The notes under the pieces were generated by a model that ran no database searches, had not been told where the DNA came from, and worked only from the letters and a program-made list of their open reading frames with translations. 64,000 nt of DNA from Methanothrix harundinacea 6Ac (GTDB lineage: Archaea > Halobacteriota > Methanosarcinia > Methanotrichales > Methanotrichaceae): assembly GCF_000235565.1 (NCBI RefSeq), contig NC_017527.1, positions 992,001 through 1,056,000 of the forward strand, written 5' to 3'. Of the stretch, positions 1-64,000 are shown piece after piece. The translations under genes were made by a program, and so were the position numbers. Every line of letters starts with the position of its first letter. Within the stretch, counting starts at the first letter, position 1.

Positions 1-17
1 CTTGGAGAAATAGATCT

Positions 18-773
18 TTGCCGATCGATAACCTCGTCCCCGCCCTGATCCTCACCTTCCTTGCGGGCCTCGCCACCGGAGTCGGCGGCCTCATCGCCTA
101 CTTCGTCCCCCGCCCCGACATGAGGTACCTCTCCGTCAGCCTCGGCTTCGCCACCGGGGTCATGATCTTCGTCGCCTTCGTCGACCTCTTCTGCAGCGCC
201 AAGGAGGCGATAGGGATGGTCCGGGCCGACCTCTTCTTCCTGGCGGGGATGCTCGTCGTCTACTTTTTGGACAAGGTCGTCCCCCACGCCCACCTGGACG
301 GCCAGGCCGACCCCCACTGCGACCGGCTCTACCGGGGCGGGATCATGATGACCCTGGGGATCGCCATCCACAATTTGCCCGAGGGGCTGGCGGTGGCGCT
401 GGTGGCCCTCGCCGACCTCCGCCTAGGGATCCCCATCGCCATCGCCATAGCGATCCACAACATCCCCGAGGGGGTCGCCTGCTCCGTCCCCCTCTACTGC
501 GCCACCGGGGACCGGAGGAAGTCCTGCTTCTACTCCTTTCTTGCAGGGATGGCGGAGCCCCTGGGGGCAATAATCGCGATCCTGGTCCTCTTACCCTTCC
601 TAAACGGGGCCGTCCTCGCCTCCTCCATCGCCTTCGTCGCCGGGGTGATGGTCTTCATCTGCTTCGACGAGCTGATTCCCATCGCCAACTCCTACGGCGA
701 CGAGCACCTGACGAATCTAGGCCTCATCGCCGGGATCTCCGTGATGATGATAGCCCTCGCCGCCTTCCACTGA
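18..773 (+). CDS. ZIP family divalent metal transporter
   Basis: A 251-residue polytopic membrane protein of the ZIP (ZupT/GufA-like) family, which moves Zn2+ or related metals into the cytoplasm. The two metal-site helices are clear: HNLPEG near residue 118 and HNIPEG near residue 147. A short histidine-containing loop (VVPHAHLDG) lies before them, and about eight hydrophobic segments span the length. The start taken is TTG with GGAG about ten bases upstream. The frame is open to the window edge, so an earlier start cannot be excluded, but the N terminus aligns with the usual family start. It stands alone; the next gene is convergent. Substrate is inferred from family only. Confidence 0.9.
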   Translation: MPIDNLVPALILTFLAGLATGVGGLIAYFVPRPDMRYLSVSLGFATGVMIFVAFVDLFCSAKEAIGMVRADLFFLAGMLVVYFLDKVVPHAHLDGQADPHCDRLYRGGIMMTLGIAIHNLPEGLAVALVALADLRLGIPIAIAIAIHNIPEGVACSVPLYCATGDRRKSCFYSFLAGMAEPLGAIIAILVLLPFLNGAVLASSIAFVAGVMVFICFDELIPIANSYGDEHLTNLGLIAGISVMMIALAAFH

Positions 774-908
774 GCCTCTTGCCCTCGACGAGAAGAAAGG
801 AAGAAAATACGAAAGGAAGAAAGGAAGATAAGAAGGAGGAAGTAGGAAGAATTAAGGAGGCCCCCTCCCGGGAAGGAGGAAGGCCGGATCTCCAAAAGAG
901 CCTTGGAT

Positions 909-3191
909 TCACTTTTTCTCCATCTCCTCCACCGCCTTCTCGACGGCCCGGGAACCCTTCTTCCGCAGCTCCCCCGAGAGCTTGGCGTAGTACTTCATGG
1001 TGTCGGGGGTGACGGAGGGGCCGACCTCCTCCAGGGCGGCGAGGAAGTGGCTCTTTCTCACCTCGACGGCGTTCATATCCTCCCGGAGGGCGAGCCTCCC
1101 CGCCTTCCGGCAGATGGAGGCGATGTCGGCTCCCGTATACTGGTCAGTCCTCTCGACGAGCCGATCGAGGTCGACGTCCTCGGCGAGGGGCATCTTCCCG
1201 GTGTGGACGGCGAAGATCTTCCTCCTGGAGGCGGCGTCCGGCACCGGCACCATGATCAATTCGTCGAACCTGCCGGGCCTGATCAGGGCGGGGTCGATGA
1301 TGTCGGGGCGGTTGGTGGCGGCTATCACGACGACGCCCCGCAGCTCCTCCATCCCGTCGATCTCTGAGAGGAGCTGGTTTACTATCCTCTCGGTGACGTG
1401 GGGCTCGCCGGTCCCTCCGCCCCGGACGGGGGCGAGGGAGTCGAGCTCGTCGAGGAAGACGATGGCGGGGGCCACCTGCCTCGCCTTCCTGAAGATCTCG
1501 GCGATGTGCCGCTCGCTCTCGCCGTACCACTTCGAGAGGATCTCGCTCCCCTTCGTCGTCAGGAAGTTGGCGTTCGACTCGTTGGCCACGGCCTTCGCTA
1601 GAAGGGTCTTTCCCGTCCCCGGCGGGCCGTAGAGGAGGACCCCCTTCGGCGCCTCGATCCCGAGCCTCCTGAAGTTCTCGCCGTAGACCAGGGGCCACTC
1701 CACCGCCTCGACGAGGAGCTGCTTCACCCCTTCGAGGCCGCCGACGTCGGCCCAGGTGACGTTCGGCACCTCGATCAGGATCTCCCGCAGCGCGCTCGGA
1801 GAGACCTCGTGCATCGCCGCCTCCAGGTCCCCCCTCGTCACCACCAGCTCCTCCAGGATCTCCCGGGGTATGGTGGGCTCATCGAGGTCGATTCTGGGCA
1901 GGACCCGCCGGAGGGCGTTCATCGCCGCCTCCCGGGAGAAGGCGGCGATGTCAGCCCCGACGAAGCCGTAGGTGAGGGTGGCAAACTCCTCCAGGTCGAC
2001 GTCCTGGGCGAGGGGCATCCCCCGGGTGTGGATCTGGAGGATCTCGCGCCGCCCTTCGAAGTCGGGGACCCCGAGCTCTATCTCCCGGTCGAACCTGCCG
2101 GGCCTCCGGAGGGCGGGATCGACGGCGTCGGGCCTGTTCGTCGCCCCGATGACGATGACGTTCGCCCTCTCCTTCTGGCCGTCCATCAGGGAGAGGAGCT
2201 GAGCGACCATCCTCCGCTCCATCTCGCCCGCCACCTCCTCCCGCTTGGGGGCGATGGAGTCGAGCTCGTCGAGGAAGATGATCGCCGGAGCGTTCCTCTC
2301 CGACTCCTCGAAGACCTCCCGGATCCTCTTCTCGCTCTCGCCGTAGTACTTGGATACGATCTCGGGGCCGTTGATCGAGGCGAAGTGGGCGCTGGACTCG
2401 TTGGCGACGGCCTTGGCGAGCATCGTCTTTCCCGTCCCCGGGGGGCCGTGGAGGAGGACCCCCCTCGGGGGATCGATCCCCAGCCGCTCGAAGAGCTCGG
2501 GGTGCTTGAGGGGGAGCTCGATCATCTCCCGGACCCGCTGGATGGCGTGCTTCATCCCCCCCAGGTCCTCGTAGACCACCTCCGCCGCGGCCTTGGCGTC
2601 TACCGCCCGGGAGAGGAGCTCCAGCTCCGTCTCCTCGCCGATCCTGACCGTCCCCGATGGCACCGTCGATACGACCCTCATCTTCACCTCCCCGAGGCCG
2701 AAGGCGGAGCCCTTATCGGACCTTTTGAAGATCTCGTCGAACATGGTGTCCTTTCCGGTGGCGAGGTCGCCGGGCGGCCGCCGGAGGGTGGTGGTGGAGA
2801 TGACGTCCCCCTTCGAGACGGGCCGTCCCAAGAATACCTTCCGGAGGGCCTCGCTGGGGATCGAGATCTGGATTCCGCGCCCCACCGGCGCTAAAGAGAC
2901 CCTCTCGGCCGGCCTCCATTCGGCCTTGGAGATCTCGACGTACTGGCCGATCCCCGCCCCCACGTTCGACCGTATGAGGCCGTCCACCCGGGCGACGTCC
3001 ATATCCTCGTCGGTGGGGTAGGCCTTCACCGCGAGGGCGCTTGTAGCCTTCGTCCCCCTGATCTCCACCAGGTCGTAGTCGGCGACCCCCAGGTCGGCCA
3101 TCTGCCGCCCGCTTATCCTCACGATCCCCTTTCCCACGTCCCTCTGGTCAGCCTCAATGATCTTCAGCCGGATGGATTCGGAGTCGGTCAT
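909..3191 (-). CDS. cdc48: Cdc48/VAT-type AAA+ ATPase
   Basis: A 760-residue Cdc48/p97 (VAT) homolog, a hexameric unfoldase that uses ATP to extract and unfold proteins, in archaea probably feeding the proteasome. Order: N-terminal double-psi barrel and second N subdomain (about 1-190), D1 AAA module with Walker A GPPGTGKT near residue 250 and Walker B IIFLDELD, D2 module with Walker A near 524 and Walker B IVFLDELD, and arginine-finger regions ATNRPD and RPGRFD in both. The C terminus ends in a charged helix (...EEMEKK) and has no HbYX proteasome-docking tail. Length is normal for the family. ATG start; a TATA-like element lies about 25 bases upstream, so the transcript may be leaderless. 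Confidence 0.96.
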   Translation of the reverse strand: MTDSESIRLKIIEADQRDVGKGIVRISGRQMADLGVADYDLVEIRGTKATSALAVKAYPTDEDMDVARVDGLIRSNVGAGIGQYVEISKAEWRPAERVSLAPVGRGIQISIPSEALRKVFLGRPVSKGDVISTTTLRRPPGDLATGKDTMFDEIFKRSDKGSAFGLGEVKMRVVSTVPSGTVRIGEETELELLSRAVDAKAAAEVVYEDLGGMKHAIQRVREMIELPLKHPELFERLGIDPPRGVLLHGPPGTGKTMLAKAVANESSAHFASINGPEIVSKYYGESEKRIREVFEESERNAPAIIFLDELDSIAPKREEVAGEMERRMVAQLLSLMDGQKERANVIVIGATNRPDAVDPALRRPGRFDREIELGVPDFEGRREILQIHTRGMPLAQDVDLEEFATLTYGFVGADIAAFSREAAMNALRRVLPRIDLDEPTIPREILEELVVTRGDLEAAMHEVSPSALREILIEVPNVTWADVGGLEGVKQLLVEAVEWPLVYGENFRRLGIEAPKGVLLYGPPGTGKTLLAKAVANESNANFLTTKGSEILSKWYGESERHIAEIFRKARQVAPAIVFLDELDSLAPVRGGGTGEPHVTERIVNQLLSEIDGMEELRGVVVIAATNRPDIIDPALIRPGRFDELIMVPVPDAASRRKIFAVHTGKMPLAEDVDLDRLVERTDQYTGADIASICRKAGRLALREDMNAVEVRKSHFLAALEEVGPSVTPDTMKYYAKLSGELRKKGSRAVEKAVEEMEKK

Positions 3192-3489
3192 CTCTTTTAC
3201 ACCCTCTAGATGGCTTTTTATGGACGAGTTTCTAGTTAAGTATTCTCCTCGGCCCTGGATCTTGGATTAGGAGGGGTCGGGGCTATCCACCTCGCCGATC
3301 CTTCATCCCAGAGCCCTGATAAAGCTCCACGCCTCCCCTCCAGGAGCCTCCATCTCGCCCTCGCTCCCTCATCCCTCTCGGATGACCCCCCAAAATCCGT
3401 CTCTTCGGCGGGGGATGATCCCGGCCCGAAAATTTTGTAGCTTCGAAGGGCTAGATATTCCCTGACAAAGAAGTTATGGTGGCGACCTC
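3192..3489. promoter_or_regulatory. divergent intergenic region with cdc48 promoter
   Basis: About 300 bases between divergent genes. On the minus strand CCATAAAAAGCC (3211-3222) is positioned as a TATA box for cdc48. On the plus side GAAAATTTTG (about 3429-3438) and AGATATT (about 3451) are weak candidates for the following gene. No ORF of any strength, RNA gene or repeat was seen. Confidence 0.4.
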
Positions 3490-4647
3490 ATGATGAAGAA
3501 GAAGCCCAAAGGCCTCCTCCCCGCCCTCCTCCTGGCCGTCTTCTTTTTGAACGCGCCCTCGGGGAGCGGCCAGGACCTCCCGATCGATCTGATCGAGCTC
3601 CCCCCCGGCTTTGAGATCACCGTCTACGCTCGCGACCTTCCCGGCGCTCGGTCCCTCGCCCTGGGAAGCGAGGGGACGGTCTTCGTAGGGACGAGGTCTG
3701 AGGGGAGGGTCTACGCCATCAGGGACGGCGACGGGAACGGCCGGATCGACGCGGGCGAGATCTTCGTCATCGGTTCGGGGCTCGACCTTCCGAACGGCGT
3801 CGCCTTTCGAGATGGGAGCCTTTACGTCGCCGAGGTGAGCCGGATCCTCAGGTACGACGCGATCGAGTCGCACCTCGATGAACCGCCCGATCCCGTCGTG
3901 GTCAAGGACGATCTTCCCAGCCAGAGAAGCCACGGCTGGAAGTTCATCGCCTTCGGCCCCGACGGGAAGCTCTACGTCCCCATCGGAGCCCCCTGCAACG
4001 TCTGCGATCCGGGCGACCCCTACGCCTCCATCACCAGGATGGACCCCGACGGCAGCAACTTTGAGATCTTCGCCCGGGGCGTCAGGAACACCGTCGGCTT
4101 CGACTGGCATCCTGACACCGCCGAGCTGTGGTTCACCGACAACGGCCGCGACTGGCTCGGAGACGACGAGCCCCCCGACGAGCTGAACCGCGCTCCGGTG
4201 GCGGGCCTCCACTTCGGCTTCCCCTTCTGCCATGCCGGAATCCCAGATCCCGTCTTCGGCGGGTCGAGGGGATGCGGCGAGTTCACGGACCCGGAGATGA
4301 ACCTGGGGCCCCACGTCGCTGCTCTCGGGATGAGGTTCTACTCGGGCGCCGCCTTCCCGCCGGCGTATCGGGGCGGGATCTTCATCGCCGAGCACGGCTC
4401 CTGGAACCGGGCCGACCCCATCGGCTACCGGGTGACCTTTGTGAGGTTCGAGGACGGACGGGCCACCGACTACGAGATCTTCGCCGAGGGGTGGCTCGGA
4501 GGAAGGGTCGCCTGGGGTCGGCCCGTGGACGTTCTGGTGATGCCCGACGGCGCCCTCCTCGTCTCCGACGACAGGGCGGGAGCGGTCTATCGGATCTCTT
4601 ACAGAGGATCCCCGGGGAGGCTCGATCCCTATGCAGAAGAGCCTTGA
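3490..4647 (+). CDS. secreted PQQ-type sugar (sorbosone) dehydrogenase-like propeller
   Basis: A 385-residue exported protein. The N terminus (MMKKKPKG then a hydrophobic stretch ending near SGSG) is a signal peptide. The rest matches the glucose/sorbosone dehydrogenase (GSDH, L-sorbosone dehydrogenase) six-bladed beta-propeller: HGWKFIAFGPDGKLYV, a CNVC pair, GVRNTVGFDWHP, FTDNGRDW, AEHGSWNR and a final LLVSDDRAGAVYRISY blade. Family enzymes oxidise sugars or aldehydes with bound PQQ and calcium. No PQQ biosynthesis gene is in the window, so the substrate and even the redox activity are uncertain. The paired cysteines could form disulfides. The next gene encodes another secreted protein on the same strand. 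Confidence 0.85.
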   Translation: MMKKKPKGLLPALLLAVFFLNAPSGSGQDLPIDLIELPPGFEITVYARDLPGARSLALGSEGTVFVGTRSEGRVYAIRDGDGNGRIDAGEIFVIGSGLDLPNGVAFRDGSLYVAEVSRILRYDAIESHLDEPPDPVVVKDDLPSQRSHGWKFIAFGPDGKLYVPIGAPCNVCDPGDPYASITRMDPDGSNFEIFARGVRNTVGFDWHPDTAELWFTDNGRDWLGDDEPPDELNRAPVAGLHFGFPFCHAGIPDPVFGGSRGCGEFTDPEMNLGPHVAALGMRFYSGAAFPPAYRGGIFIAEHGSWNRADPIGYRVTFVRFEDGRATDYEIFAEGWLGGRVAWGRPVDVLVMPDGALLVSDDRAGAVYRISYRGSPGRLDPYAEEP

Positions 4648-4708
4648 TCCAACGGAGACAGAGAGAAGTTTTATCTGACATGTTTGAGATATAAGGACTA
4701 AAGCACGG

Positions 4709-4719
4709 CAGGAGGAAAG
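4709..4719 (+). promoter_or_regulatory. strong Shine-Dalgarno site
   Basis: AGGAGGAAAGG lies a few bases before the ATG at 4723, one of the strongest ribosome-binding sites in the window. It fixes the start of the small secreted protein. Confidence 0.7.
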
Positions 4720-4722
4720 GTT

Positions 4723-5196
4723 ATGAAGAAGAAGGCATCGGTGACTCTGTTGTCTCTGCTCTTCCTCTGCGGGTCCACGGCATTGGTGCAGGGTCTGATC
4801 GGCGGAGGCTGCTCTTACGATGACTACCCGGGCGCTTGCGAGATCGTCTCCATCCTCAAGACCGAGGATTCGATCCGACAGGCAGAGGTCGAGGGCGGCC
4901 CCGGTTATGAGGGGTATGAGGTCTGGTTCGTCTTCAGCCCGGACGAGCCGATGAACCTGGATGCGGATCGAGAAGAGGAGATCCTGGGCAGCGAGCACCT
5001 CTTACAGCTCTGCAACTCCTGGTACCCCGGCCCTCGTTTCCTTGAGAAGTATCAGATAACCGAGGGCGCGGTCTTCGAATGCACCCTGAAGTTGATAGCT
5101 ACAGGGACCTGCAGCCCCATCGTCTTCGAGTTCGACGAGATCGACCTTTGTGATTATTTCGAGTCCAGCGAGGAAGAAGCCGACCCGTCCCCCTGA
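4723..5196 (+). CDS. small secreted cysteine-containing protein, unknown function
   Basis: 157 residues with a clear signal peptide (MKKKASVTLLSLLFLCGSTALVQG). The mature part is acidic and carries spaced cysteines (GGGCSYDDYPGACEI, QLCNSWYPGP, FECTLKLIATGTCSP, DLCDYF), which fits an extracellular disulfide-bonded domain. It ends in an acidic tail (SSEEEADPSP). No family is recognised. It lies 75 bases after the GSDH-like gene on the same strand and may be expressed with it. A strong ribosome-binding site supports the start. Confidence 0.8.
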   Translation: MKKKASVTLLSLLFLCGSTALVQGLIGGGCSYDDYPGACEIVSILKTEDSIRQAEVEGGPGYEGYEVWFVFSPDEPMNLDADREEEILGSEHLLQLCNSWYPGPRFLEKYQITEGAVFECTLKLIATGTCSPIVFEFDEIDLCDYFESSEEEADPSP

Positions 5197-5345
5197 GCAC
5201 CAGGTGGATCGATCCCGATCGCAAGGACAGGGCCGTTGGAGAAGGGCAAAGAAGGGGGGCTGAGGGGCGAAAGACCCGGCAAATCAGAACGGCCCGTCTC
5301 CCGGAAAATTTTTTATGAGGCGGTGAGGCCGAAACCTTCCGGTCC

Positions 5346-5645
5346 TCACCTCAGAGCATCTCTTATGGCCCTTTCCAGCCTCTCGCCAGCGACAAAGCCA
5401 TTGAACCTCTCCACCAACTCCCCGTCCCTCTCGAGGATCAGGGTGGGGACGTTGAAGACGACCTGCTCCTCGGCGAGCCTCCCCTCCACCTGGGCGTCGA
5501 TCCTCCTGAACTCGACCTTCCGAGCGAAGACCTCCGCCAGCTCCTCCAGGATCATGGCCTCCTCGCGGCAGAAGCCGCAGGCCTCGGTGTAAAACTCCGT
5601 GAGGACGACCTCGGGGAAGGCCGCTCTCTCATCTTGGGATCTCAA
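5346..5645 (-). CDS. thioredoxin-like protein with CGFC active site
   Basis: 99 residues with a thioredoxin fold: a strand leading to FYTEACGFCREE (CxxC active site at about residues 20-23), then the cis-proline region FNVPTLILERDG and a C-terminal GERLERAIRDAL helix. It is shorter than canonical thioredoxin and lacks an obvious signal peptide, so it is probably cytoplasmic. Its start overlaps the end of the upstream radical-SAM/AhbB gene by 17 bases. This suggests translational coupling and a role in keeping thiols or Fe-S precursors of that enzyme reduced, which is inference. Confidence 0.85.
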   Translation of the reverse strand: MRSQDERAAFPEVVLTEFYTEACGFCREEAMILEELAEVFARKVEFRRIDAQVEGRLAEEQVVFNVPTLILERDGELVERFNGFVAGERLERAIRDALR

Positions 5646-7128
5646 AGCGCACCCCTATCTTGAATATCCGCTTCGTCGGGAGGACGAGCTGGTGGAGGCC
5701 GGTCTTCTCCTTCATCTCCGAGAGGATCTCCTCGATCCTCTCCTCGGAGGCGGATATGGTGAACCACATGTTGAACTCCGTCTCGTTCGGCCGGAGGTAG
5801 TTGTGGGAGATCTCCTGGTAGCTGTTGACGACCTCCGCCACCTCCTCCATCCTATCGTCGGAGACGGGGAGGGCGACGAGGACCCCGGAGCAGCCGAGCC
5901 TCCTCATGTCCAGGATCGGGCCGATCCTCCGGATTATCCCCCAGTCCTGGAGCCGCTTCGCCCTCTCCATCGCCTCCTCCTCGCTCGTCCCCAGGGCCTC
6001 GCCGAGGGCGAGGAAGGGCCGGGCCGTCAGGGGGAACTCCTCCTGGACTATCTCCAGGAGCCTCCGGTCCAGCTCGTCGAGGTCGGGCCCCTCCCCCTCC
6101 GGAGGCGCCCCCTCGGTCCGGCCGTCCTCCCTCGGATCCTCTTGGGCCGAATCGTAGCTGCAGAGGGGGTCTGACTCGAGATAGTCCCCGGTGGCGGCGT
6201 AGGCCCGGGCCCTGCAGCCGCCGCAGACCCTCCGGTATGAGCATCCGCCGCACCTGCCCAACAGCTCCCTCCTCCGGAGGTCCAGGAAGACCGGCGAGCT
6301 CTCCCAGATCTCCGGGAAGCTCTCTTCCCGGACGTTCCCGGCGACGATCGGGAGGTAGCCGCAGGGAGAGACGTCTCCGGTCCGGGAGACGAAGACGAAG
6401 CTCGTCCCGGCGAGGCAGGCGCTCCCCATGATCCCCTCCCTTTCCGCCTCGGTGAGGACCTCCCTCACCACCCGGCCGTACTGGGGGGCGCAGGTGACCT
6501 TCACCTCGATCTTCCTCCTCCTCCCCTCCCCGGCCACCTCTCGGAGGATCGCATCCTGCTCCTCTGGCGTCACCAGATCCTCCTCCCTCCCCCGGCCCGT
6601 GGGAACCAAAAAGAAGAGGTGGAAGGCGACGGCTCCGAGCTCCTCGGCGAGGTCCATGGTGGCGGAGACCTGGTTTTGGTTCGCCCTCGTCACCGTCATG
6701 TTGATCTGGAAGTCCACCTCGCCCCGGAGGTTTCCTATCCCCCGGACCGCAAGGTCGAAGGAGCCCGGACCCCGGGAGGCGTCGTGGACCTCGGGGCCGG
6801 GCCCATCGAGGCTGATGCTGACCCGCATGATACCGGCCCGTTTGATCCTCTCGACGGCCTCGGGGGTGAGGAGGGTTCCGTTCGTAGCCAGGGAGGCCCG
6901 GATCCCCCGGCTCCGGGCGTATTCGGCGAGGTGGAAGATGTCGGGGCGGAGGAGGGGCTCCCCCCCGCTGAGGATCAGCATCGGTCGGAGGGGTGCCACC
7001 TGGTCGATGAACCCCTCCGCCTCCTCCGTCGAAAGCTCCGCCCCGTCGGGCGAGGCCGAGGCTGAGGCGCGGCAGTACTCGCAAGCCAGGTTACAGGCCG
7101 CCGTCACCTCCCAGGCTATGATCAGCAT
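5629..7128 (-). CDS. radical SAM (AhbC/AhbD-type) fused to siroheme decarboxylase (AhbB-type) domain
   Basis: A 499-residue two-domain protein. Residues 1-335 form a radical SAM enzyme with CNLACEYC near the N terminus, the GGEPL motif, and a C-terminal SPASM-like cysteine cluster (CGYLP, CGGCSYRRVCGGCRARA), as in AhbC/AhbD of the archaeal alternative haem pathway. After an acidic linker, residues 345-499 are an Lrp/AsnC-like fold with the HNYLRPNETEFNMWFTI segment typical of the siroheme decarboxylase subunits AhbA/AhbB. In most archaea these are separate genes. The ATG directly abuts the asd stop, and thioredoxin overlaps the end, so all three look co-transcribed. Which radical SAM step is done (deacetylation or coproporphyrin decarboxylation) cannot be told here. 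Confidence 0.86.
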   Translation of the reverse strand: MLIIAWEVTAACNLACEYCRASASASPDGAELSTEEAEGFIDQVAPLRPMLILSGGEPLLRPDIFHLAEYARSRGIRASLATNGTLLTPEAVERIKRAGIMRVSISLDGPGPEVHDASRGPGSFDLAVRGIGNLRGEVDFQINMTVTRANQNQVSATMDLAEELGAVAFHLFFLVPTGRGREEDLVTPEEQDAILREVAGEGRRRKIEVKVTCAPQYGRVVREVLTEAEREGIMGSACLAGTSFVFVSRTGDVSPCGYLPIVAGNVREESFPEIWESSPVFLDLRRRELLGRCGGCSYRRVCGGCRARAYAATGDYLESDPLCSYDSAQEDPREDGRTEGAPPEGEGPDLDELDRRLLEIVQEEFPLTARPFLALGEALGTSEEEAMERAKRLQDWGIIRRIGPILDMRRLGCSGVLVALPVSDDRMEEVAEVVNSYQEISHNYLRPNETEFNMWFTISASEERIEEILSEMKEKTGLHQLVLPTKRIFKIGVRFEIPR

Positions 7129-8157
7129 CTAGAGCATTCCCTTCTTGGAGAGGAGCTCCGCGTTCAGGACGGAGGCGCCGGCGGCCCCCCGGATGGTGTT
7201 GTGGCCCATGGCGATGAAGCGGATACCCTCCCGGATCCTGCCGACGGAGACGGCCATCCCCTTCCCGGCGTTCCTATCGAGCCTCGGCTGGGGCCTGTCC
7301 ACCTCGTCCCGGACGATGATCGGCCTCTTCGGCTCCGTCGGAAGGTCGGAGAGGCCTGGGTTGAAGTTGAGGAAGGCCTCTCTCACCTCGGCGGGGGTGG
7401 GGTTCTTTGCCATCTCGACCCAGACCGCCTCGGTGTGGCCGTCCATGACGGGGACCCGATGGCAGCTCGCGCTGACGTCGAAGGGGGCGTCGACGATCCG
7501 GTCGCCGTCGAAGGTCCCCAGGATCTTCTGGGCCTCCCGCTCGACCTTCTCCTCTTCGCCGGAGATGAAGGGGATGATGTTCCCCAGAATAGCCATCGAG
7601 GGGACCCCCTCGTAGCCGGCGCCGCTCACCGCCTGCATCGAGGCGACGATCACCCGCTGGATCTCCATCGGCATCAGGGGCTTGAGGGCGAGGGCGAACA
7701 TGATGGTGGTGCAGTTGGGGTTTGTGACGATGTAGCCGTCCCAACCCCGCTTCTTCTGCTGGACCTCGACGAGGCCGAGGTGGTCGGCGTTGCACTCGGG
7801 GATCATCAGGGGGACGTCCGGGTCGAACCGGTACGCGCTGGCGTTGCTCGCCACGGCAAACCCTGCTTTTGCGAACTCCGCCTCTGCCTTCTTCGCCTCG
7901 TCGGCGGGGAGCGCCGAGAAGACGACGTCCGCCTGCACCTCCTTCGGGTCGACGTTTACGACCTTCATATCGCCGACCTCCGCCGGAAGCTCGTTCTCCA
8001 GCCTCCACCGGGCTGCTTCGCGGTACTTCTTGCCGGCGCTCCTCTCGGAGGCGGCGAGGCTCGAGAGCTCAAACCAGGGATGGTCCCAAAGCTGTTCGAT
8101 GAACCTCTGTCCCACTGCGCCCGTAGCTCCGAGAACGCCTGCTCTAATCTTGTCCAT
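7129..8157 (-). CDS. asd: aspartate-semialdehyde dehydrogenase
   Basis: 342 residues, archaeal/fungal-type Asd, which reduces aspartyl phosphate to aspartate semialdehyde with NADPH for lysine, threonine and methionine synthesis. The sequence has the NADP-binding GATGAVGQRF at the N terminus, the catalytic cysteine in NPNCTT, and the SCHRVPVMDGHTEAVW segment that contains substrate-binding residues. Length is usual. A minus-strand TATA element lies about 50 bases before the ATG. The haem-pathway fusion gene begins at the base after its stop codon. Confidence 0.95.
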   Translation of the reverse strand: MDKIRAGVLGATGAVGQRFIEQLWDHPWFELSSLAASERSAGKKYREAARWRLENELPAEVGDMKVVNVDPKEVQADVVFSALPADEAKKAEAEFAKAGFAVASNASAYRFDPDVPLMIPECNADHLGLVEVQQKKRGWDGYIVTNPNCTTIMFALALKPLMPMEIQRVIVASMQAVSGAGYEGVPSMAILGNIIPFISGEEEKVEREAQKILGTFDGDRIVDAPFDVSASCHRVPVMDGHTEAVWVEMAKNPTPAEVREAFLNFNPGLSDLPTEPKRPIIVRDEVDRPQPRLDRNAGKGMAVSVGRIREGIRFIAMGHNTIRGAAGASVLNAELLSKKGML

Positions 8158-8202
8158 GAGAGATCACCTTGAACGACAGCGGCTCTTTGGAGCAGCCTTG
8201 AT

Positions 8203-8212
8203 ATAAATGCCT
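8203..8212 (-). promoter_or_regulatory. TATA box of asd operon
   Basis: The plus strand reads TGATATAAAT, i.e. ATTTATATCA on the coding strand, about 45-50 bases before the asd ATG. This is a standard position for an archaeal promoter with a short leader. The rest of 8213-8390 is GC-rich and holds no recognised feature. Confidence 0.6.
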
Positions 8213-8390
8213 TCTCTGGAAAGGGGCGCCGGCCCGGCCCGTTTCCGGATTTGGGATCGAAATCTCCGGAGATGGGGGGCGATATCCCCCCTCGCCCCCC
8301 CTCCTTCGCGACCCCCCCCTGCGGTGCGGCCGGGGACGGGACGGTCCCGGCCGGTAGGCGGAGTTGGAGGAAGGCGCGGGGGCGGGGGGA

Positions 8391-8939
8391 TCAGCAGGAG
8401 GTGGCGGGATAGTAGTCGGCAGGCAGCGTGAAGTCGACCTTCATCGCCCCGGAGGTCCTTTCCCCCTCCACCACCGATCCGCCGGCGGCGATGTACCTCT
8501 TCAGGCTCCGCCAGGCGGCCTCGACGTCCCTGGGGAGCTTGACGCACTTGGGTACCTGATGGCGGCCGAGCCCCTTCGCCGCCATGCAGCCGCCGCCCGT
8601 CTCCTTCCGGCGGGCGCACCGAAGAAGGCAGAAGGCGGCGGTCCGGAGGAGGACCCTTCCGACCTCTATCCTGGCCGGCGGCTCCGCCACCGACCGGGCG
8701 TAGACGGCGGCGGCCATGGCGAAGAAGGAGAGGTTCTCTATCGTTGAAGGGGGCCAGACCTTCGACAAAATTCTCATCACCCGCGGGTCTACCTCCTCTT
8801 TTGCCAGCTCCACCAGGGCCCGGTAGCCCCGGGCCGTAGGCATCAGAAGGATCTGGTCGAACTCAAACTCCCTTCCGGTGGCGCGGCTGTCTATGAGCGT
8901 GACGAACCTTTTGCCGTACCTATCGGCGTAGTCGAACAT
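8391..8939 (-). CDS. conserved-looking hypothetical protein
   Basis: 182 residues with no recognised family. It is basic, mainly helical by composition, with a cysteine-rich middle (AAFCLLRCARRKETGGGC) and a terminal SC. A short Ala-rich hydrophobic helix (FFAMAAAVYARS) lies near the centre, but there is no signal peptide or clear membrane anchor. The start is an ATG preceded by TGAGGT, and a TATA element on the coding strand lies 32-44 bases upstream, so the gene looks expressed. It is a single-gene unit between asd and the ClC pair. Confidence 0.65.
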   Translation of the reverse strand: MFDYADRYGKRFVTLIDSRATGREFEFDQILLMPTARGYRALVELAKEEVDPRVMRILSKVWPPSTIENLSFFAMAAAVYARSVAEPPARIEVGRVLLRTAAFCLLRCARRKETGGGCMAAKGLGRHQVPKCVKLPRDVEAAWRSLKRYIAAGGSVVEGERTSGAMKVDFTLPADYYPATSC

Positions 8940-8970
8940 CGGGACCTCATCAGCTGGGTGGTAGAGGAGG

Positions 8971-8983
8971 AGGGCATTTTATA
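8971..8983 (-). promoter_or_regulatory. TATA box of the 8391-8939 gene
   Basis: The coding strand reads GATATAAAATGCC about 32-44 bases before the ATG. This predicts a leader of around ten bases that contains the TGAGGT ribosome-binding site. Confidence 0.55.
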
Positions 8984-9080
8984 TCAGGGTTCGGAAAGCC
9001 GATGGAGGGCTGGCCAGAGCCTCACAAACGACTGGATCTCCGAGGTTCGAACCGAACCCCTTCGGGGCGGACCCTCCTCA

Positions 9081-9126
9081 TATATTTCGGCATATACATT
9101 TGGACTTAGACAGTACGTCTTTATAT
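9081..9126 (+). promoter_or_regulatory. promoter region of first ClC gene
   Basis: Two TATA-like stretches, TATATTT / CATATACAT (9081-9099) and CTTTATATC (9118-9126), precede the gene. Either would place transcription start upstream of the TTG proposed at 9139 or the ATG at 9166. Confidence 0.5.
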
Positions 9127-9138
9127 CCTGCTCACGTT

Positions 9139-10893
9139 TTGAGAAAGGATACTTTGAGATCCTGGATGATTCGGTCCTGGGGAGAGAACCGGTGGCTGGT
9201 CCTGGACGCCCTCGCCGTAGGGACGGGGCTCCTCGGGGGGCTTGGAGCCGTAGTCTTCCGGTGGCTGGCGGGAGAGGTCCAGGGGCTATTCTTCGGGCCG
9301 GTCGCGACCCTCCTTCCCGGCGGGGGGGAGGCCCTCCTTCCGGTCCTGGGGGGGCTTGCCGTCGGCCTTCTGATCCTGAGGTTCGCCCCCGAGGCCAGAG
9401 GAGAGGGGATCCCGGCCCTGATGGTGGCCCTCCATAAGCGGGGAGGGAGGGTCCGCCGCAGGACCGGCCCCGCCATCCTCATCGCCTCCGCCATCACCAT
9501 CGGTAGCGGTGGGAGCGCCGGCAGGGAGTCGCCGATAGCCCAGATCGGGGCCTCCTTCGGGTCCCTCCTGGGCCAGAGGCTCAGGCTGGATGTCGCCGAC
9601 GTTCAGATCCTGGCCGTCTCGGGCTTTGTGGCGGGGCTCGCCGGGACCTTCAACGCCCCCCTGGGGAGCGCCATCTTCGGGATGGAGGTGGTGATGAGGC
9701 GTTTTCGGATGGTGGACGCCGTCCCCATCCTCCTCTCGGCGGTGGTGGGGGCGGCGACCGCCTCCGCCTTCCTCGGCCAGAGCCCCGCCTTCACCCCCGT
9801 CTGGACCGAGATCACCCTTCCGGAGCTTCTGCTCTGCTTTCTTATGGGGCTGACCTTCGGCGGTCTGGCCATCCTCTGGGCGGGGCTCCTCTCCAGGGCG
9901 GAGAGGCTCTTTTTATGGCTCCCGCTGAAAGAGGGGCTGAAGCCTGGGCTGGGAGGTCTCGTCGCCGGGGCGGCAGGGGTCTACTTCATCGGTTACGGGG
10001 TGATGGGGGTCGGCTACGACGGCGTTGATAGAATTCTCGCCATCGCATCGGACCCCGCCGGTTCGGACGGCTCCCGTCTGGTCCTATTCCTCCTCGCCCT
10101 GGCGGCGGCGAAGGCCCTCGCCACCGCCTCGACCCTCGGCTCGGGGGGCTGCGGCGGAACCATCGGACCGACCCTGGTCATCGGTGCCGTGGCGGGAGCC
10201 TCCTTCGGCCTTCTCTTCGGCCACCTCGTCCCCGCCGCCGGGGGGCACGCTCCCGCCTACGCCCTCCTGGGGGCCGCCGCCCTCCTGGCGGGGTCGGCGG
10301 GGGCTCCCCTCGCCTCCGTGGTACTGATCTCGGAGATGGCCGCCGACTACTCCCTCCTCCCGGCCCTCATGATCACCTCCGCCGCCAGCTATGCCGTCGC
10401 CTCCATCGGCCTATCGGGGTCGACGATCTTCACCTTCCAGCTCTTGAGGAGGGGCGTCACCCTGGACGGCGGGGAGGCCCTCCTGGAGCGGGTCCTCGTG
10501 AGGGACGCCATGACCCGGGAGGTCGTCGCCTTGGGGCCGGAGACGACGGTCCGGGAGGCGATGGCGAGGATCTTCGAGGAGAATGTCCGGGGTTTTCCCG
10601 TCGTTGAAGGAGGGAGGCTAGCCGGGATCGTCACCTTCGACGACCTCCGGCGGGTTCCCGAGGGAAAGCAGGACGAGGTCAGGGTCGGGGAGGTGGCGGT
10701 GAAGGATGTTATAGTCGCCTTTCCCGACGAGAATATGAAGAATGTGATGGACCGCCTCTACAGAAACAACGTCGGACGGCTTCCCGTGATGGAGAGGGAA
10801 GATCCGAAGAAGGTGGTCGGGATCGTCACCAGGACCGATGCCATCGCCGCCTACCAGGTCCTGAGCAGAGAAGAGGCGGGTCGGGAGCGATAA
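9139..10893 (+). CDS. ClC-family chloride channel/transporter with CBS pair
   Basis: About 584 residues. The N-terminal ClC membrane domain carries the anion-site motifs GSGGSAGRESPI and the GSGGCGGTIGP loop. The cytoplasmic C terminus has two CBS domains (RDAMTREVVALGPETTV and VAVKDVIVAFPDENM). ClC proteins pass or exchange Cl-, and CBS pairs usually sense nucleotides. The gating glutamate position in GRESPI reads E as expected. I place the start at TTG 9139, because TTG-AGA-AAG-GAT there mirrors the TTG-AGA-GAA-GAT start of the neighbouring paralog. An in-frame TTG at 9100 and ATG at 9166 are alternatives. It is convergent with the second ClC gene. Confidence 0.93.
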   Translation: MRKDTLRSWMIRSWGENRWLVLDALAVGTGLLGGLGAVVFRWLAGEVQGLFFGPVATLLPGGGEALLPVLGGLAVGLLILRFAPEARGEGIPALMVALHKRGGRVRRRTGPAILIASAITIGSGGSAGRESPIAQIGASFGSLLGQRLRLDVADVQILAVSGFVAGLAGTFNAPLGSAIFGMEVVMRRFRMVDAVPILLSAVVGAATASAFLGQSPAFTPVWTEITLPELLLCFLMGLTFGGLAILWAGLLSRAERLFLWLPLKEGLKPGLGGLVAGAAGVYFIGYGVMGVGYDGVDRILAIASDPAGSDGSRLVLFLLALAAAKALATASTLGSGGCGGTIGPTLVIGAVAGASFGLLFGHLVPAAGGHAPAYALLGAAALLAGSAGAPLASVVLISEMAADYSLLPALMITSAASYAVASIGLSGSTIFTFQLLRRGVTLDGGEALLERVLVRDAMTREVVALGPETTVREAMARIFEENVRGFPVVEGGRLAGIVTFDDLRRVPEGKQDEVRVGEVAVKDVIVAFPDENMKNVMDRLYRNNVGRLPVMEREDPKKVVGIVTRTDAIAAYQVLSREEAGRER

Positions 10894-10988
10894 AGGCTCA
10901 AGATACACTTTCTGGGGTCGAGGGTCCGGGATCCCTGTCGATCGATCCCCATATTAATCACCGGCTACTGTCCACCCTCTTCCGATCA

Positions 10989-12728
10989 TCACCTCTCCGC
11001 CTCGGCCTCATAGGCCCGGATGACGTCCGTCCTCGTAATCATCCCTTCGAGCCTCTTCGGATCGTCGCTTCGCACAACAGGAAGCCTCCCTATCTGGTGC
11101 TGGTACATCAGGTCCATGGCGTACTTCGTCGACTGGTCGGGGCGGACGGTGACGACCGCCCCCTCGGCGACGTCGCCGACGGTCAGCTCGTCCTGCTCTT
11201 CGATGGGAACATTCCGGAGGTCATCGAAGGTGACGATCCCGACGAGCTTCCCGTCCTCGACCACGGGAAAGCCGGTGTGGTTGGTCCTGAAGATGAGGTC
11301 CCGGAGCTCCCGGAGGGGCATCTCCGACCCCACGGCGACTACATCCCGATTCATCGCCTCGCCGACGGTGATCCCCCTCAGGACCGGCTGGGGCTGGTCG
11401 ATGAAGATCCCCTTCTTGCCGAGCTTGATGGAGTAGATGGATCTTCCTTTCATCAGGAACTGGGTCGTAGCATAGCTTAGGACGCAGGCGATGATCACCG
11501 GAGGGAGCCGGTCGTAGCTGCTGGCCATCTCCGGTATCATGACGATGCATGTCAGGGGCGCCCGCCCAGCCCCGGCGAAGAGGGCTGCCATCCCCAAGAG
11601 GCCGTAGACCTCCGGGGACGCGGCACCGAGCCCCGGGAGGGCCATATCGGCCAAGAGGCCGAAGGCGACGCCGAACATGAACCCGATATAGAGGGACGGG
11701 GCGAAGATGCCGCCGCTCCCTCCCGACCCCACGGAGAAGGAGGTGGCGGCGATCTTGACGAGCCCCAGGACGATGAGGAAGATCACCATATCCGCGGAGG
11801 CGGAAAGGTCTTGCATCTCGAAGATCCTGGTGATCCCGTCGTAGCCGACCCCCATGATGCCGTAGCCGTAGAGGAGGTATCCGCCGACCCCCGCCACTGC
11901 TCCCCCCAGGGCGGGCTTCAGCATCTCCGGGACGGAGAGGTCGTCGAAGAGCTCCTCGACGGTGTAGAAGAACCTGACCCAGAGGAAGGCGATGGCGCCG
12001 AATAAAGGTCCCAGGAGGAAGCAGAGGGCGATGTCGATGCCGCTGAAGGCGAACTGGGGGTTCTTCAACGCCTCGACGGGGCCGATGAGGGCGGAGGCGA
12101 CCGCCGTCCCCACCACCGCCGAGAGGAGGATCGGGACCGAGTCGTAGGGGGAGAACCTCCTCGCCACCACCTCCATGCTGAAGATGGCGCCGCCCATGGG
12201 GGCGCCGAAGCTTCCGGCGACCCCGGCGGCGACGCCGCAGACCGTCAGGAGCTTGAGGTCCGTTGGGCCGAGGCGGAAGATCTGGCCGACGAGGGAGCCG
12301 AAGGACCCTCCGATCTGGGCGATGGGACCCTCCCTCCCGGCGCTGCCGCCGCTTCCTATCGTCACCGCCGAGGAGAGGATGAGTAGAAATCCGGCCCGTC
12401 TTCTGATCCGCCCCCCGCCCACCAGGACGCTCTCGATGATCCGAGAGACCCCCTGCCCCTTCGCCTCCGGGGCGAGGATGAAGACGATGGGGCCGACGAT
12501 GAGGCCGCCGATGATCGGATATAGTATGACGGAGACGCCCGGCCCCGATGCCGGATCGATCCCGGAGAAGAATATCCTGGAGACGAGGTCGATGGCACGG
12601 TCGAAGACGATCGCCCCGACTCCTCCTACAACCCCGATCAGTATCGCCAAAAGGTCGATGTAGGCCCACCGGCGCTTTCGAAAAGCCCTCCGGATGAGCC
12701 CTCCAGAGGCCGCTTGATCTTCTCTCAA
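10989..12728 (-). CDS. ClC-family chloride channel/transporter with CBS pair (paralog)
   Basis: 579 residues, paralogous to the preceding gene and facing it. ClC membrane domain with GSGGSAGREGPI near residue 120 and GSGGSGGIFAPSL near residue 330, then CBS domains (GEAMNRDVVAVGSEM and VGDVAEGAVVTVRPD). It differs from its partner in filter residues (GREGPI against GRESPI; GSGGSGGIFAP against GSGGCGGTIGP), so the pair may have different anion preference or gating. It starts with TTG. The promoter-proximal sequence and first ~44 codons also occur as a degenerate copy at 14430-14655, showing a past duplication here. Confidence 0.93.
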   Translation of the reverse strand: MREDQAASGGLIRRAFRKRRWAYIDLLAILIGVVGGVGAIVFDRAIDLVSRIFFSGIDPASGPGVSVILYPIIGGLIVGPIVFILAPEAKGQGVSRIIESVLVGGGRIRRRAGFLLILSSAVTIGSGGSAGREGPIAQIGGSFGSLVGQIFRLGPTDLKLLTVCGVAAGVAGSFGAPMGGAIFSMEVVARRFSPYDSVPILLSAVVGTAVASALIGPVEALKNPQFAFSGIDIALCFLLGPLFGAIAFLWVRFFYTVEELFDDLSVPEMLKPALGGAVAGVGGYLLYGYGIMGVGYDGITRIFEMQDLSASADMVIFLIVLGLVKIAATSFSVGSGGSGGIFAPSLYIGFMFGVAFGLLADMALPGLGAASPEVYGLLGMAALFAGAGRAPLTCIVMIPEMASSYDRLPPVIIACVLSYATTQFLMKGRSIYSIKLGKKGIFIDQPQPVLRGITVGEAMNRDVVAVGSEMPLRELRDLIFRTNHTGFPVVEDGKLVGIVTFDDLRNVPIEEQDELTVGDVAEGAVVTVRPDQSTKYAMDLMYQHQIGRLPVVRSDDPKRLEGMITRTDVIRAYEAEAER

Positions 12729-12832
12729 GACGATCGCCCTCTAAGGCGCTCCATGATCCCTCCCTATCGGGGAGGTCGCGCCGCTTCTTATGCTTTTCCC
12801 GGCGGTCAATTATGGAGGCGGCTTCGCGATGT
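12605..12832. repeat. intact copy of duplicated ClC 5' region
   Basis: The first ~125 coding bases of the second ClC gene and about 100 bases upstream match 14430-14655 closely. The segment around the CTCCATGATCCCTCCCTATC stretch is identical. Both copies are in the same orientation and flank the FG-GAP repeat gene as direct repeats about 1.8 kb apart. Confidence 0.85.
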
Positions 12833-13223
12833 ATAAGGAGCGAGTCGAATGGGATTCTTCATCCAATCCTTTCTAAGGGTCATAACCCTGGGATCGATCT
12901 CGATTCCCGCCAGATCTGCAAAGTGGCCGGTGTCCAGGGTCATGAATACCCCGACCTTTAGGTGGGAGATGAAGTGAACCCGCGCCTTCAATCACATATT
13001 AGGCAGTCTCAGGGGAAACCGGAGGCACAGTCTAAATCGTGCTAATTAAAGGAATCTAGCAAACGAAATTCGTGGGTGCGAACCGTTAAAAATCACCAAA
13101 GTGCGGCTAATCCGATCTGATCGCAATAATGGAGTGCATGAAATTGAATTTGGGGTCTTGTTTCGATGGCATTCACCCAAAACCTAAACGAAGACTCGGT
13201 GATTTCTGAAAATATCAAAAAAA
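12833..13223. other. AT-rich intergenic stretch without a convincing gene
   Basis: Apart from a weak 61-codon minus-strand frame (12806-12991) with no promoter or known family, nothing coding is seen. From about 13000 the composition turns AT-rich relative to the flanks, consistent with inserted or decayed DNA. No RNA gene is recognised. Confidence 0.4.
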
Positions 13224-13270
13224 CTTGGGGTGCTGCCACCCCGCCCTATTTGTAGCGGGGTGTCCCCCAA
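13216..13270 (-). terminator. two-stem hairpin with U-tract downstream of FG-GAP gene
   Basis: An inner 8-bp stem CACCCCGC (13237-13244) / GCGGGGTG (13255-13262) with a 10-base loop sits inside an outer TTGGGG (13225-13230) / CCCCAA (13265-13270) stem. Read on the minus strand, the hairpin is followed by a run of seven T. It begins about 50 bases past the FG-GAP stop codon, so it is a strong candidate transcription terminator for that gene. Confidence 0.65.
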
Positions 13271-13321
13271 AAAGCTTGATTAAATCCGACCCTCCTGGAA
13301 ACCTTCCCCGCTAGCTCCCCC

Positions 13322-14257
13322 CTAAATAAAGCGATTGTCTTCAGTGTTCAGCAGCCACCCGCCGGTGAACCTCACTCCGTTCGCCGCCATGACAGGTGCG
13401 CTCAGAGTATCTCCGGTCATCTTCAGGATTCCGATACCCCAGGGGCTTGAGACGAGGATCTCATCCTGGCCGTCGCCGTCAAAGTCTGCCGCCATCTCAA
13501 AGTTGTTATCTGCGGTGTTCACCAGGTACCCACCCGTGAATGTAGCGCCGTTCGCCGCCATGACAGGTGCGCTCAGAGTATCTCCGGTCATCTTCAGGAT
13601 TCCGATACCCCAGGGGCTTGAGACGAGGATCTCATCCTGGCCGTCGCCGTCAAAGTCTGCCGCCATCTCGAAGTTGTTATCTGCGGTGTTCACCAGGTAC
13701 CCACCCGTGAATGTAGCGCCGTTCGCCGCCATGACAGGTGCGCTCAGAGTATCTCCGGTCATCTTCAGGATTCCGATACCCCAGGGGCTTGAGACGAGGA
13801 TCTCATCCTGGCCGTCGCCGTCAAAGTCTGCCGCCATCTCGAAGTTGTTATCTGCGGTGTTCACCAGGTACCCACCCGTGAATGTAGCGCCGTTCGCCGC
13901 CATGACAGGTGCGCTCAGAGTATCTCCGGTCATCTTCAGGATTCCGATACCCCAGGGGCTTGAGACGAGGATCTCATCCTGGCCGTCGCCGTCAAAGTCT
14001 GCCGCCATCTCGAAGTTGTTATCTGCGGTGTTCACCAGGTACCCACCCGTGAATGTAGCGCCGTTCGCCGCCATGACGGGGGCCCTCAGAGCCCCCCCCT
14101 CCATCTTCAGGATGCCGATTCCCCAGGGGCTTGAGATGAGGATCTCCGCCTTTCCGTCGCCGTCAAAGTCGCTTCCACTGTTGCCGTGAACCGGCATGAG
14201 AACAAACATCCCTATCATGATGGCCATCATAGCCTTCCAAAAATTATGCATGATCAT
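13322..14257 (-). CDS. secreted FG-GAP/VCBS-type repeat protein with near-identical tandem repeats
   Basis: 311 residues. The N terminus (MIMHNFWKAMMAIMIGMFVLMPVHG) is a signal peptide. The rest is five copies of a 57-residue unit, each starting with a calcium-loop motif DFDGDG.xEIL, then SPWGIGILKM and FTGGYLVNT. Such units build beta-propeller or integrin-alpha-like surface domains. Units 2-5 are almost identical at the DNA level (171-bp period); the first and last are slightly diverged. A five-unit array is short for a complete propeller. The gene lies between direct repeats of a ClC 5' end and has a predicted terminator. Function is unknown; a cell-surface role is inferred. Confidence 0.88.
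   Translation of the reverse strand: MIMHNFWKAMMAIMIGMFVLMPVHGNSGSDFDGDGKAEILISSPWGIGILKMEGGALRAPVMAANGATFTGGYLVNTADNNFEMAADFDGDGQDEILVSSPWGIGILKMTGDTLSAPVMAANGATFTGGYLVNTADNNFEMAADFDGDGQDEILVSSPWGIGILKMTGDTLSAPVMAANGATFTGGYLVNTADNNFEMAADFDGDGQDEILVSSPWGIGILKMTGDTLSAPVMAANGATFTGGYLVNTADNNFEMAADFDGDGQDEILVSSPWGIGILKMTGDTLSAPVMAANGVRFTGGWLLNTEDNRFI
13471..14083. repeat. 171-bp tandem repeat array
   Basis: The landmark CGTCGCCGTC recurs at 13471, 13642, 13813 and 13984, exactly 171 bases apart, with nearly no differences between units (one AAAG/GAAG change after GCCATCTC is visible). Perfect 57-codon periodicity and DNA-level identity show recent unit duplication or gene conversion. Copy number is likely to vary between strains and to collapse in short-read assembly. 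Confidence 0.92.
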
Positions 14258-14429
14258 CTCACCTCTTAATGCTGAGCTATGGCAAGTGATTCAGCTTAAA
14301 GCAATATGTTCCTATTGCTTAGTATATGAAATTTTCGACTAATTTGCAGGTTAAAATGTATAAAATTTTTGTTTTATTTGATCGACCCCAAGAAGAACGG
14401 GTCATGGATGAACTCTATGACGTTTCGTA
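14258..14429. promoter_or_regulatory. AT-rich upstream region of FG-GAP gene
   Basis: A locally AT-rich stretch upstream of the minus-strand FG-GAP gene. It holds several TATA-like elements (for example TTTTATACATTTTAACC on the coding strand near 14350-14370) and an ATGATCATCTCACCTC ribosome-binding area just before the start. No other gene is seen. Confidence 0.4.
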
Positions 14430-14555
14430 AGAGGATCGCCTCTGCTCCCCCGCCGCAACGCCGATCGGTATCGCCGGCATGTCGAGGTAGACCCACCTGT
14501 ATGTGAGCGAAATTCCCCGGATGAGGCCGGAAGCGTTCCCTCGATCTTCTCTCAA
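14430..14555 (-). pseudogene. 5' remnant of a ClC channel gene
   Basis: Reading the minus strand from TTG at 14555 gives LREDRGNASGLIRG, then RWVYLDMPAIPIGV, which aligns with MREDQAASGGLIRR and RWAYIDLLAILIGV of the neighbouring ClC protein. Homology stops after about 44 codons, where the FG-GAP upstream DNA begins. The following upstream bases (14556-14655) also match the ClC promoter region. It is therefore a truncated, decaying duplicate of the ClC 5' end and not a functional gene. Confidence 0.8.
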
Positions 14556-14772
14556 GGCGATCGCCCTCGAAGGCGCTCCATGATCCCTCCCTATCGGGGA
14601 GGTCGCGCCGCCTCTTCAGCTTTTCCCGGCGGTCATTTATGAAGGCGGCTTCGAAAATATTGGCGGTGAGCTGAACAGGCCTTTCTAATTATACCTCGAA
14701 TTATTTATAATCTTCTTCCACCCACCCCGCCGGGATAAGGTTAAATGCAAATAAGGATCTCACGCCTCTTTC

Positions 14773-16482
14773 ATGCCGGGCAGTAAATCCCAAAGCTACG
14801 CCTTCATGGCCTCCGAGAAGCCCCTCATTGGAAAGACGATACCGGACATGTTCGACGAGATCGCCGAAAGGTACCCCGAGAACGACGCCATCGTCTCGAT
14901 CCACCAGGGGTTGCGATACACCTACCGCGAGCTTCAACAGGAGGTCAACCGCGCAGCGAAGGGATTACACGCCCTCGGCCTGAAGAAGGGCGACCGGTTG
15001 GCCATATGGGCGACGAACATCGCCGAGTGGATCATCTGCCAGTTCGCCACCGCCAAGGTGGGGATCATCATGGTGAACATCAACCCCGCCTACCGGACCC
15101 ACGAGCTGCTCTATGCCCTGAAGCAGTCGGAGACGGAGGCGCTCTTTCTGATTGACAGGTTCAAGACCTCCGACTACGTGGGGATGTTCTTCGAGATCTG
15201 CCCGGAGGCGGCGGAGGCAGAGCCCGGCAAGATCTCCTGCGAGAGCCTCCCTTACCTCAAGACCGCGGTCCTGATCCGGGGCGAGAGGCAGCCCGGCATG
15301 TACACCTGGGAGGAGGTCCTGAAGATGGGCGATGAGGTCCACGACGACGTCCTCCGGGCGGAGCAGGAGAGCCTCGACTTCGACGACCCCATCAACATCC
15401 AGTACACCTCCGGGACGACCGGCTTCCCCAAGGGGGTCGTCCTCACCCACCACAACATCCTCAATAACGGCTACTTCATCGGCGAGTGCATGAAGTTCAC
15501 CGATCAGGACCGGCTCTGCATACCCGTCCCCTTCTACCACTGCTTCGGGATGGTCCTCTCGAACATGGCCTGCATGACCCACGGGGCGGCGATGGTCCTC
15601 CCGGCAGAGTACTTCGACCCCGCCTCGACCCTCGCCGCCGTCGAGAGGGAGCGGTGCACCGCCCTTCACGGCGTCCCCACCATGTTCGTCGCGGAGCTGG
15701 AACACCCCGACTTCGATAAGTACGACCTGTCGAGCCTGCGGACCGGGATCATGGCCGGCTCGCCATGCCCGACGGAGTACATGAAGAAGGTGAGCAGCCT
15801 CATGAACATGAGGGAGGTGGTGATCACCTACGGCCAGACGGAGGCCTCCCCCGGGATCACCATGTCCTCCACATCCGACTCCCTGGATCGGAGGGTCTCC
15901 ACCGTCGGAAAGCCGATGCCCCACACCGAGGTGAAGATCACCGACCCCAAGACCGGCAAGATCATGCACCGGGGGGAGACCGGCGAGATCTGCGCCCGGG
16001 GGTATGCCATCATGAGGTGCTACTACAACAACCCCGGCGCCACCGAGAAGGCGATCGATAAAGAGGGGTGGCTCCACACCGGAGATCTGGGGATCCTGGA
16101 TGATGAGGATTACTGCAAGATCACCGGCCGGCTGAAGGACATGGTGATCCGGGGCGGCGAGAACATCTACCCCCGGGAGATCGAGGAGTTCCTCTACACC
16201 CACCCCGACATCAGCGACGTCCAGGTGATCGGGGTCCCCGACGCCAGGTACGGCGAGGAGCTGATGGCCTGGATCAAGCTGAAGGAGGGGAGGACCCTCA
16301 CCGCCGAGGAGGTGTTGGCGTTCTGCAGGGGGAGGATCGCCCACTTCAAGATCCCCCGCTACATCAAGTTCGTCGACGGCTTCCCCATGACCGTCACCGG
16401 CAAGATCCAGAAGTACAAGATGAGGGAGGAGTCGATAAAAGAGCTGGGCCTGGAAGAGGTGGCGAGGACGGAGACGGCCTGA
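14773..16482 (+). CDS. AMP-forming acyl-CoA synthetase
   Basis: 569 residues of the ANL (adenylate-forming) superfamily. Visible core motifs: P-loop YTSGTTGFPKGV near residue 214, ITYGQTEASPG, the GWLHTGDLG / GRLKDMVIRGGENIYPREIE hinge region, and C-terminal TVTGKIQKYKMRE with the catalytic lysine. The pattern resembles medium-chain or branched acyl-CoA synthetases more than acetyl-CoA synthetase, which is longer. It would activate a carboxylic acid to its CoA thioester using ATP. The actual substrate cannot be told. ATG start; a TATA-like AATTATTTATAATC at about 14699-14712 precedes it. It is a single-gene unit. Confidence 0.9.
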   Translation: MPGSKSQSYAFMASEKPLIGKTIPDMFDEIAERYPENDAIVSIHQGLRYTYRELQQEVNRAAKGLHALGLKKGDRLAIWATNIAEWIICQFATAKVGIIMVNINPAYRTHELLYALKQSETEALFLIDRFKTSDYVGMFFEICPEAAEAEPGKISCESLPYLKTAVLIRGERQPGMYTWEEVLKMGDEVHDDVLRAEQESLDFDDPINIQYTSGTTGFPKGVVLTHHNILNNGYFIGECMKFTDQDRLCIPVPFYHCFGMVLSNMACMTHGAAMVLPAEYFDPASTLAAVERERCTALHGVPTMFVAELEHPDFDKYDLSSLRTGIMAGSPCPTEYMKKVSSLMNMREVVITYGQTEASPGITMSSTSDSLDRRVSTVGKPMPHTEVKITDPKTGKIMHRGETGEICARGYAIMRCYYNNPGATEKAIDKEGWLHTGDLGILDDEDYCKITGRLKDMVIRGGENIYPREIEEFLYTHPDISDVQVIGVPDARYGEELMAWIKLKEGRTLTAEEVLAFCRGRIAHFKIPRYIKFVDGFPMTVTGKIQKYKMREESIKELGLEEVARTETA

Positions 16483-16515
16483 GGGCGGTGCCATCCCCAC
16501 CGGCGGCCTCTGCCG

Positions 16516-17319
16516 TCACCTTCCGCCGTAGCTCTGGACGTGCTCCCAGCCCCGGCGGAGATCCTCCCTCCCATCGCCTCTGGCATATATCGAGGGATCC
16601 CTCCTCCCGTAGAGCTCCCGGTCCTCCCCCACGGGGCAGACCTTGATGCAGACCCCGCAGGGCGAGACCCCCCGCTTCGCTAAGGAGGCGCTGTAGGCGG
16701 TGCAGGCGCTCTTGTCGGTGATCCCTGCCGGGTAGTCCCGATCGTCCAAGGCGCCAGCGGGGCAGAGCTGGACGCACCTCATGCACCGGGTGCAGAGGTC
16801 TTCTTCCATCACAGGATCAGGCGGAAGCTCCGCCGCCGTGAAGACGGAGCCGAAGCGGACCCGGGGGCCAAACTTCCTCGTCAGGAGGACGTTGTTCACC
16901 CCGAAGCTCCCCAGGCCCGCAAGGTAGGCGGCGTGCCGGTGGGAGAAGAAGGCGACGGGGTTCTTCAGGAGCGCCTCGACGTCGGCGTACCCGTCCCGGG
17001 GGACGAAGGCCGAAGGAAAACCCCGGTCGTTGAGGAAGTTTGCGATCCTGTAGGTGTACTGGTCGAGGAGGATGTTGACGGTCCGGTAGAGCTCCCGGTA
17101 CCATACGGAGGGAGAGGTCTCCAGCGCGGGAAGGGATATGGGAAGGCCGATGACGACGACCGACCTCGTCTCGGGGTATATCGCCTGGGGCCAGAACTCA
17201 CCGGGGACCCAGGGCTCGAAGGGCGGATCAGCCCAGCGGTCTGCCGCTGCGACCCCCACCAGGGGGATCTCCATCTCGCGGCAACGTTCCAGGAGGGCTT
17301 CTTTAAGCTCGGCGTCCAT
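16516..17319 (-). CDS. QueG-like 4Fe-4S (epoxyqueuosine reductase-type) protein
   Basis: 267 residues from the ATG at 17319 (a longer in-frame extension to 17463 has no family match). The N-terminal region resembles the cobalamin-binding part of epoxyqueuosine-reductase-like proteins (YPETRSVVVIGLPI, SHRHAAYLAGLGSFGVNN). The C-terminal part holds two ferredoxin-type clusters: CTRCMRCVQLCP and the CGVCIKVCP set with an extra upstream cysteine. Archaea do not make queuosine by the bacterial route, so the substrate is probably different; family members act as reductases on small molecules or corrinoids. It is convergent with the acyl-CoA synthetase gene. Confidence 0.82.
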   Translation of the reverse strand: MDAELKEALLERCREMEIPLVGVAAADRWADPPFEPWVPGEFWPQAIYPETRSVVVIGLPISLPALETSPSVWYRELYRTVNILLDQYTYRIANFLNDRGFPSAFVPRDGYADVEALLKNPVAFFSHRHAAYLAGLGSFGVNNVLLTRKFGPRVRFGSVFTAAELPPDPVMEEDLCTRCMRCVQLCPAGALDDRDYPAGITDKSACTAYSASLAKRGVSPCGVCIKVCPVGEDRELYGRRDPSIYARGDGREDLRRGWEHVQSYGGR

Positions 17320-17609
17320 GGGGGATTCTATATTCGGAGGTGAAGATAAATGGATCTGCCGGGTGGCGCTCGGTTCCCCCACCCACCCTTGCCGGCAGCT
17401 CTGCCTCCAGGCGGAGGCGGGCATAATTCCGGGTCTGGGCCTTCCCGCCTCATCCCCGCCCATCCCGGCTTAGGCCGCGGAGATGGCGGCCCCTTGACCC
17501 TCCGAATCTTAAGGCGATCGCCTCGGCCGATCAGTATCGGATCCTCAGCCTCTCGCCATCAGCAGCCTCAGCATATCCTATATAACCGCAGCCATTATAA
17601 TAACAAGAG
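17320..17609. promoter_or_regulatory. divergent promoter region
   Basis: About 290 bases between the QueG-like gene and the SDR gene. CCTATATAACC (17577-17587) is about 30 bases before the SDR ATG and is the clear TATA box, predicting an almost leaderless transcript. On the other side a TATTTATCTTCACC-like element on the minus strand (about 17337-17350) may serve the QueG-like gene. Nothing else is seen. Confidence 0.5.
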
Positions 17610-18413
17610 ATGTCGCATGATCTTCTCAGCAGACGGTGCCGCTTCACCAGCAAGACCGTCGTCGTCACCGGGGGCGGGACCGGCATAGGAAAGCGGATCG
17701 CATTAGACCTCCACGCCGAGGGGGCCTATGTCCACATCCTGGGGCGGAGGGGGGAGAGGCTCCTCGAAGCCAAGAGAGAAGCCTCCTCACGCTCAGCCCC
17801 CTCCGATGGCGAGAGGTTCTTCTGCCACGAATGCGACGTCTCCGACCACCATCGGGTGGATGAGGTCTTCGATTCGATAAGGGACCTGACCGGCCTTGCC
17901 AGCGGCCTTGTGACCTGCGCCGCCATCAACCCCTCTCGAAAGGGGATCACGGAGACGGCCCTCGACGACTGGAGGAAGACGCTGGAGGTGAACCTGACGG
18001 GGGTTTTCAACTGCTGTAAGGCTGCAGTCCTTCAAATGCTCGCCGGAGGCGGCGGGTCCATCGTCAACATATCGTCCGTCGGGGGGCTGAAGGCCTTCCG
18101 GACCCGGACCTCCTACAACGCCTCCAAGTTCGGGGTCGTCGGCCTCACCGAGTCCATCGCCCTCGACTACGCCCGGGAGAAGATCCGGGCGAACGCCGTC
18201 TGTCCCGGCTACGTCGCCACGGAGCTGACGGCCCCGCTATTTGAGAAGATGGGGGAGGAGGGGTTTGCGGCCCTGGTGGGGGCCCACGCCATGGGGAGGC
18301 TCGGCAGGCCCGAGGAGATATCCCGGGCCGTCCTCTTCCTCCTATCGGAGGAGGCGAGCTTCATCACCGGGGTCGCCCTCCCCGTCGACGGCGGGTACCT
18401 CCTCAAGGGGTGA
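17610..18413 (+). CDS. short-chain dehydrogenase/reductase (FabG-like)
   Basis: 267 residues of the classical SDR family: Rossmann motif TGGGTGIGKR (about 20-29), the NISSVGG strand with catalytic serine, YNASK catalytic tyrosine/lysine, and the VCPGYVATEL segment. It closes with FITGVALPVDGGYLL, typical of 3-oxoacyl-ACP reductase or alcohol/sugar dehydrogenases. NAD(P) use is expected; the substrate is unknown. It begins with ATG under a well-placed TATA box. The next gene, a GNAT protein, has its own promoter. Confidence 0.9.
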   Translation: MSHDLLSRRCRFTSKTVVVTGGGTGIGKRIALDLHAEGAYVHILGRRGERLLEAKREASSRSAPSDGERFFCHECDVSDHHRVDEVFDSIRDLTGLASGLVTCAAINPSRKGITETALDDWRKTLEVNLTGVFNCCKAAVLQMLAGGGGSIVNISSVGGLKAFRTRTSYNASKFGVVGLTESIALDYAREKIRANAVCPGYVATELTAPLFEKMGEEGFAALVGAHAMGRLGRPEEISRAVLFLLSEEASFITGVALPVDGGYLLKG

Positions 18414-18582
18414 GGTGCCCCGATTACGGCGAGTTTTCTGGCCGGACGGGGGGGCAGGATCATATTTTTCTGATTGAGCGTTTAGGGCTGGAAGACTCCG
18501 GGAACGAAGGCCACATTTCAACCGCAGCCGTTATCGTCCTCAAACTGCGGCGGCTCACCCAGCCGTTGACCCCGGAGTATCT

Positions 18583-18602
18583 ACGAAAATTTAAATATGT
18601 AG
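18583..18602 (+). promoter_or_regulatory. promoter of GNAT gene
   Basis: GAAAATTTAAATATGTAGG, centred about 28 bases before the ATG at 18622, is a BRE/TATA-like element that predicts a leaderless or nearly leaderless mRNA. Confidence 0.55.
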
Positions 18603-18621
18603 GCCTCCAAAGAAGACGCTC

Positions 18622-19701
18622 ATGATCTCGATCAGGCCCTATGAGGAGGGAGACGCAGAGAAGCTCCAAAAGATCGAGGCCCTCTCCCCCCAGGGCGACG
18701 AAAGATGCGCCATGGGCGTCAGGAAAGAGGATGTGATCGCCCGCTACCGGATGTATGACCGCTGGAAGGTGGCCGTCGCCGAGGTGGACGGGAGGGTCGC
18801 AGGCTGGGCGGGCTGGACGGTGAAGGAGATGGCCGGGGAGGGCAAGAGGTCCGTCTATCTGGCGGAGGTGATCGTCAGCCCGGAGTTTCGGAGGATGGGG
18901 GTGGCGAAGAGGCTGGCGGAGGAGGCGGAGGAGGACGCCCGAAAGTCGGGAGCAGATCACATTTATTGCTTCATCTACGGGCCCAACGACGCCTCGAAGA
19001 GGCTATTCAAAGGCCTCGGCTATTCCAACGTGTCTGATATCAAAAATGTCGAGATGCCCATATATAAAAGGATGGAGCCATCGGCAAGCTTCTCGATGGA
19101 GAGGATAAAGGAAGGTGAGATCGGGTCTGTTGTGGAGTTGATCAACGATTACTATCGAGGATGTAGGCACTTTCTGCCCTTCTCCGCCGATGGCTTTGCA
19201 TCACACCTGCAGAGCATCCCCGGCTATGGGCTGGAGAACTTCTGGGTCGCAAAGGAGAAGGGAGATGACGAGGGGGAGGGGGATATCGTCGCCTGCGCCG
19301 GCCTTTGGGACTGCTCGACCCTCGCTGAGTTCTGCTACGCCCGAGAGCCCCTCTCCTGGAAGGCGATGGGACTCGTCTTGAGGTCTCTATCCAGATTCAC
19401 AAAAGTTCCCAAGACCGTCAGGGAGGGCGAGTACTTCACGTTCCATTACCTGACGGACTACGCCTTCGATCGCAAAAATCCCGGCGGGATGGAGAATCTC
19501 CTCAGCCACCTGAACAGCGTCCTTCTCGAGGAGGGGGGGGAGTATTTCGTCGCCTGTCTGCAGGAGGGGGACCCGGTCTTCCCCCTCCTCAAGAGGCGCC
19601 AGCCTCAGATCGAGACGACGGACCTCTTCGTCAAGGCCTTCGGCCGGCCGATGGCCGATTTCAGCCCGTTTTACGTGGACATAAGAGATATGATTCTATG
19701 A
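18622..19701 (+). CDS. GNAT-family N-acetyltransferase with C-terminal extension
   Basis: 359 residues. The N-terminal ~145 residues form a GNAT domain with the acetyl-CoA loop in VIVSPEFRRMGVAKRL and the following GADHIYCFIYGPNDASKRLFKGLGY. The C-terminal ~200 residues resemble a second, degenerate GNAT-like half (DIVACAGLWDCSTLAEFCY) that lacks a clear acetyl-CoA loop. The substrate is unknown. The 3' end overlaps the end of a decayed antitoxin copy on the other strand, so it forms the left border of the scarred toxin-antitoxin region. Confidence 0.85.
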   Translation: MISIRPYEEGDAEKLQKIEALSPQGDERCAMGVRKEDVIARYRMYDRWKVAVAEVDGRVAGWAGWTVKEMAGEGKRSVYLAEVIVSPEFRRMGVAKRLAEEAEEDARKSGADHIYCFIYGPNDASKRLFKGLGYSNVSDIKNVEMPIYKRMEPSASFSMERIKEGEIGSVVELINDYYRGCRHFLPFSADGFASHLQSIPGYGLENFWVAKEKGDDEGEGDIVACAGLWDCSTLAEFCYAREPLSWKAMGLVLRSLSRFTKVPKTVREGEYFTFHYLTDYAFDRKNPGGMENLLSHLNSVLLEEGGEYFVACLQEGDPVFPLLKRRQPQIETTDLFVKAFGRPMADFSPFYVDIRDMIL

Positions 19702-19876
19702 TCCGGATTCGAGGGAGGCGAGGAGGTCGCCTACGGTCTCATACCTGCGGCAGTTGCCCATCTTGCCCTCCTCTGATGCCGCCAGGACCTCGGCTATGAA
19801 CTCATCGGAGAACTGCCCCCAGGAGTCGGAGGCGTGCTAGGCCGCCGTCATCTCTGGAGGGGTCTTTTGGAGCCAT
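19696..19876 (-). pseudogene. frameshifted copy of the RelB-like antitoxin
   Basis: Reading from ATG 19876 gives MAPKDPSRDDGGL. After a one-base shift at about 19837 it continues HASDSWGQFSDEFIAEVL, then KMGNCRRYETVGDLLASLE. This aligns along its length with the intact antitoxin at 20917-21099 (LHASDSYGEFSKEFIAEVL, then KMGLCKRFDSVDDLLASLD). A single extra base accounts for the break, so it is a recent pseudogene or a sequencing error. No toxin gene follows it; its 3' end runs into the oppositely oriented GNAT gene. Confidence 0.8.
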
Positions 19877-20066
19877 CGATTCCACCTGTCAACCATCAGT
19901 CATAGCTTCTACGACAAAATACTATCCCAATCTCCATCCGACCTCCCCGCCGTCGCCGCCGTCTCCGAGGGCGGGACCGCCCGGCCGGCCGTCCGGTGGA
20001 GGGGGCGTGCGCCGCCTCGCGCCCGCATCACCGCTGCCACTTTTTCGCGAAGGTGGCGATGAAGAC
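19877..20066. repeat. left copy of a duplicated segment (matches about 21100-21302)
   Basis: CTACGACAAAATACTATCCC, the GC-rich GGGCGGGACCGCCCGGCCGG block, and CGCCCGCATCACCGCTGCCACTTT then CGCGAAGGTGGCGATGAAG all recur in order at 21118-21300. Together with the antitoxin copy, this shows that a unit containing an antitoxin plus the 3' end of a pentapeptide-channel gene was duplicated. Confidence 0.85.
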
Positions 20067-20105
20067 GGTGTTATCGAGGAGATACCTTGAACTTCTGGCG
20101 GGCAA
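20028..20105 (-). pseudogene. PIN-toxin N-terminal stub joined to a pentapeptide-channel C terminus
   Basis: A 25-codon frame from TTG 20105 (overlapping the AbrB gene end) reads MPARSSRYLLDNTVFIA then TFAKKWQR and stop. YLLDNTVFIA resembles the first strand and first catalytic aspartate of VapC/PIN toxins, the usual partner of an AbrB-type antitoxin. TFAKKWQR matches the end of the pentapeptide protein (AAFIATFARKWQR). The simplest reading is recombination at the shared TTCATCGCCACCTTCGCG sequence, which deleted the toxin body. The PIN assignment rests on ten residues only. Confidence 0.45.
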
Positions 20106-20334
20106 GCTGGTTGCTCTCCTCTTCGATCTCCCGTTCCAATTCATCGAGGTCGACAGACCTGGCCTTCTCTATCGCGTCTTTCAGCAGCGCCCGAAGGTCG
20201 ATCCTCTTGAGAATGATCGTATCCTCTCCGAGGTCTTCGACCGCGAACTCGTCTCCTTCCTTCAGCTTCATCTTCCGTCGCAGGTTGCTCGGAAGCTGCA
20301 CCCTTCCCCTATCGTCGATTTTGGCGAGCGGCAT
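20071..20334 (-). CDS. AbrB/MazE-type DNA-binding protein (probable orphan antitoxin)
   Basis: 87 residues from the ATG at 20334. The N-terminal ~45 residues are a SpoVT-AbrB swapped-hairpin domain (MPLAKIDDRGRVQLPSNLRR, then EGDEFAVEDLGEDTIILKRI). The C-terminal part is an acidic helix (LDELEREIEEESNQLARQ), typical of antitoxins that wrap a VapC or MazF toxin. A longer in-frame extension to 20616 is not supported. Three 9-bp direct repeats lie just upstream, a likely autoregulatory operator. Only a stub of a PIN toxin follows, so it seems to have lost its partner. Confidence 0.8.
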   Translation of the reverse strand: MPLAKIDDRGRVQLPSNLRRKMKLKEGDEFAVEDLGEDTIILKRIDLRALLKDAIEKARSVDLDELEREIEEESNQLARQKFKVSPR

Positions 20335-20348
20335 ATCCCAAACCTCAT

Positions 20349-20375
20349 CCCATTTAACCCATTTATCCCATATAA
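20349..20375. promoter_or_regulatory. three tandem 9-bp repeats, putative AbrB operator and TATA
   Basis: The plus strand reads CCCATTTAA, CCCATTTAT, CCCATATAA in perfect tandem at 20349-20375, 15 bases before the AbrB start. On the coding strand this includes TTATATGGG, which can serve as the TATA box. Repeats overlapping the promoter suggest autorepression. Confidence 0.6.
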
Positions 20376-20629
20376 CGCCTCCGGCCCTCTCCGCCCACTG
20401 GAGCAAAAGACGTGCCCATCTCCGCCGTCGCCGCCCCCCGGGGGCGGGACCGCCCGCCGGGCGGCGCTTGGGGGAGTGGGCGGCAAGGCCGGTTTTGGCT
20501 GCCATTATCAGCCTTTGGATAGGATCACCAGAGGGATGCGAATGATCGAAGATCTGTCTGCTATTTTGTATCGGACCAGGCAGGTTCGCTTGTGTCAAGG
20601 GCTTTTCAGGCTTCACGTTGGCGAGCCAT
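20376..20629. other. non-coding stretch with third copy of GC-rich repeat
   Basis: Between the AbrB promoter and the RelE-type toxin end. It contains CCGCCGTCGCC...GGGGGCGGGACCGCCCGCCGGG (about 20420-20465), the third copy of the GC-rich inverted-repeat block found at about 19951-19995 and 21179-21220. The remainder (20480-20629) has no convincing gene. Confidence 0.5.
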
Positions 20630-20920
20630 TCAAAATTTTCTGCCGTAAGCGTAATCGTGATGGTGAACGCTTAAAAGTCGTACAACTTTTTCTTCGTGGA
20701 TTACTTCATATAGAATCACGTAATGATCTGCAACGTGAATGGACCATTTGCCCGCTAAATTCCCCGACAACGGCTCTCCACGTTCGGGATATTCACATAT
20801 ATCTCTGATCTTCCTTTTTATTCTCTCAGCTAAAACTTTATCTTTTTTTGTAAGCCTTCTGAAAGAGTCGTCGAAGGTTTGGGCCTTTTCGGGCCGATAA
20901 GAGTCTGAGAGATTTTTCAT
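20630..20920 (-). CDS. RelE/YoeB-type toxin (type II TA)
   Basis: 96 residues of the ParE/RelE superfamily: a helix-rich N terminus (FDDSFRRLTKKDKVLAERIKRKI), the GEPLSGNLAGKWSIHVADHYVILYEV sheet, and the C-terminal VVRLLSVHHHDYAYG strand with histidines typical of YafQ/YoeB-like mRNA interferases. Its ATG overlaps the antitoxin stop by four bases, so the two are translationally coupled. Expected role: ribosome-dependent mRNA cleavage when free of antitoxin. The start may be a few codons further in. Composition is more AT-rich than the neighbours. Confidence 0.85.
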   Translation of the reverse strand: MKNLSDSYRPEKAQTFDDSFRRLTKKDKVLAERIKRKIRDICEYPERGEPLSGNLAGKWSIHVADHYVILYEVIHEEKVVRLLSVHHHDYAYGRKF

Positions 20921-21099
20921 TCGTCGAGGGAAGCCAGCAGGTCATCCACGCTGTCAAAACGCTTGCACAGGCCCATCTTACACTCCTTTTCGGCCTCCAG
21001 CACCTCCGCTATAAACTCCTTGCTGAACTCCCCATAAGAGTCGGAGGCGTGCAGATCGGCGTCTTCTCTCTTGACTTCCGTTAAAGCCATCTCTTCCAC
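20917..21099 (-). CDS. antitoxin partner of RelE-type toxin
   Basis: 60 residues, acidic, with the order antitoxin then toxin usual for relBE-like pairs and a 4-base overlap with the toxin. It lacks a recognisable DNA-binding domain. The SKEFIAEVLEAEKECKMG and FDSVDDLLASLDE helices would wrap the toxin, as in small archaeal RelB-type antitoxins. An internal ATG gives MALTEVKRED as an alternative start. A frameshifted paralog lies at 19696-19876. Confidence 0.8.
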   Translation of the reverse strand: MEEMALTEVKREDADLHASDSYGEFSKEFIAEVLEAEKECKMGLCKRFDSVDDLLASLDE

Positions 21100-21262
21100 C
21101 TGTCACCATCAATTGTAGCTGCTACTACAAAATACTATCCCGATCCTCTCCCCTGGCGGAGCCATCCCCGCCGCTCACCCCGCCGTCGCCGTCCCCGGGG
21201 GGCGGGACCGCCCGGCCGGCCGCCCGGCGGAGGGAGGGCGCGCGCGCAGCCTAGCGCCCGCA
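21100..21262. repeat. right copy of duplicated GC-rich segment
   Basis: Upstream of the toxin-antitoxin pair, sequence matching 19877-20030 with the same order of blocks: CTACTACAAAATACTATCCC, GGGCGGGACCGCCCGGCCGG, then CGCCCGCATCACCGCTGCCAC running into the pentapeptide gene 3' end. The GGGCGG-GA-CCGCCC core can form a tight hairpin, perhaps affecting read-through from the pentapeptide gene. Confidence 0.75.
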
Positions 21263-23224
21263 TCACCGCTGCCACTTTCTCGCGAAGGTGGCGATGAAGG
21301 CGGCCCACATGAAGGTGCCGATTATGGCTTGAATTCCTGTCACTATTTTATAATGTCCTATCGGATTATAAAGGGCATAACCGGGAGTCGCTGAAGTTGC
21401 TATGCTGAACCAAATATAATCAAACCATGCGCTTGTACCTTCAACAGCGTCAAAATACCAGTAATATGAGGCAAAAAGAAAGACCATTAAAATCCAAAAA
21501 CCAAACAATCTAATAGGATGAACTCCGTATCCGAAAATACCTTGAATAAAAACGTATTCGAATAGATCGTATCTTCCGAGCCTCCAAATTTTCGATCCAA
21601 CCAAACTCAGCCATTCGGATACTTGCATTTTCCAGGGCCATGATATCTTTCTTGTTCCTTTGACTCCTTTTTTTATCCTTATTGCTGCCATTTCCCTGTA
21701 AAAGTAATAATCAGCGTCGTCTTTATTTCCTAGATCTTCCATCTTTCTTTTTACTATTCTGCACACTACCTCTTGAGACCATGGATGGCAAAATTTCGCA
21801 TCTTTGAATGATACCCACTTGTGAAATTGATCCTGATTGAAGTGGGCATTCCCGCCGAACTCGGCTTCCTCGAATATGGCATCCTCACCGAATTCAACTC
21901 TCCCAAAGTTGGCGACTCCACCAAACTCCGCTTTTCTGAAGTCGGCAGTTCCAGCCGTGAACTTGGCTCCGCTAAAATTGGCATACCAGTTGAACTTAGC
22001 TCCCATAAAGGTGGCACTCCAGCTGAACTCGACACCCTCGAATTTGGCATCCCCACCAGTGAACTTAGCTTCTCTGAAGTAGGCTTTCCCACCGAACTCA
22101 GCTCCACTGAAGTCGGCAGTTCCGCCTGTGAACTTAGCTTCCCCGAAGTTGGCAGTACTGAGTAATTCGGCTTCCACGAAGGAGGCATCTTCACCGAATT
22201 CAGCTCTCCCGAAGTGGACGTCTCCACCGAACTTAGCTTTCCCGAAGTAAGCATCGCCACCAGTAAACCTAGCTCCTATGAAGGTGGCTTTCCCACCGAA
22301 CTCAGCTCCACTGAAGTCAGCAGTTCCGCCTGTGAACTTAGCTCCTCTGAAGTTGGCAGTACTGCGTAATTCGGCTCCCATGAAGGTGGCATTCCCACCG
22401 AACTCAGATTCTCTGAAGTCGGCAGTTCCACTTATGAACTTAGCTTCCACGAAGTATGCACGTCCACTTGTGAACTTAGCTCTCCTGAAATTCGCATACC
22501 CGATGAATTTAGCATTCCTAAAGTCGGCAATTTTGCCAGTAAATTTTGTCTCTTTGAAGATGGCAATTCCGCCGAATTCGGCTCCTACGAAAGAGCAATA
22601 CTCTCTAAACTCAGCTCTCCCGAAGAGAGCGTCTCGACCGAAATTAGCTCCTCTGAAACCGGCAATTCCGCCTGCGAATTTGGCTTCCATGAAGTTGGCA
22701 ATTTCCTCGAACTCAGAACCCTCAAATTTGGCGTCTCCGCCGAACTTAGCTCCCTTGAAATTGCCATATCCCGCGAACTTAGCATACCTGAAGTCGGCAT
22801 ACTTGCCGAATTCGGCTCCTTTGAATCTGCAATTCGCGCCTGTAAATTCAGCTCCCCAGAAGTTGGTAATTCCGCCTGTGAACTTAGCTTTATCGAATTT
22901 GGCATCCCCATTGAATTTAGCTCTCATGAAGTTGGTACTAACATCGAAATTAGTTCCCAGAAAGGTGATTTGCTCCTGAAATTTGACATTGTAAAATTTT
23001 ACCTCACTCCGAATCTCAGAATTTGTGATTGTTATCGGTGAGATTATCACTTTCCGCTGTTCAGACAAAACCCCTTGCTCCATTGGCAACTCCAGCCCGC
23101 TTATATCCAGATCTCCCTCGACGATGACGCCGTCGTACTCGACGTCCTCGCCCCGCTCGATCTTGGCCAGGATCTCCCTCGCCTGAATCACGGGGCGCTG
23201 GTCTGAGCTGGTCTCCGGTTCCAT
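21263..23224 (-). CDS. pentapeptide-repeat protein with C-terminal 2-TM pore-like domain
   Basis: 653 residues from the ATG at 23224 that starts MEPETSSDQRPVIQAREIL, shared with the paralog at 23278-24786. Residues ~25-50 carry YDGVIVEGDLDISGL, then about 430 residues of AxFxxAxF pentapeptide repeats (right-handed quadrilateral beta-helix). After a linker, two membrane helices flank a pore-like segment WFDYIWFSIATSATPGYALY and end in AAFIATFARKWQR. The position equals the K+ channel filter, but TVGYG is replaced by ATPGY. The protein is probably a membrane channel or sensor with a large cytoplasmic beta-helix; activity is unknown. The 3' end is duplicated near 20040. Confidence 0.85.
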   Translation of the reverse strand: MEPETSSDQRPVIQAREILAKIERGEDVEYDGVIVEGDLDISGLELPMEQGVLSEQRKVIISPITITNSEIRSEVKFYNVKFQEQITFLGTNFDVSTNFMRAKFNGDAKFDKAKFTGGITNFWGAEFTGANCRFKGAEFGKYADFRYAKFAGYGNFKGAKFGGDAKFEGSEFEEIANFMEAKFAGGIAGFRGANFGRDALFGRAEFREYCSFVGAEFGGIAIFKETKFTGKIADFRNAKFIGYANFRRAKFTSGRAYFVEAKFISGTADFRESEFGGNATFMGAELRSTANFRGAKFTGGTADFSGAEFGGKATFIGARFTGGDAYFGKAKFGGDVHFGRAEFGEDASFVEAELLSTANFGEAKFTGGTADFSGAEFGGKAYFREAKFTGGDAKFEGVEFSWSATFMGAKFNWYANFSGAKFTAGTADFRKAEFGGVANFGRVEFGEDAIFEEAEFGGNAHFNQDQFHKWVSFKDAKFCHPWSQEVVCRIVKRKMEDLGNKDDADYYFYREMAAIRIKKGVKGTRKISWPWKMQVSEWLSLVGSKIWRLGRYDLFEYVFIQGIFGYGVHPIRLFGFWILMVFLFASYYWYFDAVEGTSAWFDYIWFSIATSATPGYALYNPIGHYKIVTGIQAIIGTFMWAAFIATFARKWQR

Positions 23225-23277
23225 CGCTATTACCATTCAATGACAAGGAATTTAAAACTCTCTTCTTATGAAAGCAC

Positions 23278-24786
23278 TCACCTGATGAACTTGCGGGCCA
23301 AAACGACCACGAAAAGCGCCATGAGCAAGTATCCCAGGATCGCCTCTATCATAGCTAAAGATCTTAACCATCGTTCTTCTATCAGAATATCGGCCTCACC
23401 TCCGGTGAACGTAATCAATCCCCCAGTAAACGTCATTATGCTAAAATAGAAGCTTTCAAAAATCGAGTCGAAATAACCTAAAAAAATGATACCTATAATA
23501 AAAACAACACCGAAGATTGAAAGGACAGTGTGAAGGGGACGAACACCATACCCACATGATATCCAAGAGATGATGTCCATAAATTTTGACCAATCCCAGC
23601 CTTTTTCATTATCATACAGCTTCTTCCGGTCTTGGCTCTCCCTTCTGTATTGATAGTAGCAATCATCAGCGTCATCGAACTGCTCCAAGGCTTTGAAGTT
23701 TTTTATTAATGCCAAGTAAGCGGGGCCGCTGTAAACTAGCTTGTCCTTGATTGAATTCCACGTTATATATAATCCTTCAGATTTAAAATTGCCCAATTTC
23801 AGCTTGTTATCGAACTCAGCTTTCATGAAGTTTGCATACGCACCGAACTTAGCTCCCGAGAAGCCAGCTTCTCCGCTGAACTTGGCTCCTCCGAAGTCGG
23901 CATCCGCGCCGAACGTGGCGGCTCCCCCAAGGTTGGCTGCCCCGAAGGTGGCATCCCCGCGGAATTTGGCGTCAATGAAGAATGCAATCCGGCCGAACGT
24001 GGACCCCATGAATAACGCATTGCCCCCGAACTCCGCGTCAATGAAGAAGGCATTACCGCCATTGAACTCAGTCCACAAGAAGTTGGCATTCCCACCCGAG
24101 AACACTGCATACGCGAAGTTGGCATCTCCGCCGGCAAATTCGGCTTTCACGAAGTTAGCATTCCCGGCGAACTTGGCACCCTGGAAACGGGCATCTCCGC
24201 CTGTGAACTTGGCGTCCGTAAAGTGAGCACCACCATCCGAGAAGACCGCAGACGCGAAGTCGGCATTTTTGCCGAATTTGGCTGCGTTGAAGTTTGCACA
24301 CCCGCAGAATTTGGTTATCCAAAATTTAGCATCCCAACCAAACTTGGCCCTGAAGAAGTAGGCATCACCGCTGAACTCAGCTTCTCCGAAGCAGACACTC
24401 CCAGCGAAATTGGCCTCTGTGAAGGAAGCATTCCCGGTGAACTTGGCCCCTATGAATGAGGCATCCCCGCCGAAATAGGCTCCATTGAAGTTGATGGGCT
24501 CCTGAAAGCGAGCATTACTAAAGTTTACCTTACCTTTGATCTCAGAGTTGGTGATGGTCATCTCCGATACTATCACCTTCAGTTCGTCGGACACTCCGAG
24601 CCCCACGCTGTGCACACTGTCGGACTCCCTGTCCACGTCCTCAGTGCGCAGGTCCAGCCCGCTTATATCCAGGTCGCCCTCAACGATCACGCCGTCGTAC
24701 TTGACGTCCTCGTCCCGCTCGATCTTGGCCAGTATCTCGCTCGCTTGAATCACTGGGCGCTGGTCTGAGCTGGTGTTTGGTTCCAT
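23278..24786 (-). CDS. pentapeptide-repeat protein with C-terminal 2-TM pore-like domain (paralog)
   Basis: 502 residues, same architecture as the following gene: a near-identical N terminus (MEPNTSSDQRPVIQASEIL), a YDGVIVEGDLDISGL strand, about 270 residues of pentapeptide repeats, a charged linker (DDADDCYYQYRRESQDRKK), then two membrane helices. The second membrane block reads FYFSIMTFTGGLITFTGG, then RSLAMIEAILGYLLMALFVV, which is the layout of bacterial 2-TM cation channels. The filter is TFTGG in place of TVGYG. The two genes are tandem on the minus strand, about 50 bases apart, and likely arose by duplication. Ion selectivity and ligand are unknown. Confidence 0.85.
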   Translation of the reverse strand: MEPNTSSDQRPVIQASEILAKIERDEDVKYDGVIVEGDLDISGLDLRTEDVDRESDSVHSVGLGVSDELKVIVSEMTITNSEIKGKVNFSNARFQEPINFNGAYFGGDASFIGAKFTGNASFTEANFAGSVCFGEAEFSGDAYFFRAKFGWDAKFWITKFCGCANFNAAKFGKNADFASAVFSDGGAHFTDAKFTGGDARFQGAKFAGNANFVKAEFAGGDANFAYAVFSGGNANFLWTEFNGGNAFFIDAEFGGNALFMGSTFGRIAFFIDAKFRGDATFGAANLGGAATFGADADFGGAKFSGEAGFSGAKFGAYANFMKAEFDNKLKLGNFKSEGLYITWNSIKDKLVYSGPAYLALIKNFKALEQFDDADDCYYQYRRESQDRKKLYDNEKGWDWSKFMDIISWISCGYGVRPLHTVLSIFGVVFIIGIIFLGYFDSIFESFYFSIMTFTGGLITFTGGEADILIEERWLRSLAMIEAILGYLLMALFVVVLARKFIR

Positions 24787-24828
24787 CAGTTTTAGCGTTC
24801 AATGGCAAAGAATTTAAAAACTCGCACT

Positions 24829-25851
24829 TCACCCCAGGTCCGCCATCTCCGGAGGCCGAAAGATACCCCGCTCGGTGATGATCGCCGTCACGAGATCGAG
24901 GGGCGTGGCGTCGAAGGCCGGGTTGTAGACCTCGACTCCGGGCGGAGCCAGCTGCCTCTCACCCAAACGCCTGATCTCGTCCGCGTCCCTCTCCTCGATC
25001 TCGACCTCCTTTTCTGAATGAGCGAGGTCGAAGGTGGAGATGGGGGCGGCGACGTAGAAGGGGATCCCGTGGGCCCTCGCCAGGACGGCGTGGGTGTAAG
25101 TGCCGATCTTGTTGAAGACGGCGTCCCTGGTGATCCGGTCGGCGCCGACGATCACCTTGTCGATCTTCCCCTGGCGCATGACCATCCCGGCCATGCTGTC
25201 GCAGATGAGGGTGACGGGGATGTTGTCTTCAGACAGTTCCCAGGCCGTCAGCCTGCTCCCCTGATGAAGCGGCCTCGTCTCGCAGGAGTAGACGCTGATC
25301 TTCTTGCCTTCGGCGACCGCCGACCGGATGACCCCCAGGGCCGTCCCCCAGCCGACGCAGGCGAGCCTCCCGGCGTTGCAGTGGGTGAGGACGACGTCGC
25401 CGTCTTCCAGGAGGCGGGCGCCCCGGTCGCCGAGGGCTCTGTTGATCGAAACGTCCTCCCCGGCGATCAATTCCGCCGCCGCCAGGGCCGCGGCCCGGAT
25501 CTCTTCGACGCCGGCCGATCCGCCCATCTCGTCGACGGCCTTTACGGCCCGGTCTACGCCCCAGGAGAGGTTGACGGCGGTGGGCCTCGCCGCCCGGATG
25601 ACCCCGGCCGCCTCTCTGACGTCATGGAGGAGGGCGGCTGGATTGGTGGCCGCCGATCGCGCCGCCGCCAGGGCGACGCCGTAGCCCCCCGCGGCGCCGA
25701 GGGCGGGAGCCCCCCGGACCCGCAAGGACTGGATCGCCTCGCAGAGCTCGCCGACGGAGCCGACCAGAATATCTTCAAGCCTCTCGGGGAGGAGGGTCTG
25801 GTCGATCATCCCGACGGCCTTTTTCTCGTCGTCCCACCAGATCGTCCTCAA
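24829..25851 (-). CDS. mtnA: S-methyl-5-thioribose-1-phosphate isomerase (MtnA/eIF2B-like)
   Basis: 340 residues of the aIF2B/MtnA family. SLRVRGAPALGAAGGYGVALAA near the N terminus, THCNAGRLACVG with the catalytic cysteine, CETRPLHQGSRLTAWEL, and VGADRITRDAVFNKIGTYTHA with the catalytic aspartate fit methylthioribose-1-phosphate isomerase. In archaea this family also includes ribose-1,5-bisphosphate isomerase, but the motifs favour MtnA. TTG start. It follows rpiA by four bases, so two sugar-phosphate isomerases form one unit. Confidence 0.9.
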   Translation of the reverse strand: MRTIWWDDEKKAVGMIDQTLLPERLEDILVGSVGELCEAIQSLRVRGAPALGAAGGYGVALAAARSAATNPAALLHDVREAAGVIRAARPTAVNLSWGVDRAVKAVDEMGGSAGVEEIRAAALAAAELIAGEDVSINRALGDRGARLLEDGDVVLTHCNAGRLACVGWGTALGVIRSAVAEGKKISVYSCETRPLHQGSRLTAWELSEDNIPVTLICDSMAGMVMRQGKIDKVIVGADRITRDAVFNKIGTYTHAVLARAHGIPFYVAAPISTFDLAHSEKEVEIEERDADEIRRLGERQLAPPGVEVYNPAFDATPLDLVTAIITERGIFRPPEMADLG

Positions 25852-25855
25852 GGTA

Positions 25856-26548
25856 TCACTCGCGGCGGAAGGTCTTCACAGCTCCGTCGATGACGACGAC
25901 CAGCTCGTTGACGTTCTCGAAGATCCCGTGCTCCACAACCCCGGGGATCTCCGAGAGCCGGGCGGCGAGGCCGCCGGGGTCCTCGATCCTCCCGAAGTCG
26001 GCGTCGATGACGAAGTTTCCGTTGTCGGTGATCACCGGGCCGTCTTTCATCTTAGCCTGCCGGATCTGGGGGGAACCCCCCAGCTCCTCGATCCTCCGGC
26101 TCGCAAGCCTGCCGGCGATGGGCAGGACCTCCACAGGGACGGGATGGCTGAGGGAATCGACGTATTTGGATGAGTCGGCGACGATGACAAACCACCGGGC
26201 GGAGGCGGCGACGACCTTCTCCCGGGCGTGGGCGGCGCCGCCCCCCTTGATGGCGGTGAGGTCTTTTGCGATCTCGTCCGCCCCGTCGATGGCGAGGTCG
26301 AGGACCGGGTCCTGGTCGAGGCTCGTGAGGGGGATCCCCGCAGCTATCGCCAGCTCCTGCGCCTGGTAGGACGTCGGGACCCCCAGAACCTCCATCCCCT
26401 CCTCCACCATCTCTCCTATCTTCTTGATCGTCCAGGCGACGGTCGAGCCCGTCCCGAGCCCCAGGACCATCCCGTCTCTCACCATACCCGCCGCCGCCTC
26501 CCCGGCGGCCCGCTTCTCCCCGGCGTTCGAATCCGGCGTCCTCACCAT
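25856..26548 (-). CDS. rpiA: ribose-5-phosphate isomerase A
   Basis: 230 residues, normal for RpiA, which interconverts ribose-5-phosphate and ribulose-5-phosphate. [15 protein letters not shown] (phosphate-binding loop), [31 protein letters not shown] (catalytic Asp/Glu/Lys region) and the C-terminal [17 protein letters not shown] are all present. ATG start. It is first in a two-gene unit with mtnA. Confidence 0.96.
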
Positions 26549-26617
26549 GAATTATCCGCCTCCAAATTGCCTGCCTTGAAGATCCTAAATCGACCATCGA
26601 TCCGTCTGCTCTCGATC

Positions 26618-28231
26618 CTAATCGAGGACCTCGCTTCTGACCGTCGTGAAGACCGGCCCCCGGAGGTCGATCTTCTTATTCCTGCTGGTGATGTACCTCT
26701 CGAGAGCCGGCTCCAGCCGGAGGTTCACGTCCCCGGGGCCTCTCACGATCCGGACCCTCGTCTCCGACCCCTCTCCCCTCAGGGCCGCCTCTTCGGCCTT
26801 CCGGGCGGCGAGCTCCGCGAAGGAGTCGATGAACCTCATGCCGGTGGTGACCCCGTTCTCGAAGGCGTCCTCCCACTTGGAGGTCTTGGGGACCCCCAGG
26901 ATGTTCTCCTTGTAGACGAGGACCTCGTTGTTGGCGGCGGGGCCGCAGAGCTTGGTATTCTCCTCCGGCTCCACCACCCTGACGACGACCTTCCTCCCTG
27001 AGACCGTCCCCCTCCACGCCTCAAACTCGCATGGCGACGGGGCGTCGCCGTGGAGATCGCAGGTCCGGACAATTGACCTCGCGATCTCGATCCCTGCCCG
27101 GGTTTCCGGCTCCTCCTCGACTCTTATCATCATCGCCATATCCCTCGCCGAGAGGTCGGGGTCCTGGACGAACTGCGGATAGGTCAGGGCCCGCAGGTCC
27201 TTCGCACCGTAGAGGATCATCGCCAGCCTCTCGACCCCGAGGCCGAGGTTCATCACCGGATAGGGGACATCGTACATCGATAGGGCCGTCGGGGAGTAGA
27301 TCCCGAAGGTGGCGACCTCCACCCAGCCGGTGCTGTATTTGGTCGACGACCCGACGAGGCCGGGGTGGTAGGCGTAGACCTCGATCTGGGTATCGGGGAC
27401 GTAGTACTTGCTCCGTTTGTCGTCGGGCAAAAATCTGAACTTCTGAAATCCGAACTGGGCGAGGAGGCCGTCGGCGACGACCTTCCCGTCCTCCACCGAC
27501 AGGTCCTCATCCATGATGACGCAGCTCGCCGAATGATACGTCATCAATCTCGCCGCGTCCTCCGACTGCTCCCGCCGGAAGCAGCGGTCGATGGAGAAGA
27601 GCTTTGTTGGGAGGGACGCCCTCCCGGCTAGGCTTCCGAGGGTGATGAACCAGCCGGAGGTCATGTGGCTCCGGAGGGTCTTCGTCGTCGCCGCGGGGGC
27701 GAGGGCCTCAAACTCGGGGAAGACCTCCGCCAGGAGGGTCGAGACGAGGGCGTCGGAGGCCCCGAGGGCGGCGGAGATCTCGTGGACGAGGTCGTCCCCC
27801 TCCACCGTCCCCTTCTTGTAGCCGTGGAGGATCCTCCTGACGGCGTCCACCTCCTCCGCCGAGAGGTCCCGGCCGAGGAGCTCCTTCATCTGGCCGGCCC
27901 GGCTCTCGGAGATCCCGACGTCGGGGCGGGGGAGCCCGGCGAGGTAGAAACATCGATCCAGAACCGCCAGCGCCTCGCTCCCGAACTGCTTCTTCACCTC
28001 GCTGTCCTCGACGATCAGCGGGTTGATCGCCTCGTCGAAGCCGAGGCGGAGGTACGCCTCCCGGAGCCTCCCGATGACGTCGAAGATGGGGTGAGGCCTC
28101 CCGTAGGACGAGACGCGCCTGGGGTAGCGCCGGTTCAGGGGCGGCACCTCTAAGTACTCCCCTCCCTGCTGCCAGGCGGCGTCGAAGTCCTCGCCGGCAG
28201 CCTCCCGAATGCGGGCTGGATCGAACTTCAT
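26618..28231 (-). CDS. sepS: O-phosphoseryl-tRNA(Cys) synthetase
   Basis: 537 residues, the size of archaeal SepRS, a class II synthetase that charges tRNA(Cys) with O-phosphoserine, later converted to Cys by SepCysS. The N terminus MKFDPARIREAAGEDFDAAW, the class II motif 1 region FGSEALAVLDRCFYLAGLPRPD, motif 2 (SIDRCFRREQSEDA) and motif 3 (NLGLGVERLAMI) are visible. The enzyme is confined almost entirely to methanogens and relatives, which places the organism. ATG start in a 90-base divergent promoter shared with the coiled-coil gene. Confidence 0.97.
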   Translation of the reverse strand: MKFDPARIREAAGEDFDAAWQQGGEYLEVPPLNRRYPRRVSSYGRPHPIFDVIGRLREAYLRLGFDEAINPLIVEDSEVKKQFGSEALAVLDRCFYLAGLPRPDVGISESRAGQMKELLGRDLSAEEVDAVRRILHGYKKGTVEGDDLVHEISAALGASDALVSTLLAEVFPEFEALAPAATTKTLRSHMTSGWFITLGSLAGRASLPTKLFSIDRCFRREQSEDAARLMTYHSASCVIMDEDLSVEDGKVVADGLLAQFGFQKFRFLPDDKRSKYYVPDTQIEVYAYHPGLVGSSTKYSTGWVEVATFGIYSPTALSMYDVPYPVMNLGLGVERLAMILYGAKDLRALTYPQFVQDPDLSARDMAMMIRVEEEPETRAGIEIARSIVRTCDLHGDAPSPCEFEAWRGTVSGRKVVVRVVEPEENTKLCGPAANNEVLVYKENILGVPKTSKWEDAFENGVTTGMRFIDSFAELAARKAEEAALRGEGSETRVRIVRGPGDVNLRLEPALERYITSRNKKIDLRGPVFTTVRSEVLD

Positions 28232-28289
28232 GGTGGTCGGGATTGGCCCGCCCCTGCTTAAGACTTTTGGGAGCCGAGAGGTCGGATAG

Positions 28290-28298
28290 TTTATAAGG
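28290..28298 (+). promoter_or_regulatory. TATA box of coiled-coil gene
   Basis: TTTATAAGG is centred about 28 bases before GTG 28322, predicting transcription start close to that codon. GAGGTG at 28319-28324 would instead serve the TTG at 28334, so the true start remains open. Confidence 0.55.
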
Positions 28299-28321
28299 TC
28301 TCATCCCTCTCTGGAAGAGAG

Positions 28322-29614
28322 GTGGGATCGGCCTTGAAGTGGCTAAAAAAGATCTTTTCGAAGGAGTCGCCCCCGCCGGCCCCGGCGGAGGAGCCGCCGA
28401 AGCTAGACCTCTCCCGCGTCGATGGGTGGATCGCCGACCGATCCGCCGACTCGGGGTTTGAAGGCGGGGTCAGGTCCCTCTACGCCTCCATCGAGGGGGT
28501 GGCGAGGGACCTGGAGCGGGACCTTTCAGCCCTGGAGTCGGCGGAGCCGGCGGAGGAGGCCCCGCCCCGCCTCCTCAAGGCGGGGACCGCCACCAGGGAG
28601 ACGGTGGTCCGGCAGATGAGGGTCCTGGCCGGGAAGCTCGCCCCTCCCCGGAGGGTGGATCAGGCTTCGGCGGAGGAGTACCACTCGACGATCCTCAAGC
28701 TCCTCCAGAACACCGTTCAGAAGTTCGGTCGGGCTCAGAGGTACACCGCCGCCCTCTTCCCCGGAGAGGTGGAGGCGATCAAATCCGACCTGGGGGCGAT
28801 CAGTCGCCACCTATCGGAGTTAGGCGACCTCCTCCAGGAGCGGGAGGAGAGCCTTGGGGCCCATAGAGAGGCGGCCTCGGCCGCCGCGAGGGTCCGGGAG
28901 GGGAGGGGCCAGATCGAGGCCCTCAGGGCCGAGATCTCCGATGGGGAGGCCCTCCTCTCCCGCCTGAGGGATGAGGAGGCGGGCCACCAGGAGGAGATCG
29001 AGGCCTGGTCCCGGAGCGACGAGGGGAGGAGGGGCCGGGAGGAGAAGAGGTACCTGGAGGAGAAGATGAGGGAGAGGGATCAGATCGAGATGAGCATGAG
29101 GGACCTCGTCGCCCCCCTCGCCAAGGCCCTCTCTCGGGCGGTGAAGCAGGATGATAGCGACCGGATAGCCCTCCAGCACCGGGAGGTCTTCGAGCTTCTG
29201 ATCGTCGCGCCGGCTCGGGCCCTGGAGGGGGATGCGTCGGGGGCGCTCTCTGAGCTGAAGTCGAAGGTGGACCTCCTGGGCCTGCGGGATAAGATGAGGG
29301 AGCGGGTGATGGAGCATATCGACCACCTCCTGGAGGATCGCCCCCTCCATCTCCTCAAGGCCCGCCACTCCGCCCTCACGGCCGAGATCGAGGAGCTCGA
29401 GGAGAGCCTCTCGAAGAGGGGGGGCGATACGGCACGGCTGAAGGCGAAGCGGGACCTGGTCCGCCAGAGGATCTCATCCCTGGAGGCGGAGCTCGAGGAC
29501 CGGAGGCGGAGCCTCGCCCTCCTGGAGGATCGGCTCTCAGGAGACCTCTCGGACCTGAAGGGGAGGCTGGAGGAGATCGCTGAAAGCCCCCTAGAGGTCG
29601 ACCCCTACCGCTGA
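28322..29614 (+). CDS. coiled-coil protein of unknown function
   Basis: 430 residues, very rich in Glu, Arg and Leu, with long heptad-like stretches (about 60-110, 170-270 and 350-430) and no signal peptide or membrane span. The N terminus (LKWLKKIFSKE followed by a Pro/Ala/Glu-rich linker) could be an amphipathic membrane-binding helix. The layout resembles archaeal SMC-like or cytoskeleton-associated coiled coils, but no family is recognised. Start GTG 28322 or TTG 28334 (KWLKKIF start). Divergent from sepS. Confidence 0.8.
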   Translation: MGSALKWLKKIFSKESPPPAPAEEPPKLDLSRVDGWIADRSADSGFEGGVRSLYASIEGVARDLERDLSALESAEPAEEAPPRLLKAGTATRETVVRQMRVLAGKLAPPRRVDQASAEEYHSTILKLLQNTVQKFGRAQRYTAALFPGEVEAIKSDLGAISRHLSELGDLLQEREESLGAHREAASAAARVREGRGQIEALRAEISDGEALLSRLRDEEAGHQEEIEAWSRSDEGRRGREEKRYLEEKMRERDQIEMSMRDLVAPLAKALSRAVKQDDSDRIALQHREVFELLIVAPARALEGDASGALSELKSKVDLLGLRDKMRERVMEHIDHLLEDRPLHLLKARHSALTAEIEELEESLSKRGGDTARLKAKRDLVRQRISSLEAELEDRRRSLALLEDRLSGDLSDLKGRLEEIAESPLEVDPYR

Positions 29615-29769
29615 GGGGCTGCCCAGCCACCCCGGTCGGCGATACCAGGCGGCCTCCTCCCCCGCCCTTCACCGATCTGCCCTCCCTCATAGAGGTCCCC
29701 TCCGTCTCCTGGGACCAGGCCCGGCGATCTCCACCAAAGCCTCCCGGCTATGATGAACGCACCCGATCC

Positions 29770-31452
29770 TCAGAGGTACGCCTCGGTGACGTACCTTCTC
29801 ATCATCCGGTGGCTGTTGAAGTAGTAGGCGAGCATCCCGATGGAGTTGTTCATCATCCTCACCCAGTCGTCCTTCCGGTGGTAGAAGGTCGGAGCTATGA
29901 TGTACTCGAGCTTGCTGTAGAGGTCCTCTGTATCCTTTCGCCTCCCCTCCTCGGGGGGTAGGTCCTCCTCGGGTCCGGGGCCGATAGACCAGCCGGTCAC
30001 CCCCTCGATCCACCCCTCGATCCACCAGCCGTCGAGGACGCTGAAGTTTATGACGCCGTTGTGGGCTGCCTTCATCCCGCTCGTCCCCGAGGCCTCCAGG
30101 GGCCGCAGCGGCGTGTTCAGCCAGACGTCGACCCCCGAGATCATCTTCGATGCGAGAATCATGTCGTAGTTCGCCAGGTAGGCCACCTCGATATCGCCCT
30201 TCAGGGCCCGGGCGACCCGGAAGATCTCCTCGATCAGCCTCTTTCCCTGGAGGTCTCGCGGGTGGGCCTTCCCCGCCATCACCACCTGGACCTCGCCCCG
30301 GGAGCTGATCCTCCGGAGCCGGTCCAGGTCGGAGAAGAGGAGGGTCGGCCTCTTGTACTCCGTCGACCGCCTCGCAAACCCCAGGGTCAGGACCTCGGGG
30401 TCCATCGCCGCCCCCGTCGACCGGTTGACGTAATCGATAAGCTCCCCCTTGGCAGCGGCGTGGGCCTCCACGATCTTCTCGTCTGGGACGATCCCGACCT
30501 TCACCAGCATCTCCGGCTCGTTCGCCCAGCCGGGAAGGTATCGGTCGTAGAGCTCCCGGAAGGAGGGGCAGGTCCAGGAGTGGGAGTGGACCCCGTTCGT
30601 CACCGAGTGGATCTCGTAGCCCGGAAACATCGATCGCGAGGTCTCACGGTGCCTTTTTGCGACGCCGTTGACGTACATCGAGAGGTTGAGGGCGAAGAGG
30701 GTCATGTTCAGCCTATCCCGGCCGCCGAACCTCCTCAGCATCTCTATCGCCCCTCCCCCGAGGATCTCCCGGACGATCTCGTAGGAGAACTGGTCGTGGC
30801 CCGCCTGGACCGGGGTGTGGGTGGTGAAGACGCACCTCTTCCTGACCCCCTCCGGGTCCCCGCCAGACCTCTCCAGAAGCTCCAGGGCGAGGAGGCTTGA
30901 ATGCCCCTCGTTCATGTGGTACTTCCGGATAGAGAACCCCAGGGCCTCCAGGATCCTCATACCCCCTACCCCCAGGACGATCTCCTGCTTCAGCCGGTAC
31001 CGGTCGTCCCCGCCGTAGAGGACGTCGGTGATCCCCCTATCCTCCGGGGAGTTCTCCACCAGGTTGGTGTCGAGGAAGAGGACGGGGACGGACCCTCCGG
31101 TGGGGCTCTTCAGGATCTGCTCCCAGGCGGCGACGGCGACGGGCCGCCCCCGAACCCGGACCATCGCCCTCTCCGGCAGGAGGTCGCAGAGCTCCGAGGG
31201 GTCCCACTCCGCCGGGTGCTCGATCTGTCTTCCGATCTCGTCCAGCTCCTGCCGGAAGCTCCCCTTCCGGCTCGCCAGGGTGACGGCGACGAGTGGAATC
31301 CCCAGGTCGGCGCTCGACCTGACCGTGTCCCCGGCGAGGGTCCCAAGCCCCCCGGCGTATGTGGGGATCCTCTCGTCCAGGCCGATCTCCATCGAGAAGT
31401 AGGCGATCGACTCCCCCCTCAGCGCCCCTTTAAAATCGCCCTTCTCGTTCAA
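29770..31452 (-). CDS. glgP: alpha-glucan (glycogen) phosphorylase
   Basis: 560 residues, the shorter archaeal/bacterial-type phosphorylase that releases glucose-1-phosphate from alpha-1,4-glucans with PLP. YFSMEIGLDERIPTYAGGLGTLAGD near the N terminus, NEGHSSLLALELL, VTNGVHSHSW, and EASGTSGMKAAHNG (containing the PLP lysine) identify it. TTG start. It stands alone; glycogen storage would supply carbon when acetate is scarce, which is inference. The intergenic stretch at 29615-29769 holds nothing notable. Confidence 0.93.
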   Translation of the reverse strand: MNEKGDFKGALRGESIAYFSMEIGLDERIPTYAGGLGTLAGDTVRSSADLGIPLVAVTLASRKGSFRQELDEIGRQIEHPAEWDPSELCDLLPERAMVRVRGRPVAVAAWEQILKSPTGGSVPVLFLDTNLVENSPEDRGITDVLYGGDDRYRLKQEIVLGVGGMRILEALGFSIRKYHMNEGHSSLLALELLERSGGDPEGVRKRCVFTTHTPVQAGHDQFSYEIVREILGGGAIEMLRRFGGRDRLNMTLFALNLSMYVNGVAKRHRETSRSMFPGYEIHSVTNGVHSHSWTCPSFRELYDRYLPGWANEPEMLVKVGIVPDEKIVEAHAAAKGELIDYVNRSTGAAMDPEVLTLGFARRSTEYKRPTLLFSDLDRLRRISSRGEVQVVMAGKAHPRDLQGKRLIEEIFRVARALKGDIEVAYLANYDMILASKMISGVDVWLNTPLRPLEASGTSGMKAAHNGVINFSVLDGWWIEGWIEGVTGWSIGPGPEEDLPPEEGRRKDTEDLYSKLEYIIAPTFYHRKDDWVRMMNNSIGMLAYYFNSHRMMRRYVTEAYL

Positions 31453-31720
31453 CTGGATCCGCCTCCACCACGTCGGCGGCCGGGAGGCCGGCCGTCTCCA
31501 GACCCCGCCGGATCTCGCCTGCTTTCTCCCCTCTTTGGCGTTAAAACTACTTAACCTGACCCCCGATCCCTTTCCGGAATGCTGCCGAGGTCTCCGGACT
31601 CCTGCCCGCCAGGACTCAGGTCGACGGCTTTATCTGCTACCGATACCAGGCGGCCTTTATGAGTAAAAGCCAGATGGCTTCCGCCGATGGACTCCCTCCT
31701 CAAGCCAGCGGAGGCGGAGT

Positions 31721-32584
31721 ATGAGGCGGAAGGGCGGACCGAGAGGCTCTGCCTCCGGCGGGGTCCGCCCGGACGTCGAGAGCTTCTACCTGGTGGGGGA
31801 TGTGGCGGTGGTCTCGATTTCTCCGGCCCGGCAGGGCGAGGGGAGGCGGATCGGCGAGGCGATCATCTCCTCTCACAAGAACGTCAGGACCGTCCTCAAC
31901 AAGATCTCAAAGGTGGAGGGGGAGCGGAGGGTCGCCGAGTTCGAGGTCCTCGCCGGCGGCGGCACCCTCACCTGCCACCGGGAGTACGGCTATTCTTACC
32001 GCCTCGACGTCGCCCGGGTCTTCTTCAACCCCCGCCTCGCCGGCGAGAGGATGAGGGTCGCATCAAAGGTCCTCCCCGGAGAGCGGGCGATCGTCCCCTT
32101 CGCCGGGGTCGGCCCCTTTGCGATCCCCCTGGCCGCGGCGGCGGCGAGGGTCCTGGCCCTGGAGATCAGCCCCGAGGGGTGCCGGTGGCTGGCGGAGAAC
32201 GCAAAGCTGAACGGGGTCGGCGATGGGATCGAGATAGTGAACGCTGACGCCTTCGCCTTCTGCCGGGCCCTGACAGGGAGAGCTCCCGAGGAGGGAGAGA
32301 CGACGGGGTCGGGGGGAGGGGGGGAGGCGAGGCCTCCGGAGAGGCGGTTCGACCGGGCCGTCGTCCCCACCCCCTACGGCAGAGACGATATCCTCGAGGC
32401 CATAAGCCCCCTCGTCAAGGCCGGCGGCGCGATCCACTTTTACACTTTCAAAAAGCGCCATCAGGTCGAGGGGCTCATCCGGGATTTCGAGGGCCGGGGT
32501 TTAACGGTTGAGCATCACCGCAGGTGCGGGAACGTCGCCCCCGGCGTCAGCCGGTGGGGCTTCGACCTGAGGAGACTGGAATGA
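31721..32584 (+). CDS. Trm5/Taw2 (Met-10+) family tRNA methyltransferase
   Basis: 287 residues. The catalytic half of the Trm5 family is clear: KVEGERRVAEFEVL, NPRLAGERMRV, the SAM loop VPFAGVGPFAIPLA, LEISPEGCRWLAENAKLNGV, and the FYTFKKRHQVEG / CGNVAPGVSRW end. Trm5 makes m1G37 in tRNA, while related Taw2 acts in wyosine synthesis. The N-terminal D1 domain of full Trm5b is missing and the catalytic NPPY-like motif reads VPTPYGRDD, so I do not choose between Trm5-type and Taw2-type. A low-complexity gap (EEGETTGSGGGGEARPPE) lies inside. ATG start. Confidence 0.82.
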   Translation: MRRKGGPRGSASGGVRPDVESFYLVGDVAVVSISPARQGEGRRIGEAIISSHKNVRTVLNKISKVEGERRVAEFEVLAGGGTLTCHREYGYSYRLDVARVFFNPRLAGERMRVASKVLPGERAIVPFAGVGPFAIPLAAAAARVLALEISPEGCRWLAENAKLNGVGDGIEIVNADAFAFCRALTGRAPEEGETTGSGGGGEARPPERRFDRAVVPTPYGRDDILEAISPLVKAGGAIHFYTFKKRHQVEGLIRDFEGRGLTVEHHRRCGNVAPGVSRWGFDLRRLE

Positions 32585-32689
32585 TGAGGGAACCCCGCCC
32601 GAATCCGATCTTTGGGAAAGTTATAAGAGATCGGAGGCTGAAAGCTCCTCTGATCGCGTAAAGTCAGGAGAAGCTGGAGGCTGCAGGTC

Positions 32690-33295
32690 TTGAAGGTCGT
32701 CGTTCCCATGGCAGAGGGCTTTGAAGAGATCGAGTTTGTGACGATCGTCGACATCCTGAGGCGGGCCGAGGTGGAGGTGGTGACCGCAAGCCTCGGCAAG
32801 AGAAATGGAGATGGATCTGCCGGGAGGGGAGGCGCGGCCGACGAGGACGAGGTCGGGGCCGTCCGGGGGTCCCACGGGATCAGAATCGTCCCCGACGCCT
32901 CCATCGACGAGATCGACCCCGAGGATTTCGATGCCGTCGTCCTCCCCGGAGGCTATCCGGGCTTCGTTCACCTGGGCGAGGACGAGCGGGTCCTCGACCT
33001 GGTCCGCCGGATGGATGAGCTGGGAAAGTACGTTGCCGCCATCTGCGGCGCGCCCTCGGTTCTGATCAAGGCCGGGGTGGTGGAGGGGAGGCGTGCGACG
33101 ATCCACCCCGCCGGGCGGAAAGATCTGTCCGACGACCAGTACGTCGACGACCGGGTCGTCGTCTCGGGAAAGCTCGTCACCAGCAAGGCCGCGGGGACGG
33201 CGATGGAGTTCGCCCTCCGGCTGGTGGGGGAGCTCGTCAGCGAGGATAGGATGAGGAGGCTCGCGGCGGAGATCCTGGCGGAGTGCGAGGTTTGA
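32690..33295 (+). CDS. DJ-1/PfpI family protein
   Basis: 201 residues of the DJ-1/PfpI superfamily: MAEGFEEIEFVTIVDILRRA at the N terminus, AVVLPGGYPG, and the nucleophile elbow AAICGAPSVLIKAG with the conserved cysteine. The C-terminal VVSGKLVTSKAAGTAMEFAL matches DJ-1/ThiJ proteins. Suggested roles in the family are deglycase, chaperone or protease; here only the fold is certain. A hydrophilic insert (about 38-58) is unusual. TTG start. It is the last native-composition gene before the AT-rich island. Confidence 0.9.
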   Translation: MKVVVPMAEGFEEIEFVTIVDILRRAEVEVVTASLGKRNGDGSAGRGGAADEDEVGAVRGSHGIRIVPDASIDEIDPEDFDAVVLPGGYPGFVHLGEDERVLDLVRRMDELGKYVAAICGAPSVLIKAGVVEGRRATIHPAGRKDLSDDQYVDDRVVVSGKLVTSKAAGTAMEFALRLVGELVSEDRMRRLAAEILAECEV

Positions 33296-33306
33296 TAACG
33301 ATGGTA

Positions 33307-33333
33307 TTTTATATAATATTTAATATTTTAGAC
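33307..33333 (+). promoter_or_regulatory. AT-rich promoter of nitrilase-domain gene
   Basis: TTTTATATAATATTTAATATTTTAG, 38-64 bases before the ATG at 33371, contains a good TATA element. The composition break begins right here, at the end of the DJ-1 gene. Confidence 0.5.
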
Positions 33334-33370
33334 GAATTTCAGAAGAATAACGACATGCGAGATGGTATAA

Positions 33371-35293
33371 ATGATTGAAAATGATTTAAATAATTATTTA
33401 ACTAAATTAGATTTATATGTTAGGCAATCTATAGAGCTTGTTGAGAAAGCATCAGAGTTGTACGGAAAACTCATTGATGATAGCATCACAAAAGCTGAAT
33501 TTATTGATATTTTGAAAGGCCTATCAGGTGAACTAAAAAGGATCTATGCTGAAATCGGTGATTTTTCGATAGATGTTCTTGCACCCGATCCGTTTCATGA
33601 TTTAGATTTGGCATTTCGTTGTTTTGTTTCCATGTGTGATAATTACATGATTTTTCTTTCTCGTTTAGGAGAAAATGAGAACGGGAATCACTGGCTAATT
33701 AATAAGACTCTAGAGGATGTTCAGCGTGATTATAAGAAACTCCTTGGATGTAGAAAAAACCCTAAAGTACTAGCAGTTTCTGAATTCCATATTCCAAAAG
33801 CTATCATCCTCGATTCGAAATCTCGTAATTTAGAGGCAATGCTACAAACTTTAAGCGACGAAGGAGTTGTTTGCACCAAACTTGAATTATCTTCAGATGC
33901 AGATTTAGCTCAGCTAAATATCGAGCTAGTGACTGGTGACCCTGAGAGAAAAGATCTGCTAGATCTTGCTTTTAAGTGTTTTCATGTTATTGAAGACGAC
34001 TTGGCGTCCTCATCTCATGTGAGTGTGGTTTATATAGGGTTTAGAATCGGCGACAGAAAACCGCACAGTTGGCTCAGGATTGAAACGGAGAAAATTCTCA
34101 AGCTCCTCTCGAATAAGCCATCAATTGATGAATTTGAAAGAACAATAGAATTTCATTACTTTGAAGACATTATTGCTGCGGAACAAATACTTGTGGATCT
34201 AGCAACACATTCATCTGCTCTGAAAGGGGATTTTGAGGTCAAGGAAGCTTTGACGATCGTTTCTGAAAAATTAAAAATCACTAAAAAAGCATGTGCGAAT
34301 CCTGACCAACTCGAAGATTTAATTCTTAGATGGTCTTTTTCTCGATCTCTTCTAAGTTGCATTTCCGTTGTCTTAGAAGTAGTTTCGGTGACAAGGGATC
34401 CAGATGCTGCGCGAACAATTGTACGTCTTTTTGATATTTATCGCAAACCTGATGAAATCGACTCATCAAAAGATTACTCGAATCTGCTTTCTGAAATTTC
34501 CGACTTAATTGAGACTTTGAAATTCCGCTATGTCGTTCTTCCGAATGTGCGCAGAGTCAGCGTTGGTTCGTACGTTAAACCTTTTTCGCGGATCGCCTTA
34601 GTACAGCCGAAAATATCATTTGATGAATGTTATACTAAAGATGATTATGCATTAAATCGGATTGGTTTAGAGCAGAACCTAAAAATATTTGATGATATGC
34701 TTGATCAAGCAGTTCAAAAAGATGCAGATGTCATAATCTTTCCTGAAATATTTTTTCCAGCATCTGAGCTTGATCATCTTAAAATGAAATCGAAAAAGAA
34801 TAATATAATCATCATTACAGGACTCGACTATGAGAAAATCTCCCCGGAATATTTCGTCAACTCATGTGCAGTAGCTCTTCCAGACGGCCGTGTGATCAGA
34901 CAGAAAAAATTATTTAAATCTAAATATGACTCCCCACGGATGGTAGAAGGCGATGAACTTTTTGTATTCAAAACACATTTCGGAAATTTTTCCGTATTCA
35001 TCTGTTATGATTATCTCTCAGCCCAAGATCTCATCAAGTTGAGAGGCGTAATCGATACTCTTTTTGTACTAACTTTTAATCCTGATGTAAAATCTTACAA
35101 TGAAAAAGCGATAGCAGATGCCTACAGCACTTTATACGGCTTTATCTGTATTGTGAATGCATTTGATCCCGACCATTCACCTCCGATTCCGGGCGGATCT
35201 GGTTTCTATGGACCCTGCAAACGTGATAGGGTTATTTGCCGATTTGAAGATGGAGAGCAAGGGATGAAAAATAGTGGAACTTCCTCTTTATGA
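33371..35293 (+). CDS. large AT-rich protein with nitrilase (carbon-nitrogen hydrolase) domain, frameshifted end
   Basis: 640 residues in this frame. Residues 1-400 are helical, acidic and unrecognised. From about 408 a nitrilase-superfamily domain begins (IALVQPKISFDE), with the catalytic triad Glu in FPEIFFP (about 457), Lys in RQKKLFKSKYDSP (about 515) and Cys in FICYDYLSA (about 544). The frame then leaves the domain at GEQGMK and reads an unrelated NSGTSSL tail. The proper end of the domain, KIVELPLYDLHEARVGGK, continues in the next frame, so one A too many in 35267-35271 splits the gene. Strongly AT-rich against its neighbours: transferred DNA. Confidence 0.8.
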   Translation: MIENDLNNYLTKLDLYVRQSIELVEKASELYGKLIDDSITKAEFIDILKGLSGELKRIYAEIGDFSIDVLAPDPFHDLDLAFRCFVSMCDNYMIFLSRLGENENGNHWLINKTLEDVQRDYKKLLGCRKNPKVLAVSEFHIPKAIILDSKSRNLEAMLQTLSDEGVVCTKLELSSDADLAQLNIELVTGDPERKDLLDLAFKCFHVIEDDLASSSHVSVVYIGFRIGDRKPHSWLRIETEKILKLLSNKPSIDEFERTIEFHYFEDIIAAEQILVDLATHSSALKGDFEVKEALTIVSEKLKITKKACANPDQLEDLILRWSFSRSLLSCISVVLEVVSVTRDPDAARTIVRLFDIYRKPDEIDSSKDYSNLLSEISDLIETLKFRYVVLPNVRRVSVGSYVKPFSRIALVQPKISFDECYTKDDYALNRIGLEQNLKIFDDMLDQAVQKDADVIIFPEIFFPASELDHLKMKSKKNNIIIITGLDYEKISPEYFVNSCAVALPDGRVIRQKKLFKSKYDSPRMVEGDELFVFKTHFGNFSVFICYDYLSAQDLIKLRGVIDTLFVLTFNPDVKSYNEKAIADAYSTLYGFICIVNAFDPDHSPPIPGGSGFYGPCKRDRVICRFEDGEQGMKNSGTSSL

Positions 35294-35921
35294 TCTCCAT
35301 GAAGCAAGAGTCGGTGGCAAGTCCTCTGTCATGAAATCGATTCCTGCAAATTTTGAAAGAATATCATTGGCCATCGATTATCCTGAAGAAGAAATCGACG
35401 ATATTCGACAAACAGTCCTAACGAAAATCAAAGAAGAAAAACGGCGCGCTTCTCGGTATGGCAAAAAAGATTATGGATCCCTTGAAAGACAGAATATCTC
35501 CCAAGACTTGGAATCTGACCTCAATAAGCAAAAATACGCTGTTATGGATTTGGAACCAGCACATACAGGCATTGCTAAACGTTTGAAAGGGTTTTTGCTC
35601 ATTAAAAAAGGGCTTTCAAAAAGCGAGATAAAATCTATAATTCATGCAGCTAATGAGGATATAAAAAAACGTGAGTTTTACTCGAATGAAATCCAAGAAG
35701 CTAAACATAAAGGTAAACCAGCAGATGTTGTGTGGCTATACATTTTCAATGAACGTCGGCATCGAAACTATTTAGCAGCATCTGATTTTTATGAATACTT
35801 CGTATGTAGGACCCAATGGATTAATCCCAATCTTGATCAACGCTTTTCTCCTTTACCACTAAAAGGTGATGAAATCTTTGATGATATTGAAATTAAATGG
35901 AACAAAAACTATCCTAATTGA
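35274..35921 (+). pseudogene. 3' part of the nitrilase-domain gene, out of frame
   Basis: 215 residues starting VELPLYDLHEARVGGK, the normal last strand of a nitrilase domain, directly after a frameshift. The remaining ~190 residues are an unrecognised basic helical domain (KEEKRRASRYGKKDYG, IAKRLKGFLLIKKGLSKSEIKSIIH, FNERRHRNYLAASDFYEYFVCRT). With one A removed at 35267-35271 the two pieces make one protein of about 850 residues. GTG 35274 could in principle restart translation. AT-rich like the first part. Whether this is decay, sequencing error or a programmed frameshift cannot be told here. Confidence 0.7.
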
Positions 35922-35966
35922 ATATTTATATTATCTTCCTCTTATTGGTCCTTTGATTTTCAAAGT

Positions 35967-35998
35967 GTCGGGAAGCTAAAGCGTCGGGAAGCTAAACT
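35967..35998. repeat. 16-bp tandem duplication at kinase 3' end
   Basis: GTCGGGAAGCTAAA occurs at 35967-35980 and again at 35983-35996, a 16-base period. The second copy includes the kinase stop codon (TAG on the minus strand). It lies at the right edge of the AT-rich island and may mark the insertion junction. No matching copy is seen at the left edge near 33300. Confidence 0.6.
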
Positions 35999-38900
35999 GA
36001 GACCCACCTATAATTCTCCCTCGGTACAGATATCTCGAACCTCGCCCCCCGCCCCTCCTCGCCGGTCTCGGTGATGGTCATCCCGGTGATCCCCAGGATC
36101 TCCTGGCTGAGGAAGAGGCCGTAGCCGGTGTGCCTCCCGAAGGCCTGGTCGAAGATCCGGGCCTTCATCCCGGCGGGGATCCCCAGGCCGTCGTCCTCGA
36201 CGGCGATGACCCCCTCGGCCTCCACGCCCCTCTCTCTCTCGAAGAAGGAGACCCGGACCCCCGTGACGCCTCCCCCGTGGCGGAGGGAGTTCTCCAGGAG
36301 GTTGCAGAAGACCTTCTCCAGCATCGGATCGGCGAAGACCTCGACCGTCTCCGTCTCCACCTCGAGCCGGACCTGCCCCCGGGATATCTCGGCGGGGGAG
36401 GCGGCCGCCGCCCGCCGGACCGCCTCGCTGACCCTCTGCCACTCCGGCGCCTTGACCCCCATCTCCTGGTAGTCCCGGGCGAAGGCGAGCTGCCTTTTGA
36501 TCGTCTCCGCCACCTCCCCGATCCGGTCGATGTACCTCTCGGCGGCCGGGTCCCGGGGGATCCCCTCCCTCAGGAGGTGGACGTACCCGGAGAGGGCGGT
36601 GATCTGGTTCTGGATGTCGTGGCGGGTGATGCTGCTGAGGAGCTTCAGCTTCCGGTTCGCCTCCTGGAGGGCCTCATGGTACCTCCGGATCTCGGTGATA
36701 TCCTGGGTGATCCCCGTCATCCTCAGGGGGCGGCCCGCTCCGTCTCTAGCCATCACCTGGCCCCGGTCGTGGACCCATATCCACCGGCCGTCCTTTCGCC
36801 TCAGCCGGTAGTCGATCTCGTAGTGGGGGCTCCTCCCGGCGAAGTGGTCGTCCAGGGCCGCCATCACGCCCTCGAAGTCGTCGGGGTGGATCATCTCCTC
36901 CCTCTCCCGGACGTTCCCCACCAGGTCGCCCTCTGAGCAGCCGAGGATCTCCACCAGCCGCCGGTTCCGGACCACCTCCCCCGTCTCCACATTCCTGTCC
37001 CAGATCCCCAGGTTCGCCCCCTCGATGACGAGCTTCAGCCCCTCCTCGTTCTCCTGGAGGGCCATCTCCGTCTCCTTGATCTCGGTGACGTCCCGGATCG
37101 ACTCGATCGCCCCTGCGATATTTCCGTCCCTGTCGAAGAGGGGGGAGGCGGTCCCCCAGACGTAAGACCCCCTCCCGGTCCTGGGGGGGGTCACGTAGGC
37201 CTCGGCGAAGAGGGTATCCCCCTCTCTCTTGACGTAATGGTATAGCGACTCCAGATCCTCGTCCTTCGAGAAGATCATGTCGATGAGGATAGGCCTTTTT
37301 GTCCCGTAGAAGACCTCGCCGTAGGCGTAATCCCCCTTCCCGACGATCTCGTCCTTGGGGACGCCGCTCATCTCCTCGATCGCCCGGTTCCAGGCTATCA
37401 CCCTCCTCTCCCCATCTATGACGAAGGTCGGGTCGGGGAGAAAGTCGATGATCTCCAGCAGCTGCTTGTGGGCCTGGATCAGCCTCTCCTCCGCGAGCTT
37501 CCTCTCGGTGATCTCCTGCCCCTGGATGATGGTGGCGACGACGGTCCCGTCCTTCTCCGACCGGATGTTCGCCGAGTTCCAGAGGACTATCCTGACGGTC
37601 CCGTCCCGGCAACGGATGGGGATCTCCACCGACTCCCACCCCTCCCCCTCCAGGGCGTAGGCCATCTTCGCCAGGGCCTCCTCCCTCTCCTCGTCGGGGA
37701 GGAGGATCGTCGCCTCCTTGCCGATCACCTCCTCGGCGGCGTAGCCCGTCAGCCGCTCGAAGGCCCTGTTGAAGCGGATGAACTTCATGTTAGGCCCCCA
37801 TACGGCGATGGGGGCGTTGGCGTAGTGGAGGAGGCTCTCCAGGTAGTCCGTCGCCTCCCGGAGGGCCAGCTCAGCTCGCTTCCTATCGGTGACGTCCCTG
37901 ATCGACTCGATCGCCCCGACGATCCTCCCGTCGTCGTCGAAGAGGGGCGAGGCGATCGCCCAGATGTAGGCCCCCCTGCCTCCGTAGAGGTGGGGGACGT
38001 AGACCTCGGCGAAGACGGCGTCTCCCCTCCGGCTGAGATGATCGTACTCCTTCACTATCCCGGAGTCCTCGGAGAAGATCGAATCGATCAAGACCGGGGT
38101 CTCAAACCCGTAGAAGGGCTCTCCGTAAGAGTAGGGCCCCCTTCCCACGATCTCCCCCTTGGAGACGCCGGTCATCTCCTCGATCGCCCGGTTCCAGGCG
38201 ATGACGGTCCTCTTCTCATCGATGACGAAGGTGGCGTCGGGGAGGATGTCTATGATCTCCTGGAGCTGATGATGGGCCCGGCAGAGCTCCTCGTTCATCC
38301 TCTTCTGCTCGGTGATCTCGGAGAATATCGTCGCGAACCTCCCCCTCCCTATCGAGAAGGCGGATATGCTGAAGTGCCTCCCCGTCTCCGGGAAGCAGCC
38401 TTCGAACTTGGCGGGGCACCCCGTCTCGTCCACCCTCGAGTATATCTCAAGGAAGGGGGGGACCTCTGAGGGGAAGATCTCCGAGGCTCTCCTTCCGATG
38501 GCCTCTTGCGCCCTCCACCCGGTGAAGAGCTCGATCTGGGGGTTTGCGTCCCTGACGAGGTAGTCGGTGGCCCTCCCCACCGGGTTGCGGAGGATCTCGT
38601 AGAGGACGAAGCCCTCGTTCATATTCTCGAAGAGGGCCCGATACCTCTCCTCGCTCTCGACGACCGCCTTTTTGGTCCTCATCCGCTCCGCTGCCTGCCG
38701 GATCTGGTGGGTCAGCTCCGCGTAGAGGACCTTCGGGTTTGCGTCCTTCTGGAGGTAGTAATCGGCTCCGTTGTTCAGGGCCTCGATCACCACCTCCTCC
38801 CGTCCCTTCCCGGTGAAGAGGATGAAGGGGACCTCCGGGTCCCGGCTTCGGACCCATTTGAGGAAGGATAGGCCGTCCATCTCTGGCATCACGTAATCGG

Positions 38901-39054
38901 AGACGATGACGTCGTAGCGGCCGTCCTTAAGCCTCGCGACCGCCTCCACCGCCGACGCCACGCCGTCGACCTGGATATCTCCGGACCTGCCCAGGAATAT
39001 CCTCGCGATCTCCAGGATGACGGGGTCGTCGTCTACCATCAGAACTCGGATCAT
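35992..39054 (-). CDS. response-regulator / multi-PAS hybrid histidine kinase
   Basis: 1020 residues. Order: REC domain (about 1-120, phospho-acceptor Asp in VIVSDYVMPEMDG), then five PAS/PAC units (YRALFENMNEGF, LPDATFVIDEKR, YANAPIAVWGPN, LPDPTFVIDGER, GLKLVIEGANLGIWDR), a dimerisation region with ITRHDIQNQITAL as the phospho-histidine site, and a HATPase domain (NLLENSLRHGG, VEDDGLGIP, GYGLFLSQEIL). No membrane segments are seen, so it is cytoplasmic. PAS units 2 and 4 are near duplicates (WNRAIEEMTGV / WNRAIEEMSGV). This methanogen-style kinase has no cognate output regulator adjacent. Signal unknown. Confidence 0.92.
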   Translation of the reverse strand: MIRVLMVDDDPVILEIARIFLGRSGDIQVDGVASAVEAVARLKDGRYDVIVSDYVMPEMDGLSFLKWVRSRDPEVPFILFTGKGREEVVIEALNNGADYYLQKDANPKVLYAELTHQIRQAAERMRTKKAVVESEERYRALFENMNEGFVLYEILRNPVGRATDYLVRDANPQIELFTGWRAQEAIGRRASEIFPSEVPPFLEIYSRVDETGCPAKFEGCFPETGRHFSISAFSIGRGRFATIFSEITEQKRMNEELCRAHHQLQEIIDILPDATFVIDEKRTVIAWNRAIEEMTGVSKGEIVGRGPYSYGEPFYGFETPVLIDSIFSEDSGIVKEYDHLSRRGDAVFAEVYVPHLYGGRGAYIWAIASPLFDDDGRIVGAIESIRDVTDRKRAELALREATDYLESLLHYANAPIAVWGPNMKFIRFNRAFERLTGYAAEEVIGKEATILLPDEEREEALAKMAYALEGEGWESVEIPIRCRDGTVRIVLWNSANIRSEKDGTVVATIIQGQEITERKLAEERLIQAHKQLLEIIDFLPDPTFVIDGERRVIAWNRAIEEMSGVPKDEIVGKGDYAYGEVFYGTKRPILIDMIFSKDEDLESLYHYVKREGDTLFAEAYVTPPRTGRGSYVWGTASPLFDRDGNIAGAIESIRDVTEIKETEMALQENEEGLKLVIEGANLGIWDRNVETGEVVRNRRLVEILGCSEGDLVGNVREREEMIHPDDFEGVMAALDDHFAGRSPHYEIDYRLRRKDGRWIWVHDRGQVMARDGAGRPLRMTGITQDITEIRRYHEALQEANRKLKLLSSITRHDIQNQITALSGYVHLLREGIPRDPAAERYIDRIGEVAETIKRQLAFARDYQEMGVKAPEWQRVSEAVRRAAAASPAEISRGQVRLEVETETVEVFADPMLEKVFCNLLENSLRHGGGVTGVRVSFFERERGVEAEGVIAVEDDGLGIPAGMKARIFDQAFGRHTGYGLFLSQEILGITGMTITETGEEGRGARFEISVPRENYRWVSV

Positions 39055-39254
39055 GGATCAACTCCAGCCGCGAAGACGGCGAACCTCTAAATGTTATGCT
39101 ATGCCATGGCTATAATGCCTTTCGGGTCATCCTTCCGAAGGTGGAGGGACCAGCCGAATGGTCCGGGGCTCCGATCCTCCTTTCGTCGGCGCCTCTTTGG
39201 AGTGGATACGATAAAGAACCTGGAGGTATCTCTCCTCTATCGGAGTGATGAGCC

Positions 39255-40478
39255 TTGAGGATGGGGCTGATATTGGGATTCCTGCTTCTGCTCCTCGCAT
39301 CCTTGGCGAATGGAGCGCCGGAGGAGGAGTGGAGCCGGACCTACGGCGGGCCGGGGCACGAGGTGGGGGGCCCGATCTCGAGGGCCCAAGACGGCGGCTA
39401 CGTGATGACGGGGATGACCGAGTCTTACGGCTCTGGAAACGGCGACCTCTGGCTGGTGAAGTCGGATCGGAACGGGAGCAAGCTCTGGGATCTTACCCGC
39501 GGCGGAGGTGGAGTCGATGTGGGGGAGTCGGTGATCGCCGCCCGGGACGGCGGGTACGTCGTTGCCGGGTATACCACCTCCTTCGGCGCCGGTGGTAGGG
39601 ACGTCTGGCTCCTCAAGACCGATGCGGAGGGGAACCTGGAGTGGGAGAGGACCTTCGGCGGCCCCGGGGAGGAGGCGGCCTGGTCGGTGGAGGAGGCCCC
39701 CTCCGGCGGCTACGTCGTCGTCGGATGGACCGACTCTTACGGCATCGGGAAGGTCGACCTCTGGTTGATCAAGACCGACCCCCGGGGGGTGGAGGAGTGG
39801 AACCGGACCATCGGAGGCCCCGGGGACGATGAGGGGTTGGCGGTAGTGGCGACCCGGGACGGGGGTTACGCCATCGCTGGCAGGACCACCTCCTTCGGCG
39901 TCGGCGAGGAGGACGGCTGGCTGGTGAAGACCGACGGTTTGGGGGCGAAAGAGTGGGCCCGGACCTTTGGCGGGAAGGGGGAGGACGGCCTTTCATCCCT
40001 CCGGGAGACGGAGGAGGGCTACGTCGGAGCGGGCTATTCCAACTCCTTCGGCTCCGAAGGTTTTGAGATCTGGCTGGTGAAGGCCGACTTTCAGGGGGTG
40101 GAGGTCTGGAACAGGACGGCGGGAACCCCTGCGGCGGACTTCGGAAGCTCCATCGAGGTGGCCTCGGATGGCGGATACGCGGTGGTGGGATCGACCTCCC
40201 GGGCAGGGACGAGGGCGAGCCCCGATGACGCCCTCCTCCTCAAGACGGATCCGGAGGGGAGGGCCGAGTGGTCGGTCCTCCTGGGAGGGGATGGGATCCA
40301 GAGCGGGATCTCAGTCCTGGTGGCGGAGGAGGGCGGCTACATCGTCGGCGGGTTCACGAACCGCGGCTCAGGGGGAGGCTTCGATCTCTGGATGACGAAG
40401 CTCGGAGAAGGGCGAGGGCGAAGTGGTCCGATCGATAGAGCCGGTCAGGATAAAGGGGATTCGTCGGCTACCTTTTGA
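39255..40478 (+). CDS. secreted propeller-repeat protein
   Basis: 407 residues: a signal peptide (MRMGLILGFLLLLLASLANG) and seven or so ~50-residue repeats of the type WxRTFGGPGxDEGxAVxxTxDGGYxxAGxTxSFG...DxWLVKTD, the beta-propeller repeat common in methanogen surface proteins. TTG 39255 or ATG 39261 start. Probably an extracellular or surface-bound propeller; no enzymatic residues are recognised. Its last 11 bases overlap the end of the convergent paralog. The shared WNRTIGGPGDDE unit shows the two arose from a common repeat pool. Confidence 0.85.
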   Translation: MRMGLILGFLLLLLASLANGAPEEEWSRTYGGPGHEVGGPISRAQDGGYVMTGMTESYGSGNGDLWLVKSDRNGSKLWDLTRGGGGVDVGESVIAARDGGYVVAGYTTSFGAGGRDVWLLKTDAEGNLEWERTFGGPGEEAAWSVEEAPSGGYVVVGWTDSYGIGKVDLWLIKTDPRGVEEWNRTIGGPGDDEGLAVVATRDGGYAIAGRTTSFGVGEEDGWLVKTDGLGAKEWARTFGGKGEDGLSSLRETEEGYVGAGYSNSFGSEGFEIWLVKADFQGVEVWNRTAGTPAADFGSSIEVASDGGYAVVGSTSRAGTRASPDDALLLKTDPEGRAEWSVLLGGDGIQSGISVLVAEEGGYIVGGFTNRGSGGGFDLWMTKLGEGRGRSGPIDRAGQDKGDSSATF

Positions 40479-41706
40479 CCTTCGCCAGGATCATATCCGG
40501 GTTTCCTGAGGAGATCGTCCAGCCGCAGGTGACGTACCCGCCGTCCTCTGCGACGAGCAGCGAGGACCCCTCCTCCCTCCCCGAATCCGGGATGGTGAAG
40601 TCCCACTCCTTCTCCCCCGCCCCGTCGGTCTTCAGGAGCCAGGAGTAGAGTCCCCCGGCGGAGCTCCAGCCGCCGACTATGTAGCCCCCATCCGCCGTCG
40701 CCGCCACCGTCGTCGCCAGGTCTCTTCCGGAGTCCCCGACGCTGAAGATCTTCCCCCGGAGGGGGCTACCCTGGCCGTCGGTTATGATCAGCCAGGCGTC
40801 CCCCAACCCCCCCTCCGGGGGAACGCTCGCTCCGCCGGCGACGACGTACCCGCCGCCCGCCCTCTCGATCACCGCCTCTCCGATGTCGTCCTTTGATCCT
40901 CCGAAGGTGACGTTCCAGACCTCCGACCCGTTCGAATCGGCCTTGAGGAGCCAGAGGTCCTTGCCTCCGGCGCCGCGAGACTCGGTGAAGCCCGCGATGA
41001 TGAAGCCGTCGGCCGTCCTCTTTATCGAGCGGCCGCCATCGTCTCCGGTCCCTCCGAAGGTCCTGTTCCAGACCTCCCGGCCCTGGGGGTCGGCCTTGAG
41101 GAGCCAGAGGTCTCTTCCCCCGGCGCCGAAGGAATCGGTCTCCCCGAGGATGACGTATCCATCCCCCGTCTCCTGGAGGGAATAAGCCCAGTCGTCTCCG
41201 GGCCCCCCGAAGGTTCTGTTCCAGACCTCCCGGCCCTGGGGGTCGGTCCTGACCAGCCAGCCGTCGGAGCCGCCGGCCCCGAAGGATCCTGTCCCCCCGG
41301 CGATGGCGTAGCCCCCGCCCCGGGCGGCCACGATAGCCGTTGCCTCATCGTCCCCGGGGCCTCCGATGGTCCGGTTCCAGAGCTCCCTCCCCTTCGAGTC
41401 CGTCGCAATGAGCCAGCCGTCGTACCCGCCGGCGCCGAAGGAGTTGGTCCTGCCGACGACGACGAGGCCTCCGGCCTTCTCCAGGACCGAGGATCCGACG
41501 TCGAAGCCCGGCCCCCCGAAGGTCGCCCTCCAGACCTCTCCTTTCGTCTCCAAGGCGCCGAAGGCGTAGAGGAGGACGAGGAGGGTCGCCATCAGGGCCG
41601 CCGCCATCACCAGGTGCTCCTCGCTGAACCTGGTGGAGGTCAAAACCGACCTGATTCTGGTGAAGATGGGCCTTCTGGAGGATCTGGCGCCTCGAACTTC
41701 GGACAT
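40468..41706 (-). CDS. membrane-anchored propeller-repeat protein (paralog)
   Basis: 412 residues from ATG 41706 (TTG 41721 is an alternative). A basic N-terminal stretch of ~35 residues precedes one membrane helix (LVMAAALMATLLVLLYAFGAL), then seven ~48-residue propeller blades with WNRTFGGPGDD and SFGAGGxDxWLLKADPQGREV. In contrast to the convergent partner, the long cytoplasmic N terminus means a signal anchor and not a cleaved peptide, so the propeller is tethered outside. Function unknown; binding or adhesion is inferred. The 3' end overlaps the partner gene. Confidence 0.84.
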   Translation of the reverse strand: MSEVRGARSSRRPIFTRIRSVLTSTRFSEEHLVMAAALMATLLVLLYAFGALETKGEVWRATFGGPGFDVGSSVLEKAGGLVVVGRTNSFGAGGYDGWLIATDSKGRELWNRTIGGPGDDEATAIVAARGGGYAIAGGTGSFGAGGSDGWLVRTDPQGREVWNRTFGGPGDDWAYSLQETGDGYVILGETDSFGAGGRDLWLLKADPQGREVWNRTFGGTGDDGGRSIKRTADGFIIAGFTESRGAGGKDLWLLKADSNGSEVWNVTFGGSKDDIGEAVIERAGGGYVVAGGASVPPEGGLGDAWLIITDGQGSPLRGKIFSVGDSGRDLATTVAATADGGYIVGGWSSAGGLYSWLLKTDGAGEKEWDFTIPDSGREEGSSLLVAEDGGYVTCGWTISSGNPDMILAKVKR

Positions 41707-41779
41707 GGCCTGCTCCTTCAAGGGGATCGAGCTCGGTAGGGTTCCCTTCGCCGTTAAACTTTTTGGTCAGTTATTAAGA

Positions 41780-42034
41780 TCAGCTCGGAGGGGGAGCGCC
41801 TCCCCGGCCGGTGCCCCCTCTCTCTTCAGGGTCCAGCAGCTCCTCATCGTATACGAAGATATCCTCGATCTTGACGCCGAAGATCCTCGCCATCTTGAAG
41901 GCCAGGTCGAGGGAGGGGTTGTATTTGTCCTTCTCTATGGCGATTATCGTCTGCCTCGTCACCCCCAGCTTCTTTGCGAGCTCTTCCTGGGTCAGGTCGA
42001 AGATCGCTCTGTAGACCTTGATCTTATTCCTCAT
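41780..42034 (-). CDS. XRE-family HTH regulator
   Basis: 84 residues. A Cro/C1 helix-turn-helix (LTQEELAKKLGVTRQTIIAIEKDKYNPSLDLAFKMARIFG) fills most of the protein, followed by a short acidic tail and a Gly/Pro end. The ATG overlaps the end of the upstream DUF2178 membrane gene by 11 bases, so they are coupled. Such pairs in archaea usually link a small membrane protein to a transcriptional regulator. The operon promoter contains inverted repeats around its TATA box, which makes autoregulation likely. Confidence 0.9.
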   Translation of the reverse strand: MRNKIKVYRAIFDLTQEELAKKLGVTRQTIIAIEKDKYNPSLDLAFKMARIFGVKIEDIFVYDEELLDPEERGGTGRGGAPPPS

Positions 42035-42431
42035 CGCAGGGCTCGTATCCGTATCGTCGGTTGTAGTATCCGTACAGAGCCGAGTAGAGGATCATCAGGG
42101 CGGAGGCAGAGAAGGCCAGGGCAAACCCGACGTTCATCAGGCCGGGATGCTCATCCCTGGCGGCGATGAATAATACGCCGACGAGGGCGCTCGCCGCCGC
42201 AAACGCCTCCACGGCGACCTTAGCCGCCCGCTCGCTCACCCTCTCGTCCCTCTCGTCGACGACCACCTCTTCCATCCTCGATCTGCAGAGGTAGAAGAGA
42301 AACCCGCCCGTCGCCGCCGAGATCAATACCAGGGGGACCTCGGCGATGACGGCAGACCAGCCGGCTACGGCCACCGTCGCCACGATGACGACCATTCTGC
42401 AGATCCTGGAGGTCTTTGCGTCCATCGGCAT
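42024..42431 (-). CDS. DUF2178-type membrane protein paired with XRE regulator
   Basis: About 135 residues with four hydrophobic segments in two pairs (MVVIVATVAVAGWSAVI, LVLISAATGGFLFYL, then VEAFAAASALVGVLFIA and VGFALAFSASALMILYSALYG) and a conserved hydrophilic loop EEVVVDERDERVSERAAK between them, typical of DUF2178. Starts GTG 42434, ATG 42431 or ATG 42425 lie within ten bases; the TATA box about 30 bases upstream implies a leaderless message. It may hold the XRE regulator at the membrane or relay envelope stress, which is inference. Confidence 0.82.
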   Translation of the reverse strand: MPMDAKTSRICRMVVIVATVAVAGWSAVIAEVPLVLISAATGGFLFYLCRSRMEEVVVDERDERVSERAAKVAVEAFAAASALVGVLFIAARDEHPGLMNVGFALAFSASALMILYSALYGYYNRRYGYEPCDEE

Positions 42432-42446
42432 CACGATGTAAATCTT

Positions 42447-42480
42447 GTGTTACATTTAGTTATATAAACTTAACTAACAC
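42447..42480 (-). promoter_or_regulatory. promoter/operator of DUF2178-XRE operon
   Basis: The coding strand reads AGTTTATATAACTAAATGTAAC (42470-42449), with the TATA core about 30 bases before the start. Inverted repeats surround it: TTAGTTA/TAACTAA close in and GTGTTA/TAACAC at the edges (42447-42480). A nearly identical element in the other direction lies at 42604-42625. Confidence 0.65.
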
Positions 42481-42603
42481 AACTTAATCATCCAGATCTC
42501 GCGGTATTTGCCACCACGCCATTTCTCTTTTGGTGGAAACCTTCTCCCTCGGTCGCCGATCCGATCAGCCCTGAGGATGACTTATCTTCTTTACAGATAG
42601 TAA

Positions 42604-42625
42604 AGTTTATATAACATTATGTAAT
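42604..42625 (+). promoter_or_regulatory. promoter element matching the XRE operon promoter
   Basis: AGTTTATATAACATTATGTAAT, identical over AGTTTATATAAC and ATGTAA to the XRE operon promoter but read rightward, toward the TPR cluster. The first strong gene begins at 42821, about 180 bases past the expected transcription start, so either a long leader or an unrecognised short product lies between. An ATG at 42637 opens only a 17-codon frame. Confidence 0.55.
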
Positions 42626-42820
42626 TTGGGAGTTACATGGGTGGGGGAGTGGGGGCATTCTCTCCACCCGTTTGTATACTGGGACGGTAGGGATGAATGG
42701 GGCAGGTTTCGGACCTGAGGCTGGGGCTGGCCTACACGCCCCGCCTCCATTTTCCCGATATGTGGAAGATGCATCCGGTCCAATTGGGGCGATCTATCGC
42801 AAAAGAGGCTGGGTTTTAGT

Positions 42821-43885
42821 ATGGTCTTCGATCTTGGTTCCTGGGCGATATTCGCCGCAGTTCTTCTCACGGTGCTATCGCTATCCGCCTACGCTATGGC
42901 GGATGATATGACGGCAAGCGACTGGTTTTTGGTGGGCGAGGATCTCCTCGAGGCCGGATCCTATGAGGATGCGGCGGCCGCCTACGACGAGGCGATCTCC
43001 ATGGATCCCGAGAACGGGACCCTTCACCTCTCCAAGGGGGATGCCCTCTATGCCCTGGCCAGGGCCCAGGGATTCGACCCCCGGACCCTCGAGGAGGCGA
43101 TCGCCGCCTATGAAGAGGCGATCCGCCTCGATCCGGCCTCCGCGATGGCCAGGCTGGGGAAGGGGAGGGCCTTGAGCCTAGCATCAAACGCCCTCGTTGG
43201 GGATGAGCGGGTCTCCGGGAAGAAAGAGGCCCTCTCCGCCGTCGAGATGGCGATCGACCTCGACCCGGTCTTCTTCGACGCCTGGGTTTTGAGGGGGACG
43301 CTCCTCGACGAGCTGGCGGCCCTCACCGGGGATCTCAGCGGGTATAACCAGTCCCTTTCGGCTTACGAGAGGGCGATCGATCTTGCGCCCTTCGGCGACG
43401 CCAGGAGCCTCGCCCTGGCCTGGGACGGCAAGGCCGCCGCCCTCTCAACCCTCGCCAACGGCCTCGCGGCGGCGGGGGACTCGGAGGGGGCAGCGGAAAT
43501 GTACGAAAGGGCGGTCGCTGCCTACGACGAGGCGATCGAGCTCGACCCCGATTTCGCCGGCCTGGAGGCCCGCCTCAACAGGGCCAGCGTCCTCGCCGGC
43601 CTCGGCAGGTACGAGAGGTCGATCGAGGCCTATGACCAGGCGGCAGAAGCCGCTCCCGGGGATCTGAAGGCGTACGTCTCCCTCGTCTTCGTCGAGAAGG
43701 CGGGCGTCCTCCTGGAGATGGGGGAGGAGGAGCTGGCGCTCGAGTCCCTCGATGCCGCCACCTTCGCCGACCCCGGGAACGCGGCGGCCTGGACGAGGAA
43801 GGGAGACCTCCTCTCGGCCCTCGGCCGCGGCTCCGAGGCCGAGGCCGCCCGGGCCAGGGCGCGGGGGGTGGAGGAGAAGGGATGA
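42821..43885 (+). CDS. secreted TPR-repeat protein
   Basis: 354 residues with a signal peptide (WAIFAAVLLTVLSLSAYAMA), then about eight TPR units such as YEDAAAAYDEAISMDPENGTLHLSKGDALYAL. TPR arrays form superhelical protein-binding scaffolds. It is the first of four tandem secreted TPR genes that share a signal peptide followed by a T-A-x-D/E-W/L start of the mature part and are likely paralogs. It ends only three bases before the next open frame. A shared promoter with the XRE operon lies upstream. Binding partner unknown. Confidence 0.88.
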   Translation: MVFDLGSWAIFAAVLLTVLSLSAYAMADDMTASDWFLVGEDLLEAGSYEDAAAAYDEAISMDPENGTLHLSKGDALYALARAQGFDPRTLEEAIAAYEEAIRLDPASAMARLGKGRALSLASNALVGDERVSGKKEALSAVEMAIDLDPVFFDAWVLRGTLLDELAALTGDLSGYNQSLSAYERAIDLAPFGDARSLALAWDGKAAALSTLANGLAAAGDSEGAAEMYERAVAAYDEAIELDPDFAGLEARLNRASVLAGLGRYERSIEAYDQAAEAAPGDLKAYVSLVFVEKAGVLLEMGEEELALESLDAATFADPGNAAAWTRKGDLLSALGRGSEAEAARARARGVEEKG

Positions 43886-43924
43886 TCTTTGCATTTTTTC
43901 AACAAATTCTACGAGGTGAAGGGA

Positions 43925-45280
43925 TTGAAGGTGAGTGAATCGACTAGCATGTCCTCGACGGTGGGATTTTGGGCGGTCTTCGCCCTCCTGCTGTTGGCCC
44001 TGGCCGCATCCTGGGCCACGGCATCGGCAGTGGAGGATACGGCCGAAGACTTGATCGACATGGGCCTTGAGCTTTACCAGAACCGCTCCTACCAAGAGGC
44101 CCTGAAGGCCTACGATCAGGCCCTCTTCTTATCCCCGGACGATGTCCGGGCTTGGATGGGCAAGGGCAAGGTCTTTAGCGCGCTGGGAGATTATAACCAG
44201 TCGATTTTGGCCTACCAGAACGCCACCAGGATCTCTCCCGACGATCCGGAGGCCTGGTTTGGGGTGGGGCTGAACCGATTCCTTTTGCAGGACCTCAACG
44301 ATTCCCTGAAGGCCTTGGATAGGGCCTTGGAGATGGATGGAAACTACACCAGGGCCTGGGAGCTGAAAAGCGCAGTCCTGGCCCAGATGGGCAAAAACGA
44401 CGAGGCCCTGGAGGCCTCGAAACGAGCCAGGATGACCTCTGGGCCCTCCGATACGGAGATGCTCTCGCACTCCTGGGTATCAGAGTCTTTCATCCTCCGT
44501 CAGATGGGGCGCGATGGAGAGTTACTGGCGGCCTTGGAGAACGCCACGACTCTCGACCCCCAAAACTACGACGCCTGGATCCTCCTCGGCGAGGCCCTCC
44601 AGGGGAGGGGCGAGTATGATCGGTCCCTTGCGGCCTTCGACAGCCTCCTATCCAACATAGCTCCGACCAGTCCCCCGTTCTTGGCTCTGGTCCTCATCGA
44701 CAAGGGGAGCGTCCTTATTGACATGGGCCGGTACGAAGAGGCGAGGGGTCTCTACCAGCAGACGATCGACCTCGACTTCTCTCTCGACCCTCTGGACCAG
44801 TACTATCTTGGCCGGGCGGAGCTCGGCGAGGGCGTCTCCCTCCTCCGGCTCGGCGACTACGGGGAGGCCCTGGAGGCTTTCAACCGATCGATGGAGGCGG
44901 AGCCCCGGCTGGCAGACGATGCCTGGAGGGGGATCGGAGACGCCCGCATGGGGCTTGGGTTTTATGAGAAGGCCCTTCAGGCTTATGATACGGCCCTGGA
45001 GATTTATCCAGAGTCTGTAAACGCAGAACGAGGCCATGCCTGGAAGGGGAATGGCGACGCCCTGATGGCCATCGGGCGGGATGATGATGCCCTTTTGGCC
45101 TATCAGAACGCCTCCATAGCCTACGACCTCGCCATCGAGATGCCTGATCAGGGAAGACAATCGTATCCCCTCAACGGGGAGTTCTGGCTGAACCGGGGAG
45201 CCGTCCTGGAGGCGTTGGGGCTTGGGGCCCAGGCTGAAGAGGCCTATGGGAAGGCCAGGGAGATGGGGTATGGGAATTGA
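43925..45280 (+). CDS. secreted TPR-repeat protein (second of four)
   Basis: About 451 residues from TTG 43925, chosen because GAGGTGA lies 5-6 bases before it; TTG 43889 and ATG 43949 are alternatives. Signal peptide in VGFWAVFALLLLALAASWATA, then about ten TPR units (YQEALKAYDQALFLSPDDVRAWMGKG and similar). Some units carry Asn-x-Ser/Thr sites, which could be N-glycosylated in an exported archaeal protein. It follows the first TPR gene closely and may be co-transcribed with it. Confidence 0.87.
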   Translation: MKVSESTSMSSTVGFWAVFALLLLALAASWATASAVEDTAEDLIDMGLELYQNRSYQEALKAYDQALFLSPDDVRAWMGKGKVFSALGDYNQSILAYQNATRISPDDPEAWFGVGLNRFLLQDLNDSLKALDRALEMDGNYTRAWELKSAVLAQMGKNDEALEASKRARMTSGPSDTEMLSHSWVSESFILRQMGRDGELLAALENATTLDPQNYDAWILLGEALQGRGEYDRSLAAFDSLLSNIAPTSPPFLALVLIDKGSVLIDMGRYEEARGLYQQTIDLDFSLDPLDQYYLGRAELGEGVSLLRLGDYGEALEAFNRSMEAEPRLADDAWRGIGDARMGLGFYEKALQAYDTALEIYPESVNAERGHAWKGNGDALMAIGRDDDALLAYQNASIAYDLAIEMPDQGRQSYPLNGEFWLNRGAVLEALGLGAQAEEAYGKAREMGYGN

Positions 45281-45292
45281 CTCCAATCCAAA

Positions 45293-45304
45293 ATTTTTTA
45301 TAAT
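45293..45304 (+). promoter_or_regulatory. promoter and T-tract between TPR genes 2 and 3
   Basis: ATTTTTTATAATC combines a T-run that could end the previous transcript with a TATA element about 45 bases before ATG 45343. A similar CAAATTTTTTGGTAATTATTG stretch precedes the fourth TPR gene (47210-47230), so each gene may have its own promoter. Confidence 0.5.
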
Positions 45305-45342
45305 CATATTCAGATGACATAGTGTGAGTGAGGTGTAGAAAA

Positions 45343-47202
45343 ATGTTCGGAAAAGTCGAACCGTTTGTGGCCACTTTCAGGATGCAAAAATTATCCACAG
45401 GAGTGAAGTTCGGCATAGTTCTGATGTCGTTGGCAGTCCTCTGCACATGTGCTATGGGGCAGCCTGCCACGTCGTTGGCTCTAACCAACATCATCTTCGT
45501 CGGAGAGGACGAGTTCATCGAGATGGCCAACGACGGAAAAGAGACTGAAATCTTCGAGGGGTTGATTCTGACCATCGACGACAATGGGTCGATCGTCCTT
45601 CCTGACTTCACCCTCGAACCCGGTGAGAGGATCCGGTTCCACCTCGGCTCTGGCGAGAGGAACGAGACCGACATTTTCCTCGAGAGCGGTCTCGCCCTGG
45701 ACGACCTCGCCGGAAACCTGACGTTGAAGGACTCTGCTGGAACGCTCGAAAAGTTCGCAGCCTACTGGACGCCGGAGAAGACCGCAAGAGACTGGTTCGA
45801 GAAGGGGGAGGAGCTGTCGATGAACGGCTCGACGGAGGAGGCTCTGGCAGCCTATGAGAGGGCCGTTGAACTTGACCCGAAGATGGCTGAGGCCTGGACC
45901 GGCAGAGGTTACGCCAAGAGCAGGCTCGCCTTTATCGATAAGGACCCGGCCGGATACAAGGAGGCTCTCCTCTCTTTCGAGAGGGCGATCGAGCTGAACC
46001 GGTCGCAATCTATGGCCTGGAATGGGAAGGCCACTCTCCTATCGATGATGGGACGCTACGATGAGGCGGTCGATGCGTACGACGCCTCCCTGGAGATGGA
46101 CCCTCTTCAGCCCTGGGTCCTCGTCGGGAAGGCGAACGCTTTGTGGAAGCTTGGAAGGCATAATGAGTCGATAGCTGCCGGCGACGAGGCGATAGATGCC
46201 ACCTCCGAGACCGTCGAGAAGGCGTTCGTATGGTTTGAAAGGGCTCATCTATTCGCGGAAGATGGTGACTACAACGGGACGGTGGAGGCTCTGAATCGGG
46301 CAATTGAGCTGGCGCCCGATTATAAAAACTTCTGGATCAACGGGGGCGTTCTCCTGTCGGCTCATCTGGGAAGGTACGAGGAGGCCCTCATATACATCGA
46401 TAGAGCCCTGGAGATCGATCCAGAATATGTCGACGCCTGGATATCCAAGGCCCAGATTCTGGGGCCCTCCTTAGGCAGGTACGACGAGTCTCTCGAAGCC
46501 TGTGAGAGAGCCATAGATATCGATCCCGAAGATCCCGACACATGGCGTTTGAAGGGCCTCATCCTCATGAACTTGGGAAGGGACGCGGAGGCCCTGGCGG
46601 CCTTCGATGAGGCGATCAGGCAGAACCCCGAGGACTTCGGGAGCTGGCAGTGGAAGGCGAGCCTCCTCGTCGAGATGAATCGGTACGATGAATCCCTGGA
46701 GGCTTACGACGAGGCCCTCGACCTGATCCCGGAGAGCGACGCGGAGACCCTGGCCCAGACCTGGCTTTCCAAGGGGACGGCCCTGAAGAAGACCGGGAAG
46801 CAGGAAGAGGCGACGGAGGCCTTCGCGAGGTCGCTGGCCCTTTACGAAGAGGCCATCATGGAGGATCCCGGCGACGTCGTCCTTCTCCAGACGAGAGGCA
46901 GAGCCCTCTACGAGCTCGGAAGGTACGACGAGTCCCTGGAGGTCTATGATCAAATCCTCGAATCCTCTCCGGGCGTCGAGCCTCACTTGGTCGATACCAC
47001 CGCCTGGATAGGCAGGGGCGACGCCCTGAGGGCTCTTGGAAGAAACCAGGAGGCTCTTGAGGCCTACAACAGGGCCATCGAGCTGGGCCCGCATTGGAGC
47101 AATGCCTGGTACGGCAGGGGTGAATCCCAGAGGGCCCTCGGCCAGGTTTACAACGCCACCATGTCGCTTCTGGTGGCCGATAAGCTGGGGTATAAGATGT
47201 GA
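45343..47202 (+). CDS. secreted protein with lamin-tail-like domain and TPR array
   Basis: About 619 residues from ATG 45343, set by GAGGTG eight bases upstream (GTG 45328 is the longer alternative). Signal peptide around VKFGIVLMSLAVLCTCAMG, then a ~100-residue Ig-like lamin-tail-type domain (IIFVGEDEFIEMANDG, LPDFTLEPGERIRFHLGSG, LADLAGN-like turn, LTLKDSAGTLE). From residue ~145 about twelve TPR units follow (LAAYERAVELDPKMAEAWTGRGYAK and similar). Lamin-tail domains in prokaryotes usually anchor or display secreted proteins. This is the largest of the four TPR paralogs and the only one with the extra domain. Confidence 0.85.
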   Translation: MFGKVEPFVATFRMQKLSTGVKFGIVLMSLAVLCTCAMGQPATSLALTNIIFVGEDEFIEMANDGKETEIFEGLILTIDDNGSIVLPDFTLEPGERIRFHLGSGERNETDIFLESGLALDDLAGNLTLKDSAGTLEKFAAYWTPEKTARDWFEKGEELSMNGSTEEALAAYERAVELDPKMAEAWTGRGYAKSRLAFIDKDPAGYKEALLSFERAIELNRSQSMAWNGKATLLSMMGRYDEAVDAYDASLEMDPLQPWVLVGKANALWKLGRHNESIAAGDEAIDATSETVEKAFVWFERAHLFAEDGDYNGTVEALNRAIELAPDYKNFWINGGVLLSAHLGRYEEALIYIDRALEIDPEYVDAWISKAQILGPSLGRYDESLEACERAIDIDPEDPDTWRLKGLILMNLGRDAEALAAFDEAIRQNPEDFGSWQWKASLLVEMNRYDESLEAYDEALDLIPESDAETLAQTWLSKGTALKKTGKQEEATEAFARSLALYEEAIMEDPGDVVLLQTRGRALYELGRYDESLEVYDQILESSPGVEPHLVDTTAWIGRGDALRALGRNQEALEAYNRAIELGPHWSNAWYGRGESQRALGQVYNATMSLLVADKLGYKM

Positions 47203-47242
47203 CCCCAGCTCAAATTTTTTGGTAATTATTGAAGGATAAAAT

Positions 47243-48316
47243 GTGGAGTGGGTGGATGTGAACGGAAAACCAGGATATATGGCGGCCCACGGTGGGCTGC
47301 CGAAGTCAGGGGCAGGCACGAGGTCCGCCCTTGCCCTGATCGCTTTGGCGGCGCTCTGCTGCAGCAGCGCGTGGGCGCAGGAGAGGACAGCAGATGACTG
47401 GGTCAAAATGGGCGAAGAGCTGCTTTTCAACGACTCTCTGGAAGAATCGGTTGAGGCCTTCGATAAAGCGATCGAGGTCGATCCCCAGAACGCCGAAGCC
47501 TGGCGGTACAAGGCCCTCATTCTCCGAGATCAGGGCGAGTACGATGAGGCGATCGCGGCCTTCGATAAGGCCATTGAAATCGACCCCCAGGACACCAAGA
47601 CCAGGGTGCAGAAGGCGAGCCTTCTCATAATAATGGGCAGGCAGGCCGAGGCCCTTGCGATATTCGACGAGCTCACGGCCGAGGTTCCGGAGGACCCCGA
47701 GGAGAGGCTCTGGCAGAGCAGCGCCTGGCGGAGCAAGGGGAACGTCTTCGCCGAGCAGGGCCTCTGGAACGAGTCCCTCAGGGCTTACGACAGGGCGATA
47801 GAGCTTGGTTCTGGCGACCCCCTGGCCACTTATGCCGCCTCGTCCAACAAGGGCCGCGTCCTCAACAAGCTTGGAAGATACGAAGAGGCCGTCGAGGCCT
47901 GTGATATGGCCCTTAATGCCTACAATGAGACCCCAGGGCTCGCAAGCCCGTTCCTGATGGGCGAGCCCTGGCTCTGGAAGGGCGAGGCTCTGGAGGGGAT
48001 AGGGAGGCTCGATGAGGCGGCCCTGGCTTATGAGCAAGCGGCAGCGGCCTTCGAGCTTGAGACCTCCGCGTATCCGGAGATAGCGAAGTTCTGGAAGTAC
48101 AAGGCCGACGCCCTGGAGGGGATGGGCAGGCATGAGGAGGCGGCCGCATCCTATGAGAGAGCGGTCGAAGCCTTCAAGGACGAGATCGAGACCCACGCCG
48201 AGGCTTCTAACATATGGAGGTATCAGTGGATGGGCGAGGCCCTGGAGGCTCTAGGTCGCGATTCCGAGGCGGAGGCCGCCTTTGCCAGGGCGAGGGAGCT
48301 GGGGTATCGGGGGTGA
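47243..48316 (+). CDS. secreted TPR-repeat protein (fourth of four)
   Basis: 357 residues with a signal peptide (RSALALIALAALCCSSAWAQ) and about seven TPR units (LEESVEAFDKAIEVDPQNAEAWRYKA and similar). The mature part starts RTADDWVKMGEELL, almost the same as TARDWFEKGEELS of the preceding gene. Start uncertain: GTG 47243, GTG 47258 or ATG 47279. The C terminus (EAAFARARELGYRG) matches the ends of the other three paralogs (GYGN, GYKM), which shows common ancestry. Confidence 0.86.
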   Translation: MEWVDVNGKPGYMAAHGGLPKSGAGTRSALALIALAALCCSSAWAQERTADDWVKMGEELLFNDSLEESVEAFDKAIEVDPQNAEAWRYKALILRDQGEYDEAIAAFDKAIEIDPQDTKTRVQKASLLIIMGRQAEALAIFDELTAEVPEDPEERLWQSSAWRSKGNVFAEQGLWNESLRAYDRAIELGSGDPLATYAASSNKGRVLNKLGRYEEAVEACDMALNAYNETPGLASPFLMGEPWLWKGEALEGIGRLDEAALAYEQAAAAFELETSAYPEIAKFWKYKADALEGMGRHEEAAASYERAVEAFKDEIETHAEASNIWRYQWMGEALEALGRDSEAEAAFARARELGYRG

Positions 48317-48488
48317 TCCCCAGCTCACGTTTCTTTCTGGCCCTGGACCCAGGGCTCCGGGCCGAAGCCGCGATGATTGGTCGAGATCTTCGAGGATGAT
48401 ACTACCCGTTCACGAAGTCCGGCCAAAACTTCAATGTTTTCGGACTCAGGCCGGACGGTTAGGGCTGGCTTTTGGGGAGTCTAGATCG

Positions 48489-49073
48489 ATGAAGACGCTG
48501 ATCGGTTTAATGATAGTCTTTCAGATCTCCGCCTGCTATGCGGTAGCTGTTTCTGATCTATCGAGCAGCTGGCTGATCGGCTACGAATTAGAGGGCGGAA
48601 ACGACGGCGGGCCGCTGGCCGGCGGCAGCGCCGCCTCCATCACCGAATCCGGCTCCACCCTCTGCGGAAGATCGACCCTCGACGGAAGAAACGACGGCTT
48701 TCTGATAGGCCTGGCGGAGGGGAGGAGCATCGACGTGGCCATCACATTTCGTCATAACCCCGTCATCTTCGTCAGGCTGGTGGGCAGTTTTGATGCTGAC
48801 GAAATCCGGGGAAGATTCTCCGCCTACTCCTCCGATGGGGATTTCTGGATGGGAACTTTTTCTGCGACGCGGGCCGGCCCCGGGGAGGGTCATGCGAGCT
48901 ACGCCGAAGACGCCGATGTTGTCCCAAAGCCCACCGTCTTCATAGATCCGGAGGCGATCTGGAGCGAGCAGCAGGGCAAAGACCGCCGAGACGTCTTCGA
49001 TATCTACTACTCCAGAGATACGGTTCTCATGTGCAGAAACAAGCCGATGATCTGGCAGTGGTGGCTCTATTGA
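48489..49073 (+). CDS. secreted protein, unknown function
   Basis: 194 residues from ATG 48489; a longer in-frame extension to 48282 overlaps the TPR gene and is not supported. Signal peptide MKTLIGLMIVFQISACYAVAVS. The mature part reads SSSWLIGYELEGGNDGG, SGSTLCGRSTLDGRNDGFLIGL, VRLVGSFDADEIRGRFSAYSSDGDFWMGTFSA, suggestive of a small beta-barrel (lipocalin-like strands), but no family is recognised. The tail is rich in aromatic residues (MIWQWWLY). It may belong with the TPR exoprotein cluster. Confidence 0.78.
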   Translation: MKTLIGLMIVFQISACYAVAVSDLSSSWLIGYELEGGNDGGPLAGGSAASITESGSTLCGRSTLDGRNDGFLIGLAEGRSIDVAITFRHNPVIFVRLVGSFDADEIRGRFSAYSSDGDFWMGTFSATRAGPGEGHASYAEDADVVPKPTVFIDPEAIWSEQQGKDRRDVFDIYYSRDTVLMCRNKPMIWQWWLY

Positions 49074-49114
49074 TGAGGCGGAGGCGGCGCGATCTTGGAC
49101 CGGACGGTTCGGCC

Positions 49115-50047
49115 TCAGAAGAGGGTCATCTGGCCCTTCGACTCCGGGGCCGGGGCCGCCTCCTCCCCCGGCCCCCAAAGAAAATCGCCCCCGGGGTCGT
49201 GGCTCTTCCGCCGGCGCAAGGCCATCTCCCGCCGGAGGACGGCGTAGCAGAAGGCGCATCCGGCGGGGCAGGTGTCGTACTCGCCTATGTCGACGGCCTC
49301 GTAGCAGCCGCACTCCGGCCGCTTCCCCTTCAGCCGGGCCCGGATCCGTCGCCCACCGACGGCGGCGAGCCTTCGGGCGTCGACGCACCGGGCGGCCGCC
49401 GCCCCGGGAACGATGTACTTTCGCTGGGAGCAGACCGAGAGGCTCATTCCGTGGCGCCTCGCCACCTCCACGAGCTTTGAGGCGAGGTCGAGCTTGACAT
49501 CGTCGGGGGGGTCCATCCAGGTGAAGCCGAAATTGCGGGCCGCGAGGTCGAGGTTCCGAGCGGCCTTCCGATAAACTTGGGCGAAGGAGATCACCACCTC
49601 GTCGACGGACCCCTCCAGGGCGGAGGCGAGGCTCTCGAAGTTCTCGAGGTGGAACTCTGCCGGCGTCAGGGAAGAGAAGATGATCGGGTCGTACCGCCAG
49701 ACGGCGGCCTTCGGCCCGTACGCCTCGGCGACGGCCCTGATCTGCCGGACCGCCACAGCGGCGCCGACGGCGGCGGGCTCCAGGGCCCGCGGATAGCCGG
49801 TGACGGTCTGCTGGACGACGAAGGGGCGGCCGAACTGCGCCACCCTCGTAAGCCTGCCCATGAAGGGGCCGAGGTTTCTCGTCCAGAAGACGAAGCCGTC
49901 GACGTCCTCCGGCAGGAGGCTCACCCGGCGGACCTGGCGGTTGTTGTACGGATTGGAGACGGAGCAGTACCCCGCCTCGAGCCTCTTCTCGAACCACTCG
50001 CCGTAGAAGGCGGGGATGTCCGTCCTGTAGCTTGCGGAGATGATCAT
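49115..50047 (-). CDS. DUF1848 protein with C-terminal metal-binding cysteines
   Basis: 310 residues of the DUF1848 family (MIISASYRTDIPAFYGEWFEKRL, NPYNNRQVRRVSLLPEDVDGFVFWTRN, QQTVTGYPR, WRYDPIIFSS). The C terminus has CGCYEAVDIGEYDTCPAGCAFCYA: the CxxxCxxC spacing is that of radical SAM clusters, here at the end of a TIM-barrel-like protein. The substrate is unknown in this family. ATG start. A single gene, convergent with the secreted protein upstream. Confidence 0.85.
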   Translation of the reverse strand: MIISASYRTDIPAFYGEWFEKRLEAGYCSVSNPYNNRQVRRVSLLPEDVDGFVFWTRNLGPFMGRLTRVAQFGRPFVVQQTVTGYPRALEPAAVGAAVAVRQIRAVAEAYGPKAAVWRYDPIIFSSLTPAEFHLENFESLASALEGSVDEVVISFAQVYRKAARNLDLAARNFGFTWMDPPDDVKLDLASKLVEVARRHGMSLSVCSQRKYIVPGAAAARCVDARRLAAVGGRRIRARLKGKRPECGCYEAVDIGEYDTCPAGCAFCYAVLRREMALRRRKSHDPGGDFLWGPGEEAAPAPESKGQMTLF

Positions 50048-50102
50048 CTTTCGCCACCAAAAAAATCAGCCGCTCTTATCCATAGCCCCCGCTCCCATCA
50101 TC

Positions 50103-50375
50103 TCATCGCATCTTGCAGCTCTTATTGTAGTGGGGGCACCTCTCGTTGGTGCAGACGTTCTCGCGGGTGAGGGCGACGAGCTCTACGTGGAGGAGGTCGA
50201 GCCTCCCCTGCAGGTCTGGCGGGAGGCCGGCGAAATCGGGCCATGTGACGATCTCGCCGATCCGGTCCCTCAGCTCGACAGACCGCATCCAGTCGCCTTG
50301 GAGGGAGGAGAACTCCCGCTCGAGGTCGGAGACGATTTTCTTCCAGGTCAGGGGATCACGCTCCGGTTCATGCAA
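50103..50375 (-). CDS. small protein with C-terminal CxxxxC...C zinc-like motif
   Basis: 90 residues. A helical, acidic N-terminal part (LTWKKIVSDLEREFSSLQGDWMRSVELRDRIGEIV) is followed by CTNERCPHYNKSCKMR at the extreme C terminus, a compact Cys/His cluster that could bind zinc. No family recognised. It lies just upstream of the DUF1848 gene on the same strand, 55 bases away, and may be co-transcribed with it. Confidence 0.65.
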   Translation of the reverse strand: MHEPERDPLTWKKIVSDLEREFSSLQGDWMRSVELRDRIGEIVTWPDFAGLPPDLQGRLDLLHVELVALTRENVCTNERCPHYNKSCKMR

Positions 50376-50445
50376 AACGAGATTTCAGGCTAAATGATAT
50401 ACATAGTCTGCGATGTCTTGAAGCTGTGAGTGGAGGCGATGGCGC

Positions 50446-50688
50446 ATGAGACCCTTTGAGAAGTGCCCCGTCTGCGGCGGGGAGCTGGTGGAGAAAGAGG
50501 TGGAGAAGCTCCTCAGAGGCGGCGCTCACACCGCTCTTCTGAAGGTGAGGGCCGAGGTCTGTCTACGCTGCGGCGGGCGGGTCTATTCTCAGGAGACGGT
50601 CAGGCGGTTCGAGGAGATCAGATCGAAGCTGAGGCGCCAGGATACGGCGGAGTTCAAGCCGATGGGGCTGTCGTTCGAGGTGGTATAG
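50446..50688 (+). CDS. YgiT/MqsA-type zinc-finger protein
   Basis: 80 residues. Two CxxC pairs (CPVCGGEL and CLRCGGRVYS) about 30 residues apart form the YgiT-type zinc finger seen in the N-terminal half of MqsA antitoxins. The C terminus (ETVRRFEEIRSKLRRQ) is a short helix; the DNA-binding HTH of full MqsA is absent. Such proteins usually follow a DUF4258/MqsR toxin, but none is adjacent, so it looks like an orphan antitoxin. Confidence 0.75.
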   Translation: MRPFEKCPVCGGELVEKEVEKLLRGGAHTALLKVRAEVCLRCGGRVYSQETVRRFEEIRSKLRRQDTAEFKPMGLSFEVV

Positions 50689-50844
50689 GCGTGGAGAAGC
50701 ATTCGTCTCACTTTTTGTTTGGTGGGATTGTCTCGAATTCTACGCAATCGACTAAGATGCTAATGTTAAGATGGCCTCTTCTTGATACGAAAAGCGTTAT
50801 ATTTAAATGGTCCAATAAAGAGAAAAGTATCTTATGTTGGCATA
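50689..50844. other. AT-rich spacer before DUF4062 gene end
   Basis: Composition drops sharply in GC after about 50710. The spacer shows a TATATTTAAAT element (50809-50819) and T-rich runs, but no gene. It belongs with the AT-rich DUF4062 gene and marks the edge of transferred DNA. Confidence 0.4.
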
Positions 50845-52032
50845 TTAATCGCCATATTTTTTTGTTGTAAAAGAAGTCATTACCACCCATAATGGTTCAG
50901 GCCAATAGTAAACATCATAAACTCCACCACCACAGCAATCAACATGTGCACTACCACCACCACGACAAATATTTTTCGTATCATAAATCTCTAAATAGTT
51001 TGGAGGAAATCGTGCATGAATTCCTACAAAAACGTTTCCATATTCTGGGCGAATCCAAACAAAATACCATTCAAGAGGCAAATCCGGAGGTGGACCGTCA
51101 TGTCGATCATTAGTTGCGTAGAAAGCACAAGCACCATCTGGGCTTAACAAGCCAGTGCCTCTACCAGAGATATTCCTAGGTTTGAGATTAAATTTATTTA
51201 AATAATTTACATAAGTAATCCAGAGGCCCTTAGCAATACCCCATGGATCTTCGTTATAGGCAGTTATCCAAGATGGGGCTTCACCATCCAAATCTGAATC
51301 GTCTTCTACGAATTGCATCTTAGCTATTTGGTCAAGTTCTGAATTAGATAATCTTATAATATCGATCCGAATTTCAGCCCTATCATCCGTCAATATCGTA
51401 GTTGAATTAACATTATCACCAACATCTGGGTCTCTTTTTACCCAACCAGTTGGATTTTCATATCTAAACTTAAGTTTTGCTGGCTTCTTGCCCCAACTTT
51501 TTTGCCATCCTTGCATTTGCTTACTTAAATGTCGTTGGATTAGCTTTCCAAATTCATCTATATCTTCGTAAATACAACATAAATTGTGCAGCCTTAATTT
51601 TGCTTTAAACTTATTAATTTTATCTAGCTCATCAACATCTATTTCACTACGTTCAGATGGTAATATCTTTTTGAAATAAAACATAATTTTAATCTGATTC
51701 GAATCCTTACGATATCGTTCGTAAGCTCTCTCATACTCTTCAACTGTCCCTGAATCTGCTCGTGTTGTAGCAGTCCCTAGGCGTTTCCAAATTATACCGA
51801 TGAAAATATCATAATTATAATTATCTATTTGTTTATTAATAACATCTTGTGGGTCCTCACCTACACCAGGACAAACGTCACGTTCCCATGTAATGAGATC
51901 GAGATGAGTACCGAGTTTATCACTCCATGTTCGGTTCAATTCATCAACAACATCATCTAATTTTCTCCGTTCTTTAGTCACATCTCCCGGAGATGCGACA
52001 AATACCCTAATGTGTGAAAGATATCTCGACAT
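50845..52032 (-). CDS. DUF4062-domain protein, AT-rich, defence-like
   Basis: 395 residues. The N-terminal ~110 residues match DUF4062 (IRVFVASPGDVTKERRKLDDVVDELN, LITWERDVCPGVGEDPQDVI, NYDIFIGIIWKRLGT), a TIR-related fold found at the N terminus of NLR-like and other conflict proteins. The C-terminal half (about 190-395) is unrecognised, rich in Trp/Tyr, and ends with GGGSAHVDCCGGGVYDVYYWPEP. Typical NLR partners (NACHT/ATPase) are absent, so the protein is a short two-domain form. Markedly AT-rich compared with its flanks, consistent with horizontal transfer. Role in antiviral defence is inference. Confidence 0.8.
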   Translation of the reverse strand: MSRYLSHIRVFVASPGDVTKERRKLDDVVDELNRTWSDKLGTHLDLITWERDVCPGVGEDPQDVINKQIDNYNYDIFIGIIWKRLGTATTRADSGTVEEYERAYERYRKDSNQIKIMFYFKKILPSERSEIDVDELDKINKFKAKLRLHNLCCIYEDIDEFGKLIQRHLSKQMQGWQKSWGKKPAKLKFRYENPTGWVKRDPDVGDNVNSTTILTDDRAEIRIDIIRLSNSELDQIAKMQFVEDDSDLDGEAPSWITAYNEDPWGIAKGLWITYVNYLNKFNLKPRNISGRGTGLLSPDGACAFYATNDRHDGPPPDLPLEWYFVWIRPEYGNVFVGIHARFPPNYLEIYDTKNICRGGGSAHVDCCGGGVYDVYYWPEPLWVVMTSFTTKKYGD

Positions 52033-52059
52033 ATGTGCTCAATGTTATGTGTAATAATT

Positions 52060-53052
52060 TCATAAAGCTATCCCCGCATCCACCCTCAGCCCCAGCACCT
52101 CCCTCGCCCCCTTGTACACATCCTCCGCGATAAGCGCGCATCCCAGGGCCGCATCGCAGCTTGCGAGCGGCAGAACCTCGCGCCCCAGAAGCTCCGAGAC
52201 CCTCCCCGATATCCGGGAGGCGGGGTCGCCCGCGAGGTACAGCGCCGGTTCGGCGGCGCCCAGGTCCCGGAGGAGGACGCCCATGGCGGCGAGCTCCATG
52301 GCGGCATAGAGCGCGAGCGCCTCGAAGGCCGCCTCCTTCTCTTCTTCGGTGCAGCTCTTGAGGGTGAGGCCCTGCTTCCGCAAGATCCCGCCCCGGGTGA
52401 AGGCCTCGTTGGCAGTCATCTTCCCGGCGTCAACTTTTCGGATCGCGGCGACGTCGAGAGGCCCGTGCAGAAGGCCGGGGGCGAAGATGGGGGCGTCGAT
52501 GGCCCCGGCTATGCGCCCAGCGGCGACGCCGATGGTGACCACATTGGAGCTGGCGTCGGATATGATGAAGTCCTTCTTGCCGTCTTTATAGACCTTGTAG
52601 GCGAGCCCCAGCTTCTCGGGGCTGGCGCCGTGGGAGAATACCTTCATCCGGGGGTCGATCTTGGAGCGGTCGTGGATCCCGGGCAGCAGGATCGCGGGCC
52701 AGCCCGCCGCGAGGACGGCGTCGAAGACGTTCGTCCCGCCGCCGACGTGCAGGCCCGCGCCGTCCTGGCTGATGACGCCGCGGTTCTCGGCGTCCTCGAT
52801 CCTAACGATGTCGGTGATCCCGTCCCCCATGGAGTAGCAGAGGGCGAGGAGCTCGACCTCTTCGGCGCCGGAGCCGGATCTGGCGGCTTCGGCTCCCCCG
52901 GGGGCCGGGGCGAGGTCGAAGGCCCCCCGGATCCGGTCGATGATCTCCCCAGGGGCGAGCCTGGCCGCCTCCTCCCTCGGGATGACGAGGCAGTTGCCGT
53001 CGGAGTCTGCAAACCTCATCGCCCTCGTCCCGTGATCGACGCCGATGAACAT
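52060..53052 (-). CDS. methanogenesis marker protein 12 (UPF0285)
   Basis: 330 residues from the ATG at 53052, giving MFIGVDHGTRAMRF; an upstream extension to 53094 lies inside cofD and is not needed. An acetate/sugar-kinase-like (ASKHA) fold: FIGVDHGT phosphate loop, SMGDGITDIV, GLHVGGGTNVFDA, FIISDASSNVVTIGVAAGRI and a C-terminal LASCDAALGCALIAEDV. The family is restricted to methanogens; its job is unknown. The start lies two bases before the cofD stop, so the two genes are tightly coupled. Confidence 0.9.
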   Translation of the reverse strand: MFIGVDHGTRAMRFADSDGNCLVIPREEAARLAPGEIIDRIRGAFDLAPAPGGAEAARSGSGAEEVELLALCYSMGDGITDIVRIEDAENRGVISQDGAGLHVGGGTNVFDAVLAAGWPAILLPGIHDRSKIDPRMKVFSHGASPEKLGLAYKVYKDGKKDFIISDASSNVVTIGVAAGRIAGAIDAPIFAPGLLHGPLDVAAIRKVDAGKMTANEAFTRGGILRKQGLTLKSCTEEEKEAAFEALALYAAMELAAMGVLLRDLGAAEPALYLAGDPASRISGRVSELLGREVLPLASCDAALGCALIAEDVYKGAREVLGLRVDAGIAL

Positions 53053-53053
53053 C

Positions 53054-54019
53054 CTACACCGCCTCCGCCTCAATCCCCGGCTCCATACCTTCATCAGCGA
53101 TCCTGACGATCTCTTCCGCCAGCCTCAGGCTCTCCGCCTCGTTCCTCATGGTCGTGTCCAGCCGGACGGAGGGGCCTCGATAGTCGCTTCCGGGGCTGAC
53201 CACCATCAGGTCGACACACCCGAGGATCTCGGCGACCCCCTGGTCGGTGACGGGAAACCCCCAGGCCCGCATGAACTTCGCGGCGGGGCCGCTGACGGGC
53301 CGCCCATCGACGAGGGGGCTGATGGCGATGACCCGGCTTCTCCGTCTCCTTTCGCTCCCGCACCCCTTCTTACTCAGGAGGTCCCGGACCCCCCGGAGGG
53401 CGAGGATCGGCCCGATGCTGGAGACGGGGTTGCTCGGCCCGATGAGGATCGGCTCTCCCACCTCGGCCGCCCTCTCCAGGGCGGCGAGAAATTCGAGGCT
53501 TGGGAGGGCGTCCTCGATCCCCCTGAACCGTACCCCCATCACATCGGGTCGGCCGGACCGGCCCACCCAGAACTCCTGGAGGTGGATCTCCCCCTCGGGG
53601 GTCGATATCATGGTGGAGACGGGGTCGTCGGTCATGGGGACGACCTTTCCGGCGACCTTCAGGGCACGGCAGAGCCTCGCCGTCGCCTCGGAGAGGGAGA
53701 GCCCCTCCCGGAGGAGCTCGGACCGGAATATATGGATGGAGCGGTCGAGGTCTCCGAGGGCGAGGAGCTCCCGGCGGCCGAGGCTCTTCAGAAAATTGTG
53801 GGTCCTAAAAGTGTCCCCCTCGATCCCCCACCACCTCCTCCGGTCGATCATCCCCGCCAGGGTGTAGACGACGGTGTCGAGGTCCGGCGAGACGAGGTTT
53901 CCCGAGATCCAGAGGTCGTCGGCGGTGTTGGCGACGACCGTCAGCTCCCGGGGATCGAGGACCTCCTTCAGCCCGACGAGGAGCTTCGGGGTCCCCGTCC
54001 CGCCGCTGAGGACTATCAG
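53054..54019 (-). CDS. cofD: 2-phospho-L-lactate transferase, CTG start
   Basis: Joins lactyl-2-phospho-guanosine (or its PEP analogue) to Fo in F420 synthesis. From the first ATG (53851) the protein would be 265 residues and lack its N terminus. Upstream in frame, however, the codons from 54019 read LIVLSGGTGTPKLLVGLKEV, then NTADDLWISGNLVSPDLDTV: the conserved CofD nucleotide-binding start. A TGA at 54047-54049 closes the frame, and no ATG, GTG or TTG occurs between it and the motif. CTG at 54017-54019 follows AGGGAGG by eight bases, so translation probably starts there, giving 321 residues. WWGIEGDTFRTHNFL, MTDDPVST and GPSNPVSSIGPIL are also typical. Confidence 0.9.
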   Translation of the reverse strand: MIVLSGGTGTPKLLVGLKEVLDPRELTVVANTADDLWISGNLVSPDLDTVVYTLAGMIDRRRWWGIEGDTFRTHNFLKSLGRRELLALGDLDRSIHIFRSELLREGLSLSEATARLCRALKVAGKVVPMTDDPVSTMISTPEGEIHLQEFWVGRSGRPDVMGVRFRGIEDALPSLEFLAALERAAEVGEPILIGPSNPVSSIGPILALRGVRDLLSKKGCGSERRRRSRVIAISPLVDGRPVSGPAAKFMRAWGFPVTDQGVAEILGCVDLMVVSPGSDYRGPSVRLDTTMRNEAESLRLAEEIVRIADEGMEPGIEAEAV

Positions 54020-54027
54020 TCTATCCG

Positions 54028-54034
54028 CCTCCCT
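54028..54034 (-). promoter_or_regulatory. ribosome-binding site that decides the cofD start
   Basis: AGGGAGG on the coding strand, about eight bases before CTG 54019 and just after the stop of the upstream ZPR1 gene. It is the only Shine-Dalgarno-like site near the conserved CofD N terminus and supports CTG initiation. Confidence 0.7.
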
Positions 54035-54046
54035 GGGCTTCTCCGG

Positions 54047-54625
54047 TCAGGCGGCGGAGTCGAGGATGATCATCCCGGTCTTCAGATCCTCGCACTCCTC
54101 GGGGGTGAGCCTCGTCGAGATCGCCTTCTCGGATACGATGGCGCTATTTCCCAGGGGGTCCTCCAGGATCAGGGTGAGGGGGCCGACCCCCTCCATCGCC
54201 CGATCGATCCGCTCGATTATCCATTCGCCCCGGCAGACGTTCTCCTCCGCCCCCGCGTCCCGGGCGGACCGGGTGGCGAAGAGGACGATATCCCGGACCC
54301 TCTGGAGGACTCCCTCGACGTTCGATATGTAGGCCTCGGAGGCGGGGCCGGGCTCCACGTCGATCCCCAGCTCCGGAAGCCTGATCGTCCCGCTGGTGGA
54401 CCTGATCACCCGGGCGTTCAGGTCTGCCACCTCCTCGATGGTGATGGCATACCTGACGGGATCGCCCTGGCTGAGGAGGATGGTGTCGCTGAGCTTGAAG
54501 CCGCAGGCATCGCAGACCCCGGCGATGATCAGCGCCTCGCCGAAGTGGGGGATCTCCTTAGTCTCCCAGTCGAAGGCGATCTCGGCGGAGCAGATCGGGC
54601 AGCTCGAGGTGGTCTTCGCCTTCAA
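54047..54625 (-). CDS. ZPR1-type zinc-finger protein
   Basis: 192 residues, archaeal ZPR1 form (one zinc finger plus beta domain). CPICSAEI near the N terminus and CDACGFKLSDTILL give the C4 finger. The following DPVRYAITIEEVADLNARVIRSTSGTIRLPELGIDVEPG is the conserved ZPR1 beta region. Eukaryotic ZPR1 is a folding factor for eEF1A; an analogous role with aEF1A is possible but inferred. It overlaps sepF by four bases and is followed by cofD after 28 bases. Confidence 0.92.
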   Translation of the reverse strand: MKAKTTSSCPICSAEIAFDWETKEIPHFGEALIIAGVCDACGFKLSDTILLSQGDPVRYAITIEEVADLNARVIRSTSGTIRLPELGIDVEPGPASEAYISNVEGVLQRVRDIVLFATRSARDAGAEENVCRGEWIIERIDRAMEGVGPLTLILEDPLGNSAIVSEKAISTRLTPEECEDLKTGMIILDSAA

Positions 54626-54984
54626 TCCTCCGCCCCCAGGACGTCCTCCCGATCTATCCTCATCCGCCGGGGGACGACTATCACCAGGTTGTCGCCGAGG
54701 CCGGCTATGTCCCCCCTCAGATCCTCGACGGAGGCCTTCAACTCCCCGATCGCCTCATCGAGGAGGTCCTTCTCCCTCCTCATGGGAGATATGTCCACCA
54801 GGACGAGGTTGCCCCTCTCTATCTCCGTCTTTATCTCGGGGAGGACCTCGAGGTCGTTCAGCTCCGCCATCTTCACCAGGATCTCCGAGGGGCCCCCGCC
54901 GGAGACCTCCTCGAACTGCCCCAGGTCTATGTTCACGTAATCCTCATCCCCAGACCTGCCCATCAACTTGTCCAAGATGCCCAT
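54622..54984 (-). CDS. sepF: SepF-type cell division protein
   Basis: 120 residues. The N-terminal amphipathic membrane-binding helix (MGILDKLMGRS) and the DUF552/SepF core (GPSEILVKMAELNDLEVLPEIKTEIERGNLVLVDISPM, DLRGDIAGLGDNLVIVVP) match archaeal SepF, which tethers FtsZ to the membrane at the division site. Length fits. It begins a run of closely packed genes (sepF, zpr1, cofD, mmp12). Confidence 0.92.
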   Translation of the reverse strand: MGILDKLMGRSGDEDYVNIDLGQFEEVSGGGPSEILVKMAELNDLEVLPEIKTEIERGNLVLVDISPMRREKDLLDEAIGELKASVEDLRGDIAGLGDNLVIVVPRRMRIDREDVLGAED

Positions 54985-55078
54985 ATCTCGACCTCTAGCA
55001 GGAGGTATGCTGCCTCATCAAATCCATCTCCAGCCGCCTATAACTCCCCCGTCTCCATCTCAGTCCATCCTTCCAGCC

Positions 55079-55264
55079 TCAGGGCTCAACTCTCAAAAGC
55101 CCGAACCCTGCTAGCCCCATCAGGATCATGAAGGCGAGGACCGCGACGACGAACCCCGCCGGCCGCATGGGCTCGGGAGCCTCCGTCTGAACCAGGATCA
55201 AGAGCAATATCATCAACAGGACGAGCCCGGAGCTGGCGCATATCTCAAGGGCCTTCTTATTCAT
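55079..55264 (-). CDS. small two-helix membrane protein
   Basis: 61 residues with two hydrophobic segments (ICASSGLVLLMILLLILV and FVVAVLAFMILMGLAGFGLL) joined by a short EAPEPMRPAG loop. ATG start. It lies between cofG and sepF on the same strand, 30 bases after cofG. No family recognised; codon usage and position suggest a real gene. Confidence 0.65.
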   Translation of the reverse strand: MNKKALEICASSGLVLLMILLLILVQTEAPEPMRPAGFVVAVLAFMILMGLAGFGLLRVEP

Positions 55265-55294
55265 ACCGCCCCCCCTTTGCTCTGCTCTCAGATA

Positions 55295-56296
55295 TCATTT
55301 GCGATTCGGACCTTCCACCCGAGCCCTCCTCCGGAGGCCGTCGGGCCCCGCCAGCTCCTCGACGAGGGCCCAGGTCTTTCTCCCATGCCACCGGAGGCGG
55401 ATATGCCTAGGGTAGACCGGGAGCCTCTCCAGAAGATCAAAGCCGGGGAGCCGGACTTTCAGCTCCATCAGGGTCGGCCACTGCCTCTCCGGGTTGATCC
55501 AGTCCGGGGTGACGGAGCTGATCCCGCCCAGGTCGTCCGCCCCCGCCTCCGCCAGGAGGAGGGGATCTGCCAGGTTTGGGGGGACCTGGACGGCGACCTC
55601 CGGCGGCAGGATCGACCGAGCCATCCTCACCGTCTCCGCCAGGATCTCCGGCCCTGGCGCTGGGGCCCCAGACATCGCCGTCCCCGGCTTGGGGTCGAAG
55701 GGCTGGACGATCACCTCCTGGATGTGGCCATGAGCCTCGTGGGCCCTTCTTATGGCATCGATCGATCGGAGCCGGTCCGCCTCCGTCTCGCCGATCCCCA
55801 CCAGGATCCCGGTGGTGAAGGGGATCTTCAGCTCCCCCGCCGCCGCCATCGCCGCGAGCCTCAATAGAGGCCTCTTTCCCGGGGAGGATCGGTGGGCCTC
55901 CACCTCGGCGGTCGTCTCGAGCATCAGCCCCATGCTGGCGTTGTAGGGCATAAGCCTCCTCATCTCCTCCTTCGAGAGGAGGCCGGCGTTGGTGTGGGGG
56001 AGGAGGCCCCTCTCCAGGGCCAGCTCCGATAGCTCTATCAGGTAGCCTATGAGGTCGTCATACCCCGCCCCTTTCAGGATCTCGGCGAAGCCGGAGACCT
56101 CCCAGGGCGCCTCCCCCAGGGAGAAGAGGGCCTCAGAGGAGCCCGCCGAGGCTCCCCGGTCGAGGAGGTCGATCGCCTCCCGGCGGCCGATGATCCTCCC
56201 GCGATCCCGCCGGAAGCTGCAGTATCCGCACCGGTTTCTGCAGACGTCGGTGACCGGTATGAAGACGTTCCGGGAGTAGGTGAGAACCCCTCTCAT
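55295..56296 (-). CDS. cofG: 7,8-didemethyl-8-hydroxy-5-deazariboflavin synthase subunit CofG
   Basis: 333 residues from ATG 56296 (TTG 56311 is the longer alternative), starting [19 protein letters not shown] as in CofG. Radical SAM cysteines in CRNRCGYC, then [40 protein letters not shown] and a final [14 protein letters not shown]. Together with CofH it builds Fo, the deazaflavin core of F420. CofH is not in the window. cofD, for a later step of the same pathway, lies four genes downstream on the same strand. Confidence 0.95.
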
Positions 56297-56342
56297 GAAG
56301 GCTGTCCGCAATGAAAATAGGAGGATGGGGGGCGGGGGGATC

Positions 56343-56792
56343 TCAGCGCCTCAGCTCCACCAGCTTCAGCTTGTTTCCGATCTCGCACTCCTCGGGGGCC
56401 TCGCCGACGAGGTCGACGATGGTGCACCTGTCCCCCTCCTTCAGGCCGACGGGGTGGCAGAGCTCGTACATGGTGCACTCGTACCTCTCGCACCTGGGCG
56501 GCTCCAGGACGGTCTTCGACCCGGCGAAGGCCTTCCTCGCGTCGATGGCCGCGATGATGGGGCTCTCGGTCACCTCCACCGCCCGGACCCCCGCCTCGTG
56601 GATGGGACAGTCGTGGACCAGCTCCCCCCGGATCCCCAGGATCCTGTACCTCCTCCCCGACTCGAGGTTGGTGCAGGTGTTCCTCAGCTTGCAGGTCTCG
56701 CATTCCGGAGAGGGGGCGTTGAAGATGAACTCCATCCCTATAGTCGCGAGCTTGGTTCCTATCAGGGTGATCTGTGTTGCTGCTTCGGACAT
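56343..56792 (-). CDS. UPF0179 family protein
   Basis: 149 residues. Seven or so cysteines in a fixed pattern ([33 protein letters not shown]) define the UPF0179 family of archaea, predicted to bind metal or an Fe-S cluster. Function unknown. It follows egsA by 21 bases and precedes cofG by about 45, so these may form one transcript. Confidence 0.9.
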
Positions 56793-56813
56793 GTTTTCTC
56801 CTCAAATGAATAA

Positions 56814-57872
56814 TTATATTATCTTGGTCTTCTTGGCTGCCGCGGCTGCTGCCTCTCGGGTGAGCCCCGAGCCGAGGATGGTGTACCGCTCGGGGCGGAT
56901 GGTGTGGGCGGAGGTGAGGGCCTCGATCACCGTCTCCTCCGCGAGGCCGATATCGGCGGCCGAGGTCGGGGCCCCCACCTTCTCCAGGGCCTCCCGGATC
57001 ATCCTCCAGTCGCCGCCGTGGAGGTACATCATGACTATGGTCCCAAGGCCGCAGAGCTCGCCGTGGAGGGCCTTCCCCGGTTCGATCCTGTTTATGGCGT
57101 GGGCGAACTTGTGCTCCGAGCCGCTGGCGGGGCGGGAGGAGCCTGCGATGGACATGGCGACGCCGCTCGAGATGAGGGCCTTGACGACGATCCTCGCCGA
57201 CTCCTCGAGCCCCGGCTTCAGCTCCGAGGAGGTCTCGACGATCATCCTCGCCGTCATCTCCGATAGGGCCGAGGCGTACTCGCTGTACTCCTCCCCCCGG
57301 AGGCGGTGGGCGAGCTTCCAGTCCCTGACGGCGGTGATGTTGGAGATTATGTCGCCGCATCCGGCCGCCAGGAGCCTCTTGGGCGCCTGGGAGATGATGG
57401 CGGTGTCGGCGACGATCCCGAAGGGGGCCTGGGCGGAGACGGAGGTCGTCTCGCCGTCGATGGTGAGGGAGGCCTGGGCGGAGCAGATACCGTCGTGGGA
57501 GGCGGCGGTGGGGATGGAGACGAAGGGGACGCCGACCCTGACGGAGGCGAGCTTGGCTACGTCGATGGACCTCCCCCCTCCGACCCCCACGAGAAATCCC
57601 GCCCCCATATCCGCCGCCATCCGTTCCGCCCTCTCCACCTCCTCGATCTTTGAAAATTTTGTGATCATCAGGGCCGTCTCGAAGCCGCCCTCTTCCAGCC
57701 GCCGGGAGATCTCTCCGCCGACGAGCTCGCAGGTTCTGGGGCCCGTGACGATGAGGGCACCGCCCGCGAGTTTGAGGTCTCTGGAGATCTCGGCCACCTC
57801 TCTTGCGACGCCGCTGCCGACGACCACCAGCCGCGGAAGCTCCATCCACTTTGATCTCCTCAACGGTCTCAC
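56814..57872 (-). CDS. egsA: sn-glycerol-1-phosphate dehydrogenase
   Basis: 352 residues. Reduces dihydroxyacetone phosphate to glycerol-1-phosphate, the archaeal lipid backbone. GVGGGRSIDVAKLAS (NAD(P) loop), IPTAASHDGICSAQASL, ADTAIISQAPKRLLAAGCGD, and the zinc ligands in SGSEHKFAHAI and LHGELCGLGTI are present. GTG start at 57872; TTG 57863 and ATG 57845 are alternatives, but the RRSKWMELPR segment before the ATG is conserved in the family and favours a longer form. Confidence 0.95.
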   Translation of the reverse strand: MRPLRRSKWMELPRLVVVGSGVAREVAEISRDLKLAGGALIVTGPRTCELVGGEISRRLEEGGFETALMITKFSKIEEVERAERMAADMGAGFLVGVGGGRSIDVAKLASVRVGVPFVSIPTAASHDGICSAQASLTIDGETTSVSAQAPFGIVADTAIISQAPKRLLAAGCGDIISNITAVRDWKLAHRLRGEEYSEYASALSEMTARMIVETSSELKPGLEESARIVVKALISSGVAMSIAGSSRPASGSEHKFAHAINRIEPGKALHGELCGLGTIVMMYLHGGDWRMIREALEKVGAPTSAADIGLAEETVIEALTSAHTIRPERYTILGSGLTREAAAAAAKKTKII

Positions 57873-58021
57873 CAGCTCAAGACAAAATTCGTACCTCTAC
57901 GAATATAAACGCTCGCAAAAGGGTTCCCTCAGCCGGTCCGGATCGGTCCACTCGAGATGGAAGGCCCCTCAAGTCGGCGGGGTATGGTGAGATGGAAGGA
58001 TTGGCAAACCTGAAAAAATCC

Positions 58022-58780
58022 TCAATCCTTTCGGAGGCACTTCAGAACGGAGAGGACCTGCTCTCGGTACCTGTTCACCTCGGCGCTGGTCCTGACCCTG
58101 GGCCGGGGGATCTCGACGTCGATGATCTCGCTGATCTGGCCGGGGCGGGCGGACATGATCACCACCCGGTCGGCGAGGTAGATCGCCTCGTCGACGCTGT
58201 GGGTGACGAAGATGACGGTCTTCTGCTGCTCCTGCCAGATCCGGAGGAGCTCCGCCTGCATGACGTTCCTCGTCTGGGCGTCGAGGGCGCCGAAGGGCTC
58301 GTCCATGAATAGAGCCCGCGGGTTGTTCACCAGGGCCCGGACTATCGCGACCCTCTGCTTCATCCCCCCCGAGAGCTCGTGGGGGTAGCTGTTCTCAAAC
58401 CCCGCAAGGCCCACCGCCGTGATGTACCGGCGGGCCTTCTCGTGCCGCTCCGCCTTGGAGACGCCTTTAAGCTCCAGGCCGAAGGCTACGTTGTCGAGGA
58501 TCGTCCTCCAGGGAAAGAGGGAGTACTCCTGAAATACCATCCCCCGCTGGGGCCCCGGCCCCTCGATCGGCTCGCCGTCCAGGAGGACCGCGCCGCTGGT
58601 GGGCCTCTCGAGGCCGGCCATGATCCGCAGGAGGGTCGTCTTGCCGCAGCCGGAGGGGCCGAGGAGGCAGATGAACTCCTTGTCGTAGACGGAGAGGTTG
58701 ACGTCGCGTAGGGCCTCAAAGCGCTTCCCCTTCACCGAGAAGCTCTTCGAGAGGTCCCTGATCTCCAGGAGGGCGGCCAT
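58022..58780 (-). CDS. ABC transporter ATPase of the nitrate/sulfonate/taurine type
   Basis: 252 residues from ATG 58780 (an extension to 58888 is not supported). Walker A GPSGCGKTT, Q-loop QEYSLFPW, signature LSGGMKQR, Walker B ALFMDEPFGALD and H-loop VTHSVDEA are all intact. The FPWRTILDNVAFGLELKG segment is typical of SsuB/TauB/NrtD-like importers. No permease or binding-protein gene is adjacent in the window, so its partners are elsewhere. Substrate unknown. Confidence 0.92.
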   Translation of the reverse strand: MAALLEIRDLSKSFSVKGKRFEALRDVNLSVYDKEFICLLGPSGCGKTTLLRIMAGLERPTSGAVLLDGEPIEGPGPQRGMVFQEYSLFPWRTILDNVAFGLELKGVSKAERHEKARRYITAVGLAGFENSYPHELSGGMKQRVAIVRALVNNPRALFMDEPFGALDAQTRNVMQAELLRIWQEQQKTVIFVTHSVDEAIYLADRVVIMSARPGQISEIIDVEIPRPRVRTSAEVNRYREQVLSVLKCLRKD

Positions 58781-58906
58781 AGTGGCGGGGAGTTGGTCGG
58801 GGGAGGTATAAGGCTTTTCTGTCGGCTGCCTATCACGTGCTACCAGCGGCCTCCGAGGCCTTTGATCTCCGACTCTAATCGGCGCCATTGCCGATCATCC
58901 CTCACC

Positions 58907-59701
58907 TCACCCCTGCACCTCCCCGTCGATCCCGAGGATGACGCTCCTCACCGGCACCTCCTTTCCCGCCCTCTTCAGAGACTGCCGGACGAAGGCCTCC
59001 AGGTTCGAGCAGCAGGGGACCTCCATCTCCAAAACGGTGATATCCTCGATCTCGTGGGCGGCGAGGATCGCGGCGAGCCCCTCGACGAAGCTCTCCCTCT
59101 CGTCGAGCTTCGGGCAGCCGATGAGGGTCGTCCTTCCCCGGATGAAGTCCTGGTGGACCCAAGGTGTGGCGAAGGCGGTGCAGTCTCCTGCAATTAGAAG
59201 GCGCGCGCCGTCGAAATGAGGCGAGTCGACGTGAGCAAGCCGCATCTGGACCGGCCAGTTGGAGAGCTCCGGCTGGATGGCGGCGGCCGCCGGCCCCGAA
59301 GCCGGGGCGCGGCTCCGCCTCCCGGCGAGCTTCGAGGAGCCGAGCCTTCCCGCCCCCGTGCCCCTCAGGGCCATCGGGCAGCCGCCCTCCCCCTCGCCGG
59401 GGCCGTCGCCATCCTCGCAGCCCCTCCCGCGCCCCGGCGGTCGGGTCGGGTGGGCCGGTTCGACCGCCGCCTTCGCCGCCAGCTCATCGAACTCCTCCGC
59501 CTCCCGCTCCTCCATCGAGAGGGCGCCCGTCGGGCAGTCGCCGATGCAGGCGCCGAGGCCGTCGCAGAGGCTCTCCCGGACGACCTTCGCCTTTCCGCCG
59601 ACGATCTCGATGGCGTTCTCGGGACAGGCGAGGACGCAGTTTCCGCACCCGTCGCAGAGGGCCTCGTCGATCTTTATGATCTTCCTTATGACCACCTTCA
59701 T
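58907..59701 (-). CDS. ferredoxin-domain iron-sulfur protein
   Basis: 264 residues. The N-terminal ferredoxin has one full cluster motif (CDGCGNCVLACP) and one incomplete set (CDGLGACIGDCP, where the second Cys position is Leu). After a Gly/Pro/Arg-rich linker (about 85-140), the C-terminal ~125 residues form a second conserved domain (LLIAGDCTAFATPWVHQDFIRGRTTLIGCPKLD, EVPCCSNLEAFVRQSL) with a CC pair, as in a family of anaerobe ferredoxin proteins of unknown role. Probably an electron carrier or redox sensor. ATG start. Confidence 0.85.
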   Translation of the reverse strand: MKVVIRKIIKIDEALCDGCGNCVLACPENAIEIVGGKAKVVRESLCDGLGACIGDCPTGALSMEEREAEEFDELAAKAAVEPAHPTRPPGRGRGCEDGDGPGEGEGGCPMALRGTGAGRLGSSKLAGRRSRAPASGPAAAAIQPELSNWPVQMRLAHVDSPHFDGARLLIAGDCTAFATPWVHQDFIRGRTTLIGCPKLDERESFVEGLAAILAAHEIEDITVLEMEVPCCSNLEAFVRQSLKRAGKEVPVRSVILGIDGEVQG

Positions 59702-59776
59702 CCACCCCTAACCGACGCCAGTATTCGGCTCACCAGATCCATCTCCACAAGCATATACGTCGACGACTCAAATAAG

Positions 59777-59803
59777 CTTCGAAGAAGATTTCGAAGAAGA
59801 TTT
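59777..59803. repeat. short direct repeat upstream of cupin gene
   Basis: TTCGAAGAAGA occurs twice in direct succession (TTCGAAGAAGATTTCGAAGAAGATTTCG), 30-50 bases before the cupin start. It could be a regulator site or simple slippage. Confidence 0.45.
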
Positions 59804-59829
59804 CGATAGCTTTCGTGGAGGCTGAAAAG

Positions 59830-60168
59830 ATGAAGATCGTCGAGGTGGAGAAGGCCGATGGGGCGCCAAACCCCCACGGGGTCGATGCGAGGATGATCAG
59901 CGATACGGAATCGGCCCAGGTGGTCCACCTCACCCTTGCGCCCGGGGAATCCCTCAAGAAGCACGTCACCCCCGTCGACGTCGTCTTCTACGTCCTGGAG
60001 GGGAGGGGGATCGTTGAGATCGGGGACGAGAAGAGGGAGGTTACTGCCGACTCCCTGGTGGAGAGCCCGGCGAAGATCCCCCACCGCTGGACCAACCCGG
60101 GCGATCGGCGTCTCAGGGTCCTCGTCGTCAAGACCCCGAGGCCAACGGAGCAGACCCGGATCCTGTGA
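59830..60168 (+). CDS. small cupin-domain protein
   Basis: 112 residues from ATG 59830, chosen because GGAGG sits eight to nine bases upstream (GTG 59815 is the longer option). A single cupin_2 barrel: HLTLAPGESLKKHVTPVDVVFYVLEGRG and SPAKIPHRWTNPGDRRLRVLVV. Metal-site residues are partly present (H in KKHVTP, the E in the barrel, H in IPHRW). Enzyme or sensor role unknown. It is convergent with nifB and shares a terminator hairpin with it. Confidence 0.85.
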   Translation: MKIVEVEKADGAPNPHGVDARMISDTESAQVVHLTLAPGESLKKHVTPVDVVFYVLEGRGIVEIGDEKREVTADSLVESPAKIPHRWTNPGDRRLRVLVVKTPRPTEQTRIL

Positions 60169-60202
60169 GGGCGGTTCCGGGGACCTCGGCGATCCGGCCC
60201 CC

Positions 60203-60223
60203 GAGAGCCTTTTTTTAGCTCTC
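60203..60223. terminator. bidirectional terminator between cupin and nifB
   Basis: GAGAGC (60203-60208) and GCTCTC (60218-60223) form a stem around a loop with seven T (60210-60216). Placed between two convergent genes, about 35 bases after the cupin stop and 40 from the nifB stop. Confidence 0.55.
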
Positions 60224-60263
60224 AGGCCGAACGGACGGACCGACGACGTCGGACGATTCGGAT

Positions 60264-61175
60264 CTACGACTTATCGGCCTTTTCGGACTTATCGAACTCC
60301 TGCTGGACGTCGCAGCCGAGCTTTCCGATGGCGTCGGACCTGCACTGTCGGCAGTGCCTCATCTGCTTCATCACCTTGGCGAGCTCGTCCTGGACCGCCC
60401 TCTTCTCGGCCGGGGTCGGGGGCGATAGGTGGGCGAACCGGTACTGGGGGATCAGGGGCATCACGTTCTGGATGTAAACCCCGAGCCTCTTGATCCTCTT
60501 TGTGATATCCATGATGTGGCCGTCGTTGATCGTCGGTATCAGGACGGTGTTCACCTTGACGATCATCTTCCTCCTGACCGCCTCTTCCAGCCCCCTCAGC
60601 TGGTGGTCGAGGAGGAGCTCGGCCGCCTCCAGGCCGGTGTACTTCTTGCCGGCATAGATGACGTGCTCGTAGATCTCCTTTCCGATATTGGGGTCGACGG
60701 CGTTGAGGGTGACGGTGACGTTGCTGACGCCGAGGCTGTCGAGCCGTTCGATCTCATCGGGGAGGAGGAGGCCGTTGGTGCTGACGCATAAGATGAGCTT
60801 CGGATACTTCTCCCCCACCAGCCTGAAGGTCTCGAAGGTCGCCTCGTTGTAGAGGGGCTCGCCGGGGCCTGCGACCGCCACCACCTTGATGTAGTGGAGC
60901 TTCTCCATCACCTCGTCGACCCGCTGGAGCGCCTCTGCGGGGGTCAGGACCTGGCTCGTCACCCCGGGCCTCGTCTCGTTGACGCAGTCGAAGTCCCGGA
61001 TGCAGTAGTTGCACTGGATGTTGCATCGAGGGGCGACGGCGAGGTGCATCCTGCCGAACCGGTGGCAGGCCTTCTCGCTGAAGCAGGGGTGCTCCTGGAT
61101 CCTCCTCAGCTGCTCCGGATCCCAGGGAACCTCCTGGTCGCCGACCTTGGCGGTGGGATAGGCATTCTCGCTCAT
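60264..61175 (-). CDS. nifB: NifB-type radical SAM protein
   Basis: 303 residues from ATG 61175 (GGAG nine bases upstream; GTG 61181 is the alternative). HPCFSEKACHRFGRMHLAVAPRCNIQCNYC is the NifB signature with the radical SAM CxxxCxxC, followed by ETRPGVTSQVLTPAEAL, VAVAGPGEPLYN and the C-terminal CRQCRSDAIG. NifB makes the 8Fe core precursor of nitrogenase cofactor. It lacks a fused NifX domain, as usual in archaea. No nifHDKEN genes are in the window, so nitrogen fixation cannot be concluded from this gene alone. Confidence 0.9.
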   Translation of the reverse strand: MSENAYPTAKVGDQEVPWDPEQLRRIQEHPCFSEKACHRFGRMHLAVAPRCNIQCNYCIRDFDCVNETRPGVTSQVLTPAEALQRVDEVMEKLHYIKVVAVAGPGEPLYNEATFETFRLVGEKYPKLILCVSTNGLLLPDEIERLDSLGVSNVTVTLNAVDPNIGKEIYEHVIYAGKKYTGLEAAELLLDHQLRGLEEAVRRKMIVKVNTVLIPTINDGHIMDITKRIKRLGVYIQNVMPLIPQYRFAHLSPPTPAEKRAVQDELAKVMKQMRHCRQCRSDAIGKLGCDVQQEFDKSEKADKS

Positions 61176-61318
61176 GATCACGAACTCCAGAGATCCTTTC
61201 GGCCTTTCTTCTCTAAAAGGATATCTGAAGGGCTGAAGGTTCGGAGGTCCCCGCCGCCCCGCCGCCTACCCCGGATCGGCCAAAAATCTTATCCCGCAGG
61301 GGAGCGTCGAGCACTCTT

Positions 61319-61606
61319 ATGTCCAGCAAAGACGGCCGATGGGTGATCTGGCCCGCCTACATCGACGCCGGGAGGTCGAGGGGCCAGGGGAGGGCGGTGT
61401 CGAGGCGCGATGCCGTCGAGGAGCCCACCGTCGACGAGATCCTCGTCGCCGCCTTGGAGATGGGTCTCCAGGCGGAGGCGGAGAGGGATAAGCATTACCC
61501 TAAGGAGTGGTGGGAGAAGTCCGGCAGGGTGAGGGTCCAGAAGAAGGGGCCGAAGGCCGCTCTGGTCAGAGAGATCGCCACCAGGATCCGAAGGCGACGT
61601 GGCTGA
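61319..61606 (+). CDS. srp19: signal recognition particle subunit SRP19
   Basis: 95 residues, archaeal SRP19, which binds SRP RNA and helps recruit SRP54. WVIWPAYIDAGRSRGQGRAVSRRDAVEEPTVDEIL and the C-terminal basic segment (GRVRVQKKGPKAALVREIATRIRRRRG) are typical. ATG start; CAAAAATCTTATCC about 35-50 bases upstream is a probable promoter. Confidence 0.95.
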   Translation: MSSKDGRWVIWPAYIDAGRSRGQGRAVSRRDAVEEPTVDEILVAALEMGLQAEAERDKHYPKEWWEKSGRVRVQKKGPKAALVREIATRIRRRRG

Positions 61607-61679
61607 TCCGGGGCGAGGGGCCTGAGGCCCATCTGAAAGATGCCGCGCAGACCCTAGGGGTCCGTCCTCCGGGCTGACC

Positions 61680-61973
61680 TCACCGGTCCTGGGCGGTCTC
61701 CACGCCTTCTACGATCTCCTTTCCTGCCACGACCTCGTCGATGCTGTGGATTACGCCGCCGAAGTCCTCGATCACCGACTCCACAGCCAGGTAGTCTATC
61801 TTATCCCCCTTGATGGTGATCTTGATCGTCTCGGTCTGCTGGTCCACCTCGGAGAGGCTGAGGTTCACCCCGGTTATCCCGCCGAGCTTGCTCAGAGCCT
61901 CGGCGAGCTCGAGGATGGTGGGGACATGGGGCTTCAATACGTCAAGTACCAAACGTCTGATGGCGGTGGTCAT
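61680..61973 (-). CDS. DUF211 family protein
   Basis: 97 residues of archaeal DUF211 ([64 protein letters not shown]), a ferredoxin-like alpha/beta fold that forms hexamers and may bind metal. Function unknown. ATG start, divergent from the PHP gene with a short shared promoter region. Confidence 0.92.
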
Positions 61974-62050
61974 CGAAAACTCCCGTCTTTATCTTGGGCG
62001 GATCTCGGTTTGAGGCAATACTTAATAATGTTTGTGATTCAGGCAAGCTC

Positions 62051-62686
62051 ATGATCGACCTTCACACCCATACCGTCTTCAGCGACGGCGAGCTGATCCC
62101 TTCCGAGCTGGTCCGGCGGGCCGAGATGAAGGGGTGCCGCGCCCTGGGGATCACCGATCACGTCGACTTCACCAACGTCGAGTTCGTCATCAGCCAGGTC
62201 TCGAAGGTCAAGGCGCTGGAGGATGTCCTGGAGATGAGGATCCTCGCCGGGGTCGAGCTGACCCACGTCCCCCCGGCGAAGATGGAGCGGCTGGCGACCC
62301 TGGCCCGGAGGATCGGAGCCGACCTCGTCGTCGTCCACGGGGAGACGGCCGTCGAGCCGGTGGCCCCCGGGACTAACCGGAGAGCGATAGAGATCGGGGT
62401 CGATATCCTCGCCCACCCCGGCTTCATCACCCCCGAGGAGGTGGACCTGGCGAGGGATAACGGCGTCTGCCTCGAGCTGACCGCCCGCCGCGGCCACAAC
62501 ATGACGAACGGCCACGTCGCCCGCCTCGCCCTGGAGGCGGGGGCGAGGATCGTCGTCGACACCGACGCCCACGCCCCCGAGGACCTGATCGACCGCGAGA
62601 GGGCGATCGAGATCGCCCGGGGGGCGGGGCTCACCCTGGAGCGGGCGACGGCTGTCGTCGACAAACACGCCATAATCGACCTCTGA
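62051..62686 (+). CDS. PHP-domain phosphoesterase
   Basis: 211 residues from ATG 62051 (extension to 61994 not supported). Metal motifs of the PHP family: MIDLHTHTVFSDGEL, ITDHVDF, VHGETAVEP, LAHPGFIT and VDTDAHAPEDL. Such small archaeal PHP proteins (histidinol-phosphatase family, related to RNase P p30-like folds) hydrolyse phosphoesters; substrate unknown. It is followed by the DUF2209 gene after 15 bases and then hflX, probably one unit. Confidence 0.92.
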   Translation: MIDLHTHTVFSDGELIPSELVRRAEMKGCRALGITDHVDFTNVEFVISQVSKVKALEDVLEMRILAGVELTHVPPAKMERLATLARRIGADLVVVHGETAVEPVAPGTNRRAIEIGVDILAHPGFITPEEVDLARDNGVCLELTARRGHNMTNGHVARLALEAGARIVVDTDAHAPEDLIDRERAIEIARGAGLTLERATAVVDKHAIIDL

Positions 62687-62701
62687 CGAAGAGATGGTAC
62701 C

Positions 62702-63100
62702 TTGGACGTGGTGGCCGTCGACATATCGGGGAGGCACGCCGTGGCCGGAAGATACATCATGGTCTCCGCCTCGGTGGCGGCGAGGATATCCCCCGAGGGG
62801 GTCGAGAGGACGAGGAGGATGAGGCTCGTCCCCCGGGTGGCGGAGTCGGTGGATATGGAGGTGGTGATCGGCCTCATGGAGGAGTCGGTCCGGGGGCTCT
62901 CCGGCGTCGTCCTCGCCGAGAGGGGCGACCTCTACAACCTCGAGCGGTGGAGGGTCGAGAGCATCCTGGGACGGGAGTTCAAGTACCCCGAGTCCCGGGG
63001 GGAGAGGAGGGCGGTGGAGCTCGCCCACCACGCCTCCTTCGCCGGCCGGAGGCTGGCCCTGAGGCTGATGGATGAGGGGTGGGATTCGGTTGAGGGATGA
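62702..63100 (+). CDS. DUF2209 family protein
   Basis: 132 residues from TTG 62702. VVAVDISGRHAVAGRYIMVSASVAARIS at the N terminus and GVVLAERGDLYNLERWRVESILGREFKYPES match the DUF2209 family found in methanogens; the fold looks RNase H-like, with Asp in VAVDISG. Function unknown. It sits between the PHP gene and hflX in the same direction. Confidence 0.85.
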   Translation: MDVVAVDISGRHAVAGRYIMVSASVAARISPEGVERTRRMRLVPRVAESVDMEVVIGLMEESVRGLSGVVLAERGDLYNLERWRVESILGREFKYPESRGERRAVELAHHASFAGRRLALRLMDEGWDSVEG

Positions 63101-63113
63101 GGGTGGGAGGTCC

Positions 63114-64000
63114 ATGAGACGGGAGAAGACGGCGGTCCTCCTCTTCCGGGAGGACCCGAGGGAAGACCTCCGCCCGGAGGAGGTGACCGAGCTCCGGGGG
63201 CTCGCCGAGGCGGCGGGATACACCGTCCTCGCCGAGGTATTCCAGAGGAGGGGGAGGGACCGGAGGTTTCAGCTCGGGAGGGGGAAGGTCGTCGAGGCCG
63301 CCTCCCTCGGTCCTGATAAGCTGATCTTCAACGAGCCCCTCAGCCCCGGCCAGATCTTCAACATAGGAAAGGAGTTCGAGATTCCTCCCATGGACAGGTT
63401 CAACCTGATCCTGGAGATCTTCGCCTCCCGGGCCTCCACCCGGGAGGCGAAGCTCCAGGTGGAGCTCGCCCGCCTCTCCTATGAGGCCCCCTTCGTCCGG
63501 ACGATCGAGTCCCTCAAGAAGCTGAGCGAGCGGCCCGGCTACCGGGGCTCGGGGAGCTACGACGTCTCGATGTACCGGGACATCAAGGGGAGGATGGCGA
63601 AGATCAGGGCCGAGCTGAGGGCGGTGGAGGAGACGGGCGTCCGCCGGCGGGAGCGGAGGAGGAAGCTCGGCTTCGATCTGGTGGCCCTGGCCGGCTACAC
63701 CAACGCCGGAAAGAGCACCCTATTCAACCGCCTCGCCGAGGAGGCGGTGGCCGCCAAAGACCAGCCCTTCACCACCCTCTCGCCGACGACCCGGGCGGTG
63801 GCGGCGCGGGATCGGCGATTCCTCCTCACCGACACGGTGGGGTTCATCGACGACCTCCCCCTCTTCCTGATCAAGGCCTTCCGGTCCACCCTGGCGGAGA
63901 TCGTCGAGGCGGACCTCGTCCTGCTGGTGGTGGACCTCTCCGATCCCCCCGAGGTTCTGAGGGAGAGGGTCGCCTCCTGCCACGGGGCCCTCTGGGACTG
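63114..64000 (+). CDS. hflX: GTPase HflX, 3' end beyond window
   Basis: Partial; 295 codons are visible from ATG 63114 (GGGAGG just upstream). The N-terminal HflX domain (LAEVFQRRGRDRRFQLGRGKVVEAA, FNEPLSPGQIFNIGKEF, ILEIFASRASTREAKLQVELARL) leads into the GTPase domain with Walker A LAGYTNAGKSTLFNRL, switch region FTTLSPTTRAV and DTVGFIDDLP. HflX binds the large ribosomal subunit and splits stalled ribosomes. The NKxD motif should lie beyond the window end. Likely last gene of the PHP-DUF2209-hflX unit. Confidence 0.94.
   Translation, partial: MRREKTAVLLFREDPREDLRPEEVTELRGLAEAAGYTVLAEVFQRRGRDRRFQLGRGKVVEAASLGPDKLIFNEPLSPGQIFNIGKEFEIPPMDRFNLILEIFASRASTREAKLQVELARLSYEAPFVRTIESLKKLSERPGYRGSGSYDVSMYRDIKGRMAKIRAELRAVEETGVRRRERRRKLGFDLVALAGYTNAGKSTLFNRLAEEAVAAKDQPFTTLSPTTRAVAARDRRFLLTDTVGFIDDLPLFLIKAFRSTLAEIVEADLVLLVVDLSDPPEVLRERVASCHGALWD

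Follow-up and report, generated by a model that had tools for sequence, protein, structure and literature searches.

Tandem pentapeptide-helix proteins of Methanothrix harundinacea carry K+-channel-like pore units with rewritten selectivity filters

Two adjacent minus-strand genes in the window, the 64,000-nucleotide stretch of DNA analyzed here, encode proteins (P1 and P2) that link a pentapeptide beta-helix to a C-terminal two-transmembrane (2-TM) unit of K+-channel type, and we found the K+-selective signature T-x-G-Y/F-G to be absent from both, with TPGYA in P1 and TFTGG in P2. With a probability of roughly 55%, we take P1 and P2 to be ligand-gated P-loop cation channels without K+ selectivity, which possibly co-assemble and serve in stress or defense. 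K+ channels are the standard example of a near-invariant filter. A pore joined to pentapeptide repeats is an architecture of an already known kind; the surprising part is the conserved rewriting of the filter.

Both open reading frames are intact, with P2 lying upstream of P1:

21263..23236, minus strand: P1, 657 aa; N-cap, long pentapeptide beta-helix, helical linker and 2-TM pore with TPGYA filter
23278..24786, minus strand: P2, 502 aa; N-cap, pentapeptide beta-helix, helical linker and 2-TM pore with TFTGG motif
21782..23014 (approximate limits), minus strand: P1 pentapeptide beta-helix, Pentapeptide_3 in 12 stretches
23764..24759, minus strand: P2 N-cap and beta-helix, residues 10-341, AlphaFold2 pLDDT mostly >90

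An initial annotation of this DNA had ascribed to both proteins a common N terminus of the type MEPxTSSDQRPVIQA and a long pentapeptide beta-helix, and we find it to be right on both counts. The N-terminal sequences are MEPETSSDQRPVIQA in P1 and MEPNTSSDQRPVIQA in P2, the first ~100 residues are 68% identical, and the common N-cap (VIQAxEILAKIERxEDVxYDGVIVEGDLDISGL) shows 72% identity. Pentapeptide_3 (PF13576, gathering cut-off 27 bits) is matched well above its cut-off by P1 (196.8 bits, E 4.8e-59) and by P2 (111.1 bits, E 2.9e-32), and the model of the P2 N-cap and beta-helix matches the HetL pentapeptide fold with a Z-score of 20.3. The organism's own 2.57-Mb genome holds further paralogs, one of which is interrupted by an in-frame stop, and the family has ~100 matches in 23 of 41 related genomes, a recurrence that goes far beyond what chance would give.

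The pore of P1 is mapped as follows:

21269..21517, minus strand: P1 pore unit TM1 - pore helix - filter - TM2, residues 574-656, AlphaFold2 pLDDT ~86-97
21374..21388, minus strand: P1 filter T-P-G-Y-A, aligned with TLGYG of homologs

This pore is a homolog of K+-channel pores. P1 scores 27.8 bits against Ion_trans_2 (PF07885), above the gathering cut-off of 22.5, and 40 of the 44 members of the alignment of P1 and its relatives match the same model; a profile of P1 and these 43 relatives found KirBac3.1 at 2.7e-9, followed by Shaker and NaK. The C-terminal helices of the P1 model (115-136, 145-157 and 170-197, model numbering) have high pLDDT, and KirBac3.1 pores superpose on it with a Z-score of 11.6 and 2.4 Å over 85 residues. 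Because Z-scores <13 may often arise between helical bundles, it is the sequence match that bears weight for the P1 pore. Foldseek E-values of the P1 and P2 models were all >0.001. In alignments of the relatives, the pore helix and TM2 rank with the most conserved segments, and dN/dS values of about 0.21, 0.13 and 0.32 against three orthologs indicate purifying selection on the P1 pore. The earlier proposal that the C-terminal unit is laid out like a 2-TM K+ channel is thus borne out, strongly for P1 by Ion_trans_2 and KirBac3.1, and more weakly for P2.

The case for a channel pore in P2 is indirect, drawn mostly from the sequences of its clade:

23284..23538, minus strand: P2 pore unit TM1 - pore helix - filter - TM2, residues 417-501, AlphaFold2, moderate to low confidence
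23398..23433, minus strand: P2 filter region TFTGG-LI-TFTGG, with a 21-nt tandem duplication that its nearest relatives lack

P2 itself lies below the Ion_trans_2 cut-off (10.9 bits versus 22.5). In its own genome, only P1 and another channel at C2:1100436 match this model, and P2 and the other paralogs therefore escape it. Of 16 members of P2's wider clade, 14 match Ion_trans_2 (E up to 1, best 9.7e-19), and a profile of this wider clade reached KirBac3.1 at 1.1e-4, compared with E 0.077 only for a profile of P2's own clade. Moreover, the P-loops of the P2 relatives align without gaps with those of canonical members reading TTIGYGD. The model places TM1 at 417-436, the pore helix at 442-453 and TM2 at 472-501 with moderate to low confidence, and the filter stretch 457-466 has a pLDDT of ~45, below 50.

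The two filters had been reported as ATPGY and TFTGG in place of TVGYG. Their letters (ATPGYA in P1 and TFTGGLITFTGG in P2) stand, but the register in P1 does not: it is T-P-G-Y-A that aligns on the T-L-G-Y-G of Thermococcus, Archaeoglobi and other relatives, with T, G and Y of T-x-G-Y-G retained, x replaced by P and the last G by A. In the P2 clade, T-F-T-G-G-D-P-D aligns on T-F-T-T-I-G-Y-G of the relative L022. P2's nearest relatives have a single TFTGG, and the duplication in P2 spans 7 residues; the five repeated codons of the 21-nt duplication differ at synonymous sites only.

A survey of homolog filters, as suggested in the initial annotation, found most of those in Methanotrichaceae to be altered. 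The K+ signature is kept in 2 of 79 members from this family of acetate-eating methanogens versus 28 of 38 elsewhere, a figure that depends on how the relatives were fetched, and a canonical filter is present in 30 of the 117 rows overall. The large set of such channels in Methanotrichaceae is apparently undescribed. The tree of the aligned rows splits into two deep groups: 46 rows, P1 among them, with mostly canonical or TPGY filters, and 71 rows, P2 among them, in which nearly all filters are altered and a canonical trio is nested; by these positions, the P1 and P2 pores come from different deep groups. Relatives with an intact TLGYGD share the rest of P1's module, and a starred set of 39 rows unites them with P1. 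The canonical state changes at least 5 times, 3 of these forced by starred branches, on a quick tree that kept the filter columns and gives rough counts of filter changes. To judge from the aligned rows, several altered filters are conserved across genera: PG is kept in 16 of 16 xPGY rows, drawn from Methanotrichaceae and other archaea, and TSQAP recurs over several genera. N-caps do not sort by pore type, and the genes therefore look like mosaics in which a shared cap is combined with different pores.

The channel genes occupy a conserved chromosomal setting:

24829..25851, minus strand: IF-2B family isomerase, conserved upstream neighbor of the pair

In the window, as in three related genomes, the channel genes come after SepRS, rpiA and the IF-2B-type isomerase. 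A TGG-type gene is followed by a TPGYA-type gene in L069, the order is reversed in L070, and in L083 only the P1 type is present, broken across two frames. An opposite-strand 330-aa open reading frame separates the isomerase from the channel pair in L069 (8868-9857) and has no counterpart in the window. In other genera a SQGP-like type precedes a TSQAP type, often by a few bases (L071-L074). The first gene of this pair is decayed in L077 and L078; since the partner has decayed in some relatives, pairing is not obligatory. In the G024 partner (L072, 3511-4905), the filter loop and much of TM2 are gone through an in-frame deletion. Neighboring channel genes are found in about 12 of 23 genomes, where random placement would predict 0.9. 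Such neighbors could arise by tandem duplication alone, yet the pair members appear in different clades of the tree, and it is plausible, and can fairly be inferred, that P1 and P2 co-assemble as a hetero-oligomer.

Many clade-II members, including the own-genome paralogs L003, L005 and L007, begin with a signal-like hydrophobic segment, which P1 and P2 lack, as do those TPGY members whose N-terminus can be read. Its presence in some members only would place the beta-helix on opposite sides of the membrane among members. On the quick tree, the state of this segment changes at least 11 times, and the tail charge averages +1.1 with the segment versus +2.6 without it. A tie between membrane inversion and filter loss was rejected, as independent pairs on the tree give it no support.

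In the mechanism that we propose, P1 and P2 would belong to the tetrameric P-loop superfamily, as subunits of membrane ion channels in which a cytosolic pentapeptide beta-helix acts as sensor or scaffold and is linked to the 2-TM pore via the helical linker. A ligand, be it a nucleic acid, a nucleotide or a protein, would bind the beta-helix, and the linker would relay the ligand-induced change to the gate. Conduction of cations with little or no K+ selectivity is most likely, because TPGYA in P1 and the GG-acidic loop in P2 both depart from T-x-G-Y-G, although the altered filters could instead be closed or non-conducting. The channel would be shut except under a stress signal, its opening would collapse ion gradients, and P1 and P2 may share one assembly.

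A narrower reading, which overlaps with this mechanism as a special case of it, is that P1 and P2 are HalA-type anti-virus or abortive-infection effectors, kept shut by a bound nucleic acid or protein whose loss on infection leads to opening and growth arrest; we hold it as a tentative possibility. HalA is an ion channel blocked by poly-dA (PMC13275509), and in the Hailong anti-phage system the HalA channel is held closed by single-stranded DNA that HalB makes, and is released by phage exonucleases (PMC13275509; PMC12657230). The initial annotation had called the role of pentapeptide-channel fusions poorly described, and our literature search found no paper on the archaeal ones, but the annotation missed HalA, a relative of known role. 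HalA (PDB ID: 9nyi) is the first Foldseek match of the full P2 model (E 5e-3, with poor overall superposition) and the only listed match with a long stretch over the P1 linker and pore (Z 11.1, 159 residues, rmsd 5.6). The only NCBIfam match of the P1 C-terminus is the HalA profile NF051894, at 15.9 bits over positions 249-336 where the equivalog cut-off is 250 bits, and this is the NCBIfam model matched by most members of the P1 alignment (34 of 44, best 1.1e-6); P2 has no match to it at E up to 0.01. Near-full-length, co-linear matches to the 338 positions of the profile, running through a pentapeptide-like region, the linker and the pore, are found in L181 (52-337, 2.2e-9), L136 (55-337, 3.5e-6) and L129 (57-336, 0.0018). 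Model positions 52-140 match pentapeptide proteins in general, which suggests that the N-terminal part of HalA is pentapeptide-like. A linker-only profile run against the PDB gave nothing useful. The likeness to HalA is drawn from the NF051894 profile and the structure matches.

The multi-copy nature of the family, with its decayed members, also speaks for a HalA-type effector, while the scores far under 250 bits, the missing HalB and the setting of the genes speak against it. HalB (NF051895) was not found in the genome, where the best match reaches 20.7 bits versus 190 and covers only 29 positions at the model start, outside the window. PADLOC gave no match, and the locus is chromosomal, syntenic and placed behind housekeeping genes, not in a defense island. 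We rejected membership of P1 and P2 in the Hailong system, as both score far under the HalA cut-off and HalB is missing from their genome, but they may still work like HalA. No NTase was found among the scanned neighbors of the window pair, and an adjacent NTase as a stand-in for HalB was likewise rejected, as MNT-type motifs occur only near L004, L128 and L055/L184. The own-genome paralog L004 (1249-2447; C2:1421254-1422447) has an in-frame TAA, by which it is probably a pseudogene, and is followed by open reading frames with an MNT-type nucleotidyltransferase motif; such a motif also lies near a TGG-type fragment in L128.

It is rather unlikely that the pore unit is now a plain membrane anchor or scaffold, with the beta-helix as the working part (for example, as a DNA mimic or in protein docking) and the filter drifting. 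The near-absence of the K+ signature from Methanotrichaceae, the great diversity of filters, the pore loop lost in one G024 partner and the signal-like segment that would flip the module in the membrane of some members could all be understood in this way. However, altered filters are strongly conserved within clades (xPGY, TSQAP and TGG), and the conservation of the pore helix and TM2, together with the purifying selection on the P1 pore, speaks against a mere anchor. Our preferred reading, a ligand-gated channel, can be carried further, to a conjecture that we regard as doubtful in its full form: Methanotrichaceae would possess a multi-gene set of HalA architecture with repeatedly rewritten filters, in which tandem dissimilar subunits form heteromers gated by beta-helix ligands and act as stress or antiviral effectors with no dedicated NTase.

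That P1 and P2 are ordinary K+ channels, with filters that are atypical yet K+-selective, is improbable. The retention of T, G and Y in P1 and its sister group with TLGYGD would fit, but the final glycine of P1 has become A and x has become P, and P2 has almost none of the motif.

Two further genes flank P1:

20630..20920, minus strand: ParE-type toxin, neighbor of P1, not next to syntenic pairs
20071..20616, minus strand: AbrB/MazE-type protein, neighbor of P1

Their same-strand adjacency to P1, noted in the initial annotation, is real, but neither gene occurs next to the syntenic pairs L069 and L070, and the AbrB-like reading of L083 is further off, with an unrelated dehydrogenase in between, so that linkage is not conserved and a single toxin-antitoxin module with the channels is rejected as highly improbable. 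Carriage as phage or plasmid cargo was rejected as well: P2 has no phage match, the P1 pore has no relative on viral contigs, and plasmid matches to the P1 C-terminus are weak only.

The family provides dozens of pores in the same frame with many lineage-conserved filters, the canonical one included, and because one frame carries so many different filters, closely related proteins can be used to test how filter sequence affects selectivity. Given the link to HalA, gating by beta-helix ligands may be a general property of pentapeptide channels, with nucleic acid as a candidate ligand class.

Compared with known systems, P1 shares with HalA the linker and C-terminal 2-TM pore fold, and P1's relatives share its domain order; P1 and P2 differ in a much longer beta-helix, an archaeal chromosomal locus and profile scores far under the equivalog cut-off. 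The pentapeptide proteins with Ion_trans_2 pores of Thermococcus, haloarchaea and Aeromonas have the same architecture and keep TLGYGD, which P1 and P2 lack. Those of Thermococcus (L149-L173) and Aeromonas (L198:4353-5312), with TLGYGD intact, have at their very N-terminus a short Cys/His motif, such as CEYTYENGKKCRLKPLEGSKYCPLH, that is possibly a zinc site. KirBac3.1 and NaK resemble P1 in pore fold and profile homology and differ in filter sequence and regulatory domains. NirBac channels, which are non-selective relatives of KirBac, have, like P1 and P2, a K+-channel-type pore in which the filter is replaced by an unrelated sequence. They differ in carrying Kir domains, whereas the sensor of P1 and P2 would be the N-terminal beta-helix; a C-terminal Kir domain is absent from P1 and P2, whose chains end within a few residues of TM2. 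NirBac filters are unrelated to TxGYG, that of NirBac2.1 reading TTGTD, and Li+, Na+, K+ and Rb+ pass alike (PMC4607889); by this analogy, little selectivity is to be expected of the P1 and P2 pores.

Follow-up and report, generated by a model that had tools for sequence, protein, structure and literature searches.

A 2.7-kb AT-rich island (GC 0.37) in the genome of Methanothrix harundinacea 6Ac carries a single acquired gene that, judged by analogy with known systems, rather probably encodes an immune protein of the abortive-infection type acting as one polypeptide, in which a C-terminal domain (D) and a helical bundle (H) would sense infection or drive oligomerisation and a central nitrilase would be the toxic effector. 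The island was studied in a window of 64,000 nucleotides (NC_017527.1, positions 992,001 to 1,056,000, forward strand), part of a 2,559,043-bp chromosome (assembly total 2,571,034 bases), and it lies between the stop of a DJ-1 gene (33295) and the end of a kinase gene (35992). The positions of its parts are collected in Table 1.

Across the island GC ranged from 0.34 to 0.40 versus 0.60-0.70 outside, and no other 2.6-kb segment of the 64 kb had a GC as low as the one starting at 33301 (0.367; mean 0.609, sd 0.061), which confirmed the sharp fall from DJ-1 to the kinase described in the original prediction. The gene itself had a GC3 of 0.30 compared to 0.86-0.91 in its neighbours. The full-length protein was present in just 3 of about 200 relatives; a scan of genome contigs returned two orthologues (L021 and L022) and nothing more, the N-terminal profile gave no additional match across 345 genomes sampled from the phylum, and no relatives were found among viral contigs and phage records. 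The L021 orthologue shares the DJ-1 side of the window, while in the congener G002 the gene is missing from the DJ-1 locus (L095) and is found at another site (L022), whose surroundings are mostly of low GC (about 0.32-0.56) and also contain GmrSD, a fragment of HsdM, Mrr and a type IIG restriction-modification enzyme; the two genomic sites are unrelated, one of them being a restriction island. Horizontal acquisition, as had been proposed, is thus supported by GC3, by the patchy spread and by the empty site in the congener. Within the leader, an archaeal TATA-box-like stretch, TTTTATATAATATTTAA (about 33306-33322), stands ~50 bases 5' of the start codon and may be the promoter. The right end of the island holds two perfect copies of the 14-mer GTCGGGAAGCTAAA (35967-35980 and 35983-35996), which are possibly a junction scar; a repeat family was ruled out because no further copy exists elsewhere in the genome. 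Another island of one gene and low GC (0.37; 50848-52032, minus strand) lies in the window and encodes a 394-aa protein that matches the PADLOC candidate family PDC-S60 and whose N-terminus, on inspection, looks like DUF4062; DUF4062 has been reported to be a TIR-like NADase in antiphage systems (PMC13174449). Elsewhere in the window, two adjacent minus-strand genes (21266-23236 and 23281-24786) share a near-identical N-terminus (SSDQRPVIQA.EILAKIER.EDV.YDGVIVEGDLDISGL) and are probably a tandem duplication.

Table 1. Features of the AT-rich island and its right neighbour, in window coordinates
Feature	Position	Strand	Basis or remark
AT-rich intergenic leader	33296..33370	+	direct sequence reading
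ORF 1, 640 aa: N-terminal part and nitrilase domain	33371..35293	+	ORF list; orthologues open throughout
Helical bundle H, probably a diverged form (residues about 12-124)	33404..33742	+	profile and hhalign matches
Orphan region (residues about 125-402, ~280 aa)	33743..34576	+	no library or PDB match
Nitrilase (CN_hydrolase) domain	34577..35278	+	PF00795; RTasNitrilase, UG5-nitrilase and CARF_nitrilase profiles
Glu459	34745-34747	+	window numbering
Lys513	34907-34909	+	window numbering
Cys545	35003-35005	+	window numbering
Run of five A	35267..35271	+	reading frame lost here relative to the two intact orthologues
ORF 2, 215 aa: nitrilase end, linker and domain D	35274..35921	+	different frame; collinear with both orthologues
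Domain D, compact alpha/beta, ~130 residues, C-terminal	35514..35918	+	profile, tblastn and hhalign matches; AF2
Right neighbour: large response-regulator/PAS/histidine kinase gene	35992-39054	minus	

In the window the gene is spread over two reading frames. The coding unit of ~850 residues inferred earlier from these frames was corroborated by same-genus genomes, in which ORF 1 and ORF 2 align end to end with the single open frames of Candidatus Methanocrinis natronophilus (850 aa, 80% identical; L021:3357-5906) and of MAG 57_489 (858 aa, 77% identical; L022:9315-11888); since both orthologues are single open frames, ORF 1 and ORF 2 are one gene broken at the run of five A. A conserved programmed frameshift is unlikely, because the A-run is missing from both orthologues and neither needs a shift. 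Pairwise dN/dS was 0.12-0.26 over the gene (nitrilase, 0.12-0.15; N-terminal part, 0.22-0.26; C-terminal part, 0.19-0.22), showing that purifying selection acts along its entire length, and the frameshift is therefore either a recent inactivation in strain 6Ac or a 454 homopolymer error. Reads by 454 tend to miscount homopolymers, which is why the shift may be erroneous. The 6Ac genome was sequenced by Roche 454 (PMC3349665). For this strain only, the loss of frame where both orthologues are open leaves a tentative possibility that the window copy is a dying, functionless pseudogene, but its dN/dS 3' of the frameshift stays at 0.19-0.22 and its 2.5 kb hold no second lesion, and the function of the family is untouched by the shift in one strain.

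The predicted nitrilase domain with an intact Glu-Lys-Cys triad was verified. It scored 40.7 bits with PF00795 (cut-off 23.2), which places it in CN_hydrolase, and the Glu459-Lys513-Cys545 triad was invariant among 37 relatives; in a Pfam search of the protein CN_hydrolase was the sole match, with no NACHT/STAND NTPase. Matches in the defence library were better than that to PF00795 (RTasNitrilase, 4.3e-21; RT_UG5-nitrilase, 3.5e-20; CARF_nitrilase, 1.5e-9), and among solved structures the nitrilase-domain profile matched NAD synthetase, amidases and DRT1, the DRT1 structure 9yfd being the best. DRT1 is described as an abortive-infection protein whose nitrilase effector acts after oligomerisation and whose substrate is not known (PMC13275509). 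The nitrilases of DRT1 and the other class 3 UG/Abi reverse transcriptases (UG1, UG5; 9yfd) are C-N hydrolases of the same broad type, and there as here a large protein of several domains likely kills through its nitrilase, whereas the island protein has no reverse transcriptase, a different N-terminal part and the additional C-terminal D. An RVT_1 (PF00078) search of the three genomes with the gene (G000, G002 and G007) gave no match, the same search being positive in three control genomes; although its nitrilase is of DRT type, the island protein is therefore not a DRT.

The 37 nitrilase relatives were mostly from Methanosarcinales and carried DUF4062-NACHT-HEAT, HEAT or TPR parts. These Methanosarcinales proteins (L025, L030, L026, L035 and others) likewise are large multi-domain proteins with a homologous nitrilase and the invariant triad, but they carry NACHT, HEAT or TPR parts where the island protein has D, H and the orphan region, and neither D nor H occurs in any of them. 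Two of them (L025:4085-10099, plus strand; L030:504-4901, minus strand), of 1466-2005 aa, join DUF4062-NACHT-HEAT (L025 by Pfam, L030 by inspection) to a C-terminal nitrilase, which would put two putative effector domains in a single STAND protein. Four relatives are fused to peptidyl-arginine-deiminase-like domains and are, as their make-up suggests, ordinary polyamine-type enzymes; several of these fusions were entered in the nitrilase tree as controls. On a Bradyrhizobium conjugative plasmid (NZ_CP066352.1, CDS 148016-149893; L066), we also observed a gene whose nitrilase region resembles that of the island (29%, 3e-10), near HNH endonuclease, TIGR02391 and helicase genes.

The C-terminal region had been described as an unknown domain of ~190 residues. 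It is indeed absent from the Pfam and PADLOC copies used, as are two of the N-terminal partner domains of D, but it consists of a linker followed by the ~130-residue domain D. AlphaFold2 gave D a confident alpha/beta fold (pLDDT 87.5, pTM 0.84), with a conserved Arg and Trp; the D profile had no match in the PDB, and a fold search matched no solved structure and returned one viral prediction (A0A6M5CED9, E 4e-3, TM 0.52-0.60). A profile of D built from the three nitrilase orthologues only matched otherwise unrelated proteins (E 2e-23 to 4e-4), and the reversed profile, used as a control, matched nothing; because the ORFs of this test were drawn from genomes already chosen by D searches, more weight is given to the tests by tblastn, hhalign and genome searches. 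By tblastn against all plasmid records, D was found in a Paenibacillus protein (38%, 3e-20) and an Enterococcus protein (31%, 2e-8), hhalign of D against a TIR protein gave 97.8% (1.3e-12), and genome searches also recovered D, which is spread over archaea and bacteria behind differing N-terminal parts. These parts are TIR (TIR_2 in L117 and L118 by Pfam, L119 by alignment, L120 by inspection), a Peptidase_C14 caspase (L098), five hydrophobic segments of membrane type (L088), a conserved domain without library match (L089, L090, L091, L097 and L121), which we read as PD-(D/E)xK nuclease-like from its motifs GPTEIAD and AFVLKGK, and a part of 420 aa (L092 and L093), which we read as HEPN-like from its RNxxxH motif.

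In proteins of the TIR and caspase types, and in most of the nuclease-like type, D is followed by a helical region of ~140 aa, here called H, and the first ~125 residues of the nitrilase protein are probably a diverged H, as suggested by weak scores (E 1e-2 to 1e-5) in both directions. The N-terminal profile of the nitrilase protein matched H of L097 (E 2.3e-5); an H profile built without nitrilase proteins matched the window protein (2.9e-4) and L022 (0.017), and, of 5374 ORFs, no others apart from those of D-H proteins; hhalign gave 86.8% (E 4.3e-6), and the reversed profile matched nothing. The N-terminal ~400 residues had been described as unknown, which holds for the orphan region but not for residues 12-124, with their match to a helical bundle of other proteins. 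A TIR-like N-terminus was rejected (hhalign of the N-terminal profile against TIR domains, 0.1%), no N-terminus in common with other nitrilase proteins was found, and the N-terminal profile had no match among PDB sequences. The full-length AlphaFold2 model, made from three sequences, was poor (mean pLDDT 44), and in a PDB fold search with it only nitrilases were informative; in this low-confidence model the orphan region possibly contains a Rossmann-like stretch (residues 146-240) between helices. D is thus common to the island protein and the TIR-D-H (L117-L120), caspase-D-H (L098) and nuclease-like-D-H (L089, L090, L097, L121) proteins, and H more weakly so. In the D-H proteins the effector is N-terminal and D-H contiguous, whereas the nitrilase protein probably holds the two halves of the module at opposite ends of the chain, H at the N-terminus and D at the C-terminus, with the nitrilase in the middle. 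The TIR-D-H genes (L117:8386-9669, minus; L118:7992-9302, plus; L119:8160-9446, plus; L120:8529-10037, minus) come from four Methanosarcina-type genomes, where they stand isolated amid ordinary genes, and their products matched no other Pfam families. The caspase-D-H gene (L098:11254-12813, plus) lies on an Enterococcus faecalis plasmid (LR961926.1) and is not listed in its record, and in genome G018, of the same family, a nuclease-like-D-H gene (L094:5766-7120, minus) is split into two ORFs by a frame change within D.

The original prediction had raised enrichment of homologues in defence islands. Clear defence neighbours were present at four of about a dozen D loci, namely L022 (GmrSD, IIG RM, Mrr), L093 (IIG RM, PDC-S02), L121 (AbiU/AIPR, dGTPase, a YhcG-type nuclease, Schlafen-type) and L092 (SoFic), and others were isolated amid ordinary genes; this is suggestive and not a measured enrichment. 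Metabolic operons, native composition and housekeeping flanking domains were sought, and none was found.

One module combined with swappable killing domains, in single genes that are patchily spread and lie near restriction genes, is typical of the immune proteins of prokaryotes. There is about an even chance that D-H is an unrecognised sensor or oligomerisation module of prokaryotic immunity, spread over archaea and bacteria and plugged into at least TIR, caspase, membrane, nuclease-like and nitrilase effectors. In the island protein, D and/or H would detect an infection cue or drive oligomerisation, and oligomerisation would turn on the nitrilase, as relatives including DRT1 need oligomers; the active nitrilase would then destroy an essential amide- or nitrile-like metabolite or produce a toxic product, and the infected cell would be halted. 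In other members of the family, TIR or caspase would be the killing part. The earlier proposal of a multi-domain conflict-type enzyme is backed by the DRT and CARF-nitrilase profiles, by the D shared with TIR and caspase proteins, and by the restriction island.

The main rival, which we consider unlikely, is an effector downstream of a nucleotide-signal pathway (type III CRISPR or CBASS-like), in which D or the alpha/beta part of the orphan region (residues about 140-245) would bind a second messenger and activate the nitrilase in the manner of CARF. TIR, nuclease and membrane effectors also serve signal receptors, D is a compact alpha/beta domain with a conserved Arg and Trp, and the CARF-nitrilase family (PADLOC CARF_m7--CARF_nitrilase), which likewise joins a nitrilase to a putative sensor part, matches the nitrilase of the island, with one full CARF-nitrilase (2.6e-282) among its archaeal relatives. 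However, that match spans nitrilase positions 220-376 of 457 only, CARF and SAVED profiles had no match in the N-terminal or C-terminal part, and no recognised signal-synthase gene adjoins the window copy or its orthologues. Nitrilase-fold enzymes are mostly metabolic and the 6Ac genome encodes one other, ordinary nitrilase, but a metabolic amidase or nitrilase with accessory domains, gained for nitrogen metabolism, is improbable given that in the tree the ordinary nitrilases of these archaea, the 6Ac paralogue and the deiminase-like fusions included, make up a separate clade (100/99) with the island protein outside it (its own placement weakly supported, 47/9), that the ordinary paralogue was not recovered by phmmer at E 10, that the C-terminal module is common to TIR and caspase proteins, and that one copy sits inside a restriction island.

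A nitrilase as the killing part of a phage-defence protein has been shown only recently and for one protein, DRT1 (PMC13275509). The shared D-H module is apparently new, and it offers a search handle for immune-like proteins unlisted in the Pfam and PADLOC copies used. The island nitrilase, of the same broad type as that of DRT1, is found without a reverse transcriptase and has D in common with TIR and caspase proteins, and it provides a second, simpler setting for finding the substrate. If this reading is true, the split-module form would make nitrilases a general immune effector, not one peculiar to reverse-transcriptase systems.
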